In this document: positions 1 through 64,000 of the stretch, in pieces | Numbering within the stretch: the first letter of the stretch is position 1 | How the letters are laid out: each line of letters starts with the position of its first letter | Assembly (NCBI GenBank): GCA_020881915.1 | Contig: JAJFPB010000007.1 | Location: 2,480,001-2,544,000, forward strand | Direction of reading: 5' to 3' | Length of the DNA stretch: 64,000 bases | Source of the DNA: Paramyrothecium sp. XJ0827 | Taxonomy: Eukaryota; Ascomycota; Sordariomycetes; Hypocreales; Stachybotryaceae | Translations under genes and position numbers: made by a program | Notes under the pieces: model-generated | What the model was told of the DNA's origin: nothing | Database searches by the model: none | What the model saw: the letters and a program-made list of their open reading frames with translations, nothing else

Positions 1-713
1 ACAAGGTTCCAGAGGCGACTGTCGATGGGACTTTTTTGAGCATGGACATCGGCGTACACCAAGCTGGACGATTTCAGGATTCGGGGTAGTTTCGTCTCAA
101 TAGACTCAATCGATAGCGCCTCGTCAGCATTGAATATATCTCGTGCAGCGTCCACGCCGTTTCTGTATCCCGACCATTGCTCTTCTTTGGGGTCTTTCCG
201 CTTGACAAACATCCGGAAAATGTAATCCTCTAGTGTCGGTCCTGTGTTTTGAATGACGGCAACCGATTCGTCATCGTTCCAGCCGGTCAGCCATAGGAAG
301 TTCGATTCTTGTCGATATTGGTGGAAGACAGCGCCTGATTTATATTGCAATGATGCAGCAGGAAGAATAGCGATGCTGCCCTGCGTCATGGACTGCGCAA
401 GCGCGGCTCGACGATCGGCATATTCTTGAGCGGTGATACCGGGGGTTACTAAAGTCGTATCGTCAGCAGGAGGCACCAATCTCGGGTTCGAGATTCCAGA
501 TCAATCCTTACATTCACCGGCTTTCAGGAGATGCGGATGGGTTTCGTGAACGGGCTGCCCGAACAGGAGCTCTGAAGCCGGAACTACATTGAAGAGCCCT
601 GCTCGGGGTTTCGAGGTAGTGAAGCATCTTCTCAACCGGAATGCATCCTGCCGAGCGCTTTGCGGGGCCTGCCGCAGCACAGATGTTCGCAACGAGCTTC
701 GGAATAGCTTCAT
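1..713 (-). CDS. ICP55: ICP55-like mitochondrial Xaa-Pro aminopeptidase, N-terminal part (cut by left edge)
   Basis: Two minus-strand exons, 512-713 and 1-448, with a 63-nt GT-AG intron (449-511); the gene continues beyond the left edge. The first 40 or so residues are Arg/Ser-rich with few acids, as in a mitochondrial presequence. They are followed by FGQPVHETHPHLLKAGE and, across the splice, LTPGITAQEYADRR, the conserved start of intermediate-cleaving aminopeptidase ICP55. The AMP_N (aminopeptidase P N-terminal) region follows, with FHQYRQESNFLWLTGW. Known family role: removal of one residue after mitochondrial processing peptidase cleavage, which stabilises imported proteins. The metal-binding creatinase-fold domain should lie outside the window. 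Joining the exons restores frame exactly (TTA Leu at the junction), which supports the intron. About 217 residues are visible. Confidence 0.85.
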
Positions 714-1431
714 TGTCTTCTATGCTGACTGGTATCTAGTGGGTACAGGCAAGGAGCAAAGGGCAACGAGTAGCAGGACCCCCTTCCTTTATGCGTGATC
801 GAATTGCGCACCAGCTTGCAACATCGTCCTATAGTCTTGCTAGCGAGCGTTTGGGCTGTCTGTCTGATTTCTGCTGGACGGAACCTCGGCCGTTGCAAAG
901 CTGTTGGTGGGAGAATGGATCCCAATCAGGAATCCCCTCCAGAGCGAATTTAGATGCATACCTGTATGGCCGGCCCAGAAGAGCCCTACCCCCAAGTACC
1001 GGCCTAACTGAGCAACTGTTTGTTTGCAACGGGCGAGAGGTTCGTTGCTGGTGCGCCGGATGGCCCGTGCGTGTTTTTGGGCTGGTGGCCCAATCCGGTG
1101 TAGCGCTGTTGTGCCAAGCGCGAAGTCTGTGGGTAATCATCAACATCAGAGCTCCTCTGCACTCTCGTTTCTCCCACGCACAACCTTCCCTCACACCTGT
1201 CAAAAGCCCGTCGACACGAGGCGATTGCTTGGAGCTGCTCTGACCTCTTCCCGCATACAGGCTGTCCTTCCATCAATGTCGACCTAGCATCAGTTACTGA
1301 TCTCACTGTGGGCTCGCACTCTCGACGTGTCGCCTCCGCGTCGCGTGCGTCCACGGCTCCAGCCCCTCCACCACCCAACTACTCCACGCTCCGGACTTCT
1401 TGGCCCCGGAGCATGTTGACAGGCTAGGTTT
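714..1431. promoter_or_regulatory. Divergent intergenic region ICP55 / DBF4
   Basis: This 718-bp region separates two divergent starts, so it should carry both promoters and 5' UTRs. It is mildly GC-rich. The open frames inside it are short and unrecognisable. I see no clear TATA box or repeat. Confidence 0.4.
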
Positions 1432-3487
1432 ATGGCAGCCGTATCTCTATCTCCCACGCCTGTCCCGATTGCGGCCATGTCCTCCAGACGAGGTCCCCTG
1501 ACCAGCAACCCCAACGTCGCCAACTCGCCTTTGCGAGCGGCCTCTACCCTGGCCGCCTACGGCAAACCGAAACGGTCCTATGCCAACTTACAGCGGGAAG
1601 AACCATATGGGCAGGCACCCCCTCTAAAGAAGCAGGTGCTCGAGAATGGGGCGCAACGAGCCGTTCGTTCTCCCACAAAACCGACACAGAGAAGCCAGGT
1701 TCTTGTCCAGCGTGCCCCCACGCGTCCAGCGACCAAGGAGCGATCCACCAGGGCACTGGCAGCTCCTAGAACCGTGCAAGATGTCGACACGGAGAAGGAA
1801 GTCTGGAAGAAGCACCACCGGGCTAAATTCCCCAAAATGGTCTTCTACTTTGAAAGCATCCCAGATGACATTCGGGCAAAGCTGACGAAGAGGGTCACTT
1901 ACCTTGGTGCTGTGCGTCTCAACTTGAAAAGCAACAGGCTTTGATTATCGATTGGCTGACTTTCTTGCAGCGCCACGAACCCTTCTTTTCCATCGATGTT
2001 ACACATGTCGTGACGACGCGTACCCTGCCGCCCGAAAGGTCCGAAGCTGAAGATGCCGACTTGATTGAACACACGGAGCAGGAGCTTGAGGAGCAGCCGC
2101 AAACGATCAACCCGTCTCTTCTTGACAAGAATACTGCGACACGCCGCAAGTTACTCTTTGAGTTTCGCAACGCTGCCACTCGTCCCCAACAAATCGACGA
2201 TCCAACGAAACGCAGCAAGGTTGCTCGCAACAACGATGTTCTCTACAAAGCCCGGGAGATGGGAAAGAAGGTTTGGTCATTAGACAAATTCCAGAACATG
2301 CTGTCAGTTCTTCTGGAATCAGAGCCGCAGCACAACTATACTACCAAGGCAACAACGCGTAGCCAGTACGGCGCTTCGAAAACCGCCAATGAGCCTAACC
2401 TTCACCAGCTCTTGCAACATGAGCGGTTGAATGGTCCATCTGATCGGGACCCAACGGCAGTGAACAGGGAGTTGACTTACTTCAAGGGTCCCTACTTGTA
2501 TATCTGGGATATGGATGAGAAGCAGAAGCCCATGATGGTGCGTGAATATCCGAAAGTTGCGAACAAGGCAGATGGAGAGTGGCCTCAGTTTCGCAGTGTG
2601 GGTAATGGCCGCTGTCCCTTCGTCGAAGAGGTGGACATCCCAGAAAAATCGCTCAGGAGGACGCGGGAAGAGGAGAAAGTAAAGACAGTCAGACGCGAGG
2701 AGCATGTGCCGCATCTCAAAGCCCCCGAGATTCCTGTCCCAAAGCCGGTGACAGGCAAGCGGCCATTGACGGAAATGGAGGACGCGCCGAACAAGATTCG
2801 AGCAGTGACGCCCACGGAGATCTTCAACCCAGCCAAGGCCGTCATGTCGAAGCAGACAAGCCAGCAGAACGCCTTTACTAGCAGGGCTGAGGGCGGGCGT
2901 CTCTTCGCTGGCGAGCCTGTAGCATCTGGTGTACAACCATCAAACATCACATCCGCTATCAGGTCTCAGATGATCTCGTCGACTTCTGGCATCAATGGTG
3001 CTAAAGCAGGGACTAGCAAGGAAGTCCATGGTCTTCAGCGGAAGGTTCTTCAGAAGGTCGCCCCTGCTTCTCATGACCTAAGCTCTCGCCGACCCGTTGA
3101 GGTATCAATGGATGTCGCCTCTAGCCGATCGACCACGATGGGTCGACCGACTTCAAAGACGGTGCATAATGTAGACGAAGACAGCCAGAGAACGGCCGAG
3201 GGCAAGGAGAGGAAGGCGAGCACGCAGTCTTTCAAGAGCAAGAAAGACTTGAAGCCTGGCTACTGCGAGAACTGCCAGGACAAATTCCGCGATTTTGACG
3301 AGGTATGTCAGCACGCCACCATCTTGTAGGACAATGACTTACCATGTTACAGCACATTCTATCTCGGAAGCACCGCAAGTTCGCAGACAATGACGAAAAC
3401 TGGACTGAGCTGGACCATCTACTCTCGCAGCTGAAACGCATGCCTAAATACGCTAACATGGAGTCGGACGAAGGCGAAGCCTGGTAG
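1432..3487 (+). CDS. DBF4: Dbf4/Dfp1-type regulatory subunit of Cdc7 kinase (DDK)
   Basis: Three exons: 1432-1911, 1971-3302 and 3353-3487, giving 648 aa. The product should activate the Cdc7 kinase that phosphorylates MCM at replication origins. The basic, Ser/Pro-rich N-terminus leads into a BRCT-like motif N (about residues 133-270: FPKMVFYFESIP, then FFSIDVTHVVTTR across intron 1, and KAREMGKKVWSLDKFQNML). Motif M follows at about 325-380 (TYFKGPYLYIWDMD, WPQF, CPFVEE). A C-terminal DBF-type zinc finger has C592, C595, H605 and H611. Intron 2 (50 nt) splits the finger just before its first His; joining gives FDE-HILSRKHRKF in frame. A downstream in-frame ATG at 1477 (MSSRRGPL) is an equally good start. 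The region between motif M and the finger is low-complexity and probably disordered. Confidence 0.92.
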
Positions 3488-4887
3488 CACGAATCACAAA
3501 CCTGACGCATCTTATACCCGCTCGCATTTTTACCTTTGATCTGGCTAATGAAACACCACCGACTACCAGGTCATTATCGCAGTCGCAGTGACAATGGAAC
3601 CACCATAATCGCTTGGTTTGTCACGAGGAAACTCGTACCTTAGGGACACACATCAAATGAAAGACACGCGCCGGAGCACGGCGCCTCATCCGAAGCTCTC
3701 TTGACAACACAAACACGGTGCCCATCATCCTTCGAACGACGTCAATTTCTTCACTTCTCCGAATACGGAATGCATGCGACGGGCGCACAGCGGCATGACC
3801 TAGCATTTTTGGACTTTATATTATATCATAGCAGTGGCGTTATCTTTCACTTGCGCAGACGTTTCAGGTTCCGACTTGGCGGTGATGCGCTCTCGGGTTG
3901 TATAGGACATGAGCAGGCATTGAGACTGTTGCGGCAGCAAGTTTTCGACGACGGTGGTTGGAGGAATCCACCGCGTCGAGGCAGATCCTGCCGGCCATTG
4001 CGTTGCACATATTGAGTAGATTATGTATATGTAGCTGCATTCTACAATCAGAACCCTTTGAAAACGTGGAGTTTGCGTTCCTAATCTCTGGGGTGATTCT
4101 AAATAAGCTGAACGATGAAGAGGACCAGCCTCTGGGTTACTTGTAATGGTGTCGAATGGCTGCCACCTCAGCACACGGTCAGCCAGTGTGTGGCATTGCA
4201 AAGTTGGCAGAATCTATATTTGGCTTGTCACCGCCGAACCACAAACAAAAGGCAATTCCAACCGCAAATCAGTGCTCTCACGAGGCGACGCTCACCGTAA
4301 TGGTTATACTGAGGTAACGTGCTATCCCGCGCGGTGGAAACGCTTCCTACCAAGGAAAACGGTGAAATAAAAAATGCAGGGCGCAAGCCTCCTTTCCGAG
4401 GCGTGCCCATGAATAAGGTAGGTAGGTAGGGAAGCATCATATCGGAATATGGCGGTCACATGCTTCTCATTGGTGCAGCCTGCCTGTGCCGCAGCTGCAG
4501 GACTGTGCAGGCAACTGGCTGAAATAACAAGCCGCCAAATTATTGAAGAGGATGCCAATTTTGGGGCTGGCGCCTGCTGGCCGTTCCTCAGGATCTAAAG
4601 TAATCCCAGAAGGGGAAGGCAAGGTCAGGGTCAGGGTCAGGTCGCGGTAAGAGAAAGTGCTCTTACCAACTACCTTACCTTAGAAATTCATCCAGGCCGG
4701 AACATCCCGAATTCTTGTCTCCATCCAAACATTACCACTTCACTCACTACCTTGCCATACCTTGACCTAATCTTACCTACCATTACCTTACATCGACCAC
4801 AATACTCCAAAGGTCGATTTGGCTCTTCCTTTGAGCATCGTTTCTGTGGTTCCCTCCTCAGCCTATCGCGTTGCTTTTCTGCCCGTC
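3488..4887. other. Intergenic region DBF4 - PAL (1.4 kb)
   Basis: No gene is recognised. The left part should be the DBF4 3' UTR. The right part, up to the PAL start, carries ACCTTACC/GGTAGGTAGG tracts (4415-4430, 4661-4790) and a short AGGTCAGGGTCAGGGTCAGG direct repeat at about 4621-4641. Small open frames have no coding character. Confidence 0.5.
4661..4790. repeat. ACCTTACC/ACCTACC-rich island in the PAL upstream region
   Basis: Repeated short units such as CTACCTTACCTTA, CTACCTTGCCATACCTTGACC and CTTACCTACCATTACC cluster within 130 bp, ending about 100 bp before the PAL ATG. Their position suggests promoter or 5' UTR. Similar islands recur at several other intergenic sites in the window. 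Function is unknown. Confidence 0.5.
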
Positions 4888-7041
4888 ATGACCGGGGTTA
4901 CAGCCTCACCGTACACGACCTCTGTACTCCAAATCTGGAAGACAGTCCAAGAACTCAAGAACGGGACCCGGAACATAATTCTGGATGGGAACGGCCTGGA
5001 CATTGCCTCCGTCATCGCCGTAGCTCGCTTTGGAGTGAAGCCGCAAGTCAGCGACGATGAAGAGCTCGCCAAACGCCTCCAGCTTGGTGTCGACGCCCTA
5101 GCCGCATACCTCTCGAAGCAATGGATTGTTTACGGCGTCAACACAGGATTCGGTGGTAGCGCAGATACCAGGACCAACGATCTGATAGATCTTCAAATTG
5201 GTGTCCTGCAGCACACGCAAAGTGCCGTCATCACAACCTCGGATAAAGAGCCAGCGACCAACTCCGCCAGGGAGCCTCCCCATGTGATGCCGCCAGAATG
5301 GGTGCGAGGCGCAATCGTGGCTCGCGCAAATCAGAATCTCCGAGGACACAGCGCTGTTCGCTTGGAAGTGCTGCAGAACCTAGTGCAGCTTCTACACAAA
5401 GACATCACCCCCCTGGTGCCCATACGCGGAACCGTTTCTGCTTCAGGAGATCTCATGCCCATGTCTTATATCGCCGGAGCACTCACAGGCAACCCCGACG
5501 TTTTCGTGCAGATGGGCGAGGGGCCAGAGCTCAAAGTATTATCGGCCTCCGATGCACTCCGCCTGACGGGACTTTCACCGTCAGGCCTTGGACCCAAGGA
5601 AGCCCTTGGCTTGATCAATGGCACTGCACCTTCCGTCTCCGTGGGTAGTCTCGTGCTTTATGACGCCCAAAGGCTTGCTCATCTCTCACAAATGCTGACT
5701 GCGTTTGCCGCCGAGTCCATGGGAGGCAATGTCGAATGGACTCTCCCATTTATCCATGCTGCTCGTCCGCACCTAGGTCAGATCGAAGCAGCCAGCAACA
5801 TCCGCAGATTCCTCCAGGGTTCCCATTTCGTCGAAGGTCTCGAGCAACGGAAGCGTACCGGCGACGGACTTTGGCAGGATCGCTACTCGACACGAACAAG
5901 TCCTCAATGGATCGGTCCTTACCTCGAAGACCTTCTGCTTGCACAGCGTCAGATTGAGGTGGAGCTCAACTCGACATCGGACAACCCTCTAGTGGATGCT
6001 TCCACCGGTGAAGTATACTCGGGCGGTAACTTCCAGGCTGTGGCTATCACCTCGGCCATGGATAAGACCCGTCTTGCTCTCCAGATGATCGGCCGCATGC
6101 TCTTTTCCCAAGTCACTGAGATAATCAATCCATCAACCAACAATGGACTTGAGGCCAACCTCAATGCCAGCGACAGGGAGAATTTCACCATGAAAGGCAT
6201 CGATGTCAACATGGCGGCATACATGTCAGAACTTGCCGCTCTGGCCCACCCAGTCTCGTCCCATGTCATGTCTGCCGAAATGCACAATCAGGGAATCAAC
6301 TCTCTCGCACTCCTTTCCGCGCGGCGTACTGCAGAGGCTGCAGATTTGGTTGCACACATGTGTGCATGTCATCTCTACGTTTCGTGCCAAGCCGTCGACC
6401 TTCGAGCGAGTCACAGGTCGTTCCTGGCAGAAATCAAGGAGAAGGTGCTCAACGACACAACTTCGCAAGGAGTCTTTCATGCTTTGGGCTTGGAGGCTAC
6501 CAAGATCGATGCTCTGACGCAGATTCTCCTTCCCATTGTCGAGGCAACTTGGTACCATTGGAACGCTAATTCTTGGAAGGACCGCATTCCGCCGGTCATC
6601 GAAGCTATTGTGGCACCAGTGACTCGTTTCCTTGAAGCCGAAGGAGTAAACTGCACAATCTTGCAGTTGAATACATTTACCAAGGAATTTAGTAGAGCAT
6701 TCACTGAAGTCGCTGAAAGAAACTTCTTTCCCAACGCTACGACCCAACCAGATGCTGTGGCTACTCAGTTAGGAGACGGAACCTCTCAGCTGTATACATG
6801 GGTCCGTTCCAAGCTTGCCGTCCCAACACACTTCGGCATCGGCGATGATCCGTTATACAATGCAAAACGGGGTCTCTCGACGGACGGGAAGAAGACGATT
6901 GGGAGCTGGGTGAGCTTGATTTACGAGAGTTTGAAAGGGCCTTGCCTGGACATGGTAATGAATGGTGTTGAATCGTCGCGGAGAGCGCCACGAACTTCGC
7001 AGGAGTATGAGGAGTTATGCAAGCACATGGAGACACTGTAG
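4888..7041 (+). CDS. Phenylalanine/tyrosine ammonia-lyase (MIO enzyme)
   Basis: Intronless, 717 aa from the ATG at 4888. Class I aromatic amino-acid ammonia-lyase: deaminates L-Phe (and possibly L-Tyr) to cinnamate or coumarate. The MIO cofactor triad Ala-Ser-Gly is intact at about residues 185-187 (RGTVSASGDLMPMSYIAG). The catalytic loop is YGVNTGFGGSADTR (Tyr about 82). Later motifs are SSHVMSAEMHNQGINS and a C-terminal helical extension typical of PAL and absent from bacterial histidine ammonia-lyase. The substrate-selectivity pair reads His-Thr (LQHTQ, about 109-110), unlike His-Gln of yeast PAL or Phe-Leu of plant PAL as I recall them, so Phe/Tyr preference is uncertain. The frame is open upstream to about 4819 but contains no earlier ATG. 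Length fits fungal PALs (about 700-740 aa). Confidence 0.93.
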   Translation: MTGVTASPYTTSVLQIWKTVQELKNGTRNIILDGNGLDIASVIAVARFGVKPQVSDDEELAKRLQLGVDALAAYLSKQWIVYGVNTGFGGSADTRTNDLIDLQIGVLQHTQSAVITTSDKEPATNSAREPPHVMPPEWVRGAIVARANQNLRGHSAVRLEVLQNLVQLLHKDITPLVPIRGTVSASGDLMPMSYIAGALTGNPDVFVQMGEGPELKVLSASDALRLTGLSPSGLGPKEALGLINGTAPSVSVGSLVLYDAQRLAHLSQMLTAFAAESMGGNVEWTLPFIHAARPHLGQIEAASNIRRFLQGSHFVEGLEQRKRTGDGLWQDRYSTRTSPQWIGPYLEDLLLAQRQIEVELNSTSDNPLVDASTGEVYSGGNFQAVAITSAMDKTRLALQMIGRMLFSQVTEIINPSTNNGLEANLNASDRENFTMKGIDVNMAAYMSELAALAHPVSSHVMSAEMHNQGINSLALLSARRTAEAADLVAHMCACHLYVSCQAVDLRASHRSFLAEIKEKVLNDTTSQGVFHALGLEATKIDALTQILLPIVEATWYHWNANSWKDRIPPVIEAIVAPVTRFLEAEGVNCTILQLNTFTKEFSRAFTEVAERNFFPNATTQPDAVATQLGDGTSQLYTWVRSKLAVPTHFGIGDDPLYNAKRGLSTDGKKTIGSWVSLIYESLKGPCLDMVMNGVESSRRAPRTSQEYEELCKHMETL

Positions 7042-7515
7042 CATTGTTAGACAAAGGAAAGACTGGACACGTCTTATGTCCCTCATTGGGTTCATAGAAT
7101 TAGTCTTGTACATATACACCCGAATTTGCTAGCCAGGAGATACTCTAGACGAAGCCGTCTACTGCGTCTCAGAGAGACCGTAGAATAGCAAGCGCGGTAG
7201 AGCAGGATTCAATATGAAGTTATTATTGATTGTTCTTCCAAAATAAACAAACAACTCCTAGGCGTGATTACTTCGACTGGATATTAAGCCAACAGATCTG
7301 GGGTATGCTCGTTGGCTTGGGTATGGCACCGTGTAAAATAGAATGAGGCACTGTCCAAGCTGCATATCTCCAGCAGCCCCTCCACTCCTCCATCTTGCCT
7401 TGCTTCAGTCATCCCAACAACATCATAGGAAAGGAACTCGGAGAAGAAAACCCTTTCAGCTCGGGAGGTCCAGCTAATCGCCATAGTGATATATTGTTCC
7501 TGCGCAAGTGACAAC
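7042..7515. other. Intergenic region PAL - ATG12
   Basis: 474 bp between two same-strand genes; it should hold the PAL 3' UTR (AT-rich near 7200-7260) and the ATG12 promoter. Nothing else is recognised. Confidence 0.4.
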
Positions 7516-8049
7516 ATGGACCAAGCCATCGTTCCCTCGGCATTTTCGCAAGATGGCGCAGAACCTCCGTCGCCGGCAGCTTCACCCGTCCCAGAAGATG
7601 GTTCTGACTCGCCGGAATTACCCCTTACCATGACTGCCTCTGCTGTGCTCGCAGATCTACCACGTGATGCCACAGCAGCGCTGGCGAGCGCGGGTGCTTT
7701 TGCACAGGAGAAGGTGGTGGTACGGTTCAAGCCCGTGGGGTCGGCCCCGAGCCTCGCTCAGGATGTGTGCAAGATCAGCTCTGCACGCAAGTTCGAGGAG
7801 GTGGTGCGTTACCTGCGGCGCAAGCTGCGGTGCAGGGACACGGACAGCGTGTTCCTCTACGTCAACAGCGCATTCGCACCGTCACTGGACGAGGTGGTGG
7901 GAAACCTGCACCAGGTACGTCTTGTAGTACGAGAGCATTGATATCACACACGTCTACCATGACTGACAACACGGGAATGACTTTAGTGCTTCAAGAATAC
8001 CAACGATCAACTTGTGGTTGCCTATTCTATGACTCCTGCTTTTGGATGA
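7516..8049 (+). CDS. ATG12: ATG12 ubiquitin-like autophagy protein
   Basis: Two exons, 7516-7914 and 7987-8049, give 153 aa. ATG12 is conjugated to ATG5 by ATG7/ATG10, and the conjugate promotes ATG8 lipidation during autophagosome formation. The first 60 or so residues are an acidic, Pro/Ser-rich tail. The ubiquitin-like fold follows ([48 protein letters not shown]). Exon 2 supplies [20 protein letters not shown], ending in the C-terminal Gly used for conjugation. The 72-nt intron (GTACGT...TTTAG) lies in phase 0, and the splice is required to obtain this conserved end. The start is the first in-frame ATG. It is convergent with the PanB gene, with 155 bp between stop codons. Confidence 0.95.
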
Positions 8050-8204
8050 TGACGAATACGTGCCCTCTGGTATCTCTGCCAAAAACGCTCCAAACCCAAA
8101 CTCCGAGGATGCAATGCAAGATGTTAAGCGCTGAATGCGATGCAAATCGCCAAAATGACCAACCAGTCCAGACTCTATCGATGCGAAACTCCAGGTCCCT
8201 CGCC

Positions 8205-9268
8205 TCAAATATCCTTGACGGCGTTCGAGAAAGTCTCCAGTTCCTCCTGCGCAATGGGATAGGTGTGTTCCGTGGCAGGGTACTCTCTGCTCTTCACCTC
8301 ATCCCTGTATGATTCGATGGCCTTCATGGACTCGGCCCACACGTTGCCGTACTGCTTGACAAACTTGGGCAGGAAACGACCCGGGGGAAAGTTTCCAGTC
8401 ATGTCAACCTGGACAAGGACCTGGCCGGAGCAGCCGTTGCCGGCGCCGATGCCGATGGTGGGAATGGATAGCTTTTCGGTTACAAGAGCGGCAACCTCGG
8501 CCGGGACGGCCTCGATGACAACGGCAAAGCACCCGGCTGCTTGCACGGCCAGTGCATCCTCCAGAAGTCGCATGGCGCCGTGGGAGGTTTTGCCCTGGAC
8601 TCGGAAACCTCCGAGTGCGTGCTGCCGCTGTGGAGTGAGACCCACGTGGCCAAGGACAGGAATGCCGGCTGTGGTGATCTTCCGGATCGTGGGTGCCATT
8701 TCCTTCCCGCCCTCGATCTTGACACCTTGGACTCTGCCCTCTTTGATAAAGCGGATGGCGGTGGTTAGGGCTTGTTCTGGAGAAATCTCATACGTCCCCA
8801 TTGGCAAATCGCCGACCTACATGAACACGATTAATATACTTGCAAAGACGGTTCAGAATATAATGGACTTACAGTAAACGCAGCCGAAGTAGCACGTGCA
8901 ACAGAGCGACAGTGCAGCAGCATCTCTTCCAAGACAACCTCGCTCGTATCCTCCATGCCCAGCGCCACCATGGCCAAGCTGTCGCCGACAAGGATCATAT
9001 CCATGCCAGCATGATCGGCAACGTGTGCACTAGGGAAATCATGGGCAGTTATCATCGTGATGGGCTCCTTCTTCCTGTACAAGGAGCGCAAAGTGCCCAT
9101 TGTGACTTTCTTGCGTGCATTGGCAGCAGGCGAGCCCAATGGAGAGTGAGAGCTGTGCCTCTGTTGGGACGTGACAGCTAACAAGGGACGGACGGTGAGG
9201 GTAGTTGGTCGCGTGCTACGGCCCAGCTGGGCGGCGCACGACCTTGCAAATGTGCCGACGAGTGACAT
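8205..9268 (-). CDS. panB: Ketopantoate hydroxymethyltransferase (pantothenate synthesis)
   Basis: Two minus-strand exons, 8873-9268 and 8205-8816, give 335 aa. The enzyme adds a hydroxymethyl group from 5,10-methylene-THF to 2-oxoisovalerate, forming ketopantoate, an early step to pantothenate and CoA. Residues 1 to about 50 are Arg/Ser/Thr-rich with almost no acids, consistent with a mitochondrial presequence as in other fungal PanB. The TIM-barrel motifs are complete: MITAHDFPSAHVADHAGMD, VGDSLAMVALG, GDLPMGTYEIS across the splice, GKTSHGAMRLLEDA, VIEAVPAEVA (catalytic Glu) and IPTIGIGAGNGCSGQVLV. The 56-nt intron (8817-8872) has GTAAGT and TAG ends and restores AFTVGDLPMG. The start chosen is the ATG at 9268; the frame extends upstream but has no earlier ATG. 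Confidence 0.95.
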
Positions 9269-10877
9269 GGTTGGGTACCTCGAGGGTATGGCTGAATGTG
9301 TATATGAGGCTGGGTAACGCGAGGCTATTGGCCAGGTACCATACAGCAAACCTAGGAAAAGTGCAGTCTGATTGGAGGGGGTTTTCTTGGAGGCCGGGTG
9401 GACAAAAAAAAGGGAAATGTCTTTTAGGGAAAAATGATGAAGTAACTACGATGAGGTCTTTGGAGAAGTAGAAAGAAAGGCCGATAACTTAGCGGCGAGA
9501 AAGGTGGTTTTATTACCCGCAGTCATGATGGTTTTTACGTTGTAGAATTGAGTATCTCTCAGAGTGGCCCATGGTGTTTTTTCCATCTCGCCGAGTGTGG
9601 TCCCCAGCGCCGCGCCCGGGCCCCGCCCATCAGCCTAATTTTTTCCCCCTTTCGAAAAGGCGGGAACGCCTCCAGGGGCGACTGGTACCTGGGACTACTA
9701 GCCCGTTTGGTTGGGGTCGCGCTGCATAGCCCGAGGCTTCTGGCTTATTAGGATGTTGCGTGGGAAAGCCGCGGGGTCCGCTGTGGGAAAATGGACCGGA
9801 GGAGCCGAGGCAAAAACGTCTGGACCGGACCGAGATGAGTGCGTTTCTTAGGTAAGCACCGGGGAATTAAACCGCGTCCAATCTGTGGGTGGCTGGTGAA
9901 CCTCCAAGTGTGGCGTCGCAACGGGTTCGCATTGGGAGAAGCAAGCCGGTGGCCGTGCCGTGCCTGTACCCTTGCGTCGGCCTCCACACAAGGATCTGCT
10001 GCACACCTGGAACTCTAGCTCGCCTGGAAGATGCACATCATTCCATCTCATGCTTGTGTTCCTGGCAGCTTGGCTAGTGCGGGATGATGCGGGAAGAAGG
10101 GGCGGGACGCTCCCGCATGTGAGCTTTTCGCACGCCGCAATTGTCTATTGCGGGTGGCATGGGCGGTGCAGGGAGGTTTATACAGAGCATATGCAAAGGG
10201 TTCTTGACACCTTTGGTATTGCAAGGTAGCATTTGAATTTACAAGCTTCGCCGTAAGACGTGTTGAATTACTCCGAGTCGGGTAGCTGAACGAATGGCTG
10301 TTCTTTGGGTAGGGAGATCACACCACTGCACACATGTGCAAGTGCTGGGCAGTAAGGTAAGGTTAGGTTCTTTGGGTACCTTAGGCAGTCCAACGGGACC
10401 GTCTCGACCGTCGAGGTCCTGTATAATGACGCTGTTCATTCAGTGGGAGAGGCACGATAGGATAAGAACTAGACCATATGCGGGCTGCATCGGGACCCGG
10501 CGGGTGATAGTGTTCATGCTGGCAGGCGCCTACCGGCGCTAAATCCTCGGCGGATAATGTTTCGTGGCACCTTATCACAGGTTGCCCACCTCATTGCCCC
10601 TCGTGACCTGACCATTGACTAAAGGCCGGGCTTGGACATCGACATGACCTCTTTCCTTTGCTCTCCCATGACTGCTGGACTTGCCACAACTCCTGACTGA
10701 AACCTTCAGCATACCTCCATTCGAAAGACTTTCCCCGAGAGCATCCACAGCCTTGTTTTTGTCCGTTTTTAGAATCCCTTCATCTCCATCTCCAACGAAC
10801 CCCAAGCTCTTTTGTCATTGCTAGACCGGCCAACCCCGGAAAACCCCCACATTCGGAACCAGCTATCAACCGCCACC
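9269..10877. other. Divergent intergenic region PanB - Ubc8 (1.6 kb)
   Basis: No gene is recognised. It should contain the PanB promoter at its left and the Ubc8 promoter and leader at its right (CT-rich near 10640-10810). An AGGTAAGGTTAGG...GGTACCTTAGG island lies at 10351-10386. Open frames here lack family resemblance. Confidence 0.45.
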
Positions 10878-11900
10878 ATGAGCAGCCCACGCCGAAGGAT
10901 CGAGACTGATGTGAGTGCCCGTTCCGTGATGCGATGCTTGGACGTCAGAGGATGCTAATACATCATTTTACCTAGGTCATGAAGTATGAATTAACGTCCA
11001 AGCACTTTCTTTCCGTGGCACGAACTAACATGGCGTAGGATGTACGATTGCTCCTCCGATGACGGCTCTCGGAGCTCCCGACTGACACAAGCAGGTTGAT
11101 GAGCGACTACGAAGTCACGCTGGTCAACGACAACAGTAAGGCCGCTTTACACACCGTTGAAACGGCCGGCTATGCTAACACTAAGTAGTGTAGGCATTCG
11201 GAGCCCATCTACGAAAGGGCACTGAGTTAACGGAAGACGACAGGCAGGAATTCTTTGTGCGCTTCAAGGGACCAACAGAGAGTCAGCTCAAGATTCTTGT
11301 GACCGATGACCTCAAAACATGTGCTAACGCTACTCGTAGCACCATTCGAGGGTGGCCTCTGGAAGATTCACGTCGAGCTACCCGACTCTTACCCCTACAA
11401 ATCGCCTAGCATCGGGTTCGTGAACCGCATCTTCCACCCGAACATCGATGAGCTGTGAGTTCCCCCGATTGTACAGAGCTTGGGATTGTGAAGAGCATTT
11501 TGTAACATTATTCGGCTTCCCTCAGATCCGGTTCCGTTTGCCTCGACGTCATCAACCAAACATGGTCTCCCATGTACGATATGATCAACATCTTCGAAGT
11601 GTTTCTGCCTCAGCTTCTTCGCTATCCGAATCCTACAGACCCTCTCAACGGGGAGGCTGCAGCCCTTCTGATAAGAGAACCAAAGAGCTACGAGTCAAAA
11701 GTCAAGGGTATGGTGAACATTATAGGCATGCAACCGTGGTCTCGTACTGACTACTGCTCCTAGAATATGTACAAAAGTATGCCAACAAAGATGCCGCGGA
11801 CGATGCCGGTGCCGAAAGCGAGGATGACGACGACATGTCTTCTGTGGGAAGCTTTGGCGACGACGACGACGAACCCGCCGGCCAGATGGACGATGTATAA
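10878..11900 (+). CDS. UBC8: Ubc8/UBE2H-type E2 ubiquitin-conjugating enzyme, nine exons including 3-nt and 1-nt exons
   Basis: Predicted exons: 10878-10910, 10976-10983 (8 nt), 11039-11041 (3 nt), 11095-11135, 11189 (1 nt), 11244-11281, 11340-11454, 11526-11707 and 11764-11900, total 185 aa. This E2 family serves the GID/CTLH ubiquitin ligase that degrades gluconeogenic enzymes. The start has a strong context (CCACCATGA). Family sequence dictates the splicing: [18 protein letters not shown] requires the GAT microexon, and [18 protein letters not shown] requires A|T|G from three exons. Every resulting intron is 53-71 nt with GT/AG ends, most with a CTAAC/CTGAC branch motif. The UBC core has [18 protein letters not shown] and [15 protein letters not shown] (active Cys85). 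The tail is acidic, as in Ubc8. The product is secure; the microexon model needs cDNA. Confidence 0.9.
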
Positions 11901-12425
11901 TGCGGTGGTTCGAAAACGACTTTTCACATTTGTGCAAGACAAGCATTTTACTTTCCTCACGGCGTCGCGGGTATACCGGAAACGAGATCGCAGGGTACTT
12001 TAGGGATTGACGGTTTCGGATGGAGTTACATGCCTCTGACGGCTTCTTGGCCGCAGTCTATTTTGAATTACGACATGATGCTGGAGACGTTAAGGTACAT
12101 GTTCGCCTTTCGGTCAAGCTATTTGGTCAAATGTCACTGGGCGAGCAACCAACAAGGTGACATGGTTCTGACCGAAACGATGTACGGAAACCTGACGGAC
12201 TGATTCACAGAATTATTGGATCACGGAAATACGCAAATATGTACATGAGGCAGCACGAAGCTGTACGCAGAGGCACATTGCAGTCTGCTCATTCGAAGTT
12301 GAACTTTATTGCAAACAAAATCTTTGTAACATTCATGTCTCGGGGTATCTTAAGTTCTAATTGTCGTAACATCATAATATCGTAACAACACGTGCAGCAG
12401 AAGGGAGTATAGGCAGCACCTTAGC
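11901..12425. other. Convergent intergenic region Ubc8 - CWC16
   Basis: 525 bp between converging stop codons, presumably two 3' UTRs; AT-rich around 12300-12400. Nothing else is recognised. Confidence 0.4.
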
Positions 12426-13499
12426 CTAATCAGAGTCGTAGCTCACCAGTCCGCTCGTAGCTGTAGCTTGTGGTTTCAACGCCACCGCACGGGCAGGCGA
12501 GTCGGCATCGTTCGCTTCTACGACGTCGCGCTTCCTCTTTACGCCTGGCAGCCGCGCGGGCGCCTTGGGCTCTGCGGACCTGTGGTCGTTGAGAAACGGA
12601 TCCTGCAACACTCGCGTGTTCCCCATGACCTCGGTGGCGAAGGTCGTCTTGCGCTCAGCGGCGCGCTTCTCAGCCTTGAGCCGGCCGGCGGGGCGTGCCG
12701 GGCCGGGCTTGGAGCTTGCGAAGAGCGGCTTCGAGAGGGCCGCCCGCGCTGTGCGGCCGACCTCGCCGTCGTTGTCGGATGCCGGGGCAAAGTCTACAAG
12801 AGAAGCCCGCTTGGCATCCTCCTCAGTTGCGGGAAGTAGGTCGATGCCAAGGCTCAGTCTGTCCTTGAGGTTCTCGGCAGCCGCGGCGTCGCGCTCCCTC
12901 TCCTTCCGGCCGACACGAAATGCCTTGCGCAGGCGCTGGTTCTGGGCGTACGGGTCGTCCCAGTGGCGCGCTGACAGGGCTGAGAGGTCGTGGATCCGGT
13001 CGGCGGCTTGCTCGAGCCGCTTGCGGTCCTCGATGGTGCGCTCGAGGCTGGCGAAGGCGTTGCTGCGGAGGGCCTCGCGCTGCTCGTCCGTCAGGGCAGC
13101 GAGGCCGCCCTCGCCGGGCTCGCCAGCGTCGCCGGGCCCCGTGTCCCGCTTGGCGGCGCCCTCGACGACGACGTAGGCCGTGTTCTTGGGGTCGGTGCGC
13201 ATCTCGATGGCGCCGCCGCAGTCGGCGTGGCGGAAGCGGAAGCTCCACACCGGCGTGGAGTAGTAGCTGCCGACCTTCTTCTTCTCGGCGTTGAAGCGCA
13301 CGCCCTGCCCGATGACGGTGGGCTTGGGGCACGAGCCGCACCAGACGGGGAAGGGCATCTCGAAGCGGACCGTGAGGATGCCGTGCGAGGCGAGCTTGGA
13401 GGCGCGCGCGCCGAGGGCGTGCTTCCCGTGGACCTTGTTGGCGGAGGTCGTGCCCTCGAGCTCCGGGGGCACGTAGCGCCCCATGTTGAAGCCCTGCAT
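12426..13499 (-). CDS. CWC16/CCDC130 (Saf4-like) splicing factor
   Basis: Intronless, 357 aa, GC-rich. The N-terminal YJU2/CWC16 domain (residues 1 to about 110) begins MQGFNMGRYVPPE and contains LTVRFEMPFPVWCGSCPK, GQGVRFNAEKKKVGSYYSTPVWSFRFRH and IEMRTDPKNTAYVVVEGA, diagnostic of CCDC130/Saf4 within the Yju2 superfamily. These proteins associate with the catalytic-stage spliceosome. The zinc site appears to be CxxC plus HxxC (RHADC) rather than two CxxC pairs. The rest is coiled-coil and basic low-complexity sequence with a nuclear-localisation-like PGVKRKRDVVEA near the C-terminus. High GC produces long antisense open frames, which I treat as artefacts. Confidence 0.9.
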   Translation of the reverse strand: MQGFNMGRYVPPELEGTTSANKVHGKHALGARASKLASHGILTVRFEMPFPVWCGSCPKPTVIGQGVRFNAEKKKVGSYYSTPVWSFRFRHADCGGAIEMRTDPKNTAYVVVEGAAKRDTGPGDAGEPGEGGLAALTDEQREALRSNAFASLERTIEDRKRLEQAADRIHDLSALSARHWDDPYAQNQRLRKAFRVGRKERERDAAAAENLKDRLSLGIDLLPATEEDAKRASLVDFAPASDNDGEVGRTARAALSKPLFASSKPGPARPAGRLKAEKRAAERKTTFATEVMGNTRVLQDPFLNDHRSAEPKAPARLPGVKRKRDVVEANDADSPARAVALKPQATATSGLVSYDSD

Positions 13500-13865
13500 C
13501 TTGGAAAGGGTTTGTGTTTGGTGGTTCTCGGCCCCTTCTTGGGGCGGTTTTGTCTCCGGATGGGAATTGCAGAAATCGTAGCGCGCGGGTCAAGATGGAC
13601 AGTCGGAGTTGGAGGGGAGATAACGATAGAGGGAGGCTTGGTGGGGCAAGCGTCCAGTGACGAAGTTCAGCGAGTTAAAGGCCGAGACATCCCACTTTAG
13701 CATGGGCTGCCAAACGATGGGCATAAGTGCACGCAGCTATAAATGCGGATGCTAGGAGTCAAATCCGATAGAACAAGAGAAAAAGAAGGGGAAAGGGAAA
13801 ATAAACAATCAAGGGAAAAAGTTGGACGTGTAGATAGCCACCGCATGGTTTTGCATCGGAAAGGC

Positions 13866-13897
<32 letters not shown>

Positions 13898-13899
13898 CT
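13500..13899. other. Intergenic region CWC16 - tRNA-Ser
   Basis: About 400 bp upstream of CWC16 and downstream of the tRNA. It holds the CWC16 promoter and a purine-rich stretch (13770-13820) next to the poly(A) run at 13866-13893. No gene is seen. Confidence 0.4.
13866..13893 (-). terminator. Poly(T) RNA polymerase III terminator of tRNA-Ser
   Basis: A run of 28 A on the plus strand reads as T28 on the tRNA strand, starting seven nucleotides past the tRNA 3' end. Pol III stops at runs of four or more T, so this is ample, and unusually long. Confidence 0.8.
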
Positions 13900-13980
13900 C
13901 GACAAAGACAGGATTCGAACCTGTGCGGCCGAAGCCATATGATTTCTAGTCATACCCATTAACCACTCTGGCACTTTGCC
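13900..13980 (-). tRNA. tRNA-Ser (anticodon AGA), intronless
   Basis: Read from 13980 down to 13900 (81 nt). The acceptor stem GGCAAAG pairs with CTTTGTC, with one G-U pair, followed by discriminator G. The anticodon arm TATGA-CTAGAAA-TCATA places AGA at positions 34-36. A long variable arm (GGCTTCGGCC) is typical of serine tRNAs. The T arm is ACAGG-TTCGAAT-CCTGT. No intron is present. Confidence 0.95.
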
Positions 13981-14174
13981 TATACGAGGGTTGAAGAAGT
14001 GTTTGTAAGATCTTACTATATACTCTGCTTCTAGTGGTTTCTCGATTTCCATTTGTCCAGCTTCGTCCTTGTCTGGTCTGTCTTCTCGTTTACTTCTTGT
14101 TTGACCATATTGATCACATTCAACGACTCTTCGCAAGCCCACGATCCTGTAAGGTCTCTAAGGTCTTTAAAACA

Positions 14175-16613
14175 TCAAAATGCGCCCCAACTTGGCGGCC
14201 GATCCTGTGGCCTCGTGCCCCAAGTCGACTCCTCGCTGCCCAGGGTAAGCTCCAGTGTCCACCCTTCTGTGAAGAACTCATGCCCAATCCACGACTTCGA
14301 CCATGGCTCCCCATTCACATTTGCACTCTGCACATGCAGTGCTTCGTATGTAAGGTCAAAGTTGATGTTCTTGATGGTGGCCGTTTTCCCAGTCGCTGGA
14401 CTGGTGATGTTCACTTCCTCAAAGAACGGCGGCGTGATAAGGTAGACGTTCTGTCCCGCCACCGGGAACAATCCGATCACGGAGAAGAACAGAAAAGCAC
14501 CCATGGCACCGGAGTCGTCGTTGCCGGGCAGGCCTCCCCATGTTGAGTTGAACGCCGATGGGATGTACGTATGGATTCTTTGTGCGGAGAGCGACGGTCG
14601 ACCGGCGTAGTGGTAGAGGAAGACGGTGAGGAAGACGGGCTCGTTGGAGATATCGGCTAGACCAGACGTGTGGAAAAAGTTGAGGCGCGATATGAAATCG
14701 TCGTCTCCGCCTGTAAGTGCAATCAATGACGAAACAGCGTGAGGAACGAAGCTGGCTGCACGTTAGCAAGAGGAAGCCGCATACACAACGAAGCTGGCCG
14801 TGGCTCACAAGAGATACTGCCAGATACTGGCCTCGAATGTCTCGCTAGGATTGCTGGTCAGAGAACACCAACCCGCAAGGGCCGAGCAGGCGATAGGGTC
14901 CTGGAAGCCCCACGTTCCGTTGAGATACTTGGGTTGGAAGAAGCCGACGAACCCGGTGTCTGTGCCGTTGATGATGGACGTCTGGTCTTCCCTCCAGAGG
15001 TTCTGCCAGTTCATGCTGCGGCCCGAGTATTTCTCGTGGACGTCCGTACGCCCCAGACCCTCCCCGAGCGTTGCGAGGCAGAAGTCATCGTATGCGTATT
15101 CCAGGGTGCGAGACACGCTTCGAGAGTTTGTGCCGAACCCGAAAGGGTCGAAATCCAGATATGGTATGTAGTCAAGCGTTCTCCAGCTCTGGAGCCCGCC
15201 GCGCCCATGGAACGCCCATTCCAAGGGCTCCTTCTCGGCGTCCACAATGATCGCTTCCAGGGCAAGGTCCCAGTCGATGCTGCTGCTGAGATTCTTCACG
15301 TAGGCATCGACCAGGACGACGTCGGCATTGGAGCCGCCCTGGGTCCAGCCATTGCAGAAGGACATGTGGCAATCCGGGAGCCAGCCTTCGTGCTGGTATA
15401 TGTCCAGCAGGGAGTTCACCATCTGCGTCTGTGCATCCGGGTCGATGACGGTCAGAAGAGGATGCTGGACACGAAAGCTGTCCCAAATACTAGCGACGAT
15501 CGCAGTCAGCCGTCATGTCAAGCCTTGTAGTAAGGCTAGCGCTCACCAGTAAAACGAGTCAAAGTAAGGGATGCCGCTGTCCCAGTAGGGATTCTCTCCC
15601 GTATAGTTTTGAGGCGAGATCATGTTGCGGTACGCGCCGCTCCAAAAGCTCTTCAGAAGGTCATCAGTGACACCCGATCCCTCAACGGAGATGACACTGA
15701 GCTTGCCCGTCCATGCTTGCTTCGCTTCCTCGACGAGACTGTCGAAATCATCGAGTGGCGACGGTATCTCAGCTTCGGCGTTCTGACAGGCTTGCTCGCT
15801 GCTCACGAAGCTGACGCCGACCCGAGCCGTTACTGTGCCATCTCTTGCAGGATCAAACCTCGCGAACCCGCCGCCTTGAGCATAAAAGAGGTTGAAGCCG
15901 CGGGTGATGAACATCTCCTTGGGCTCGGTCCCCGCTCTACTGTTGCTCCAAACGCCGGTCTCGAAGACGTCGGCGCCAAAGAAATCGACGCAATAGTGTG
16001 CGCTGTAGTACCCGGCGCCAAAGCTGGGCAGAAACGTTCCATTGCCGGTCATTCTCCCAGACTCCGGGTCAACACTGACCGAAGCATTCTGGCGACTTTT
16101 CCACAAGTCGGTAAGGTCCAGCAGGATGAGAGGGTGCCCGCCATCAGGCGGAAATGTGAAGCGAAACAGAGCCGCATGCTCCGAGACGGTCATGTCTGCT
16201 TCGATGCCGGAGTCCAACTTTAAACGAAACCGTCCCGGTTCTGCAATGACAGAATCTAAATCGTAATGGACCTTCCTCTCGTCTATGAGAAACTTGCAAT
16301 TGTTCAGCTCATCATCTGGGCACATCTGGGGGAAGAGGGGGAAATTCCCCAGGCTCGGATTCCCTCCCGAACCGCTATCGTGAAGAATTGAGAAGCCCGT
16401 CACATTGCTGCCGTCCATGCCGAAGCCGCCATAGTTCTGGCCGTCCACATCGGCGACGGCTTTTGCAAGACTGTACGGCAATGTCGCGCCGGGAAAGACG
16501 TTCCCGCCGTTGATGCTGCCGATCAACGGATCAATATATGAAAGCGTATCCGCAGCCACGGCTCCAAAGACACCGGCGGCTTGGGCAGCGAGAAGTGTGG
16601 TTGCGAAACGCAT
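14175..16613 (-). CDS. Secreted GH92 alpha-1,2-mannosidase
   Basis: Three minus-strand exons, 15547-16613, 14809-15489 and 14175-14751, give 774 aa; both introns are 57 nt. The protein starts MRFATTLLAAQAAGVFGAVA, a signal peptide, and is predicted to be secreted. The N-terminal beta-sandwich has YIDPLIGSINGGNVFPGATLP and GFSILHDSGSG. The catalytic domain has YFDSFYCIWDSFR (Cys formed at splice 1), NGWTQGGSNAD, WRTLDYIPY and IWQYLFFVPHAV (splice 2), plus the GNDDSGAMGAF loop holding the acidic pair used as base in GH92. Family role: Ca-dependent exo-mannosidase removing alpha-1,2-mannose from glycans. Two further in-frame ATG or near-start codons lie upstream (16655 is ATG), but 16613 places the signal peptide at the N-terminus. 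Confidence 0.92.
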
Positions 16614-17110
16614 CGTCACTCGAGTACACGACAAGCCTTGGATCGAAACTATCATTTCTCTGCGCGGTTGAGCTGCTGTGGTTCGTGCTTCATATAACAA
16701 TGGCTTCGCTCCAAGAATGTGCCCCTCAATGTAACGTGCGGCATGGACAAGGTAGCATTTTGAAAGTCAAGACCTGCGGTGCCATCACAAGATGACGTGA
16801 AGATCTCTGCAACACAGCATCATGTGCCGGGCATCTCGACCCCGCTCCCCGCCATTCAACCAGTCTTTTGGTCGGGTGGTATTCGGTGGGAGTTTACAGA
16901 AACACACACAAAAATCGTCGTGCCGGAATGCTGGCGCTGGATAGGAATTGTACTAAATAAAGCTTGCCATGGTATAACACCGCTCATCGAACTTTCTTGT
17001 CATACAAGCACACGCTAGCCCTCCTTCATCTTGCACTACTTCGAACAAATGGCAATGGTATTGCACTGCTCCCTTGCTTAGTTCAACCCCAAGGATCTCG
17101 GCCAACTTCA
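16614..17110. other. Intergenic region GH92 - sirtuin
   Basis: 497 bp between two minus-strand genes: GH92 promoter and sirtuin 3' UTR. No gene or repeat is recognised. Confidence 0.4.
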
Positions 17111-18164
17111 TCACTCATCCTTCTTAAAAGACCCATCTTGCTGGCGCTCTCCAATGACTGGCTTCAATAGGATGGGGAGATACTCGGCGGCATCTTGTCC
17201 GAACGCGAAATCGCCAGGCTTGATCTTGTGCAGCTCCGACTCGTCCTCGGCCTCCGGATTGACAATGACAATGCGCGCTCCGAGAGACCTGGCTTGCGGG
17301 ATATAACTTGCAGCAGGGTGGACCTTTGCCGAGGTGCCGATGACGAACATCAAGTCCTGGGCGACGTGTCAACGGTCTCGTCTCATTCTTCACTGGTCAT
17401 CGCGTGACTTACCACCTTGTCTTTGAAGGTCCACTCATCAATGCCCATCAGCATCTCTTCGTCCAAGCTCTCTCCAAACCATACAACGCCAGGACGCTGC
17501 AGTCCAACTTTGCATTTGGGGCAAGTGGGCAGCTCCTCCTCGGGAATCCGTTCAATGGGATGCATGGGGTCTAGCAGCGCCAGCTTCTCGCCCGGCGGCA
17601 CGTCCACGGACGCCGGTGCGAGCGCTGGACAGAAGGGGTCATCGTAGTTCTCGTGCTGAATCCAGTCACAAGACGAGTTGCTGCACTTAATGTCAAAGAG
17701 CGAGCCGTGGAGTCGACGGAGATATTCCGGGGGATGCTCCGCCCTCTGCGAGAGGTCTACCTGACCGTCAGCATGGGGTTCTCTTCATCTGTGGATTTTG
17801 CCTGCATCGCAAGTGAGAGGCACGGCCCCGAGGAAAACGTACTGTCCACATTTTGCGTCAGGCACAAAAAATCATCACGTTTCTCACGCGCCAACGCCGC
17901 CAAAGCGTAGTGCGCTGCGTTGGGCTCGGCGCGCAAAGACATGTGTCTCCTGTAGCCGTAAAACAGCCAGACGAGCCCGGGGTCGTTCCTGAAGGCATTC
18001 ATGGTCGCTAGCGCCGTGGCGTCGTAGCTGCGCCAGTAGCCCCCGGCGCCCCGGAACGTCGGGAGGCCGGAGGAGGCGGACAGGCCGGCCCCGCAGAGGG
18101 CCAGGATCCGCCGGCTGCCCCGGAGCACCTCGCGGAACGCTTCGACGTCGTTGTGCGGCGCCAT
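17111..18164 (-). CDS. Class III (SIRT5-like) sirtuin, NAD-dependent deacylase
   Basis: Minus-strand exons 17843-18164, 17413-17756 and 17111-17356 give 303 aa from the ATG at 18164. NAD-binding motifs are GAGLSASSGLPTFRG, TQNVDN (formed at splice 1) and VIGTSAKVHPAASY; the catalytic His is in LHGSLFDIKC. Zinc ligands are CSNSSC and CPKC. The FYGYRRHM segment matches the Tyr-x-x-Arg signature that lets SIRT5 accept acidic acyl groups, so desuccinylase/demalonylase activity is predicted. Joining the 86-nt intron gives VDNLSQRAEHP; the 56-nt intron gives KDKVDLMFVIG. An in-frame ATG at 18356 would add 64 acid-free, Ser/Arg-rich residues that could be a mitochondrial presequence. The start at 18164 has a good context (CAGCCATGG). 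Confidence 0.9.
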
Positions 18165-18724
18165 GGCTGTGCTGGCGGTCGGTCGTAGGTTGTACGTGAA
18201 ACTTGAGAATGGAGAGGATTGCTTTTGGCTCAATGACGGCGATGCGGGGGCGTGACGGCTTGCTACCAACAAAGAGGACTGAACTGGGTTAATAAGGCAG
18301 CTTGTCCACCGCTTGGGGGCTATGAGAGTAGAACGAATGGAGGGGCTTATATGCATATTCCAGGCAACCGAGTTCGGAATGTTCCAACACTCTTTTACGG
18401 TTGCTATTAGAGTTGCAAGTAGAGCCTTGCCGAATTCCCCGTTTTGAAGCGAGCGTATTGGTTAATGGCGATCGTTGTGGCCAAACCCAATCAGGGAACC
18501 CACCCCCCCGTCAAAGCCATCTGCGACAAACCCGTTGCATAACTCTTCTGGTCATTATTTTATTTTATTTCTTGATGTTTATTGGTCTATTTGGCGTCCT
18601 TTCACTTTCCTGCTTGCCTCCTACGTGCCATGTGCAGCTTGATAAAACCACCCGTGAGGCACACCAGTAACTGAACAGCGCTTCGCATGTAAGTCGCTGA
18701 CAAGCATGCTGGCCAGAAGGACAT
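18165..18724. other. Sirtuin upstream region / ADH 3' region
   Basis: 560 bp. The part from 18165 to 18356 is open in the sirtuin frame and may be 5' UTR or an alternative N-terminus. The rest holds a T-rich stretch (18545-18580) and no recognisable gene. Confidence 0.4.
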
Positions 18725-19929
18725 CTAATCCTCGTTCTTCAGAACGTAGCGATACCTCGCTTTGCCCTCCTCGGCGTACACGAGGCCCTTGTTGGCTTCA
18801 CTCATCGGTAGAACCTCGACCCAAGGGTGTATTTTCGCTTTGACAGCCAGCTCCATCATCTGACGGATCTCAGCCGGCGAGCCAATCTTGGCAGAAGTCA
18901 GCTTCGCCCGGAGGTCAAGCAGCGGACGCGGGTTGAGCAACAAATGCCCATCGTCTGGTAGGCCGACCTGCACCAGCGCGCCGTCTAGCTTGAGCAGACG
19001 CAAATAATCCGCCAAGGGCATCTAGCACCGCGGCAGTGTCAGCCAGCAATTTTGTGAAAGAAAGTCACCGTTATTGCGGGCCAGCTTACCTTTGAGGACG
19101 AGATCGTAGACATGATGATGTCGAAAGTCCGCGCGTGTTTCGTGCTCCAGTCCGCGTCTGTCGCTGTGGCAATGTAGTCATCTGCTCCCAACTTGAGCAC
19201 GTCCGCCCTCTTACCCTCCGATCGCGAGATTCCGACGACCCTGGAGGCCCCGAGAGCCTTTGCAAACATAATGCCGAAGTGACCGAGCCCGCCGACTCCG
19301 AGAATGGCCACCGTCTTGCCGGGCCCGCATCCGTTGTGCTTGAGGGGCGCGTACATGGTAATGCCGCCGCAGAGCATGGGCGCCGCGTGCTCTGACGCAA
19401 GTCCGTCCGGGATCTTGAAGACGAAATGTGAGGGGGCGCGGTGGTATAAACCATGACCGCCCATCGATTTACCACCATTGAAGTGAGGATCCCCGTAGGT
19501 GTGCACGAACTTGGGACAGTAGTTCTCCAACCCACGGGAGCATTCATCGCACGGCCCCTGCCTGCCGAGACAAGCATCATTTTGAGCTCCAACACCAACG
19601 CGGTCTCCGATCTTGATGCCACCTTCAGCCCGTGAGCCCACGCGGACGGCCGTGCCAACGATTTCATGACCGACACAAAGCGGATACGGCGCGGGCCCCT
19701 AGAGGTAATCAGCATGGCGTTGCTACGTTCGGAAAAGTGAGGATGCGCGCACCCATCCGCTTCTCAGCGTGTGGATATCGGTACCGCATATGCCACTGTG
19801 TGTCACGCGGATATCGACATCCGTCTCCTCCCACGGCTTCGGGTCGAACTCTCCCCATTTCATCTGGCCATTGGCCGAGCTTGCATCATGGCCAAGCCAG
19901 CCTTCGAATTTATAGTCTTGTGAGCTCAT
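18725..19929 (-). CDS. Zinc-dependent alcohol dehydrogenase (ADH6/cinnamyl-alcohol type)
   Basis: Minus-strand exons 19753-19929, 19090-19698 and 18725-19021 give 360 aa. Medium-chain dehydrogenase/reductase. Catalytic zinc motifs are HSGICGTDIH and VGHEIVG; structural zinc cysteines lie in GPCDECSRGLENYC. The Rossmann fingerprint is ILGVGGLGHFGIMFAKALGA, followed by SRSEGKR, a basic pocket favouring NADP(H). Architecture matches fungal ADH6/7 and plant cinnamyl-alcohol dehydrogenases that reduce aliphatic and aromatic aldehydes. Introns are 54 nt (splice gives SGWGPAPYPLCVG) and 68 nt (SSSK-MPLADYL). A TATA box (20021-20030) lies about 95 bp upstream of the start. It shares a 4.8-kb intergenic space with the divergent GH16 gene. 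The physiological substrate cannot be told from sequence. Confidence 0.93.
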
Positions 19930-20020
19930 GGCAGGTTGATGATGACAATTAAAAAGTTTCAACGGAGCAACTACCGGGTAGCGCATGTGCATCTTCACCA
20001 AGGCCTCAGCATCCAAGCGC

Positions 20021-20030
20021 ATTTATATAT
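20021..20030 (-). promoter_or_regulatory. TATA box of the alcohol dehydrogenase gene
   Basis: ATATATAAAT on the minus strand, about 95 bp before the ADH start codon, at a distance usual for a fungal core promoter. Confidence 0.5.
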
Positions 20031-23000
20031 CCATCGCCAACTTGTCACTTCCTTGAAATGACGACAGGCCTGACAGCCAATGGACATGTGCGCGCTTGCT
20101 TGGCTGCTTTAAGACGTCAGGTGAAACCAAGCCTATAGGCGGGGCCTACGTCAACATCAGTCGAAGATCGCATGCTGCATACGCCACTATCAACGGAAGT
20201 CCATGGGCCATAGGCCAGGTGGTTTGCCAAGATAGCAGTCTTAACTCCGGGCTCCCAACCCAGACCGTCTTCTGGGCCCGAGGCCGGAAATATAGTGGGT
20301 ATTGGTTGGGCGCTCGTCGGCTGTAAGCTGAACAGTAACACTGAAATCCGAGGGGCTCCTTGACGGGAACAAGCCGTGTGCGCGCTGGGCTGGCAGGGAT
20401 CGTGCATGATTCCAACCCTTTCCGTGGAAACCTTTCGTTGTCCTATCTTGCCCACGGTGAGCTCTGGGCACGGGTATCAATCCAAGAGGGGCTTTTAGTC
20501 GTGCCGCTCGCATTGCATAGAAAACTTATTGTCCTGAGTATCGTCAATATCATATCGCTTTTCTCGGATGTCGAAATTAACAATGGCAAAGATTCAGGGC
20601 AAAAGTGTGACCATCTAACAAGTTGTCTGTGGTCGACAGTGTGGCTGTTTGATTGGTCAGACCGACGAATATCGCAGCTACAGAGTATGGTGCACCCAAT
20701 TGGAACAGCGTTTGAGCCATGGACCATTAACAGGCATGTTGGCCTCACCAACCACCCTTTCCAGCAATCCGGTATACTCTGTACCCTCAGGCAACGGCTT
20801 TCAGCGCGCTGACCGCAACACGAGAACTCAATCTTGCATGCCCACAGGTAGAATCACTCGTGGCTGCGTCTAACAGCATCATCTGGTCGTACAAACTAGG
20901 TGGCGTGTTGTAGTAGCATGCAGTCAATGAACAGCTACCTTCCATAACGTGGTGGTCGTTTGACGAAGACGCGTGGCAAACATAGACGGACGCTGTCGTA
21001 CTGACCTCTTCGGGGACTCATCGAAACAGAGAGAGCGTCTCCAATTGTTCGGGTGTGGAACAACGAAAGATCGAGCGCAATTCATGGCTGGTAAAAACTT
21101 CCATAATGTGAAAGCAAACGTGGCTGGAGTAAGACATTGTTTTGAACCACCTTGCTTATTGTTTCAAAGACGGACACTGGCCCAACCCTAGAGGGAAGCC
21201 AACAATCAGGCGAAGAGACTGCGCGTATGGTAAGATAAATAACTTCTCGAAAGCACGAAGAAGCGACAGGCACCTCAGCTGTGTCGTGATTTGTCAACTG
21301 CAAGATAACCAAACCGACCATGAACATGCACGCTGTCTATATTTGGCTTTCAACAGACAAATTGGTGTATGATGAAGGTGTCCGATCCCACCACCTTCTG
21401 CTGCGACATGATACATCGTAGTCTGAATTGGCCGGCAAAGCAAATATACAGAGCCGAAAAGCAAACATCAAAAGGAAGAAGGCGGGAATAGCAAAGGAAG
21501 GGAAAGAGGCCGAGTAGAGCAGGGGTAATTCTACACAGTCGCGCGAAGGAACAGCGATCGGCGGCTTACCGAAGTAATAGGAGGCTCGATTCTTGGCTTC
21601 AGGAAGCCAAGTGAGACATGGGTGGCGGTGAAACCGAATGCGGACAGGAGGCTGCACTGACTGGAGCAATTCTGCGCCCAGTCAGGCCTGGTGCAAGAAA
21701 AACAAAGGTCTCAACCTGATGACGGATGGTCGTGGTAGACTTGGCAAGTCTGGGGCAATCTCGTATGCGGCCGACTCATCTTGCATTGAACATCGGGAAA
21801 TTTGCTCCTGACGGTGGCTGGCAAAGGCTGTGGCCGTCCCCTGCAAATCTAGAGGCACATGAGCAAGGCTTTATTTGAGCCGCATTCATTTCCGCTGCCT
21901 GGCATGGGGCCTGCAGGGTGGAAACACCATGATTCCACGGGGCAACGATGTGCGAGCAAATTGGCCGGTCGAAGAAGGTGTGGCGTTGTGATGTTGCTGC
22001 ATGGGTCAGTCAGGTCCCTTATTGGGCGGCACAACAGCAATCCCGGCACCAGCTGAGCGGCGAGAAAAATTCGAGACGGTAAGGTGATTTCCCTCACTAC
22101 ATGCGGCACGGAGGAGGCAAGGGATTGTTTCGAATGCATCAACACTGCTGCCCTATGCGGTGCCACGGCCAAGTACAGCCGTGCTCCAGGACCGCTGGTG
22201 CTGACAGTAGGACTTTTCCATTGACGGGGGGAAAGGGGAGAGGATGGGGATCCGGGCTTGGCATTAGTGATGGACACAAATTTAGAATTTCCGCCAGGAA
22301 GCCCCCAAGGAGGGAATGGGGTTGGACGGGTTGGTAGGCGTAAGGCGACGTGGTGCCATGATAGGCCGTGTCGACAACTGGTGTCGGCAAGCCTTAGCAG
22401 GTAAAAGGCACGCTAGGACACCGCGGACCCCGTTTGCTCGGCATGAATATCCCGGTCTGGTGGACATCGTGAAGTCCGGAGCAGAGACTTCAGTGACGAC
22501 ATTGGGGACCCAAAAATACGGGATGTCGAGAACCCTTGAATCGAGAGTCTCATGGTCTGCTGGATCACTCGATGGCCGCCGTCTGGAATACGAAGAGAAG
22601 GGCGATGGGAGAACGCACATGGGGCCTTGGCGGGAGGCGGACCGGGACTTGAGTCACTTTTTGTCAGATACTGCCCATGTCATCTCAGCACAGCCCACCC
22701 TTGGCTAGCCCCGAGATACGAGGCACCAGTCGCCCAGAAAGGCTGCCACGGCTGGGTGGGAGACCGGGGAAAAAACAGCAATTGCTGTGTTGGTTGCCGA
22801 GAAGCCCGTGGAAGCCGGCACACGAGCGAATTAGCCTATTTCATGCCGCCATTGCTCGGACGACGCGAAGCAGCGAATGGTAGACCGGAGGCTGTGCCTT
22901 CACGGCCTTTTTTCACTTCCTGTTTGGCTCTCGTGTTGAGGCGCCCAAGAGGTCATCCGGCACTACGGCATTCGTCTTGCTCTCCACGATCGTTCCAACG

Positions 23001-24479
23001 TGCTTACAATCGAAAGACCGGACAAGTTGCTTGCCCTAGAAGCTGCGGGACCCTGGTAACCCCGTTCATCGGCACGTTTGAACGAGCACAGACAGAGGCT
23101 CCAAATGGCGGGAGGAACTTCTGCTGGTTGATGTAACGTTTTGGAAGCGCCAGGTTTCAGCATAAACGGGGTGACTGTAGTTGTACCTACAGGTTTGTGG
23201 GAGATGGGCCTCACGAAATGGAGCGAGCTTGTACCCCACGGTACCTAGGCAACGTGCCCTACAGTGAGCGACAAGTCCGTGCCACGGGGGAACAGGAGGA
23301 GACGAGCAAGTGGGAGATGGAAATAGGTGCCTTGGGGCGATCGCTTGGTGTGCGCGTGTTGGTGACCTTTGGGGAGGGGATTCGTGGCCCACGAGGCGAT
23401 GTTTGCAATAGGGGGGCTGGATGGTGCTGTGCCTGGACTAGCCAAGCCTTCATGACCCAGGTAGCCTACTAGATCTTCTAGGCGCGAGCAGGGTCCACGG
23501 GGACATGATAGTACCTGGAGGGGGTCAGACTAGGTATTTGGGGACGATGGTGCATTAGGGGCCGAGCTGCCCTACACCAACACGAGACCAAACGCTTGGG
23601 AGGGACCTCGCCAAGACTGCACTGTGTGATTGCTTGGTGGGGTCCGCGCAGTTTTTGGCCGAAGATGCTGCTGGTTTACAGTGCGAACGGTCCCACCTGT
23701 TGGCACTGTCTGGCCGCCGCCATCCAATCACTCGCTGCTCCTGTCCCAAAAGGGGTCCAAAATGTGACCCTCAATGACTTCAGCGGTTGCAGTGCAAACC
23801 CTCCTGAAGATCACACCCTATTGATTGGTGCCTGGGCAAATGGATGGCTGCCAACCTGACGTGCACCAGCTGACGCATTGCGCGCCGAGGTTGCTTTTAC
23901 TGGCTGACCGTTGCCAGGGAACAGCCAGAAGGAAAGAAGACGAGTGTTGTTCGAAACGTGGTGTCTCCTTCGACAAATCCGCATGCAGTCAGCGGTCTTC
24001 TGGCCCCATCGCCCAGCGTCGCATGTTTTCCGCCCTTCTCTGTCGTCCTCGGAGCCGGTCGTAACGGTCAGACCTTTTCCCAGCCCGTACCTTGTCGCAA
24101 TACGGGCGCGCTGCAAGAGAAGACGAGGGCCAGGCGGGATACGGATGGTGCAGCAGGGCCCCAGAGTCTCCAAAAAAAGAAAAGCTCGCTCTGTCCGGCG
24201 CCGTGGTGCGAGCGTTAGTTGGGCCGCGCCACCAATTCTGGGCCAACCCCCCCATGCTGTGTCTCACTTGTCGCTCCAAATGGGCAATGTTGGCTGGATG
24301 GTTGGCGGGCTCCGCCTTTCACTTTACCAGACACGGGCGACAGGGGTCTCCATGGAGCGAGCGGCGAGCAAGACCGGCAAAGGCAGGGGTTCCTGGGGCT
24401 TGGCTGACTGAGACTAACCGCAAGGTGGATGACCCTGGGCACGGGGTGGGAGAGCCGTCTCAAGTAATAAAACATGGCC

Positions 24480-24600
24480 TCCCAAAGCTCCATCTCCTGC
24501 TCTTCTTCCTCTCTATCAAAACACATTTCATCTGGCTTTTCTCACTTCAAGATCGGCCTTTCTTTTCTGCATCTTTTCTTCTTCGCCTTTGACTATTTGA
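24480..24600 (+). promoter_or_regulatory. CT-rich leader upstream of the GH16 gene
   Basis: Long pyrimidine tracts (CTCCTGCTCTTCTTCCTCTC and similar) precede a long ATG-poor leader of the GH16 gene. CT-rich blocks near transcription starts are typical of highly expressed fungal genes; strong expression of this gene is an inference. Confidence 0.45.
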
Positions 24601-24760
24601 TAGTCGCACACACTCGCTGAACACTTGTCTTATAATACTTGACAACGCGCCATTCGCTCAAAGCCCCCCAACACTCGCCTAATAATCGAATCTGCCATAT
24701 ACGACTCAGATTCTCATTCCCAACATAGCAGCCCCGTCAAATTCACATTCCACAGCAACA

Positions 24761-26121
24761 ATGTTCTCCAAGTCCATTGTCCTGGCCCTCGCGGCTGCCT
24801 CCATGGTGTCTGCTCAGACCCACACCGACTGCAACCCTCTTGAGAAGAGTATGTCCCCTATTTCTTAAACCAAAGCAACTGATCGGGAAGCTTTTGGTCG
24901 CTCGACGAATTATATCTGACATTTATCCTACAGGCTGCCCTGCCAACCCTGCCCTGGGTAACGAGAGGATCAACTGCGACCTGACCAAGGGTCCCTGCAG
25001 CGCTTTCAAGGAGCTCGATGGCACTTCTCTGACCTACAACGAGCGTGGTGCTGTCTTCAGCATCGAGAAGGACACCAACGCCCCCACCATCCACAGCGAC
25101 AAGTTCATCTTCTTCGGCCGTCTCGATGTCGAGGTCCAGGCTGCCGCTGGCGCTGGTATTGTGACCAGCTTGGTCCTTCAGTCCCAGGATCTCGATGAGG
25201 TATGTTGTTTCGCCACGAAACCATGGCAACTTTCACTAATCAACCGCATAGATCGACTGGGAATGGGTTGGTGGTGATGACGAGCAGGTTCAGACCAACT
25301 ACTTCTACAAGGGCGACACCACCACCTACGACCGTGGTGCTTTCCACCCTGTTCACCAGTCCCTGACCACTGTCCACAAGTACTCCATCGAGTACAACTC
25401 CAAGGCCGTGACCTGGTTCGTTGACGACGTCGCCGTCCGTACCCTGACCTACGAGGAGGCCAACGGTGGCAAGCACTTCCCCCAGACCCCCATGCAGATC
25501 CGCCTCGGCACCTGGGTCGCTGGACGCAAGGGTGCTCCTCAGGGCACCGTCGAGTGGGCCGGTGGTCTCGCCGACTTCAGCAAGGCTCCCTTCAACGCCT
25601 ACTACAAGAGCATCTCCATCACCGACTACGCTGGCGGTGACGCCCCTACCTCCGAGAGCATCAAGGAGTACCTCTATGGCGACAAGACCGGCACCTGGCA
25701 GAGCATCAAGATCATCAAGGGCGACGGTTCCAGCGAGGACAACAAGGACGAGGAGGAGGAGAAGGAGACTACCTCTGCTAAGCCCTCTGCCAAGCCCACC
25801 AAGAGCGCCGAGGAGGAGGAGGAGAAGACTACCAAGTCTGCCGAGGCCACCAAGACCAAGTCCGCCGAGGAGGAGAAGGAGACCACCTCTGCTGCTGAGA
25901 AGACCACCAGCAAGGCCGCTCCCTCCACCACCCTCGCCACCAGCACCTCTGCTGTTACCACCTCTGCTCCTTCCACCTCTGCCGCTGCCTCCACCAGCGT
26001 GGAGGCTCCCGCTGCCACCACTGCCCCCCCCGACGCTCCCCCCTCTGCCGCCAACGCCCTGAGCCTCGGCAGCGCCCTGCTCGTCGGTGCCGGTCTCTTC
26101 GTGGCCCAGATCCTCATCTAA
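24761..26121 (+). CDS. GPI-anchored GH16 CRH-type chitin-glucan transglycosylase
   Basis: Exons 24761-24848, 24934-25199 and 25252-26121 give 407 aa. The CRH family joins chitin to beta-glucan in the fungal wall. The signal peptide is MFSKSIVLALAAASMVSAQ. Conserved CNPLEKSCPANPALG, with two Cys flanking intron 1, precedes the GH16 domain. The catalytic E-I-D-W-E motif occupies residues 118-122 (nucleophile E118, acid/base E122); intron 2 falls directly after E118. Acceptor-side motifs are TNYFYKGDTTTYDRG and RLGTWVAGRKGAPQGTVEWAGG. From about residue 275 the chain is a Glu/Lys- and Ser/Thr/Ala-rich stalk, ending in a hydrophobic GPI-attachment tail (LGSALLVGAGLFVAQILI). Third positions are strongly C-biased, implying high expression. 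Confidence 0.95.
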
Positions 26122-27963
26122 GCGATGCCATCACTTCACTTCTGATGTACCTCCACTTTTCTTATCATCACGATCACACGAGATGCATGTAGAGGCGCAC
26201 ATGTCCCAAACGCGCGCGCGGAGAGCAGATCATCTAATTACATACAATTCGAGTCGATCATTTTGATCCTTTTATATCTTTGTTTTTTTCATCTGCATCG
26301 AGAAGCCACACTGTTGCGTTTTGACATTGGATAGACTTACATCATTGGGGGCTCCAGGCAGGGTGAAGAAGGAAACGAAGCCTTTTATCGCCTTTTCGAG
26401 GGTTTTTACCACTTTTTAATGAGAACTGCTCTCCGAGCCCAAGGTGCCGCTGATCGTAAAAGAGAGCACTTCAGCGCTGGACAGCTTTGGACGGTGGGGA
26501 CAACGACACGGTTTGAGCATTAGGGATACCTTGGTTTTAGCATCGAGCATTTATTTGGAATTGAATTTGCACGCATGGCTTGTGCGTCAGCATTGTCGAA
26601 TAACATCATACCTTGTTCGTGTGCCAAGTGACTACTGGACGCAGCCCTATTCCAGACGGCATCTGATCCCATATCGTTGTCGCCTTACAGCGAATCACCG
26701 ACACTGGACACCGAGAGATCGTACGAAAACGATGCATGCACCCCTTGGGGCTGCTCCTCGACGTTCATGAATCAAGGACCAACAGATGGTAATCAAACGA
26801 AACGACCCTTGGTTAACTTAGTAGCGACCAGCAATTGGCCCCCTCCTCCTAAGGGGACTTGGGGGCCTTACTCCCGCCTAGGCCTTGGGTGCAATTTCCC
26901 TCGCCCCCTCCGCCAAGCTTTCCACTTGAAGCCGCCGCTCGGGCCGCCAGTCTGTGATAGATTGCCGCCAACCCGGTAGCCTTCTCTCCATTTCCGCTGG
27001 CCCTCGTTTTGTTTGGCTGTTTTCCGATTTCCCTAGCGTGGTTTATGCGACCGAGCCCCATGGGCTTGTGGGCAGATCGGTAGCTTTCCTCGCTGCTGGT
27101 GATATGACTGGCCCGTTTCAACTTACACGCCAGGCGTCGCATGGTATGGTACGTAAGCTGGGCGAGCAAGCAGCACAAGCGAACGTGAGATGCGACGGCA
27201 GTGGCGGCTCGCGTAATAACTTCCAGCTAAGGTTCGGGTTTCCCCCCCCCCTTCTTTTCTATTTTTTATTTTGTTTTTGAAGACGATGGCTTTGCGCACG
27301 CCACCTGTTCGTTAAGTAGAAGTGCTCCACGTCGCTCTCCACCAGAAGTTGTGGAGAGAATTGTCGACGGTCTACCTGCTAAGAGCACGTGGTTCTCAAC
27401 GGGACGAACTCATCGCGGGGATCGCTTAACACTCGTTCTCGAGACGGTTGTCCATGGTGTTGTAGATCCTCTGTGGATTGATCTTCAGAGCCTCCCACGC
27501 TTGACGTCAATTGCATTGCGCGTCGCTGCCTATCATCCTCTTCAGGCTCTTCACAGAGCGTGACATGTTTGATCTAAATGCCTTCCCAGCACCTAAGGCA
27601 CTTGCAGTCTACAAGAAGCCCAATGAGATGTTAAGCCATGAATGAGAAGCTTAGCAGCCCATCAACCATCTGTTACAGAACCACTAATCAAATACCATAT
27701 GTCAGAAAGACCTTCTAAAATCTTAAGACTATGTTCTGAAACATGTAGAAATAAACCACCAGTCTAATCTCTGTTTCTTAGAAAGCTTCCTACAATCATG
27801 GAGTGCTGTTTGCAATTCACTCCCAAGTCATGAAGAAGGCCAGTAGTGTAATTGAATACGAGTTCATTCTAGAAAGCTGTTTTAGTTTTACTAATAGGGA
27901 CTGTAAGTAACATATTCAAAGTCGTGATACTCAGGAAATGTTGCACCAAGAGCTGCCTGACCC
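26122..27963. other. Convergent intergenic region GH16 - M4 protease (1.8 kb)
   Basis: Contains the GH16 3' UTR, a poly(C) run (about 27241-27250), a possible transposase relic (27426-27560, minus) and an AT-rich stretch (27580-27960) that may be mutated repeat DNA. No intact gene is recognised. Confidence 0.45.
27426..27560 (-). mobile_element. Possible Tc1/mariner-type transposase C-terminal relic
   Basis: On the minus strand, 27426-27503 reads QAWEALKINPQRIYNTMDN and ends at TAA, preceded after an in-frame stop by SVKSLKRMIGS. The pattern (basic helix, then Q-A-W-E-A-L and a short helix before the end) resembles the terminal helices of Tc1-like transposases, which run ...AWxxI...I..M..R. 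No DDE triad or terminal inverted repeats were found, and the adjoining 27580-27960 is AT-rich, as RIP-mutated elements are. This is a weak call from pattern memory only. Confidence 0.3.
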
Positions 27964-29514
27964 CTAGATCTTCCTGGTGACTCCCACGTCGTTCCATGCC
28001 TGTCGGACTATCTTGGCCTCCTCATCCCCGATTTCTTCAGCTACCTCGACCGTTGCATCGGCAAACTGTAAGAATGTGCACTTGCTGGGGAGTTTACCAC
28101 TATTCAGTGCTTTCCACCAAATCTTGCCGGCCTTCTCCCATGAATAGCCACCAAAGGCAACGCTGGCAAGGTAGAAGGCCTTATTGGGGATGCCAGAGTA
28201 GATGTGAACACCGCCATTGTCTTGAACTGTTGTTCTGTACCCAGACATGTGTGCGGGCTGAGGATCCTTGCCCTGAATGCCTTTTCGTTAGTACACGAAA
28301 AGCTCTATATTGATCGGAATAACTTACGAAGCGAGGATCATCGTAGGCGGTCCCTGGCTCTTTCATGCTCCGTAATGCAACCCCCTTGACCCCCGGTAAG
28401 ATACAGTCTTCACCAATAAGCCAATCCGCTACCTCTGCTTTTTCGTCCTGGATTTTCTGCTTGATCATGATGCCGAAAACATCCGAGACGTGCTCGTTGA
28501 GAGCTCCTGGCTGCCCCCAATAATCGAGGGGGCTTGTATGCTCCGTTACGGCATGAGACAGCTCGTGGCCGATGACATCGATGCAGCCGGTGAAGTTGTT
28601 AAGAAACTCATCGCCATCGCCGAAGACCATTTGCAGTCTCTCAGGATCCCAGACTGTGCGAGTCAGTATGGCAGTACGTCATTTGAAAAAAACGACAAAT
28701 GACATACATGCGTTTTCGTAGTTTTCGCCAAAGTGAACAGTGCTGATGACTTTTGTGTTGGCGTTGTCAGTGGACTGCCAGTCAAAGTGTTCTTTGTAGA
28801 ATTTGAGCACTGCGCCAACATTGTCGTAGGCTTCATTGACACTCTTGTCCTCAGATGCGTGTCCACCTTCGGCCCTCACAAGCTTTCCAGGGAGCTTAGC
28901 CTCGATCGAGCTGTTGTTGGCATCGTAGATCTCACGTTTAGCGGTTTTCGGTGCTTTGGGATCGTCTTTCTTTTGGTCGGGAGGGGCTGGAGCATACCAT
29001 GGTTAGCAATACTAGCTTCCAACGGTTGCTCAAACTTACCAGTTCTGGCCGCGAGCTGCTTGACATGCTTCAGGGTGTACTGGGCACTATCACGGTTGGA
29101 CTCATCGATGTCTCGAGACTCGGAGACATGACGAAGAAGGTGAGGAGGAACAATGCCGGTGTTGGAGCCGACAGGCTGGGCACCACGTTGACGTACGAGC
29201 GCAGCAGCGACACCCTCTTGCCTTGCGGCAACGAAGAGATCTCGAGCTTGCAAAGAAGCCCTGGCAGATTGACGAACTTTCTCTGGATTGTGAGGTGAAT
29301 CTGCGATGCCTTGGAGGAGATGTGGTGGAACGATGCCATGAATGGTATTGGCATCATGAGAACGACGAGAACGTGTGAGGACACGCTGTTCAAACTCGGA
29401 TTGCTGCATTTTGAAAGCCAGCCAACTGCCCAAGTGGGTTTTGAGCGAGGCTTGGGTTGATTTCGCGATAACTTCAAGCAAGTAAGGAGTGACGATGGAG
29501 CAGAGGATAGGCAT
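27964..29514 (-). CDS. Thermolysin-family (M4) metalloprotease, protealysin-like, with triplicated propeptide motif
   Basis: Minus-strand exons 29040-29514, 28708-28986, 28328-28653 and 27964-28272 give 462 aa; introns are 53-55 nt. The M4 domain has NAFWDPERLQMVFGDGD (joined at splice 2), the zinc motif HELSHAVTEH (H281, E282, H285), third ligand E305 in GALNEHVSD, and catalytic H383 in NGGVHIYSGIPNKAFYLA. All key residues are intact. The first 159 residues hold three units with the motif IVTPYLL, IVPPHLL and IVPPHLL at about 7-13, 61-67 and 121-127. One such PP(H/Y)LL motif is typical of the short protealysin propeptide. No signal peptide is evident, and bacterial protealysin-type enzymes also lack one. 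The family is mainly bacterial, so ancient horizontal transfer is plausible. It is divergent from the Sec63-domain gene. Confidence 0.9.
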
Positions 29515-30231
29515 GTGCAGTAAGGCTCTTAACTTTATAGGATGATGAGGTTGCAAAGAGGAAGATGGAGGCAGACAAGATTAAATCAAGGTCTCAAAAG
29601 CACCAGCATGTGATTGAGTGAGAACGAAGGAAGTGGCTCTTTCTGCAAGCGAAGCCAAGCGAAGCGGAGCAGGAAGGTTCGCGTACCAAGTGCACAGGTC
29701 GCACATTGAGGCAGGCTTCAGTTCATTGAGATAGTCAATACATACCTACCTACTACCTTACCTTACCTACCACCTTCGGTACAGTAAGGTACCTTAGGTA
29801 GGTAATATGGGAAACAAGGCAGTAAAGCAGTCAACATCTTGGAAGTTCGTTCCCCCTCCAGTAAGACATAAGAAAAGATATGTTAGGAAACAGTCGTATT
29901 TTTTGGACTTGTATAATCCTATCATTACATTATCTTCAACGCATTAGAGATGGACACTGTTATCTTCGAGTCAGTGTAGAAAGTAAACATTGTGATAATG
30001 ACTCGGTCTAGGTAGTTTCCCGAGTAAGGTATTCATCGGTAGGTACTTATGTTGTGCAGGAGCGCCGGTGCTCTTGCCGACAAAAGGTTATGCATGACGA
30101 GGTGGATTGCGAGCTTGAGACAATCAGACCATATTTACCTCCACAAACGAAGAACTGGCCAGTGTAAGGCAAATGTCCCTGCGAATGACGGCCATATAGG
30201 ACGAGCGTCGCTCCAGTACCATCTGAAAAAG
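29515..30231. promoter_or_regulatory. Divergent region M4 protease / MER3 Sec63 gene
   Basis: 717 bp. It holds an ACCTTACC island with partial inverted symmetry (29741-29805). An in-frame ATG at 30049 could extend the right-hand gene by 61 codons. I searched for helicase motifs of MER3 here and see none. Confidence 0.45.
29741..29805. repeat. ACCTACC/ACCTTACC island with inverted AGGTACC arm
   Basis: Tandem CTACC/TTACC units (29741-29775) are followed by GTAAGGTACCTTAGGTAGGTAA, which is largely their reverse complement, so the segment could form an imperfect hairpin in DNA or RNA. Confidence 0.5.
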
Positions 30232-31317
30232 ATGGCTTCGTCCGCGGCGCATACGCCATCAGCCACAACAACCACTGCCTTGCAAGCATCGTCTGAAAGC
30301 GAAACAACTCCTGCATCACAGTCCCACGACATCCAAGTGCGATACAGGCTCGCGAATAGCACCTATAAGACGCTTTGCACTATTCAAAAAGCGCCAAACC
30401 GTCGGGAAGTGCTGCGCATCGCCTGCCTCGCTTCCGAGTTCCGCCCATTCCCAATAAAGCAAGCCGAGAAATCATTCTTCCGCCATCTCAACGACCACAC
30501 GGCCATTCCGTACCCCATAAGCGAGCCCATCACCAAACCATGGCACAAGGTTTTCCTGCTCGTGCAGGCCAACCTCCTACAGGATGGATGGCCAAACAAA
30601 ATCTCGGGACCTGCCAGAAGGGAACTCTTTCAAGAGAACGGTCGCGTACAATTCATGCTTGACAAGGTTCTGAGATGCATAACCGACATTTTTGGGGAAC
30701 GTGGTGATGGGAGAGGCGTCAGTATTACTCTGGATGTATTACGAAGTGTCAAGGCCAGAGTTTGGGAAGGCTCGGGAATGGATCTACGGCAACTGGATGG
30801 TATTGGGCCAGCCAAATTGCAGAAACTTGCCGATGCCGGCATCAGGAGCGTCAAGAGCCTATCCAAGCTCGAGTTCTACCATATTGAACGGCTGCTAAGT
30901 CGGAATCCACCATTCGGACAGCAGATGTTACACCAGCTTGCTGGATTTCCTCAGCTCGCTGTCAGTTTTGCTGTCCTAGGGCAGCATGAGCCACAGTCGA
31001 CATCATCTTCAGCCCTACGCTCCATGCCCCTGGCGCCCACATCTTCGTCAAAGCAACTATGGGTGACCCGCATCTTGCTGAGTTACCTCAACAAGAAGCC
31101 ACCTGCATGGAAGGACCGACGACCTTGGGTTACGCTGGTCATTGAAGGCGAGGACGGACGGCTTCTCTGGTTTTGGCGGGGTAGCATCAAACGATTGACC
31201 GGCCAGAAAGAGCTTCTGGTTGCCATGCACGCTGGGAGAGGCGAATCTGTCCAGATTACATTTTCTTGTGAAGAGGTGGTAGGAACGCTTAAGAGAGAGA
31301 CATTCAGAATCGAATGA
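30232..31317 (+). CDS. Orphan Sec63 domain of MER3/HFM1-type meiotic helicase
   Basis: Intronless, 361 aa from 30232; an in-frame ATG at 30049 would give 422 aa. After a Ser/Thr-rich tail the sequence matches the Sec63 domain of the meiotic crossover helicase MER3/HFM1: NRREVLRIACLASEF, QAEKSFFRHLND, WHKVFLLVQANL, VLRCITDIFGERGDG, LDVLRSVKARVWEGS, the helix-hairpin-helix LDGIGPAKLQKLADAGI, and IERLLSRNPPFGQQMLHQL, then a C-terminal beta-rich part. The DExH helicase and winged-helix domains (normally some 700 residues upstream) are absent: the upstream DNA is an intergenic region shared with the divergent protease gene. The frame has no stop or shift, so it may be a live truncated gene or a young remnant. 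It could alternatively be a separate Sec63-only paralogue. Confidence 0.75.
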   Translation: MASSAAHTPSATTTTALQASSESETTPASQSHDIQVRYRLANSTYKTLCTIQKAPNRREVLRIACLASEFRPFPIKQAEKSFFRHLNDHTAIPYPISEPITKPWHKVFLLVQANLLQDGWPNKISGPARRELFQENGRVQFMLDKVLRCITDIFGERGDGRGVSITLDVLRSVKARVWEGSGMDLRQLDGIGPAKLQKLADAGIRSVKSLSKLEFYHIERLLSRNPPFGQQMLHQLAGFPQLAVSFAVLGQHEPQSTSSSALRSMPLAPTSSSKQLWVTRILLSYLNKKPPAWKDRRPWVTLVIEGEDGRLLWFWRGSIKRLTGQKELLVAMHAGRGESVQITFSCEEVVGTLKRETFRIE

Positions 31318-31434
31318 ATGATGACAAGAAATGCGGTCGAGAATTGCAATTGCTTGGTTTGCTCAATAAACGTGTGGGTGCTTTTGGAACTGCATCATGT
31401 CGGTTACGATACTAACGAATCAATGTAAGGAGCT

Positions 31435-31830
31435 CTAGCTGAAAGAAGGAAAAGAAATCAGAAAGAAGAGATGAAAAGCTTCTCCTGTCTGAGACAGCCA
31501 ATTGTGGACCAACTCGCTCCGTGAAGCCCCCCTCGCCGGCAAGGCAGAATCCTCGTTGACACTTACACGAACCCCCTGCTCCGCCTGTGAGCCGCAATAC
31601 GGTCGGGTTGTTTTGACAGTGAAATTGGTGGCGTTCCGGCAGAAGCACCTTGGCTTGTCAATCTGCAGGCCCTTTTGGGCTGCCTGCGCCGCAATCTCCA
31701 CCTTGAGCCTCTGTTGCAGCTCATGCCCGTCCGGATCTTGGTTTCTGCCGGCTTTGGGGTTACATTGGCAGCAACGCTTGACGACATGTTGTGCATAGTA
31801 GGCTACGTTACGTCGATGGGCCGGGAGTGG
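31435..31830 (-). other. Doubtful Cys-containing open frame
   Basis: An open minus-strand frame of about 130 codons from an ATG at 31830 (MPLPAHRRN). It contains KRCCQCNPKAG, KPRCFCRNATNF and RPYCGSQ, with codon choice that looks moderately coding-like (AAG, CTG, GAG, TGC favoured). A GTAAGT donor follows the last Cys group. There is no signal peptide and no family I recognise. It could be one exon of a small secreted protein whose first exon I cannot place, or chance. Confidence 0.2.
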
Positions 31831-33196
31831 CATAAGGAGCAGTAAGCAACTTGGTGTCTGACAGCTGCGAGACAACTAGCCTTCCCTAAGCTCATTTGCA
31901 TGAAGGCTCCTGGCCCCTTTGCATCCTGCTCATTTTGTTTGCTCGAATGCGAGTTATACGACGATGCGGCGTCAGGCCTCAGCCGGGGGGTCTTGGCCCT
32001 GCAGGAGCCCCAGAGAAGAAGCAAGCCAAAAGACGGTGCAGACAGGAAAAGACGGTATCTGTCGACTCCCGAAATTGTTTTTTTTTTTCCGACGTCTCTT
32101 TTTGCTTAGCCTCGACTAGCGGGTTTAGTTGACGACGATCCCATCGGTTAGATCAGGTCAGTAGACCGCGGTCTTTTCAAGAGCTTGCCCCACTATTGGA
32201 GGGTTGGGGAAACTATTTCTTTTCTAACTGATACTGGCAGGGACAGAAGGTCGTACGAAACCTGTTTTGTTCTCTCTTTTTCCCGCTTCCAAGCTTTATC
32301 TCATGAGCTTATTGCTCTCAAGGTTGTGGGCCTGCGCTTATACTAGGGTCGAGCGTTGTTCAATCCTCCGGCGTCAGAAACCGGAAATGGGACGCCGGGG
32401 TTGCGACAACCGGGTGGCACTGCGATGGCCCGGGGAAATCACCAATCAACGTCGACCACAGCGTCAACTGAACCAACTGTCTGGTCTCGATTTAGCCTGG
32501 CATCTGCCTCCTCCTGGCGTAAGGCTGCCAGCGAAACGACCAGATCCCAGTTAGCCTCTAATGCTTGTCGGTCCTGGCTATGGTATGGGCCGGGCTCCAC
32601 AGAGCTGAACGCCAGACGTGCCAACGAAAATGCTCGCGGGCCATCACGAATCAGCCGCAAAGTCGGGGAGAGATTGGACCGGCTGACTCGTCACAAAATG
32701 CCGGACTGAGTGATCACCCACGTGTTGGGCACTGGTGAATACGGACAAGAAACAACGACGCCCGTGGCGGCGGCAGTGGCAGCACTAGCAACAGGATGAA
32801 GAGAATTAGGGTCAGGTACGTCCGGACGTGGCTCAACGGCCGAGGAGCCGTCGCGGCTGAACGGGCATCCGCTCCTTTTCGAGGCAACTCACTGTTGACC
32901 GCCAACAATTTACGTACGTACATGAAATGTAGGCTTGCACAAGAGTCACACAAGTACGAGCTGAGGTTTTAGCGGCTCGCGGATCGCCATCAACTCCATC
33001 GCGGAGCAGCAACCTAGGCTACACACGGACGGTAACTTGTGGCGCACCAGAGCTGCAGGACCCTGGGGGCTTCCTTGTCTTCTGCTGTGAGCTAAGGCGC
33101 GCCGATGATGTTGCGCAGGGGTAGCTTGGAGGGCTCAAGGCAGTTTCTTGCGAAAGGGGTAACCGTTGCGGTTTAGGCATTGTGATGTTCTGTACT

Positions 33197-33202
33197 TATA
33201 AA
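33197..33202 (+). promoter_or_regulatory. TATA box of the Cys-rich GPI gene
   Basis: TATAAA (context ACTTATAAAGGGG) lies 123 bp before the start codon, with a short CT-rich leader between, a standard fungal core-promoter layout. Confidence 0.6.
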
Positions 33203-33324
33203 GGGGAAAAGCATGCTCGTCCTCGACTTTTGCCGGACTTGCTCTTGAGTTGTCAGGCTTCCTCACCTAGATCATTGCGCTTCACTCCTCGATCTATCCT
33301 ACTCTCATAACTCCAATTGTCAAT

Positions 33325-34320
33325 ATGTTGAAGATCAACCTGCTCCTCGCCCTCGCCGGCGCTGCGGCCGCCACCGACCGGTTGGCCGTCTCCATTTCCA
33401 GGACGCACACGGCTAAGGTCCCGGTCACCGGCCTTGGCCTGAGGGGCCTCTCGCTCCGGCAAACTGGTGAATGCAGCATTGGCAGGGAAGAGTGCGAGGG
33501 CACCTGCATCCCCCTCACGGGCTCGTGCTGCGGCAATGGCGATGGCGGCTACTGCGAAATCGGCTCGTACTGTGACAACGGCGGCTGCTGCCCGTCGGGC
33601 GAGATCTGCACGGGCGAGCCCTCCGGCTGCCCAGATGACCAGGAGTCCTGCGGCGACAAGTGCATGCCCGAGGGTGCCGTCTGCTGCGAGAGCGGGAGCC
33701 ACTGCGATGCCGGCGACACCTGTACCGCTTCCGGCTGCTCGTCGGGAGGCGCCAGCGGTGGATCTGGCGGCTCTGGTGGCGATGATGACGATGACTCTGG
33801 CTCTGGCGGTTCAGGAGGCTCCAGCGGCTGCGGATCCGGCGAGGAGACGTGTGGCAGCGGCTGCATGCCCACCGGTTCCGTCTGCTGCAACGACCTCGGC
33901 TACTACTGCGACGCCGGCCTGTACTGTGCTACCGACCGTACTTGCCGACCTGGCAGCCCCGGCTCGGGCGACGACGATGACAGCTCGTCCGCCGATCCCA
34001 CCACGACCGACTCCTCGATCCCCACCGAGACCAGCTACAGCCTGGTGGCTTCTTCAACCGCTGGCAGTGGCAGCGATGACTCTGATAACTCGGATGACGA
34101 CTCTTCCAACTCTGGCTCCGGCGGCTCCGGCGGCTCTGGAGGAAGTTCCGGAAACGATGACGAGTCGGGCAGCAGTGGCGGCTCCAACTCCAACGATAAC
34201 AACTCCAACGATGATAACCAGGGTTCTGGTAGCTCCAACAACCCTCCCGCCGGCGCCGGCTCCTTCACCAAGCCCAGTCTGCTGGTCGGTCTCCTCGGTC
34301 TCCTTCCCCTCGCTCTGTAA
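33325..34320 (+). CDS. Cys-rich, Gly/Ser/Asp-rich GPI-anchored cell-surface protein
   Basis: Intronless, 331 aa. The signal peptide is MLKINLLLALAGAAAA; the C-terminal hydrophobic tail (TKPSLLVGLLGLLPLAL) indicates GPI attachment. Three related cysteine modules follow: about residues 49-90 (ECEGTCIPLTGSCCGN...YC...YC), 105-140 (SCGDKCMPEGAVCCESGSHC) and 170-205 (TCGSGCMPTGSVCCNDLGYYC). Each has C-x3-C-x(2)-P-x-G-x-x-CC followed by C-x5-C, a granulin-like pattern common in fungal surface proteins. Linkers between and after the modules are low-complexity Gly/Ser/Asp repeats. The role is unknown; wall or surface display is inferred. The antisense frame (33549-33890) and a shifted plus frame are composition artefacts. 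Confidence 0.85.
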   Translation: MLKINLLLALAGAAAATDRLAVSISRTHTAKVPVTGLGLRGLSLRQTGECSIGREECEGTCIPLTGSCCGNGDGGYCEIGSYCDNGGCCPSGEICTGEPSGCPDDQESCGDKCMPEGAVCCESGSHCDAGDTCTASGCSSGGASGGSGGSGGDDDDDSGSGGSGGSSGCGSGEETCGSGCMPTGSVCCNDLGYYCDAGLYCATDRTCRPGSPGSGDDDDSSSADPTTTDSSIPTETSYSLVASSTAGSGSDDSDNSDDDSSNSGSGGSGGSGGSSGNDDESGSSGGSNSNDNNSNDDNQGSGSSNNPPAGAGSFTKPSLLVGLLGLLPLAL

Positions 34321-35129
34321 GGGCGACTCAACAAGTCTCGGGGGGCGTCGCATACGCTTCGCACGGATGAGCCACCCTCTATCATATTAGCATTTTAGAA
34401 ACCACACTATCAGGGGGGAGTTCGGATTCAGGTCTTGGCGCAGGGAGGTGTGACGTCTTTCTGTTGCATTCGTAAACCTCGCAGTATTTAGTTTGACATT
34501 TGGTAAAGGGAATGGGAGGGGAGAGAACGGGACATGGAGCGGGAAAGGGACTGTTGCGAAAGAGTCTTCTCCTTGGGCTCATCTGAAATTCATGGCCATA
34601 TATCATCGGTCTCAACCGACATAAGACACCTCGATTTTAATCTAGAGGTTTAGTAATACAACGCAGCATTTTCTCCACGTACGCCTGATGTTTTGTCCAA
34701 GCGAATGGGGTTCTGTAACGTGATTCATGGCGTGTTGGTGCGACAAACGAACGACGAAACACCTGGTCTGAAAATTGTCAACGTGAAGATGGTCAAATTT
34801 GCGGTGCTCGCGGGATTGAGAGGACGGCCTTTCAAAGCATTCGTCGATCCCACGGTCTTCATGCAACCCGCTATGATTCAATGCTGGTACAGTGTATGTA
34901 GAAGAGTAAAACCTATGAGTACAATGCATTTGCACGCTTCCTAGTCTCACTTTCGTTCTCTTTTTTAGCCGTTTCAAGCCCTGTCGGACAAAAAAAAAAT
35001 GAAGATCCCTGGGGACCATACCTATATAAAATGTAATGTACAAGACAGCATCCGCCGCATAACGCCGAAAGTTAGTGGAAAGTTTTCAGAACTGAGTCGT
35101 GATGTTTTTTTTTGGTCCTCCTCTTGAAC
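34321..35129. other. Convergent intergenic region GPI gene - stomatin-like gene
   Basis: 809 bp between converging stop codons, presumably 3' UTRs; A/T runs occur near 34990-35000 and 35106-35113. No gene is recognised. Confidence 0.4.
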
Positions 35130-36385
35130 TTAGTTCCTGCCGGTAGCCTTGTTGAAGCCATCCAAGACTTGTTCTTTGATGTTTTCGCTGCCTGCTGACT
35201 GGGCTCCGTCTTGCTGTGACGCTGATTGTTGAGGCTCCGAGCTTGGAGACACGACCTGCTTTGCCAATTGTTGGGCTTGTGCGCTGCCAACCTTGCCGTA
35301 TACGCTCATTGCCGTGGCAATCATGCCGCCAATGTCACCCACGTTGCCAGGCACAACAACCGAGGTACCTTCCTTGGCAAGCTTGCCGAAGGCGTCGACG
35401 TACTTCTCGGCGATGCTGAGGCTCATGGCACCCCTGGCGCCCTCGTTGCCCTCGAGTATGCTCTTGGCCACGAGATCGATGCCCTGGGCGGTGGCCTGTG
35501 CTTTGAGCAGGATAGCCTCGGCCTCACCAGTGGCAGTGTTGATGCGCTCGGCGCGCAGAGCTTCGGAAGCGAGAATGACGCTCTGCTTCTGACCCTCGGC
35601 GATGTTGATTGCGCTTTGGCGTTGACCCTCAGAGTCCAGAATCTCGGCGCGCTTGGAGCGTTCGGCGGTGACCTGGCGGTGCATGGCCTCAACGACGGGA
35701 CCGGGGGCGTGAATGTCTCGGATCTCGTAACGCAGGCAGGTGACACCCCAGGCTTGGGCGGCGTCATTAATGGCGGCTGTGATGTTCGTGTTGAGGGCGG
35801 CGCGCTCACGGAGCACATGGTCGAGGCTCAGCTGACCAATCTCGGAACGCATCGTCGTCTGGGCGAGCTGCGAAATGGCGTACTCGGCATCCTCAACACC
35901 GTAGCTGGCAATTGGCTTCCGTCAGAAACACTGCTGCAGGCAGCCATGGAACAAAGAAACCCAACTCACCTGGCCTTGTAGGCGTCAACCACACGCGTGT
36001 ACAGCACGCCGTCCAACTCGAGCGTCACGTTGTCGGCCGTGATGGCGCTCTGACTGGGGATCTCAATGGCCAACTCCTTCAGGCTCTTGACGTAGGCGAT
36101 GCGGTCGATGAAGGGTATCAGGATAGCCAGGCCGGGGTCAAGAATGCGCGAGAACTTGCCCATGCGCTCGACGATCCAGGCAGTCTGCTGGGGCACGAAG
36201 CGCACGACCGTGTTGGCGGGCAGTCGGGATCCTGGACGGCCAAAGTATGTGGGTAGAGAGCCGCCTTGACCGGAGGAGCTGCCGGCGACGGGCAGAAGGG
36301 CGCGCGATGAGGTGGACAGGGCCCGGAATTGCTGGTGCTGGCGAAGGGTCGCCCGAAGGGCAGCCCTGCTCAACGAAGTCGCCAT
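35130..36385 (-). CDS. Mitochondrial stomatin-like protein 2 (SPFH/band 7)
   Basis: Minus-strand exons 35970-36385 and 35130-35904 give 396 aa; the 65-nt intron restores DAYKASYGVEDAEYAI. The Arg/Ser-rich N-terminus (MATSLSRAALRATLRQHQQFRALSTSSRA) is a mitochondrial presequence. The SPFH domain runs from about residue 60 (TVVRFVPQQTAWIVERMGKFSRILDPGL) to about 240 (LRYEIRDIHAPGPV, MHRQVTAERSKRAEIL). A coiled coil (SEGQRQSAINIAEGQKQSV) and the stomatin-like C-terminal region (GNVGDIGGMIATAMSVYGK) follow. SLP2 proteins scaffold cardiolipin-rich inner-membrane domains and influence prohibitin and protease complexes. The tail after 350 is Gln/Ser-rich. It is divergent from the MMS2-type gene with 632 bp between starts. 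Confidence 0.93.
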
Positions 36386-37017
36386 GGCCGAGTGCAGTCG
36401 GGAACTTGGTTCTGGCGCAATTGACCGTGTTTCCTTTGCTTCGAGGCCACGGTATTCCTACACACACTCGACCCCGCAAGCGGAATGGTAAAGGGAAGGT
36501 CGAAAGGTTGGTCTTTGCAGTGAGCAAGCCGGGCGGGTAGAACGGTGGATGACGTGAGAGGAGCCGTTTAGAACATTCGAAGATGTTGCGAATGTGAGAG
36601 AGCTGGGGAGCTTGGAAGAGCTCGCTTGGGCCGGGAATTATCCGACACCGCCCACCGATGGTCGCTGCCAGCCACGGCTCTGCAGTGCCCTGCCCGTGCC
36701 TGTAGGCAGTACCGTAGCGACTGGCAGGTGGTGCCCCGCGCTACCTACCTCGGTGCCCAGTGGAGCGTGTGAGATCACCGAGCCTCAAAGAGACGTCGCC
36801 CGCCCCTCCCCCTCCATTTCCCGCCCATCGTCCAGAGCGGCAAGTCCTTTGCATCTTTGCGCGCTTCGTCCTTTTGTCCCGATTTCTCGACTGCCATCTG
36901 GTTCGGGACCTGCATCATTGCGTCGCCTTCCTACGATCTGACAGCTAGAAGAAGAAGAACAAGACACGAGCCCAAACCGCCACCCCCCTCATCACCAATT
37001 CTTCGCATCCCGCAGCC
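36386..37017. promoter_or_regulatory. Divergent promoter region stomatin-like / MMS2
   Basis: 632 bp between divergent starts, GC-rich at the left and CT-rich at 36790-36860. No gene or recognised motif. Confidence 0.4.
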
Positions 37018-37707
37018 ATGACGGCCAAAGTACCTCGCAATTTCCGCCTGCTCGAGGAGCTCGAGAAGGGTGAGAAGGGGCTCGGCGCCGAGGCCTGCAG
37101 CTACGGCTTGGAGGACCCTGAGGACCTGCTCATGAGCAACTGGAACGGAACCATCCTGGGCCCCCCTCATGTAAGGCAGACCAGACCTTCCTCTTCAACG
37201 CCCTTCTCTACCCAGGCGCACATCCTTGATGCTGCCCGAGAGCACGAGATTTCTCTATTGTCAAATGGCCAGAGGCTACCCGGCGATTCCAGGACAAATG
37301 GGCAATAGAGAATGATGCGAGCAAAGCTGACCAGATAACTCGCACCAGTCCGTCCACGAGAACCGAATCTACAGCGTCAAGATGCACTGCGGCGAGAAGT
37401 ACCCCGACGAGCCACCCACCATCCAGTTCGTCAGCCAGGTCAACCTTCCCTGCGTCAACCCCCGCAACGGCGTCGTCGACCCCAAGCAGCTGCCCTGCCT
37501 GGCCCAGTGGAAGCGGGAGAACACCATGGAAACGGTTCTGATCGAGCTGCGAAGGTGCGTCTGCTCCTACCACTGCGGCTCTTTTGCTGCAATTCTTTGC
37601 TCCCAGGTCACTTTGCGGAATTCGGCACTAATCTCATTTGCAGGTATATGGCTGCGCCCAGTAACAAGAAGATTCCTCAGCCTCCTGAGGGAACCACCTA
37701 CTCATAA
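37018..37707 (+). CDS. MMS2: MMS2/UEV-type ubiquitin-conjugating enzyme variant
   Basis: Exons 37018-37170, 37349-37554 and 37644-37707 give 140 aa. MMS2 pairs with Ubc13 to build Lys63-linked ubiquitin chains in error-free DNA damage tolerance. Motifs: [39 protein letters not shown] across the 178-nt intron 1, [20 protein letters not shown] and [29 protein letters not shown]. The HPN and active-site Cys arrangement of catalytic E2s is missing, as expected of a UEV. Length matches the family (about 137-145 aa). Start context is CGCAGCCATGA. Intron 1 is the longest confident intron in the window. Confidence 0.95.
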
Positions 37708-38360
37708 GCTCTGCCGATTGTCGATAAATCAGGAACAAAGGTGGGAACTGTGCGGGGCAATTGGCCGTCACGACGACACGGGACGTTGGGCAGAGCTGGG
37801 CCTGGAGGGATATCAATATTGTTACCACAGCATTGAGTCACGAATCGAGTACATGGTGTGTCAGGGTAGCCCGGAGTATGATATTTATGAATTTGTTCTA
37901 TTATGTTGACCCGGTATGGGGACTCTGTTTGTCATCCCACACACAAATCTGTTCAGCTCGGCTGGCGCAGGCTTCAATTCCTGCAAGACAGCCGGATACT
38001 CTAACGGCCACGCGACGCCAGGCGCAGACATTGAAAGACAAAGAAAATGATGGTGTGCGTGTCAATCGTCATGAAACCTTCTCTTCCTGAGTGGTATTAG
38101 TAGCCCAAGACATTACATAGAAAATCTCCCCTTGCCGACTGCTTAGATCGTTAAACTCCTAATTATAAAGTCATGCAGTTCCGCCCTGTTCGGAAATCCG
38201 TGCCTTTAATCCTTGGAAACCTGATCCAAAATGCTTGCAGAAAATTGACGGTAATTAAGGAATAAAAAATATTATAAGGGTATGCTCGCGGGCGTCTCCA
38301 TGGGTATCAAGAAATCGATGAGGGTGGTGATTAGGTGTGGTTCCCACAGCTGTTCCCATT
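37708..38360. other. Convergent intergenic region MMS2 - 832-aa gene
   Basis: 653 bp between converging stop codons, AT-rich at 38090-38290 and consistent with two 3' UTRs. No gene is recognised. Confidence 0.4.
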
Positions 38361-40859
38361 TCAGCTGTCCTCATGCTTCCACCAATCCGGAGCATCTCCA
38401 AGTCGCCCACCACCAACCGCGCTCAGGCGAGCCATTCTCTTGTTGAGTGGAGCCATGGTTGGAGGCAGTGGGAAGACGCTTGGTGAGATAGGGCTGTCCG
38501 GCCGAGGAATGCCTGCTGGGGCGTAATCTTCCGACTCCATGACCGGATCCATGCTCGAGGCCATCGCCAGCTTTGGAAGCCGGCGCTCTTGTCGCAAAGA
38601 CTTTGCTGAAGAAGAAGAAGGCGATGTCCTGGAAATGCGTCTCGTCCTTGGCGGGGATAAGTTGTTGTTCGATCGCCCAATGCCACTAATCAAGTCGTCC
38701 AAATCATCCGCATTTAGAACCTCGTGGGATGAGTTATACGCATCGCCGATGTAAGGCTTCTGCTCCGGTGCAGGCGGCTGATACGTGGAATTCTTAAGAA
38801 AAATCTGCGACTGTCGAGGATGAATCGGTTCCGGAGATAGGATAGGACTCGTCGTGTCAGCTTCATTAATGTCCGAGCGAACTCGAGGGCTGCTGGTATA
38901 GGGGCGGCTATCGTGGCTACCAGCCTCACTGCCCGCTTGAGGTATCCGTGGAGTCGAGTCACTAGATGATGGAGGAGCGGGGAAATCAAAGCCGAGCAGA
39001 TTCGTGATTGTTGCATCGGAAGCCTTCGAAAGGTGTTTCTGGGCTGGCTGTCGGTCCTCCAGGGGTTGTTGGCTACCAAGCCTGGATTCAAGCATCGTTT
39101 GCCTTTTGTGTCTGAGAGCGGAAAGAAGCATCTCTTCTTGGCGCGTCACAGCCATGAAGCGGTTATGACCGCTAGATCCATCCACGGACGAATGGGCCGA
39201 ACGAATATAGAAATCGACAGAAGTGGGGCTCAGGGGAGGAGTTGGCTGATCGGTCTGAGGAAGTAGTGTATCCCGCTGCATATCCCTGCTCGACTCTTCC
39301 TTGTCTTCATCAGATTCGCCATTCTCGCTAATCTTCTCCTTGGTTGGGAGCATGGCAACAACGAAGGCATCGGGGCTCCCTTGGTCAGACCGAGGTTGCC
39401 AAGACGGTGCCGTGCTAACTGATGAGCTCGAGATGATTGAGCATCGCGCAGATGATGCTGATGCGCTTCTGGAAGCAATGAACGTTGTCTGATAGTCGGG
39501 GGTGGGGAGGCTACTGGGCTGCGCACCCGGAACACCCAGGTATGTAACGCTAGGCGCGAAACTCGTGCGTTTGCTCGATTTGCTCGATTTACTCATTCGT
39601 TTTTCTGTACAGTTTGGTGTGGGTGAGCTTCCTATCAAGCCTTGCTCCAGAAGAGCCATGGTCTCTGGAATGCGAGAGATGGGTCTAGTCAGGGTTGACT
39701 TTTGGCTCTTCGTCTCGGGTTCGTCATAATCCTCCTCGGAGTCCGATGATAGCATTAATACGCTTGTTTCCTGCAGGTCTGAGTCCTGGAAGCTTTGGGC
39801 GACCACAGATGCCCTGGACGTTTTGGTATGGCGACTCGACACACTCCCAGAATCCTCGCTGGGAGTTGGTTGTTGGCCCGCTTTCAGTAGAGCCAACGAT
39901 GAGCGCTGGACGGGCGGATGTAAGAGAGATTGCACTGTTGGGATATTCTGCATAGTCTGCGACGGAAGAGAGGTTGACTCGGTTGTTGGGAGGATGCCCA
40001 GACCACTGCTTGGCGGTTTGACAGGTTCGTCATCTTGCTCGAGCTCAGCATCCATGACTTGACGGAAGGACATTTGCTCATAATGCTCGTACAGATCCGG
40101 AAGCCCATTAAGATGCGGACCTCTTCCTCGTTGAGCGCTGCCGCCGCTTGTGTTAGGACGTCCAGTTTCCGTAGCTGGGCTGTTTGCGCTCTCCTTCGGG
40201 GCGTGCCTCCCAATCATACGTCGTTTTCGACCTGAGGATGGTGGGGGGGACAGGAGTGAAGGAGATCTTGTCAGGTAATCGGCACCCAGCATTGGATCGT
40301 GATGCTGCTTCGGACTCCAAGCACCGGACAGAAGGTTGGAAAGATCCAGCTTGCTGGGCTTCTTTACGGACTTGGGCGACGCATGTATGTTATCCATATC
40401 GAGCATTTTCTGGGCTTTAGGAGGTAAACCCTTGGCCATTGCCGACGCTGACGTTTGTTGTGAGACGGATAGGGGCATCTTTGACTTGTCGTACCATGAT
40501 TTGAGGGTGGACGAAGATTGCTTCGATCTTAATACAGTGGATGTCTCCGTGAAGGCGTCATCCCCACCGGCGGCACTGATCTTGAAACTTGACGGAAGAA
40601 TGTCAGACTCGTCTGCCCATGGCTCTGCTACAGATGCTGGGCTCGCCTGCGGACGGAGTGGGCCCGTATAGCTTCGCGATCCTGGACCCTCGAGGTTCGC
40701 AGCATTGTTGGTTGCCTGTCCGTGCCATCCCTTGGAAGAATCTATGTTGAGAGGAGCGGAACCTAATATCTTATGCGCCTTTGTCATAGGTTCTGTGACT
40801 GTAATTGGCGGTGGATGGGCTTTCTTCCGGCCCGGAATGGATAACCCAAAGCGAGCCAT
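38361..40859 (-). CDS. Large Ser-rich, mostly disordered protein of unknown function
   Basis: Intronless, 832 aa. I do not recognise a named family. The chain is Ser/Pro/Thr-rich and likely disordered for most of its length, with basic patches (GRKKAH near the N-terminus, SGRKRRMIGRH near 215) and an acidic stretch (SSDSEEDYDEPE). Short segments look conserved-like rather than random: LPDLYEHYEQMSFRQVMDAELEQ (about 260), FMAVTRQEEMLLSALRHKRQ (about 605), ATITNLLGFDFPAPP and a C-terminal PDWWKHEDS. The FMAVTRQEEMLLSALR segment resembles a motif I recall in uncharacterised Pezizomycotina proteins. A regulatory or scaffold role is possible but not shown. The start is the first ATG of the frame. 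Confidence 0.75.
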   Translation of the reverse strand: MARFGLSIPGRKKAHPPPITVTEPMTKAHKILGSAPLNIDSSKGWHGQATNNAANLEGPGSRSYTGPLRPQASPASVAEPWADESDILPSSFKISAAGGDDAFTETSTVLRSKQSSSTLKSWYDKSKMPLSVSQQTSASAMAKGLPPKAQKMLDMDNIHASPKSVKKPSKLDLSNLLSGAWSPKQHHDPMLGADYLTRSPSLLSPPPSSGRKRRMIGRHAPKESANSPATETGRPNTSGGSAQRGRGPHLNGLPDLYEHYEQMSFRQVMDAELEQDDEPVKPPSSGLGILPTTESTSLPSQTMQNIPTVQSLLHPPVQRSSLALLKAGQQPTPSEDSGSVSSRHTKTSRASVVAQSFQDSDLQETSVLMLSSDSEEDYDEPETKSQKSTLTRPISRIPETMALLEQGLIGSSPTPNCTEKRMSKSSKSSKRTSFAPSVTYLGVPGAQPSSLPTPDYQTTFIASRSASASSARCSIISSSSVSTAPSWQPRSDQGSPDAFVVAMLPTKEKISENGESDEDKEESSRDMQRDTLLPQTDQPTPPLSPTSVDFYIRSAHSSVDGSSGHNRFMAVTRQEEMLLSALRHKRQTMLESRLGSQQPLEDRQPAQKHLSKASDATITNLLGFDFPAPPSSSDSTPRIPQAGSEAGSHDSRPYTSSPRVRSDINEADTTSPILSPEPIHPRQSQIFLKNSTYQPPAPEQKPYIGDAYNSSHEVLNADDLDDLISGIGRSNNNLSPPRTRRISRTSPSSSSAKSLRQERRLPKLAMASSMDPVMESEDYAPAGIPRPDSPISPSVFPLPPTMAPLNKRMARLSAVGGGRLGDAPDWWKHEDS

Positions 40860-41606
40860 GATGCATGTGCGTTTGGGGGGGAAGTCGATGCACCAAGTCT
40901 GCTGTTGTCCTTAGGCGGTGACCGTCTGGAGAAGGCAGGCCGTTGGGAATTTGGTGTTAGAAGAATATTCTCTGTCGCTGCATCGGGGCGTATTTGGTGT
41001 TACAGCAAGCTCTGCGTAGAAGAAAGTGCAGCGAAGACGGAAGCTGTTGGGTTAATCCAGATCCAGGGCGCTTTCCACTAATTCACCACCACCTCAATCC
41101 CAACCGGCTCGAGGAGCCGCATTCAAGACGGATGAGAGACCAGGTGTTCCAAAATCCAAACAGCAAGACAGCTCGGGATCTCGTGAAAGTGGGATGTGTA
41201 AGATGATAAGAGGAAACCGAGTCGAGTCCAATGCTCAAGTGGTTCGAGGAACCGCTAGACAAGGTAAGGCTCAGGCGACCATCGGTGGCCGTATCCACTG
41301 TCGAACTAGGGACGAAAGTGCTAATGCCACCAGCCGATGCGCCAGGCATGCACCTTGCTCGCAAGCGGGCAAAAGTAATATTAGTTGAGAAGGGAGGGAT
41401 GTTTGGTTTGTACGCAGAGCGCATCCGGTGCGACAGGAGATGCCAATATTCAACGGCCAAGATGGGATGACGGACGGGTTTGAAGGGGATGATGGGATGA
41501 TAGGAATGGGGGGGAAGGAAGCAACGACACACGGACTGGCGGGAGTGAAAATGCTCGGACGGACCTTGAACTGTATTGAGCTGGACCAGGTGCTGTGCTC
41601 TTGTTT

Positions 41607-41637
41607 GCGTGTGTGCGTGTGTGTGTGTGTGTGCGTG
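41607..41637. repeat. (GT)n microsatellite
   Basis: GCGTGTGTGCGTGTGTG continuing to 41637: about 15 GT/GC dinucleotides. On the minus strand it encodes a spurious His-Thr run in an open frame. Confidence 0.85.
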
Positions 41638-42515
41638 CTGGCATCGATTCCGCGGCCCACCACCCTTCCTCCACTGTGGCCCGACAGCTAGCATTGCCAA
41701 ACCCCAGGACCTTGGCCCCTCCCCACCCCTTCCTTTGACCGACTCGCCAAAGCCTGGCGGACGAGGTTGCTTGCCCGCTAGTCTTGCTTGGTGGCAGTTG
41801 TACGCCGAGCGATGGGCCACTCGTGGCTTGAAAGCGGGGGGCCCCAGGACACAGGAAGGGGGGGGGAAGAAGACCAAGGAGCCATGTTAGGACACTGACC
41901 GGGGTGGCTTGGACCAGGGCCTTCGGATTGGGCGAGTTTCCTGAAGAATGCGACCAGCTTCCGAAAGCTTTCTGCTCCTCCGGTGCGACCACTACGCAGG
42001 TTTTCCCGTGGCAAGGTTACACTGACAGCAAGCCACCCTGAGCCCAGCGCTGGTAGGTTTGTGTGCGGGCGGGATGATGCTGCCGCTGATGATGGCATGG
42101 ATCAAAGTAGCGTCGAGCCAGCAAAGTTGGAGGGTGGTGTTTTGGACGACCCAGAGCTCGGGGGCGGTTCCTGGATTCGATGCTGTTAATCCAGCCCAGC
42201 CCGTAAGGTGAGACGAGGTGGAGGGCAGCACCATGTCACTAAGAAAGGTCCTAAGGGTAGTTCCTGTTGTATGTACGGTACCTAACCTAGGTAGCTAAGG
42301 TATGGCAACTTTTTTCTTCTGTTTTCTCTTTTTCTTTTGGCATCTTGTCCCAGCACCTCTCCACTTCTGACCCCAAACTTTGATGGCTTGACAAGAGTAA
42401 CTCCCTCTACGGGTGAGAAATCTTGGAAAGCCGCCTTGTCCCAAGCCGGTAGGTGGCCCTAAAAGCGTAAAAGCAGATTTAGCTACAGGGCCCATATCGT
42501 AGGCATTCTATCCTT

Positions 42516-42544
42516 ACCTCACCTCACCTCACCTCACCTCACCT
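42516..42544. repeat. ACCTC pentanucleotide tandem repeat
   Basis: Five perfect ACCTC units plus a partial sixth, directly after CCTT, in an intergenic ACCT-rich neighbourhood. Confidence 0.85.
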
Positions 42545-44210
42545 GCATGCGAAACTGCCACCTACCTATTCGAAATTAACCCATTCGAGGAATCGTAGCT
42601 ACCCAAGGTACGTAATGCCTTCTCCATAGGGCACTCGCCTTAATTAATATAGAGGTGTTTGTACCATGTCAGCATCCTGTAAAGCTTCCACCTTACCCAG
42701 CTAATCGAAGTTATTTTATATTGTAGCAGGTGAGTGGGCTTAAAGTAGCGACGGTGAGTGCAGAAGAAATGCCAAATCAAGTAAAGCACCAAGGCGAGGT
42801 ACCTTGCCTTCTCCATTTCTTCTTTCCCTTCTCCTGGTCCCAGTGGATAAGGCAAAGGCAGGGCATTGCGTGTCATTGGAAACCCCAGGCCGCACGTCAA
42901 GCTCTACGACGGGAAGCCTCCGAGCTCACCGAGGTAGCCTCCGACCCATGAATCAAACCTTATAGCCCACCGGGTTAAGGTTATTTTCTTTCTCCCGGTC
43001 TCTCTCTGTTGCTTAAGTGATTAATACTGTAAATGACGAGGTGAATAAAGCTTGAAAGCTTGGCCTTCCCTCTTCGCCAGAAAGTTGGCCTCTTCGGCGC
43101 TGCACATGACAGGACTGGAATGTCCCACGCACTACAGGTCGCTAACACGAGTCGCTTACAGTGGCTGGGAGGGCCCGGACAAGGTACTGGTACGGGGCCA
43201 CCCTTGCTCCAAACAGGCAATTCTGCTTTAGTATCCCGCTAGCACGGCCCAGAGGGACCCAAAGAAAAGCCCTGATGCTGAGGATGTGGGTAATCGGTGT
43301 GGGGCCCCCTTGATCTTCTGGTTACCCGTCTTCCCGTAGGCAAATTCGACCTGGAATGGGAAATGCCTTGCAGGCTCCAAATCTTTACCAGAGAAGTTGA
43401 AGAAGAGGTACTGCACGGAGTACCGGACCTGTCTGGACTCTGGAGCACGGATGATGGCGGGACGAGGCCAGCGACAGCCACTTTGACGTAAACCGGACTT
43501 GGGACTAGGCACAAGTCAAAAAGACCCCTTTGTTCGCAGGCCCGAGCTTGTCCGGCCATGACTGCTGCGTCTCGATCCCTCTGGCCACTCGTTGAGAATC
43601 GCGCCTTTCGGCTGATATTTACCGTGTCCTGACGTCGCATCGCATCAGCGTGCCGCAGTAGGTACTTACTCACATATGGGGACCTTGCGCGCATAAATCA
43701 CGGTCCAGACAGAACCCTGGACTTGCAGGTGACGGATCGACAAGCCACGCCCGCCCCAAGACGGTGGGAATGAAACGTCGCGACTGCAGATTAATTGAGC
43801 CGGCCGCTAATCAGACCTTGCTGCTCCTGCGCCCCCAGGCTCTGCGATGCACTACCTAGTCTACCATTGGCGAGCTGCGCAATAATTACCTCTCCTTGAA
43901 AGAAGAACCTCAACTGGCTGCCTTGCTTGAGATATCGACTGCGGAACCATGGCCGGAGATTCCATCTGGGCGAATGGCTCGGCTCCGTGTCCGCCACATG
44001 CTTACACGTGCGTCTTGTCTTGCCTTATCTTACCTGAGCTGACCGTCAAATGTGAAGAGCATCTATTTCTGTCCCCTGTGGACACACAGATCGATCTCTG
44101 GATCGTCCTTCCTTACCCACAGCGCACACGCCTTGGGAATTCCAGTCAGGATAGCTGAAGACTGACCGGGTTGTCCATGGTTGATGATGCGCCGACTGAC
44201 TAGCAAGTAA

Positions 44211-44815
44211 CCGCTACGCCTTGCCAATCCGAATCTCACCGTTTCCTGGTCGCGTCGAGTTTCAGCTTTTGTTATTCCTCAAGAGCTTGGTGTGGAGCGG
44301 GCAACAAACCCCTCTCTCTCTTCTGTTATTCTTGTCCCGCGGCCATCGCTAGTACACAGCGACCCAGACCTCCTTCGAGGGCCGAGGCAGAGGGTACATG
44401 CCGTCTTGGCGTTCGGCGTGGGAGCCCTCATGACAATTGCTGGCTTCTCCCGCTATCACGGAAACGAGTAGCTTCGTCCGGAATGGCGCAGCCATTTCGA
44501 GATTAGGAGGTGTTCCGAACCAGGCCGGCTCCCCCCTATTAAAAAATGTTTTAGTGTTCCGTTTAACCCAAATTTTGTACGCCTTTAGCTCGTGCTAGAG
44601 CCAGCGGCACTGGCGTTTTGGTTGAGCTACTGCATCATTGACCTCCCCTTAGCCTTTGGCCTCGGCACTTGGATTTGCTACAAGACTGGCCTCCCCAAGC
44701 GCTGGGTCAAGGTGAAGCCACCGAGGTGATCAACGCCACTTCGGGCTGGATGAAAACCTGGTTCCTCCCAACCATTGTTCTCTCAGTGACGCAGCTCATC
44801 GTTAACGATTCATGA
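44211..44815 (+). pseudogene. Decayed membrane-protein fragments, first part MFS-transporter-like
   Basis: Three plus-strand frames with coding character are separated by a stop and a frameshift. 44211-44471 includes SSVILVPRPSLVHSDPD and VHAVLAFGVGALMTIAGFSR, then TAG; VPRPS-x-DPxD...WPR followed by a hydrophobic helix is the usual start of fungal MFS drug transporters. 44595-44729 reads ALAFWLSYCIIDLPLAFGLG and KTGLPKRWVKV, then TGA; 44723-44815 in the next frame continues EVINATSGWMKTWFLPTIVL to TGA. The last two parts overlap with a shift of one frame. No splice-site combination joins the parts cleanly. Whether all three come from one gene is unclear. Confidence 0.35.
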
Positions 44816-46551
44816 ACCGACCCCTTTTCGGGGTGGCGTCCTGTCTTGCTTGCCTTGTTGCAGGCAACGCCCCGTCAAGGATACGGGCACTCGGGCCTAC
44901 TGTGTAATAACAGATGAGCCTACAGCAGCCATCCGAACGGCAACAATCAATAGCGATGTGAGCACCCTGGAAGCGAGCCGATTATTTGCAACGGGCTCGC
45001 CGAATCGTGCATCGTAAGATTAATGGAACAAGCGCACGCAAGAAAAACAATGGCACTGGCAAATTGCCAATTGCCAAAGCACAAGACTACTGATTTCTTA
45101 GCCTTCGGGGTTCGGTCCCGCTCGGAAGGCCGATGTGTTTTATTGGAAATTTGACAATAGCCTCACTGGCAACTGGTCACAGGCACGGTCAGTGACATCT
45201 CGCTAACCTCCCCTGACCAAGTGCTCATTTGGCCTGTCGCCAGATCAAGTTAGAACAGCCTGTGCAACGTCAATCAAGCCAGCAAGCCTCCCATGGGCCA
45301 TGACTCCCCGAATGATCACTGTCAAATACTGCATAACGGTTTACACGGAAGCAAACGCTATGAAGATCTGCACGTCGACTCCCCACATGATCAAGGATCC
45401 ATCGTGACAATAATAGAGAGAGCCCGTTCGCTACCAATCGCACTCACCCCTGCCGAGGAATCCCATCTCGCCTGTCTGCCCCCTCTTCCCCTTTCTATCC
45501 AGGCCTGAAGATCAAAGCATCATTTTGCGTGGTAGCATCTAGCAGCCATTCCATATCGCGACAGGGCCATGCCAGCCTCTGAGTGAACCTGAACCCTAAG
45601 CCGATGGCAGGAACAACAGGGGGTTTCAACTCGTACGTTCCCGGGGGCGGCACAGCGTGGCTTTCTGCATGGCCAGTGTCATACTGTACTAGGGAGGTGA
45701 ATCTGAGCCGTGTTTTCGTACGGCACAATACTACAGTGTCATTGTAAGGCGCACCCGCTGGCTTGTAGCGGCACAAAGAGCTGAAATTGGTCGGCCCGTT
45801 TTCGCGATCGGTTTCTGGAAGTTCTCCATTTGCCATGGTTGCCAAATGCCCAGAGGCAGGGATGCTCCCAAAGCTGGAGGAGAGATCGCCGCCTCACAAA
45901 GGATCTCCTGGTCCGTTCATCTTTGTGGGCGTCGATCTTCCTCTCGAATCCATCGGCCGTAACCCTGCCATTTTTCTCAGGTTCCTCGCCTGCAGTGCAA
46001 CCTCGCCTTACTGCTGGAGCGCATCGTTAAGTTTGAGGAAGGATTTGATGGCACAGTAGCAGTGGATGCAACCGCGCAGCCTAACGTAACCCCATGATGC
46101 AGGACCCTAGCATTGAGGCAGCTTCCGCCGTGTTCGATAGGATGTGAAGCTTGCAAATTCAACATGAGAGGTTCATACATTGTGCACTCTAGGGAGTCAG
46201 GGTTTGCATAACTTCTAACAAAACATGCTGTCCGGAAAACAAGGTAAGAATACCGTCACCGCCTGATGGGCCGGCGTGGTCATTTCGAAGTAGGATTCGC
46301 ATCCTGCCCTGACGGCCGTTCGGTTCCGGTCGCCGTAAACTACCGCAATGGTCATCAGAAAATGAGAGCCAAGGCCTATGATTGCATCTCCTATGAAATA
46401 TATTGGCAGGGAAACTCCAACAGCCAAGCATCGCTGATACCCAAAAATACCTGTGAGTAGTACAATAGAATCATTGACAGCCTTTCATCGTTACACCAGC
46501 ACGCTCTGTTTGTTCATCTCCTGATTCATACAATGGTCGCACATGCAACGG

Positions 46552-48309
46552 CTAAAGATTTTTCGTTTTCATCCGCTCCTCGTTGCACAATCCTGACACC
46601 AGGCCGTTCCGCTCCCACCAATCCTTAATCTCTTGCTCATCCTCATCCCCATCACATATCTCGATGGCGGCTTCGATGCTGTATGTTTTGAAACGAACCG
46701 GCTTTCCTTGGCCGTCCATGCCAGGCAATTCGCCGTGTGCCAACTGGCGCCACCACTCCAGCACGTGGACATGCTGCTTCACCGTTGGCGAAATGAGCAC
46801 ATCCTCGTCGTAGACTAGACTATCACCACCCCTTGCTTTGCGCCAAGTTTCGAGAATCTCAACGCTTCCGCTCCGACTGGCCAGCTTGATGAGCTCAGCC
46901 TCGTAGCCTATCGAGAGCCCAGAACTCGCCCACCATTGCACAACATCCATTTGGCCATGCTGCACTGCCAACGTTAGCGAACGGCCAGGACGTAGCACAA
47001 GTTTGTCGTCTTGGGCGGCAGCGGCGCGCCACCAATCTAACACGGCCAAGTAACCATGGGCACTGGCTTGCTCCAATGCTGATTCCGTATAGCACAAGGG
47101 TAGTCCTGCTTCGCGCCACCACCAGTCAAGAACCTGCACATGGCCGTTCTCAGAGGCTCCGTCGAGTGCTTCTTCGTTGTACTGCCTTTTTATCATGAAC
47201 CACTTGCTCTGCTTCCAGTAGTTCAGCACTTCCAGGCGAGGGAAGCATGCTGATGCCATCTTTGGCAGAAGCCCACCACCAAATGCCTTGAGAAGGTCCG
47301 GCCGATTGGCCTCTAAGTAAACCAGCACGTCAGTGAGGACGAACCGAATTGTGAGCTTGACCATGAGTGATGACAAGTCTCGAAACTTGAGCGGCGCCTG
47401 CGAGAGCTTTTTACAGATCGCAGGCTGACTACATTTCAGAAATGTCCATTCAAGTTCATGCTCATAGACTTGCAGCGGGTCCTTCGGGTCCTTCGGTTGG
47501 GAAGTCCACGGCGAGGGCATGGGCAACTTTGTCCATATATCCAGCGCGTTGGCCATTTCCCAGTCGCCTGAGAGCTCAAAGATGTTACTCCAAATCTCTG
47601 GTGGTAAGTTCCATCGAAAAGGGGGGTCCGCTCTGGAGAACGCAGCGCGGCTACACGCAACTTCGGGGTTTCGGCCCAGTGCCAGGAGTTCCGCTTGGTT
47701 CTGCACAATACGCAGAACGTCGTTGAAACCGTTCCAACAAGGAACTCGCCTCGGGCGGACCTCCCCTTCGTAATGCCACAGTATGGGATTCATGACTCGA
47801 ATCCAAGTCCACCTCCGGTGCAACGTGCTCAGTTGATCCTTCGTTGTCGTGCCAGACCACGCATGAGTGCTCATGCCTGGCACCATGATGATGTTCTTCT
47901 GGTTATCCCAGCCTCGAAGAACCTCGCCCAGGAACGTGTCGCAAATGCCAGCTAGCATCTTGGAGATTCCGTCCGCGTCGAGCGGCACACAAACCATTAG
48001 ATCTGCCCAGTCCACCAACTCGGCAGCTTGTTGCCGGTAGAAATCGACGTCTACTGGACGTTCTCCTTGAGCCGGGGTCAAGCTCACATTTTGCATGACT
48101 ATGATAGTCTGCATCAGCCGCGGCACCACGTCATCAACGATGGCTCGAATTTCGAGGAGTGGGTGCTTCGAGAGCCGGACCACAAGCGCCTGAGCCCATG
48201 ACGTATCACGAGGGCCGGTGGAGGCAACAAGTAGACGCAGTTTCCTCTGACCCGAAGACGTATGGGAGCCCGTGGAGCCGCGGGAAAGGTTCGACAGCAG
48301 GTTAGACAT
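46552..48309 (-). CDS. HFCD flavoprotein - F-box - ankyrin-like repeat fusion protein
   Basis: Intronless, 585 aa. Residues about 22-190 match the HFCD flavoprotein fold (phosphopantothenoylcysteine decarboxylase, Sis2/Hal3): RKLRLLVASTGP, LVDWADLMVCVPLDADGISKMLAGICD, RGWDNQKNIIMVPGMSTHAW. Key motifs are altered: the His before ELxxWAD is Ala (about 95), the SANT-like loop reads DADG, and the substrate clamp PxMNxxMW reads PGMSTHAW, so decarboxylase activity is unlikely. A probable F-box follows at about 242-260 (LPPEIWSNIFELSG). The rest carries Trp-rich ankyrin-like repeats (ASENGHVQVLDWWWREAG, ASAHGYLAVLDWW, AVQHGQMDVVQWW, ASRSGSVEILETW). An SCF adaptor with a flavin- or ligand-sensing head is conceivable (inference). 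Start is the only early ATG (MSNLLSNLSRGS). Confidence 0.85.
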   Translation of the reverse strand: MSNLLSNLSRGSTGSHTSSGQRKLRLLVASTGPRDTSWAQALVVRLSKHPLLEIRAIVDDVVPRLMQTIIVMQNVSLTPAQGERPVDVDFYRQQAAELVDWADLMVCVPLDADGISKMLAGICDTFLGEVLRGWDNQKNIIMVPGMSTHAWSGTTTKDQLSTLHRRWTWIRVMNPILWHYEGEVRPRRVPCWNGFNDVLRIVQNQAELLALGRNPEVACSRAAFSRADPPFRWNLPPEIWSNIFELSGDWEMANALDIWTKLPMPSPWTSQPKDPKDPLQVYEHELEWTFLKCSQPAICKKLSQAPLKFRDLSSLMVKLTIRFVLTDVLVYLEANRPDLLKAFGGGLLPKMASACFPRLEVLNYWKQSKWFMIKRQYNEEALDGASENGHVQVLDWWWREAGLPLCYTESALEQASAHGYLAVLDWWRAAAAQDDKLVLRPGRSLTLAVQHGQMDVVQWWASSGLSIGYEAELIKLASRSGSVEILETWRKARGGDSLVYDEDVLISPTVKQHVHVLEWWRQLAHGELPGMDGQGKPVRFKTYSIEAAIEICDGDEDEQEIKDWWERNGLVSGLCNEERMKTKNL

Positions 48310-49352
48310 CTTTTGTCCCGGGGCAAGGACCTGCAGATGAGCAGATCATTGCTGAAAGGCAGTGGATAACCAGATTCGGCCTATGCAGAATTGACGTATG
48401 CAGAAGCCGAAGCTGGTCAGGAATCTCTCATGCTGCGCACGTGTTGATGCTGGCAATCCCTGCTTGTGTGATCTGAAACTATCCGAAGACCAGAACGCAC
48501 ACAAGGATGTGTTTACAGGGAGGTGTGAAGGGCTGGAAGGCGCAGGGAAGATTGCGGCATGATATATCAGGCAATGCCCTTACATCTCATTGTAGAGTGC
48601 GGAGTCATCTACTCCGGTGTTATATCTTATCGTCGGCGGCGGCGAATTGTGTTTTGGCGGGGTTAACCTGAGGAGGCGTTGGAGTGTTCGGCATTCGGTC
48701 ATAGGACATTACTGTTACAGCACCTTGCCACGTCCGCGCCCGTCCTTATCATCTGGGGTAGGGGCACCTGCGCCCAGTAACATTGCTTTTTCAATGGCTG
48801 TCGGCCACGCATGCGCCCATCGCCGACATACAACGATCTCGATTCTTCCATCCATCTACTAATTGTCGATGGTGCAACTCTGGCCATGAGTTGTCGTCGC
48901 GGGTGCTGATGTACCTCGCTAGCCTCGGTACGCATGCTTTAACAATTCGAAGTGTAGGTTGTCTTAAAATTGACTACCAACATGCTACTACCACATAGTG
49001 CTGGTCACATGACCCGACTCCATTGCTAACTTTTCCGTCGCGTTCCTCAAGCTCTGGCTAAGGTATCGACGGCCGCTTCGTGACTGAATATGCTTCTTTG
49101 CTCGTCCAACCATTCTCAATCGGGCTCAACCATCTTCTAAGGCTTTTTGATCCCGCAGACATCCCGCATCGGTCCTGGAAGTGGTCCACGTTCTGCTGCG
49201 TAGTACCCTGACAAGACCCTGACTGCGTTCGGCGCTTTGTCTCACGCCAGCCCTCCAGCCAATACCGGTCCAGGCCTCCCCTCCTTCGACAAGGCGCTGT
49301 CAAAAAAAACCACCGGCACCGCCCCGCAAATTTCTCTTCATCCGCCCTGGCA
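48310..49352. other. Divergent intergenic region HFCD fusion - PRPP synthetase (1.0 kb)
   Basis: Divergent spacing between a minus- and a plus-strand gene. Nothing is recognised apart from short open frames without motifs. Confidence 0.4.
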
Positions 49353-50726
49353 ATGTTGGACCAAATGGCAAACGAGATCAAGCTCATCTCGGGGAGCTCC
49401 CACCCGGAGCTGAGCGCAAAGGTCGCTGGCCGGTACGTTGTTACGAGGCAAAATTTTGGTGGCTGCTGAAGAGGCTCCCATGAGTCCAGTTCTGGCTGAC
49501 TGACGTGACCTCGCCAGGCTCGGCATATCTGTGGCCAATACTATGAGCCTCAACTACTCCAATCAGGAAACGAGTGTATCCATTGGCGAGTCTGTCCGCG
49601 ATGAGGACGTCTTCATTCTGCAGTCGACGGCCCCAGGCGACGTTAATGACGGCTTGATGGAGCTACTCATCATGATCCATGCCTGCCGCACTGCTTCTGC
49701 TCGACGCATCACCGCAGTCATTCCAAACTTTCCCTATGCACGCCAGGACAAAAAGGACAAGTCTCGTGCACCGATTAGCGCCAAGCTTATCGCCAACATG
49801 CTGCAGGTATCGGGTTGCGTATGTTCTTCCCCTGAAACATCTCATTCAGCAGAAACTTTATGTGAACTAACCAACGACAGAACCATGTCATAACCATGGA
49901 CCTGCACGCTTCTCAAATCCAGGGCTTCTTCAACGTCCCTGTGGACAATCTCTACGCTGAGCCCTCTGTGCTGCGGTGGATCCGTGAGAACCTTGACTCG
50001 GAAAACTGCGTGATTGTCTCGCCTGATGCTGGTGGTGCGAAGCGTGCCGCCTCTATCGCCGACCGCCTGAACACGGGCTTCGCCCTGATTCACAAGGAGA
50101 GGCCTCGTCCTAATGTTGTGGGGCGCATGGTCTTGGTTGGTGATGTTCAGGATAAGGTCGCCATTCTTGTTGATGACATGGCTGACACTTGCGGAACGGT
50201 AAGCTTTGCAATGTGCACATTACGCGTAGCAAGTACTAATATAAGTGACAGCTTGCCAAGGCTGCCGCTACTGTTAACCAGCACGGCGCCCGCCAGGTGT
50301 TCGCCATTGTCACTCACGCCATCCTCAGTGGCAATGCCATCGAAACGATCAACCAGTCGTGTCTGTCTGGTCTTGTCGTAACAAACAGTAGGTTACTGTC
50401 CGTCCAATATCATGGCGATTCACTAATATGCCAATAGCTGTTCCACGTACGTTGCGCCTTGTCGAGTTCTGATCCAGTCTTGTGCACTTGACATATACAC
50501 CGTCTTCTACAGCACCCCCGTAACATTAAGCTAATTTATACACAGTCGGAGACAAGGTTGAACGATGCCCTAAACTTAAAGTTATTGATGTTTCTGGCAC
50601 TTTGGCTGAGGTAAATACCCTTCACATTGTCAGTCTATTGAGCACGGAACTGACGAGTACCAGGCTATTCGGAGAACCCACAACGGCGAGTCCGTCTCGT
50701 ACTTGTTCACCAATGTTCCAGTCTGA
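49353..50726 (+). CDS. Ribose-phosphate pyrophosphokinase (PRPP synthetase)
   Basis: Seven exons: 49353-49432, 49518-49818, 49881-50198, 50252-50387, 50438-50446 (9 nt), 50546-50610 and 50664-50726, giving 323 aa. The enzyme makes PRPP from ribose 5-phosphate and ATP for purine, pyrimidine, His and Trp synthesis. Motifs: [90 protein letters not shown], and the PRPP loop [18 protein letters not shown]. The 9-nt exon supplies most of TVPL in VVTN-TVP-LGDKVE; removing it would break this conserved stretch. Introns are 50-99 nt. A second in-frame ATG (49365) would drop four residues. Confidence 0.94.
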
Positions 50727-51719
50727 AGATGAGAAATGCATGTTACTGTTTTAAAGGTATGGTACTTCCAGAACTTCGATATCCCTTTCACCGTGCTAAC
50801 AGAAGCGCAGCGATAATTTAAAAAACGAGCCTGCAGATCCTGCTCGAGTGTTTCTTGGTTATGCAGATAGAAAAGGAAGTGCGCATGATTTATGTTAGCA
50901 TACGGGTGCAGGACGCATGAGCAAATCCGGTCTTCACCACCTCCCAGTGACCAGGACTCGAGCTTTTGTGTGCGCATCTGTGGACAGTAAGTCCGAGGCG
51001 ATTCTCATGATCGTACTTCTGCATCACAGCCATGGTGAAGCCCCAAGTACCTGTCACAATTACACGCTGCGTCGTCCCTCACATATCCCTTGTGTTGGGC
51101 GCACTGCATCCTTGGCACCACATCAATCCCCTGGGAGGCATGAGAAACATTCATTGGATTGGGCATAGAACAGGATTTCGCGATTTGTTGTAAATACTTT
51201 ACCTTGGTTGATCTTAAAATCAATTTTATAGACTGGTGCACATATAGGCAGGTGAGAATGGAGACTGGTATTGAACAGTCCATGGAGATCTTTGGGTGGG
51301 GGGCTACAAAATACCTCATGCAAAAAGCTCAAACCAAAAACAAATTAAAAGAGGTAAATCTTCTAGATGGAACTATCACCTTGTCTCCAGAAGAGATCAT
51401 GATCCTCTCACGGCCAAAGTAGGTAGGTAAGGTACCTCGTGCAGACTTCAGCTATAAATGGTCTGGCCAACTTGGAAAGCGGTGAGACTATTCTGCCCGG
51501 TTCCTGCCATGACGGATGGGCCACCTAACTAGACGTACCTGGCATGGCTGACCTCCCTCTCAGCTTACAGGTCACCAACAAGCATTTGGGTCATCGTGAC
51601 GGGCGGACGTTATTTCATGATTTAAATTGGGTCGTACAATCTATTTATCTATTTGAATGGCCTGCTCAGGACTTCGCATGTTTGCAATCCTGTAGCCTAC
51701 GGGGCTTTAGCTACCCAAG
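50727..51719. other. Intergenic region PRPP synthetase - MON2 (1.0 kb)
   Basis: Contains the PRPP synthetase 3' UTR and MON2 promoter. An AT-rich open frame of 87 codons (51159-51422, plus) has unusual composition and no recognised family. A GTAGGTAGGTAAGGTACC unit sits at 51419-51437. Confidence 0.4.
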
Positions 51720-54700
51720 ATGACGACGCAGCTTCTGGCCACAGAACTGGCCAACCTCATTCAGGAGAGTAAGAGAAAGCACAATGACCTTCGCCAGGCA
51801 TGTTACCTGTTCACGTAAAATAAAGACTTGCTCTCATACGATACTTCTAGGCTTGCGAGAAGTCACTCGACGAGTTGAAACAAATCGGCAATGTTCCAGA
51901 CGCAGCTGTCCCTGATGGTATGTCATCGCTCGGAAGCCTCCCTGTAATGTCCATCGACAATCTAACAGGATGCATAGCGCTGTCGCAAAGGATCAATTTC
52001 GTGAACCCATTCATTATAGCATGTGGCACAAAAAACGCAAAATTTACCGGCATCGCCATCGTTTGTCTGCAACGACTGATCGTTGCCAGAGCTTTGCCTA
52101 GGTCCAAGCTCGACCAAGTCCTCGATGCATTGATGCAAGCTTCGTCCGCGGGCTTGGATGTGCAGCTCAAGATCCTCCAGGCACTCCCTTCGCTGCTTCA
52201 GAACTATGCTGCCGACATCAGAGGCGATTTGCTTGTGACTGGCCTGAATATCTGCTTCGTCCTACAGAGCAGCAAGAATGCCATTGTGAATAATACTTCG
52301 GCTGCAACACTGCAGCAGCTCATTGTTTCCGTCTTTGACAAGGTTGTTGAGGAAGATAAAAGCTTGGATAGTTCCCCTGTCACCGGCGAGGCTCCAACCC
52401 ACGACGGCACAGTCCAGTTGCGGTCTGCGGCGCTAGATGCTTACAGAGTTTTTAACGACCTCTGTCTCATGACCGAAGGCCAGAGACCGGAGTTTTTGCG
52501 TTTCTCTGGTTTATCGCAGACGTTTGGTTTGGAACTGATAGAGTCGGTTTTGACAAACCATGCCGCCGTCTTCACCACACATCCCGAACAGGCTCAGGTT
52601 CTTCGCGTCAGGGTGATGCCTCTTATCATGAGCGCATTGCCAGAGAAACCGACGTTCTCTAGGACGGTGAGACTAGTCCGCATATTGTATACCATTTTGC
52701 GGCGGCATATCAATGTTTTGCCGTCGGAGTGTGGCCGGGCTATTGACTTACTAACCCAACTCCTTGACCACGACACAAGCTTATGGAAACGCTCACTATG
52801 CTTGGAGGTCTTCCGGGGCATTTTCGCCGAGTATGCCCTTGTGAGACGCATTTTCTCTTTGTATGATGCGAAAGAGGGCGAGAAGGATGTTTTGAAGAAC
52901 TTGGTCGCTACGTTTGTGCGTCTGAGCACTGAAAAGCCCGCTGTGATCGGACTCGGCGCTCAATCCACTATGCCGGTAACACATATCATTAACTCTTCTA
53001 GCGCGTCAGATGACCAAGCCATGCTTGAAGCCAGCGGTGTCGGTATCATCAGTGCCTCTGTCGGTACTGAGAGCTCGAATACCGGTATTAGCACTCAATG
53101 GAGCTATGTTCGAGTCCCATGCATCGATCAGCTCGACAAGACGGACCCGCCTCCAATTCCCGAGTCCTATACATACAGCTTGATATTGTCGTGCATTTCT
53201 TCGTTATCCGATGGCCTTGCCAAATTTATCTTACCTCTCACTGTTCCGGGTGAGAGTCGTAACAGAAGAAAGACGCCTAAACCAGATTCGACACAGACCG
53301 AGCAAGAGAAACCAGCCTCTAGTGGTGGATTGGAACGTTCGTCATCTTTTAAGAAAAATCCCGTTCCTATCAACCCCCTCTCTTTGTCGGAGCACCCGTT
53401 GCATTCAGACGTCGAGATCTGTGCGGCAATCATCGACCAATGCTGGCCTGCCATACTAGCGACGTGCTCTACTTTCCTATATGCCGCCCTGGATTCCGAG
53501 TACTATCACGGTCTCGTGCGAGCATTCCAACGGTTTGCTCATGTTGCTGGCCTCCTCCAATTAAAAACACCAAGAGATGCTTTCTTGACGACTCTTGGCA
53601 AAGCAGCGGTGCCTCCCCATGTGCTTACAGCCTGTCTCAATTTACAACGACCGGCGACGCCAGTCACACCTGCAGAAGCTCCTAACAGTTTATTCAGCAA
53701 TGCCCGCAACCTTCTTAGTGTTGAAAACTTGACGACAAGCCCTGCAACTGATAAGCGAAGGGCCTCTTCCGACGTCGCCTCAGTCAGTTTGAATACCCGT
53801 AATCTTCTCTGCCTTCGAGCACTATTGAACCTAGGCATCGCACTAGGTCCAACTCTAGGCTCTGCTTGGGGCATTATACTGGAGACGTTGCAACAAGCAG
53901 ACTTTGTGTTATTCACCACTGGGAAGAATCAGGGACGCGCCGGCTCAATAACGGGCAACGACAACGACAGCAGCTCACTTATGGCCAACTTCAGCAACGA
54001 AGTGCGGTCGGTGGAAACTGCGGCATCGAGACTTATTGATAGTACCATCGATTTTCCCAACGAGCCTTATGTTGATGTCGTCAAAGCCACATGCGGCTTG
54101 CTTAACAAGCAGTCGCTTGACAAGCAGGAAGCCAGTGGTGCCTCACAAGCGTCCACGCTTCCAGGACATGCATTGAAAGCGCCTGCCGAAAAACATCGGC
54201 GTGTTTTCAGTTTCTCTGGCGCAAGTTCCAGCGGCGGCTCCGTGCAAGAGTACCATTTCGCTTTGGCTAAGCTTGGCGACATTGCAACAATCAATATAGA
54301 GAGGTTGCTTTCCTACTCCCCAGAAGTCTCTGGTTGGAAGTCTATCATCGAGCAGCTGACAAAAACACTCAACGCGAATACCCTGGGTCCTCCAATTCGG
54401 ACTCGTGCGGCTGAGATCCTGTCGAAGCTCGTGCTCGACGCAGCAAACGCCGCTGCTTCTATGCCTGAAGAGTCTCGTGGTGCAGTTCAGCTTCGAATAC
54501 TAGAAGCTCTTGAGGGTGCCCTGCAATTACTGCTTTCTGAGGAGCGTCAGGATTCTGTCGCTAGCCAAGCGACGGAGATCGATATACATAGAATCATCTT
54601 AGAAGGGTTGAAGAGTATCATTGAGGATTGTGGAGAAAGCCTGGTCAGCGGCTGGGACGTCACTTTCAATGTCATTGGAAGTGTATTCACGACAAGGGAG

Positions 54701-57019
54701 CTTGACCCTAGAGAGCGGCGCGGCTCCCTGGTGAGCGTTACCTCTATTGCGACACGTTCATCTAAGCTCGTGCGGTCCTCGTTCAATTCGCTTCAGCTCA
54801 TATGCTCGGACTTCTTGGCACACCTACCGAACTCATGTTTCCTAATCCTGGTAGACACTCTTTACAAATTCTGCTCACAGGACGATGATCTGAACATTGC
54901 TTTGACTGTAAGTTTCTTTCTTGTTCTGAAGAACCTCGAGATGCTAACACGATCATAGACTGTGACCTTTTTCTGGGTCCTCTCCGACTTCCTATCTGGA
55001 AAGAACAAGTCTCTAAATATCACAGCCGGATTGATGAGAGGAACCGATGCACCAGCTCTAGAGAAGCTGGCCGCTGACCGCAATAGGGAGGGTTCCGAAG
55101 CTGCGCTATGGATGCTCCTCCTGCTTCGGCTCACCACAGTAACCTCAGACGACAGGCTTGAGCTTCGAAACAGTGCTATCCAGACCCTTCTTCGAATATT
55201 CGATGCTTACGGCGAGCGTTTGAGTCCAGAAGCATGGTCCATATGCATTAAGTCTGTCGTTTTCAAGCTTCTGTCGTCGCTTGAAGGAGAACTTCAATCT
55301 GCAGGAAGTGAAGAAGTCAATGAGAGGCATCGCTCTGAATGGAACGAGACCGCAGTGGTCATATTGAACGGCATCTCCAGCCTTCTTGCCAATTACCTCG
55401 ATATACTTACAGCCCATCCTTCTTTCAATCATCTGTGGCGGGAGCTGCTCGGCCACTTCAAAACCTTGCTCGACTTTGAAGTCTTGACCATCAATACTGC
55501 GACCTTCAAGGCGTTAAGCCATGTACTAGCTCAGACCAGTGATGAAAGTCAGCCGATTTTCAATGCAGAAACTGTTAATTCTGTCTGGGACCTATGGTCA
55601 AGAGGAATTCCTGTCTCGAAATCAAGCACGAGCAAAACTGAGGATAATCAGGAGTGTCTCATTGCTTATGTTTCTGCTTTGCACGAGGTCTACAGGCTGG
55701 TGCAAGATGACTTAACTGCTGAGAAGGTCCGGACAATGCTGACCCTACTCAGGGGAACGGTTGAAAAGGCATCGATCGGGGCATATGTTCTTGACATTGA
55801 ATATCTGACTCCTCTACAGACGCAAGTACTGGAGGCTGTTCAAATGATACGGAGTGACGTTGAAGGTGTTCCTTCGGCCCTGGCCTTCCATCTCGCTGAC
55901 TTTGTCACGCTAGCCTACGATCAAGAGCAGATTGATGCCCCGGGGCCAAAACGGACATATGTGGCATTGTCCAAAGCAAGCATGAAGATAGTGGAAGCTC
56001 TCGTGCTTAGGCACGCCTCCGACGCAGACCTGTACAAGAGCGGCGCATTTTCAGCAGCGCTTCTAGCGCTCCGCAAGCCCGTGGTACTCAAGTACAACTT
56101 TCCTATCACCACCAAATCAGTTCAACCATGGAGGCTGGCAACTTCAACTGCATTGGCAATCCTTGGACCAGCACTGTCCCAGGTTGACCAGCTCGACATC
56201 CCGCAGAGTACTGTCCAGGAGATATGGTCCCTGATTGTGGCCATAGCAGGAGGCATCATGAGCGCCGACTGTGATAAGGCCTCTGTAGGCACCGATCTCA
56301 TTTCTGATGAGCAATTTGATATCGATTGTTTTCGCAGTCTTCGTGAACTCATCGTTCCAGCATTGGGGGCTGACACCATTCCTGATGTTACTCGAAAGGC
56401 ATACACGGAAGCGCTTTTCAGCACGTCTATTATTCATAGTCCAGCGCCTGGAGATGCCTCAATCATAAACAGCGGCAATGATGCTGCGATCGCTACACTT
56501 TTCAACATACGCAAGGGACGGACCATTTCAGCTCCACAAACTAGACGCATCAAAATGGCGTATGTTGCAATGGACGAATTATTTTCGCTCGTCTCCTCAG
56601 AGCAAGCTACGGTTGTCGTGCAGCCGCCCACACCAATGACCCCAGCTTTCAAACGAAATGCCACCTTTGAGCCACCGGCAAAGAAGCTGGTCCGCATCGC
56701 CAGCACTGCGGCGCCATTCCTCATCCTCCGATGCGCCGTGACCCTCCGCGCCTACGTCTCTGATCAGCCATTGAGGGGCAAGATGCCTCAACCACTCAGT
56801 CAGCGAAAAGAACTGATATGGATCCTGAGGAAGCTCGTGGAGCTGAAAAGTGAAAGCCAGGCTATGCCGGGTTTACAAAGCCTTGCTAGTGAGACGCGGA
56901 ATCACTTGTTTAGATTATATCCTTTGATCATTAAGGCGTTGGTCGTAGAAGGAGATGGCAAAGTGTTGGAGTTGTTGCGAGAAGCATTAGACGCTATAGG
57001 CACAGAGCTTGGAGTTTAG
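51720..57019 (+). CDS. MON2: MON2 homologue, Arf-GEF-like endosome/Golgi trafficking scaffold
   Basis: Exons 51720-51797, 51851-54907 and 54959-57019 give 1731 aa, the usual MON2 length. MON2 resembles the DCB/HUS regions of large Sec7 Arf-GEFs but lacks the Sec7 domain; it acts with Dop1 and Neo1 in endosome-to-Golgi traffic. The N-terminus MTTQLLATELANLIQESKRK is the family signature. Further support: TGCIALSQRINFVNPFIIACGTKNAKFTGIAIVCLQRLI, FLRFSGLSQTFGLELIESVLTNH and LTTVTFFWVLSDFL (splice 2). Intron 1 (51798-51850, 53 nt) must use a GC donor (CAG|GCATGT...CTAG): only that junction yields LRQ-ACEKSLDELK in frame. Several Ser-rich insertions (about 470-500, 620-640, 820-850) are probably loops between HEAT-like repeats. 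Confidence 0.93.
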
Positions 57020-57276
57020 GCTTGTACGATACTGAGGACTGAGGATATCTAACTTTTTACCAGGAAACAGCCCGATGAGTTAAACTGTCCTTAAGACCTG
57101 CCAACCATGTTTATGTGATTCTCTGAAGCTGGGTTGTCTCCCATCCCACCATTATGACCTACCCTGTAGCAATTTTACCCCACCGCGGGGCAATCAGTCG
57201 CATGTAATTTTTTGGATCTGGTCCTAGAAATTCTGATTGCCCGCAACAAGGTAACCCACGAAAATTGATCGCCATC

Positions 57277-58512
57277 ATGGGTAAATCCTCGAAAGACAAG
57301 CGCGATGCCTACTATCGGCTGGCCAAGGAGCAGGGCTGGCGTGCGCGCAGTGCTTTCAAGCTTCTCCAGCTTGACGAAGGTTTGAACTCTACGGATTTCT
57401 TTTGGACGCAATTAGCTTACAGACTGCACCTAGAATTCGACCTTTTCTCCAACGTATCCCGAGTCGTCGATCTGTGTGCGGCACCTGGCAGCTGGTCTCA
57501 AGTCCTCTCGCGCGTTTTGATTAAGGGAGAGAAGTTTGGCAGGGTGGCCTGGCAGGATCGTGAGGCCCACGTCCGCCAACAGATGCTTGGGGTGTTCCCC
57601 GATGCGCTGAGCGACGAGCAGAAGACCAAGGTGGATGAGGATATTGCAAAGCAGCACGAGGAGGCCAAGCCTCGCGAGGATGTCAAGATCGTGTCCATCG
57701 ATCTGCAGCCAATCTCACCCTTGGCAGGAATCACCACCTTGCGCGCCGACATCACGCATCCTGCTACTGTTCCGCTGCTCCTTTCTGCACTCGACCCGAC
57801 CTACGATCCTGAATCAGCTGGAAATCAGGCATCCCACCCTGTGGACTTGGTCCTGAGCGATGGAGCCCCCGATGTCACTGGTCTTCACGACCTGGACATC
57901 TACGTGCAGTCTCAGCTCCTATATGCAGCCCTTAATCTGGCGTTGTGCGTGCTGAAGCCTGGCGGCAAGTTCGTGGCCAAGATCTTCCGAGGCCGGAACG
58001 TGGACATCCTCTACGCGCAGCTCAAGATCTTCTTCGAGAAGGTCATTGTAGCCAAGCCGAGAAGCAGCCGTGCAAGCAGTGTCGAGGCCTTCATTGTGTG
58101 CCTCAACTTCCGACCACCGCCAGGCTTTCACGCAAGCCTGGAGGAGCCTCTGGGCGTTGGCAACAAGCTGGCCAACATGTTGAGCGAGAGGGAGCTGCAG
58201 CTCCCCATCGTGGCCGACTCGGTCATGCAGGATCCTCAGTCTGCGACCTGGCAGGACGCGCCGACCTCGTCCATCATCGACGACGGAATTGTGGAGCTGG
58301 ATGTGTACGACGAGACTGTCAAAGATGGAGAGCAGGCGGTGCGGTGGATCGCACCGTTCATTTCTTGTGGAGATCTATCCTCTTTTGACTCTGATGCCTC
58401 TTATGAGCTTCCCGAAAACCATGTCTCCTTGGACCCTGTCCAGCCTCCTATCGCACCGCCTTACAAACGCGCCTTAGAAATGCGAGCTGCGCTGTCAGGC
58501 GCGGCGAGGTGA
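57277..58512 (+). CDS. TRM7: TRM7/FtsJ tRNA ribose 2'-O-methyltransferase
   Basis: Exons 57277-57379 and 57434-58512 give 393 aa. TRM7 methylates ribose at positions 32 and 34 of tRNA anticodon loops. The K-D-K-E tetrad is present: K28 in RSAFKLL, D in LSDGAPDVTG, K in GGKFVAKIFRG and E in SSVEAFIVC. The SAM-binding site is VVDLCAAPGSWSQVLS. The 54-nt intron (57380-57433) is predicted because removal restores LQLDEEFDLFSNV, as in the family; its donor GTTTGA is weak and it contains no in-frame stop, so retention would insert 18 residues. The C-terminal 130 residues beyond the fold are fungal-specific. The stop lies 70 bp from the convergent GNAT stop. Confidence 0.93.
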   Translation: MGKSSKDKRDAYYRLAKEQGWRARSAFKLLQLDEGLNSTDFFWTQLAYRLHLEFDLFSNVSRVVDLCAAPGSWSQVLSRVLIKGEKFGRVAWQDREAHVRQQMLGVFPDALSDEQKTKVDEDIAKQHEEAKPREDVKIVSIDLQPISPLAGITTLRADITHPATVPLLLSALDPTYDPESAGNQASHPVDLVLSDGAPDVTGLHDLDIYVQSQLLYAALNLALCVLKPGGKFVAKIFRGRNVDILYAQLKIFFEKVIVAKPRSSRASSVEAFIVCLNFRPPPGFHASLEEPLGVGNKLANMLSERELQLPIVADSVMQDPQSATWQDAPTSSIIDDGIVELDVYDETVKDGEQAVRWIAPFISCGDLSSFDSDASYELPENHVSLDPVQPPIAPPYKRALEMRAALSGAAR

Positions 58513-58582
58513 TTTGCCTGCCCGCGCGAAGAAACAAGTTCTTTTTCAAACAAAACCATCAACTCCAATCAACGCTCATTCA

Positions 58583-59215
58583 TCAGTGCGCACCTGGCGT
58601 TGGCTTCGCAGCAGATCCCGGTACCTCTAAAATGACCAGGCCCGCCGATGGGCCCTCCTCGAACGGAAGGGCGCCCAATTCTCGTTCGTACATCTTGGCC
58701 GTTGCCTTGTCGTGCGTCATGATCAGCATGCCACGAAGCTGTGGCCACGAATCTACAGTCTCCCTGATGGCGCGCATCATCCAATGCCCCAGGCCTCGTC
58801 GTTGAAACTCCTCGAGGACGAACACGTCAGTGAGGTAGGCAAAGGTGACGTAGTCCGTCACGACTCGGGCGAAGCCGGCCAGCCGGCAGTCAGCGCTTTG
58901 CGGCTTTGGACGAAAGCCTTGTACTAGGGGACGAATCGTCAAAATCACCCGGTTCGCTCGTCTATGCAGAAACCTACCTTTCATCTGCTCTTCCGTTTCG
59001 GGCACCGAGTACACGGCAAAGGTCATGCAGTTATCCAGCATGCGCTGCATGTCACAGAGCTCCATGGGCTCATTCCACCACATGAGGTCGGAAGCGAAGA
59101 CATCGTTGATGACTCGAGGATTTAGGAAGGCCTTGTCGGTGGTGAGGACGAAGTTATCCCGGTACCAGTATTGAGGGGACCCCTCGGGCTGTGTTGTCTC
59201 CTTCTGGGAGCCCAT
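58583..59215 (-). CDS. GNAT-family N-acetyltransferase
   Basis: Minus-strand exons 58978-59215 and 58583-58917 give 190 aa. The acetyl-CoA motif A is VFVLEEFQRRGLGHWMMRAI (Q/R-x-x-G-x-G), preceded by LAGFARVVTDYVTFAYLTD, and the C-terminal GNAT region has HDKATAKMYERELG. Such small GNATs are often annotated only as acetyltransferases; the substrate is unknown. The 60-nt intron (58918-58977, GTAGGT...CAAG) is inferred because its product (FLHRRANRVILTIRPLVQ) interrupts MKGFRPKPQ, and the frame stays open through it, so a 210-aa retained form is possible. No targeting signal is seen. It converges with TRM7. Confidence 0.85.
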   Translation of the reverse strand: MGSQKETTQPEGSPQYWYRDNFVLTTDKAFLNPRVINDVFASDLMWWNEPMELCDMQRMLDNCMTFAVYSVPETEEQMKGRFLHRRANRVILTIRPLVQGFRPKPQSADCRLAGFARVVTDYVTFAYLTDVFVLEEFQRRGLGHWMMRAIRETVDSWPQLRGMLIMTHDKATAKMYERELGALPFEEGPSAGLVILEVPGSAAKPTPGAH

Positions 59216-60365
59216 GTTTGAGAGGTTCTCTTGTTTCTTTTAAACGTTGTGCAAGTTTCCTGCGGCGGTTGTGGGTTCGTTGACGGTAGAGCAATTGCGG
59301 AAGACGACCTCCATGTTTCCTTACACAATTAAGCTTCAAGGAAGCTTTCCTGATTCCTGTTGAATGAGGATAAAGCTTATCTAGTGCTCGGACCCGGCTA
59401 GATACGGCTTACACACACCCGGGGTCTGATCCGTCTGCCCTTGTGATGCCCGGATGTGGGAAGATGAGGGGGGTTGGTCTTAGTCGCTTGGAGCCGCCTG
59501 TCGCCGCACACCGATGATGTTGGCTTTCCGCCCTAACCCACCATTCCTTGTGCGAGCCCCGGGTCTGGAAAGGCCCTTGGCGCGCAGCCGTTTCGGCTAA
59601 GGGGAACACTCTTGATTGGAGACGGCATCCGTGGCACCAAGATTTGCGGGGTTGGCGGTAGGCTTTCCCTTTCTCGTAGCTAGCAAGTCAGATCATGAGG
59701 CCTGTTCCGATTCATCGTTGCATCACCGGACGTTTCGAGGGCGGATTCTGGGAGCTCAGGAACAGGTGGCCATAGACTTCGAATAGACAAAGAGGGAGGC
59801 TAATTGCGGGAACGACCCTTGGCACACATGCTGTCCGTCCAGCCACCTGCTTCGACCGTTTCTCTACGCCTGAGAAGGATTGTTACACGTGCTTCCTCGC
59901 CCGGTTTTTTTCTTCTTTTTCTGTGCTGCACCGCTTGTACGGAAAAGAACCGAATCGCAAAAGAACCCTTGCGATACGAGGGAACCCCACAGTTACTCCG
60001 CACGCGAAGGCAGGGCCTTGGCTGACCTTGGTTAGAAACCACCGATGGACGCGGCGGTCGAGGCCTTGATGCAGGTATGACGGATTTCACGTGAACTTTT
60101 CCCCTGCCGATATGCACGAGGATCTGCAGATCAACCGTCCTTGGCCGGCCCCTCCTTCTCCAACTCATTTGGACTTCAGGCCGGGTCGCACACATGATTG
60201 AGTCGGTGTTGCTGTCTTTGACGAGGTGGTAACGGGCTTTGCAGGCCCACCCTGGAGAGGTGGTTATGTTTTGCGGAGGGAGTTCTATTATTTTACTATG
60301 TACATGGCTGGCTTTGCTCTATCTTTCTCAACAAAATGTGACGGCTTTGTTTCGTTTTGTTTTTT
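59216..60365. other. Intergenic region GNAT - Ser/Thr-rich GPI gene (1.15 kb)
   Basis: GNAT promoter and GPI gene 3' UTR. Open frames of up to 130 codons have no recognised motifs and overlap on opposite strands. Confidence 0.4.
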
Positions 60366-61082
60366 CTACATTACACCAGCCCAGACAGCAACGCCGGCCA
60401 CGACCCAGGAACCAAGGGCCGCGCCGGCAGGCATGGTAGCAGCGGCGCTGTCGGGAACCGGGGAGGCGGGCGTGGTTGACGCAGCTGGTGCGTTGCCGGC
60501 GGTGCTGTCCTGGGGCCTGACCGAGGTTGTGATTTCAGGCGCGGCGGTGGTCTGGCCCTCGGCAGGCTCGCCAGTGGAGTGGGGGCTTGAAGTGGAAGAG
60601 GAAGCGGATGAGGCAGCGGAGGCGACGGACGACTCGGCCGGCTCGGAGTCGGATGCGGATGCGGATGAGGTGGTAGTCTCCTCAGCTTCGTCTCCGTCAT
60701 CCTCGTCTGAAGCACTGGTGGCAGCAGCAGGCGCCTCGGTCGTCAAGGCCTCGGAAGCCTCCGCCGCAGTGCTGGTCGCCGCGGTCGTCTCCGGCGCCTG
60801 GCCCCCGAGGGTCTTGGGGTCGAGGTAGCGTGGCGAGTAGGTCGCGGTGCCCTCGTACGCTCCGCAGCCGGGGACGGTCGTCTTGGGGGGGGCGCGGCCG
60901 CCGCCGCAGTCGAGGAACTCGCAGATCTCACCGGTGTCGGGGACGTACCAGACGCGGGTCGCGTAGGCCATGCTGTCGGGTGGGTTGACGACGGAGTCGT
61001 AGTAAGTGCAACCGCCGAGGTCCGTCTTGGCCACGGCGGCGGTGGCGAGGAGCAGGGCCGTGGAGAGAACGCGGGCTGCCAT
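60366..61082 (-). CDS. Ser/Thr/Ala-rich GPI-anchored protein with conserved Cys head
   Basis: Intronless, 238 aa. The signal peptide is MAARVLSTALLLATAAVA. The mature head (about residues 20-85) has four Cys and distinctive motifs: GGCTYYDSVVN, WYVPDTGEICEFLDCGGGRAPP, KTTVPGCGAYEGTATYSPRYL. The remainder is a Ser/Thr/Ala/Glu-rich stalk ending in a hydrophobic tail (AALGSWVVAGVAVWAGVM) typical of GPI attachment. I recall this head in fungal surface proteins of unknown function, some labelled as siderophore-related by old automated annotation; nothing here supports that role. Wall localisation is inferred from topology. GC-rich shifted frames on both strands are artefacts. Confidence 0.85.
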   Translation of the reverse strand: MAARVLSTALLLATAAVAKTDLGGCTYYDSVVNPPDSMAYATRVWYVPDTGEICEFLDCGGGRAPPKTTVPGCGAYEGTATYSPRYLDPKTLGGQAPETTAATSTAAEASEALTTEAPAAATSASDEDDGDEAEETTTSSASASDSEPAESSVASAASSASSSTSSPHSTGEPAEGQTTAAPEITTSVRPQDSTAGNAPAASTTPASPVPDSAAATMPAGAALGSWVVAGVAVWAGVM

Positions 61083-63354
61083 CTTGTTCCGGTGTAGGGA
61101 AAATCGTAGAAAAACTGCAAAGAGAACTTTTTACGAGAAGTTTGCACGAAGAGAGGAAGAACGACTGGACGACCACGGCGTGATCTGGGCTCAAGCAAAG
61201 GTGGGGAGGAAATAAAGAACTGGCCTGGAGAGAGAAGCAAGAAAGCCACCAGCGGACCAGGTATTCAACTCGACATATGAATCACCCTCATGAATAGGAG
61301 GCGGCTCTGCCGCGGTGCCGAGATTTGCCTTCGTTGTGGAGTTTTCGCATCCCAGTCAAAGCGGCCTAAGCACCCACGGGGCCCGGATAGGCTTGGCCGC
61401 TGGCACTAACGGTAACGGCGTCAAACATCAAGGGGAAACTGGATGGGCTGGCCAGAGACATCGTGGTGCGTGGTGCCTTTGCTAATGGTGATGACCCATC
61501 AACTAGTATTTGCTTATTGCGCGAGTTCCGGTGCATCTGCCGTTGCTCCGTATTGCGTCGTGCGAAGAATGAGCACTAAAGCTAGACCTTGGTGACGTAT
61601 CAGATAATTTCAGAGAAGGAAAAAAATAAAGTGCAATAAAAATAAAGTAAGGTGCATCGCTACGGGGTCTTCATTTCAGTTATGGAAGCCGTTCGGCCTT
61701 GGTTATGGTTATGGACGTTCAACCAACATTGGTCTTGGCAGGGCATGGTGCATGGCAGGAAAAGGAAATAACAGAGGACAGGAATCCAATCAGAACTGAC
61801 GGTATCCGCAAGCAATCGATTGTCCGTAGCCAGGGAAATAAGCTTTGTTGTTGTTCAGTGGAAGGCAGCACGGCGCATTGCATTACATGGTCTAGAGCCG
61901 CCGATATTGAACGAGGTGTAGCGATGCTTCAGGACGAAAGGCAGGAGCCGCAGAGGCGCAATGCCAATACGTCACATCACATTTGCAGGAAGCTGATTGG
62001 CACGCAGGAATCGCCATGTACCTTAAGCGGCAGGGCTTTGGAGGGTTACACTGCAGCAGGCCACACCGACCAACTACCGTGTGTCTCACCGGGGATGGGC
62101 TTTCAAAGCGAGTGGCAGTCTTGTGCGCTGACACGTAGGTAACGCTGACACGAAGGTAACAGACGGCCTAAGACAAATTCATACATTCCTTGAAGAAAGT
62201 CGTTGCTGCTGTCGAGCCGTTGAGAGGTGCACCTGCTCGGGTGTTTCTTGAGGACGAATCAGCTACGGGGGGCGGAGAGTACAATAAGCAGGGTTGCGTT
62301 GTTTCGCATGGCCTTTGCGTTGCAGATCTGGGACGATGGGAGCAGCAACCTAGAATGATTTTGATGATTGGTTCCTGGTTCGAAGTGTTGGAACAAAGTT
62401 GGGATGTGCAAGATGAGGCATGTTAAGAGTAACGTTAGTCAAGGTAAGGTAAGGTAAGCTGAGAGCACCTGCACTGTCGGCTGCGGGGTGAAGCACACTA
62501 CCTAAGGTAGGTACTACCAATACCGAAGGTACCTCACCTTAAAATGTAGGGCCACTGCCCCGATAGTACAGCGTACAGGCGTGGTTCTGGCAGCGTCTTC
62601 CAAGTTGCAAATCTCGTCAGGAAGCATTAACCAGGATCCATGTCTGCCGCAGCTTATTTTGCAGATCGGCTTCGACTACTCGGCAAATGAACCTGGCCTG
62701 CAGACTGTCATGCTACGCCCGAACAACCACCTAAATCCAGCCTGCGCCTGTCACTGATTGTCACTGGTGACGCTTTTATGCATTGGGACCTACCTTGCAA
62801 CCCAGCATATTCTTCTTCTATGGCCGATTGGATCCTCCTTTTGCGCCAACCCAATCGGTCAACCCTAGGATGCCTCTGCTTAATCTAGGCACCTGTTCCG
62901 GCAAAGGAACCCTGGTCCATGATAAGGGGGGCCGCTAAGCCAGTCTCTCGGATGCACAGCCAATAACGAGGAGTCAGTGTATCGAACGCGGTGTTTGGCA
63001 CGATGCGTGGCCTTCTTCTTTGAACAGGTCCAGTGCTTAGAAGCCGTTCACTGCTAGGCTCGTGAAGTCGACGGCTGTATCTACGGTGCCAGTCTCGACC
63101 GTTGTCATGGGTGTGTAAATGTGGACAAGCTACCTGCGAGGGAAGGTCAACGGCTCCTCGCGTCCTGTTCTCGCAATCTGCTTCCTCGCTCAAGGCCAAT
63201 CGACGGGCGTGGCAGAGTTATTGATCATCGCGTCGGCCTCGGGTTGCGTACTGTTGGAGTCAGGTCACAGTTATAACTCCTCCTTTCCTCTAACTGTCTC
63301 ACTCTCCTCCTTCGTGTCCGGCACTACCGCAGGCTTTCCAGAATCTGGCCCGCC
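61083..63354. other. Intergenic region GPI gene - OPT transporter (2.3 kb)
   Basis: Divergent promoters at each end. The middle (62441-62540) contains AGGTAAGG/ACCTAAGGTAGG tracts. No gene, tRNA or element is recognised. Confidence 0.45.
62441..62540. repeat. AGGTAAGG / ACCTAAGGTAGG island
   Basis: Three tandem AGGTA units followed 50 bp later by CTACCTAAGGTAGGTACTACC and GGTACCTCACC, with internal palindromes around GGTACC. Same vocabulary as the islands at 4661, 10351, 29741, 42276 and 51419. Confidence 0.5.
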
Positions 63355-64000
63355 ATGTCCGAGGGCATGAAGAAGCGCAGCGCCCCGGCCAGCGTCTTGA
63401 GCGAGGAGCGTGTAAGTAAACCATCCCGCGAAATGGGAGGGAACGTCGAACACGACGGCATTGTTGCGTGTCGTAGTCGCTAAGATGTTTCTTTGAAGGG
63501 CTCGATGGCTTCGAAGCACGACAAGGCTATCATTACCGAATCTGTTGAACAGGTCGAGCGTGATCTGGAAGTAACCGAAGATGATTTACTCGAAGCAAAG
63601 GAACTCGCTGCAACATACTCGTTGGAAGATACCCGCGAGGTACGCTTCAGCGTCGCCCATTACATCCTCGCCAGCCGGCCTAACATGCCTCGCAGATGAT
63701 GTCGCTCATCTATGAGCAGCATAAACGCGATCCCAATTTCTCACTGGGCGTCATCCAACGGATTGAGCAATTCCTTGGTGCGTTCTTTGTTTCTCTGCTG
63801 TGATGATCTTAGCTAATGTCCATCCTGGCCAATACAGGGAATGGAAGCGTCTTCGACCAGCCTGAGAAGCATGCCCAGCTGATCACAGAGATGAAGATTC
63901 AGCTGGCCCTCATTACGAACAACTCGCCCTACGCACAGGTTCGTTCTGTCGTCAGCAACAAAGACGACCCCTCCATGCCAGTGTCCACCATCCGTGCCTG
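63355..64000 (+). CDS. OPT-family oligopeptide transporter, N-terminal part (cut by right edge)
   Basis: Exons 63355-63411, 63499-63639, 63696-63777 and 63838 to the window edge; 147 residues are visible. OPT proteins are proton-coupled plasma-membrane importers of small peptides (and sometimes glutathione or metal chelates). The visible part is the cytosolic N-terminus, with MSLIYEQHKRDPNFSLGVIQRIEQFLGNG and the family signature ITEMKIQLALITNNSPYAQVRSVV, DDPSMPVSTIRAW, which directly precedes the first membrane helix. Introns of 87, 56 and 60 nt keep frame and each splice restores the conserved text. About 600-700 further residues should lie beyond the edge. Confidence 0.9.

Follow-up and report, generated by a model that had tools for sequence, protein, structure and literature searches.

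A predicted single-nucleotide coding exon in the Ubc8/UBE2H-type E2 gene of Paramyrothecium sp. XJ0827

Results

A predicted nine-exon E2 gene with three very small exons

The window analyzed here is a 64,000-nt stretch of DNA from Paramyrothecium sp. XJ0827. Table 1 gives the coordinates of its Ubc8/UBE2H-type E2 gene, with exons and introns as predicted, and of neighboring genes recognized by their Pfam matches. A long open frame at 4819-7041 (+) corresponds to an aromatic amino acid lyase (Pfam PF00221).

Table 1. Predicted features of the window, in window coordinates
Feature	Position	Strand	Details
Dbf4-like (Dfp1/Him1)	1941-3329	+	Pfam
Ketopantoate hydroxymethyltransferase	8205-8807	-	Pfam
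Ubc8/UBE2H-type E2 gene	10878-11900	+	nine exons
Exon 1	10878..10910	+	33 nt, ATG at 10878; encodes 11 residues
Exon 2	10976..10983	+	8 nt, GTCATGAA (Val-Met-AA.); between TAG and GTATGA
Exon 3	11039..11041	+	3 nt, GAT; between TAG and GTACGA
Exon 4	11095..11135	+	41 nt, ends AACA, phase 1
Intron 4	11136..11188	+	53 nt; donor GTAAGG, branch-like CTAAC 11175-11179, acceptor TAG
Exon 5	11189..11189	+	predicted 1-nt exon, T; second base of the Met codon A|T|G
Intron 5	11190..11243	+	54 nt; donor GTAGGC, acceptor CAG
Exon 6	11244..11281	+	38 nt
Exon 7	11340..11454	+	
Exon 8	11526..11707	+	
Exon 9	11764..11900	+	stop TAA 11898-11900
GH92	15543-16700	-	Pfam
Sir2	17757-18356	-	Pfam
GH16	25408-26121	+	Pfam
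M4 peptidase piece	28181-28630	-	Pfam

Spliced as predicted, the nine exons of the E2 gene give 558 nt and a product of 185 aa without an internal stop. The eight introns measure 65, 55, 53, 53, 54, 58, 71 and 56 nt. The predicted protein belongs to the Pfam family UQ_con (E = 1.3e-39). Its best match among solved structures is 8pmq chain E (named E2-24 kDa; E = 1.1e-71), which we take to be yeast Ubc8, and the next matches are 8pjn and 2z5d, whose chains are named E2 H. The family and these closest solved relatives place the product among the Ubc8/UBE2H-type E2 enzymes, which transfer ubiquitin with the GID/CTLH ligase. No second copy was found in the organism's own genome (51.8 Mb, 15 contigs), in which other E2-like matches were at most 49% identical. 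An earlier note on this DNA, which had proposed the single-nucleotide exon described below, overlooked two other tiny exons of the gene, the 8-nt exon 2 and the 3-nt exon 3. The latter finishes a Lys codon and begins a Met codon.

A predicted single-base exon between two introns

Exon 4 closes with ...AACGACAACA at position 11135, and exon 6 opens with GCAGGAATTC at 11244. The phase-1 end of exon 4 (AAC A) does not fit directly onto exon 6, which begins G CAG GAA TTC: the codon between them lacks one base. The T at 11189 would supply that base. Exactly one nucleotide lies here between an AG and a GT, both flanking introns are of workable length, and the T is needed both for the frame and for the family text NDN-Met-QEF; other in-frame parses produce foreign text. 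In the alignment to 8pmq chain E, NDSMQEF stands against the NDNMQEF of the window, Met to Met.

Intron 4 ends with TAG at 11186-11188, and an AAG lies three bases upstream of it. Its GCTAAC places a branch-like A at 11178, 10 nt ahead of the last intron base. Intron 5 ends with CAG at 11241-11243. Its donor, GTAGGC, differs from the most frequent donor form, and the intron is without a perfect CTRAC, the branch candidates being CTGAG 11222 (18 nt from the end) or TTAAC 11227 (13 nt). The two exon ends, the T, the TAG acceptor, the GT donor and the upstream GCTAAC on which the earlier note had built its proposal are all found in the sequence, and its remark that introns of 53 and 54 nt are sized like the gene's others agrees with the remaining six (53-71 nt).

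We enumerated the ways of joining AAC (which ends at 11134) to the downstream frame, allowing GT or GC as donor, AG as acceptor and no more than two introns, each at least 35 nt long. This enumeration returned 36 parses that stay in frame and meet no stop, 11 of which use GT donors alone. A single one of the 36, with introns 11136-11188 and 11190-11243, gives Met-QEF, which bears out the claim that T 11189 is the sole route to the family text. The companion claim, that a single GT-AG intron cannot restore the frame, does not stand: seven such introns do so, all with 3-24 foreign residues replacing Met, and one of them also loses the Gln. For example, 11136-11236 replaces Met by NDR, and 11185-11243 replaces it by 17 residues.

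A T exon between two introns, each 45 nt or longer, arose by chance in 0.92% of 20,000 dinucleotide shuffles of the interior; requiring also a YAG acceptor preceded at 8-25 nt by CTRAY lowered the share to 0.055%. The corresponding values for 20,000 slices of the window were 1.0% and, with YAG acceptor and CTRAY, 0.065%. Together with the text of relatives given below, the unique parse strongly supports the core reading of the locus, a predicted 1-nt exon consisting of T 11189, and the mRNA of this species would be expected to contain the T.

Other ways to close the frame gap

The AAG at 11183-11185 could itself act as the acceptor, being three bases from the TAG. This choice would create a 4-nt exon, TAGT (11186-11189, +), with Ile-Val in place of Met; it stays in frame, with a product of 186 aa, and might occur as a minor NAGNAG isoform. 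The earlier note had named this outcome among those that would count against its own proposal. The resulting DNIVQ text appears in 0 of the 243 listed relatives (described below). As side evidence, intron 3 has the same kind of pair, AAG-CAG, and there the family text requires the distal CAG; moreover, only 7 nt separate the AAG in intron 4 from the branch-like A, compared with 10 nt for the TAG. We judge use of the AAG to be very unlikely.

A longer exon followed by a single 59-nt intron (11185..11243, +; donor GTAGTG) also keeps the frame, with 17 residues for Met and a product of 201 aa. It gains some plausibility from the public model of Paramyrothecium foliicola (P0010; Stachybotryaceae, Hypocreales), whose protein is identical to that of the window from QEF to the C terminus (156 residues). 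Where read-through of intron 4 in the window yields 17 residues, P0010 carries a 17-aa stretch, SKAALRFADVAGHANMK, of equal length and at the same place. However, the two stretches are similar only near the donor and branch ends and differ in the middle, a pattern of likeness that looks like that of introns, and the stretch contains a donor and a branch-like motif. Continued unspliced, it runs into an in-frame TAG, and no such insert occurs in any of the 54 listed transcript-like relatives. A longer coding exon is, in our estimate, extremely unlikely.

Finally, the missing base could reflect a one-base deletion in a pseudogene, or an assembly error. The frame gap itself is all that speaks for a deletion. 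All nine exons are open, the genome yielded no second copy, and models from many other genomes break at the same spot, so that we attach negligible probability to this explanation.

Listed gene models of Pezizomycotina fail at the predicted tiny exons

Three protein searches, each represented by the best 120 of its 5,682, 5,734 and 5,877 matches, gave 243 distinct proteins. Two plant-labelled rows (P0001 and P0123) were removed before counting, leaving 241: 54 transcript-like sequences, 17 models from outside the Pezizomycotina and 170 Pezizomycotina models. Transcript-like sequences are those with sources solely in lgn, jgi, ena or merc, a class assigned from contig size and the open frame; their contigs are mostly 0.9-2.8 kb, with three longer, up to 7.3 kb, and one without a stated length. 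The subphylum and class of most genera are presumed; six lineages were looked up. A search for orthologous DNA found no relative in viral contigs and, in genome contigs, only three distant prokaryotic E2-like loci.

Among these listed relatives, whose sequences are related to one another and so not independent, Met stands before (Q/S)EF in all 54 transcript-like sequences, in all 17 non-Pezizomycotina models and in 17 of the 170 Pezizomycotina models. The first search alone, with the predicted protein as query, gave Met in 10/78 Pezizomycotina models, in 40/40 transcript-like sequences (38 by the strict pattern) and in 1/1 other. The query of the third search, P0170, is itself a garbled model and therefore favors garbled models.

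The spacing between anchors locates the failures. At introns 6, 7 and 8, exact spacing was found in 154, 167 and 154 of the 170 listed Pezizomycotina models; the controls gave 51, 51 and 49 of 54 (transcript-like) and 16, 17 and 12 of 17 (non-Pezizomycotina), with misses due mostly to an absent anchor. The 1-nt site was exactly spaced in 49/54 transcript-like, 15/17 non-Pezizomycotina and 20/170 Pezizomycotina sequences (anchor absent in 5, 2 and 35, respectively), and the 8+3-nt site in 49/54, 17/17 and 47/170 (anchor absent in 5, 0 and 22). Thus, these Pezizomycotina models fail at the 1-nt and 8+3-nt sites but seldom at the other three junctions.

The text NDN-Met-Tyr is present in 22 of the 170 listed Pezizomycotina models (3 from the first search, 4 from the second and 15 from the third). 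If exon 4 ends in A in these species as it does here, A|TG TAY would give this text, that is, an acceptor, the T, and then a GTAY donor read as coding sequence. A G-first codon follows the Tyr in 21 of the 22, or in 20 of 21 without P0236, whose Gly may be native; for comparison, the G-first share inside inserts is 171 of 827 residues (21%). We read this G as the probable +5 G of the donor. The genera concerned are Fusarium and Beauveria, which we take to be Sordariomycetes; Aspergillus, Penicillium and Paecilomyces, presumably Eurotiomycetes; and, with lineages looked up, Hortaea (Dothideomycetes), Lasallia and Kuettlingeria (Lecanoromycetes) and Sclerophora (Coniocybomycetes). Because the NDN-MY text occurs in five classes, the T exon looks ancient. 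The text pattern used at the Met site left 32 of the 170 models unparsed, and 7 of those 32 are NDN-MY models.

S-x|QEF occurs in 20 of the 170 listed models, as expected if the donor had been moved by four bases (A.GTxx|G), which would repair the one-base gap. NDN-K-F[YF]V occurs in 19 of the 170 listed Pezizomycotina models, including P0024, P0025 and P0138; the proposed T exon does not account for this class, and neither for it nor for models with a single R before QEF did we find a canonical splice choice that yields the text. At the 3-nt exon, 47 of the 170 listed Pezizomycotina models have VMK-LMSD, as if the exon had been skipped, and 17 have VMK-MY, as if its donor had been read through, the next codon being G-first in 17 of 17. 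The text of the public models suggests that the 3-nt exon, too, is widespread in the Pezizomycotina.

Discussion

We consider it very likely that T 11189 is a coding one-nucleotide exon between two ordinary short U2-type introns of a Ubc8/UBE2H-type E2 gene, and that these introns are removed sequentially, each being recognized across its own ∼54 bases. Short fungal introns are usually recognized in this way. Since hardly any space separates the intron-4 acceptor from the intron-5 donor, the two introns most likely leave one after the other, and it is from this arrangement that we infer stepwise removal. The first splice would join the T to one neighbor, and the second intron would then resemble any other. 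In the predicted mRNA, exon 4, the T and exon 6 would read ...GACAACATGCAGGAATTC, with the T as second base of the codon for Met29 (A|T|G). Predicted U1 pairing of the intron-5 donor was −5.3 kcal/mol before and −4.6 kcal/mol after removal of intron 4, values that do not favor the removal of intron 4 first.

The frame would stop after 68 residues if the T is left out, after 45 if intron 4 is kept and after 29 if intron 5 is kept. Other errors would not be fatal: use of the AAG acceptor or of the donor at 11185, both considered above, would keep the frame, as would skipping of the 3-nt exon, which leaves 184 aa.

The earlier note had likened the unit to a stwintron, and sequential removal, which two touching introns presumably need, does fit that comparison. 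Stwintrons of Hypoxylaceae and others likewise involve, in filamentous ascomycetes, two successive removals at a single site, but, in the available parts of the sources, they are nested (PMC9024468, PMC8469720, PMC12403724): the donor, branch element or acceptor of one intron is interrupted by an internal intron (PMC8469720, PMC12403724). Here, both introns have complete ends with one base between them, so the unit does not qualify as a strict stwintron, and the probability that one intron is nested in a splice element of the other is, to our minds, practically nil.

One-base exons are already known elsewhere, and the T exon of UBC8 would add a further example. The comparisons that follow hold for the available parts of the sources cited. 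One is found in Arabidopsis APC11, in which a constitutive single-nucleotide exon between two introns is essential for the frame (Guo and Liu 2015, PMC4674806). APC11 is, like UBC8, a gene of the ubiquitin system; unlike UBC8, it is a plant gene tested with minigenes, its split intron measures 422 nt overall, and the parts of that paper available to us report no second tiny exon. One-nucleotide microexons of plant APC11 and VPS55 are deeply conserved and absent from reference annotations (Yu et al. 2022, PMC8831610); these differ from the present case in belonging to land plants and in being proven by RNA-seq and RT-PCR.

A one-nucleotide exon is also reported for Fusarium CYP621A, in a paper that presents its finding as the first of the kind in a fungal gene (Nelson and Syed 2026, PMC12940212). 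Both genes are from Hypocreales, in both the exon is the middle base of a codon, and in both the public models are wrong; in CYP621A, however, the base is G (AGGGT), the gene is a P450 gene, reported in Fusarium, and 18 RNA reads support the exon. Single base exons in snoRNA host transcripts of Candida parapsilosis and relatives, where the splicing pathway was inferred by RNA-seq (PMC5033589), also lie between fungal introns one base apart, but these transcripts are noncoding, the yeasts stand outside the Pezizomycotina, and no frame hangs on the base. Mitochondrial one-base exons, in placozoan cox1 (PMC5436844) and in rnl of an Ophiostoma-group strain (PMC12308204), share with UBC8 the one base between two introns but are not spliceosomal, the fungal case involving group II introns. 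The Trichoderma virens Xlr2 microexon (PMC11121469) shows a small exon in a gene of Trichoderma, but it is an alternatively spliced switch and not a single base. Our literature search, whose reach ended short of subscription papers and most preprints, found no publication on a one-base exon in UBC8.

Within the literature searched, the only fungal nuclear protein gene already credited with a one-base exon is CYP621A, so that UBC8 would be the second; it would also be the first fungal case with an apparent spread over at least five classes. Such a spread would make it well suited to studying how the spliceosome copes with an exon below the size that can be recognized. To judge from the manner in which public gene models fail, the T exon would be conserved across the Pezizomycotina. 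It would also explain a systematic error, since the Met text is absent from 153 of the 170 listed Pezizomycotina genome models. Errors in UBC8 models matter both for gene-prediction software and for users of those sequences.

We think it probable that the 1-nt and 3-nt exons, both in one housekeeping E2 gene, predate the split of the leotiomyceta into classes and have been retained ever since; their origin may go back to the ancestor of the Pezizomycotina. No ultra-short coding exons of greater age would then be known in fungi, and most of the public models examined would annotate these two wrongly. By persisting, the two exons may help to restrict translation to mRNA that has been spliced completely and step by step.

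A minor observation concerns the gene just downstream of the E2 gene and convergent with it. It encodes, at 12426-13499 (-), a protein of the Saf4/Yju2 family (Pfam PF04502), which is a family of splicing factors. That such a gene adjoins an oddly spliced one is probably due to chance.
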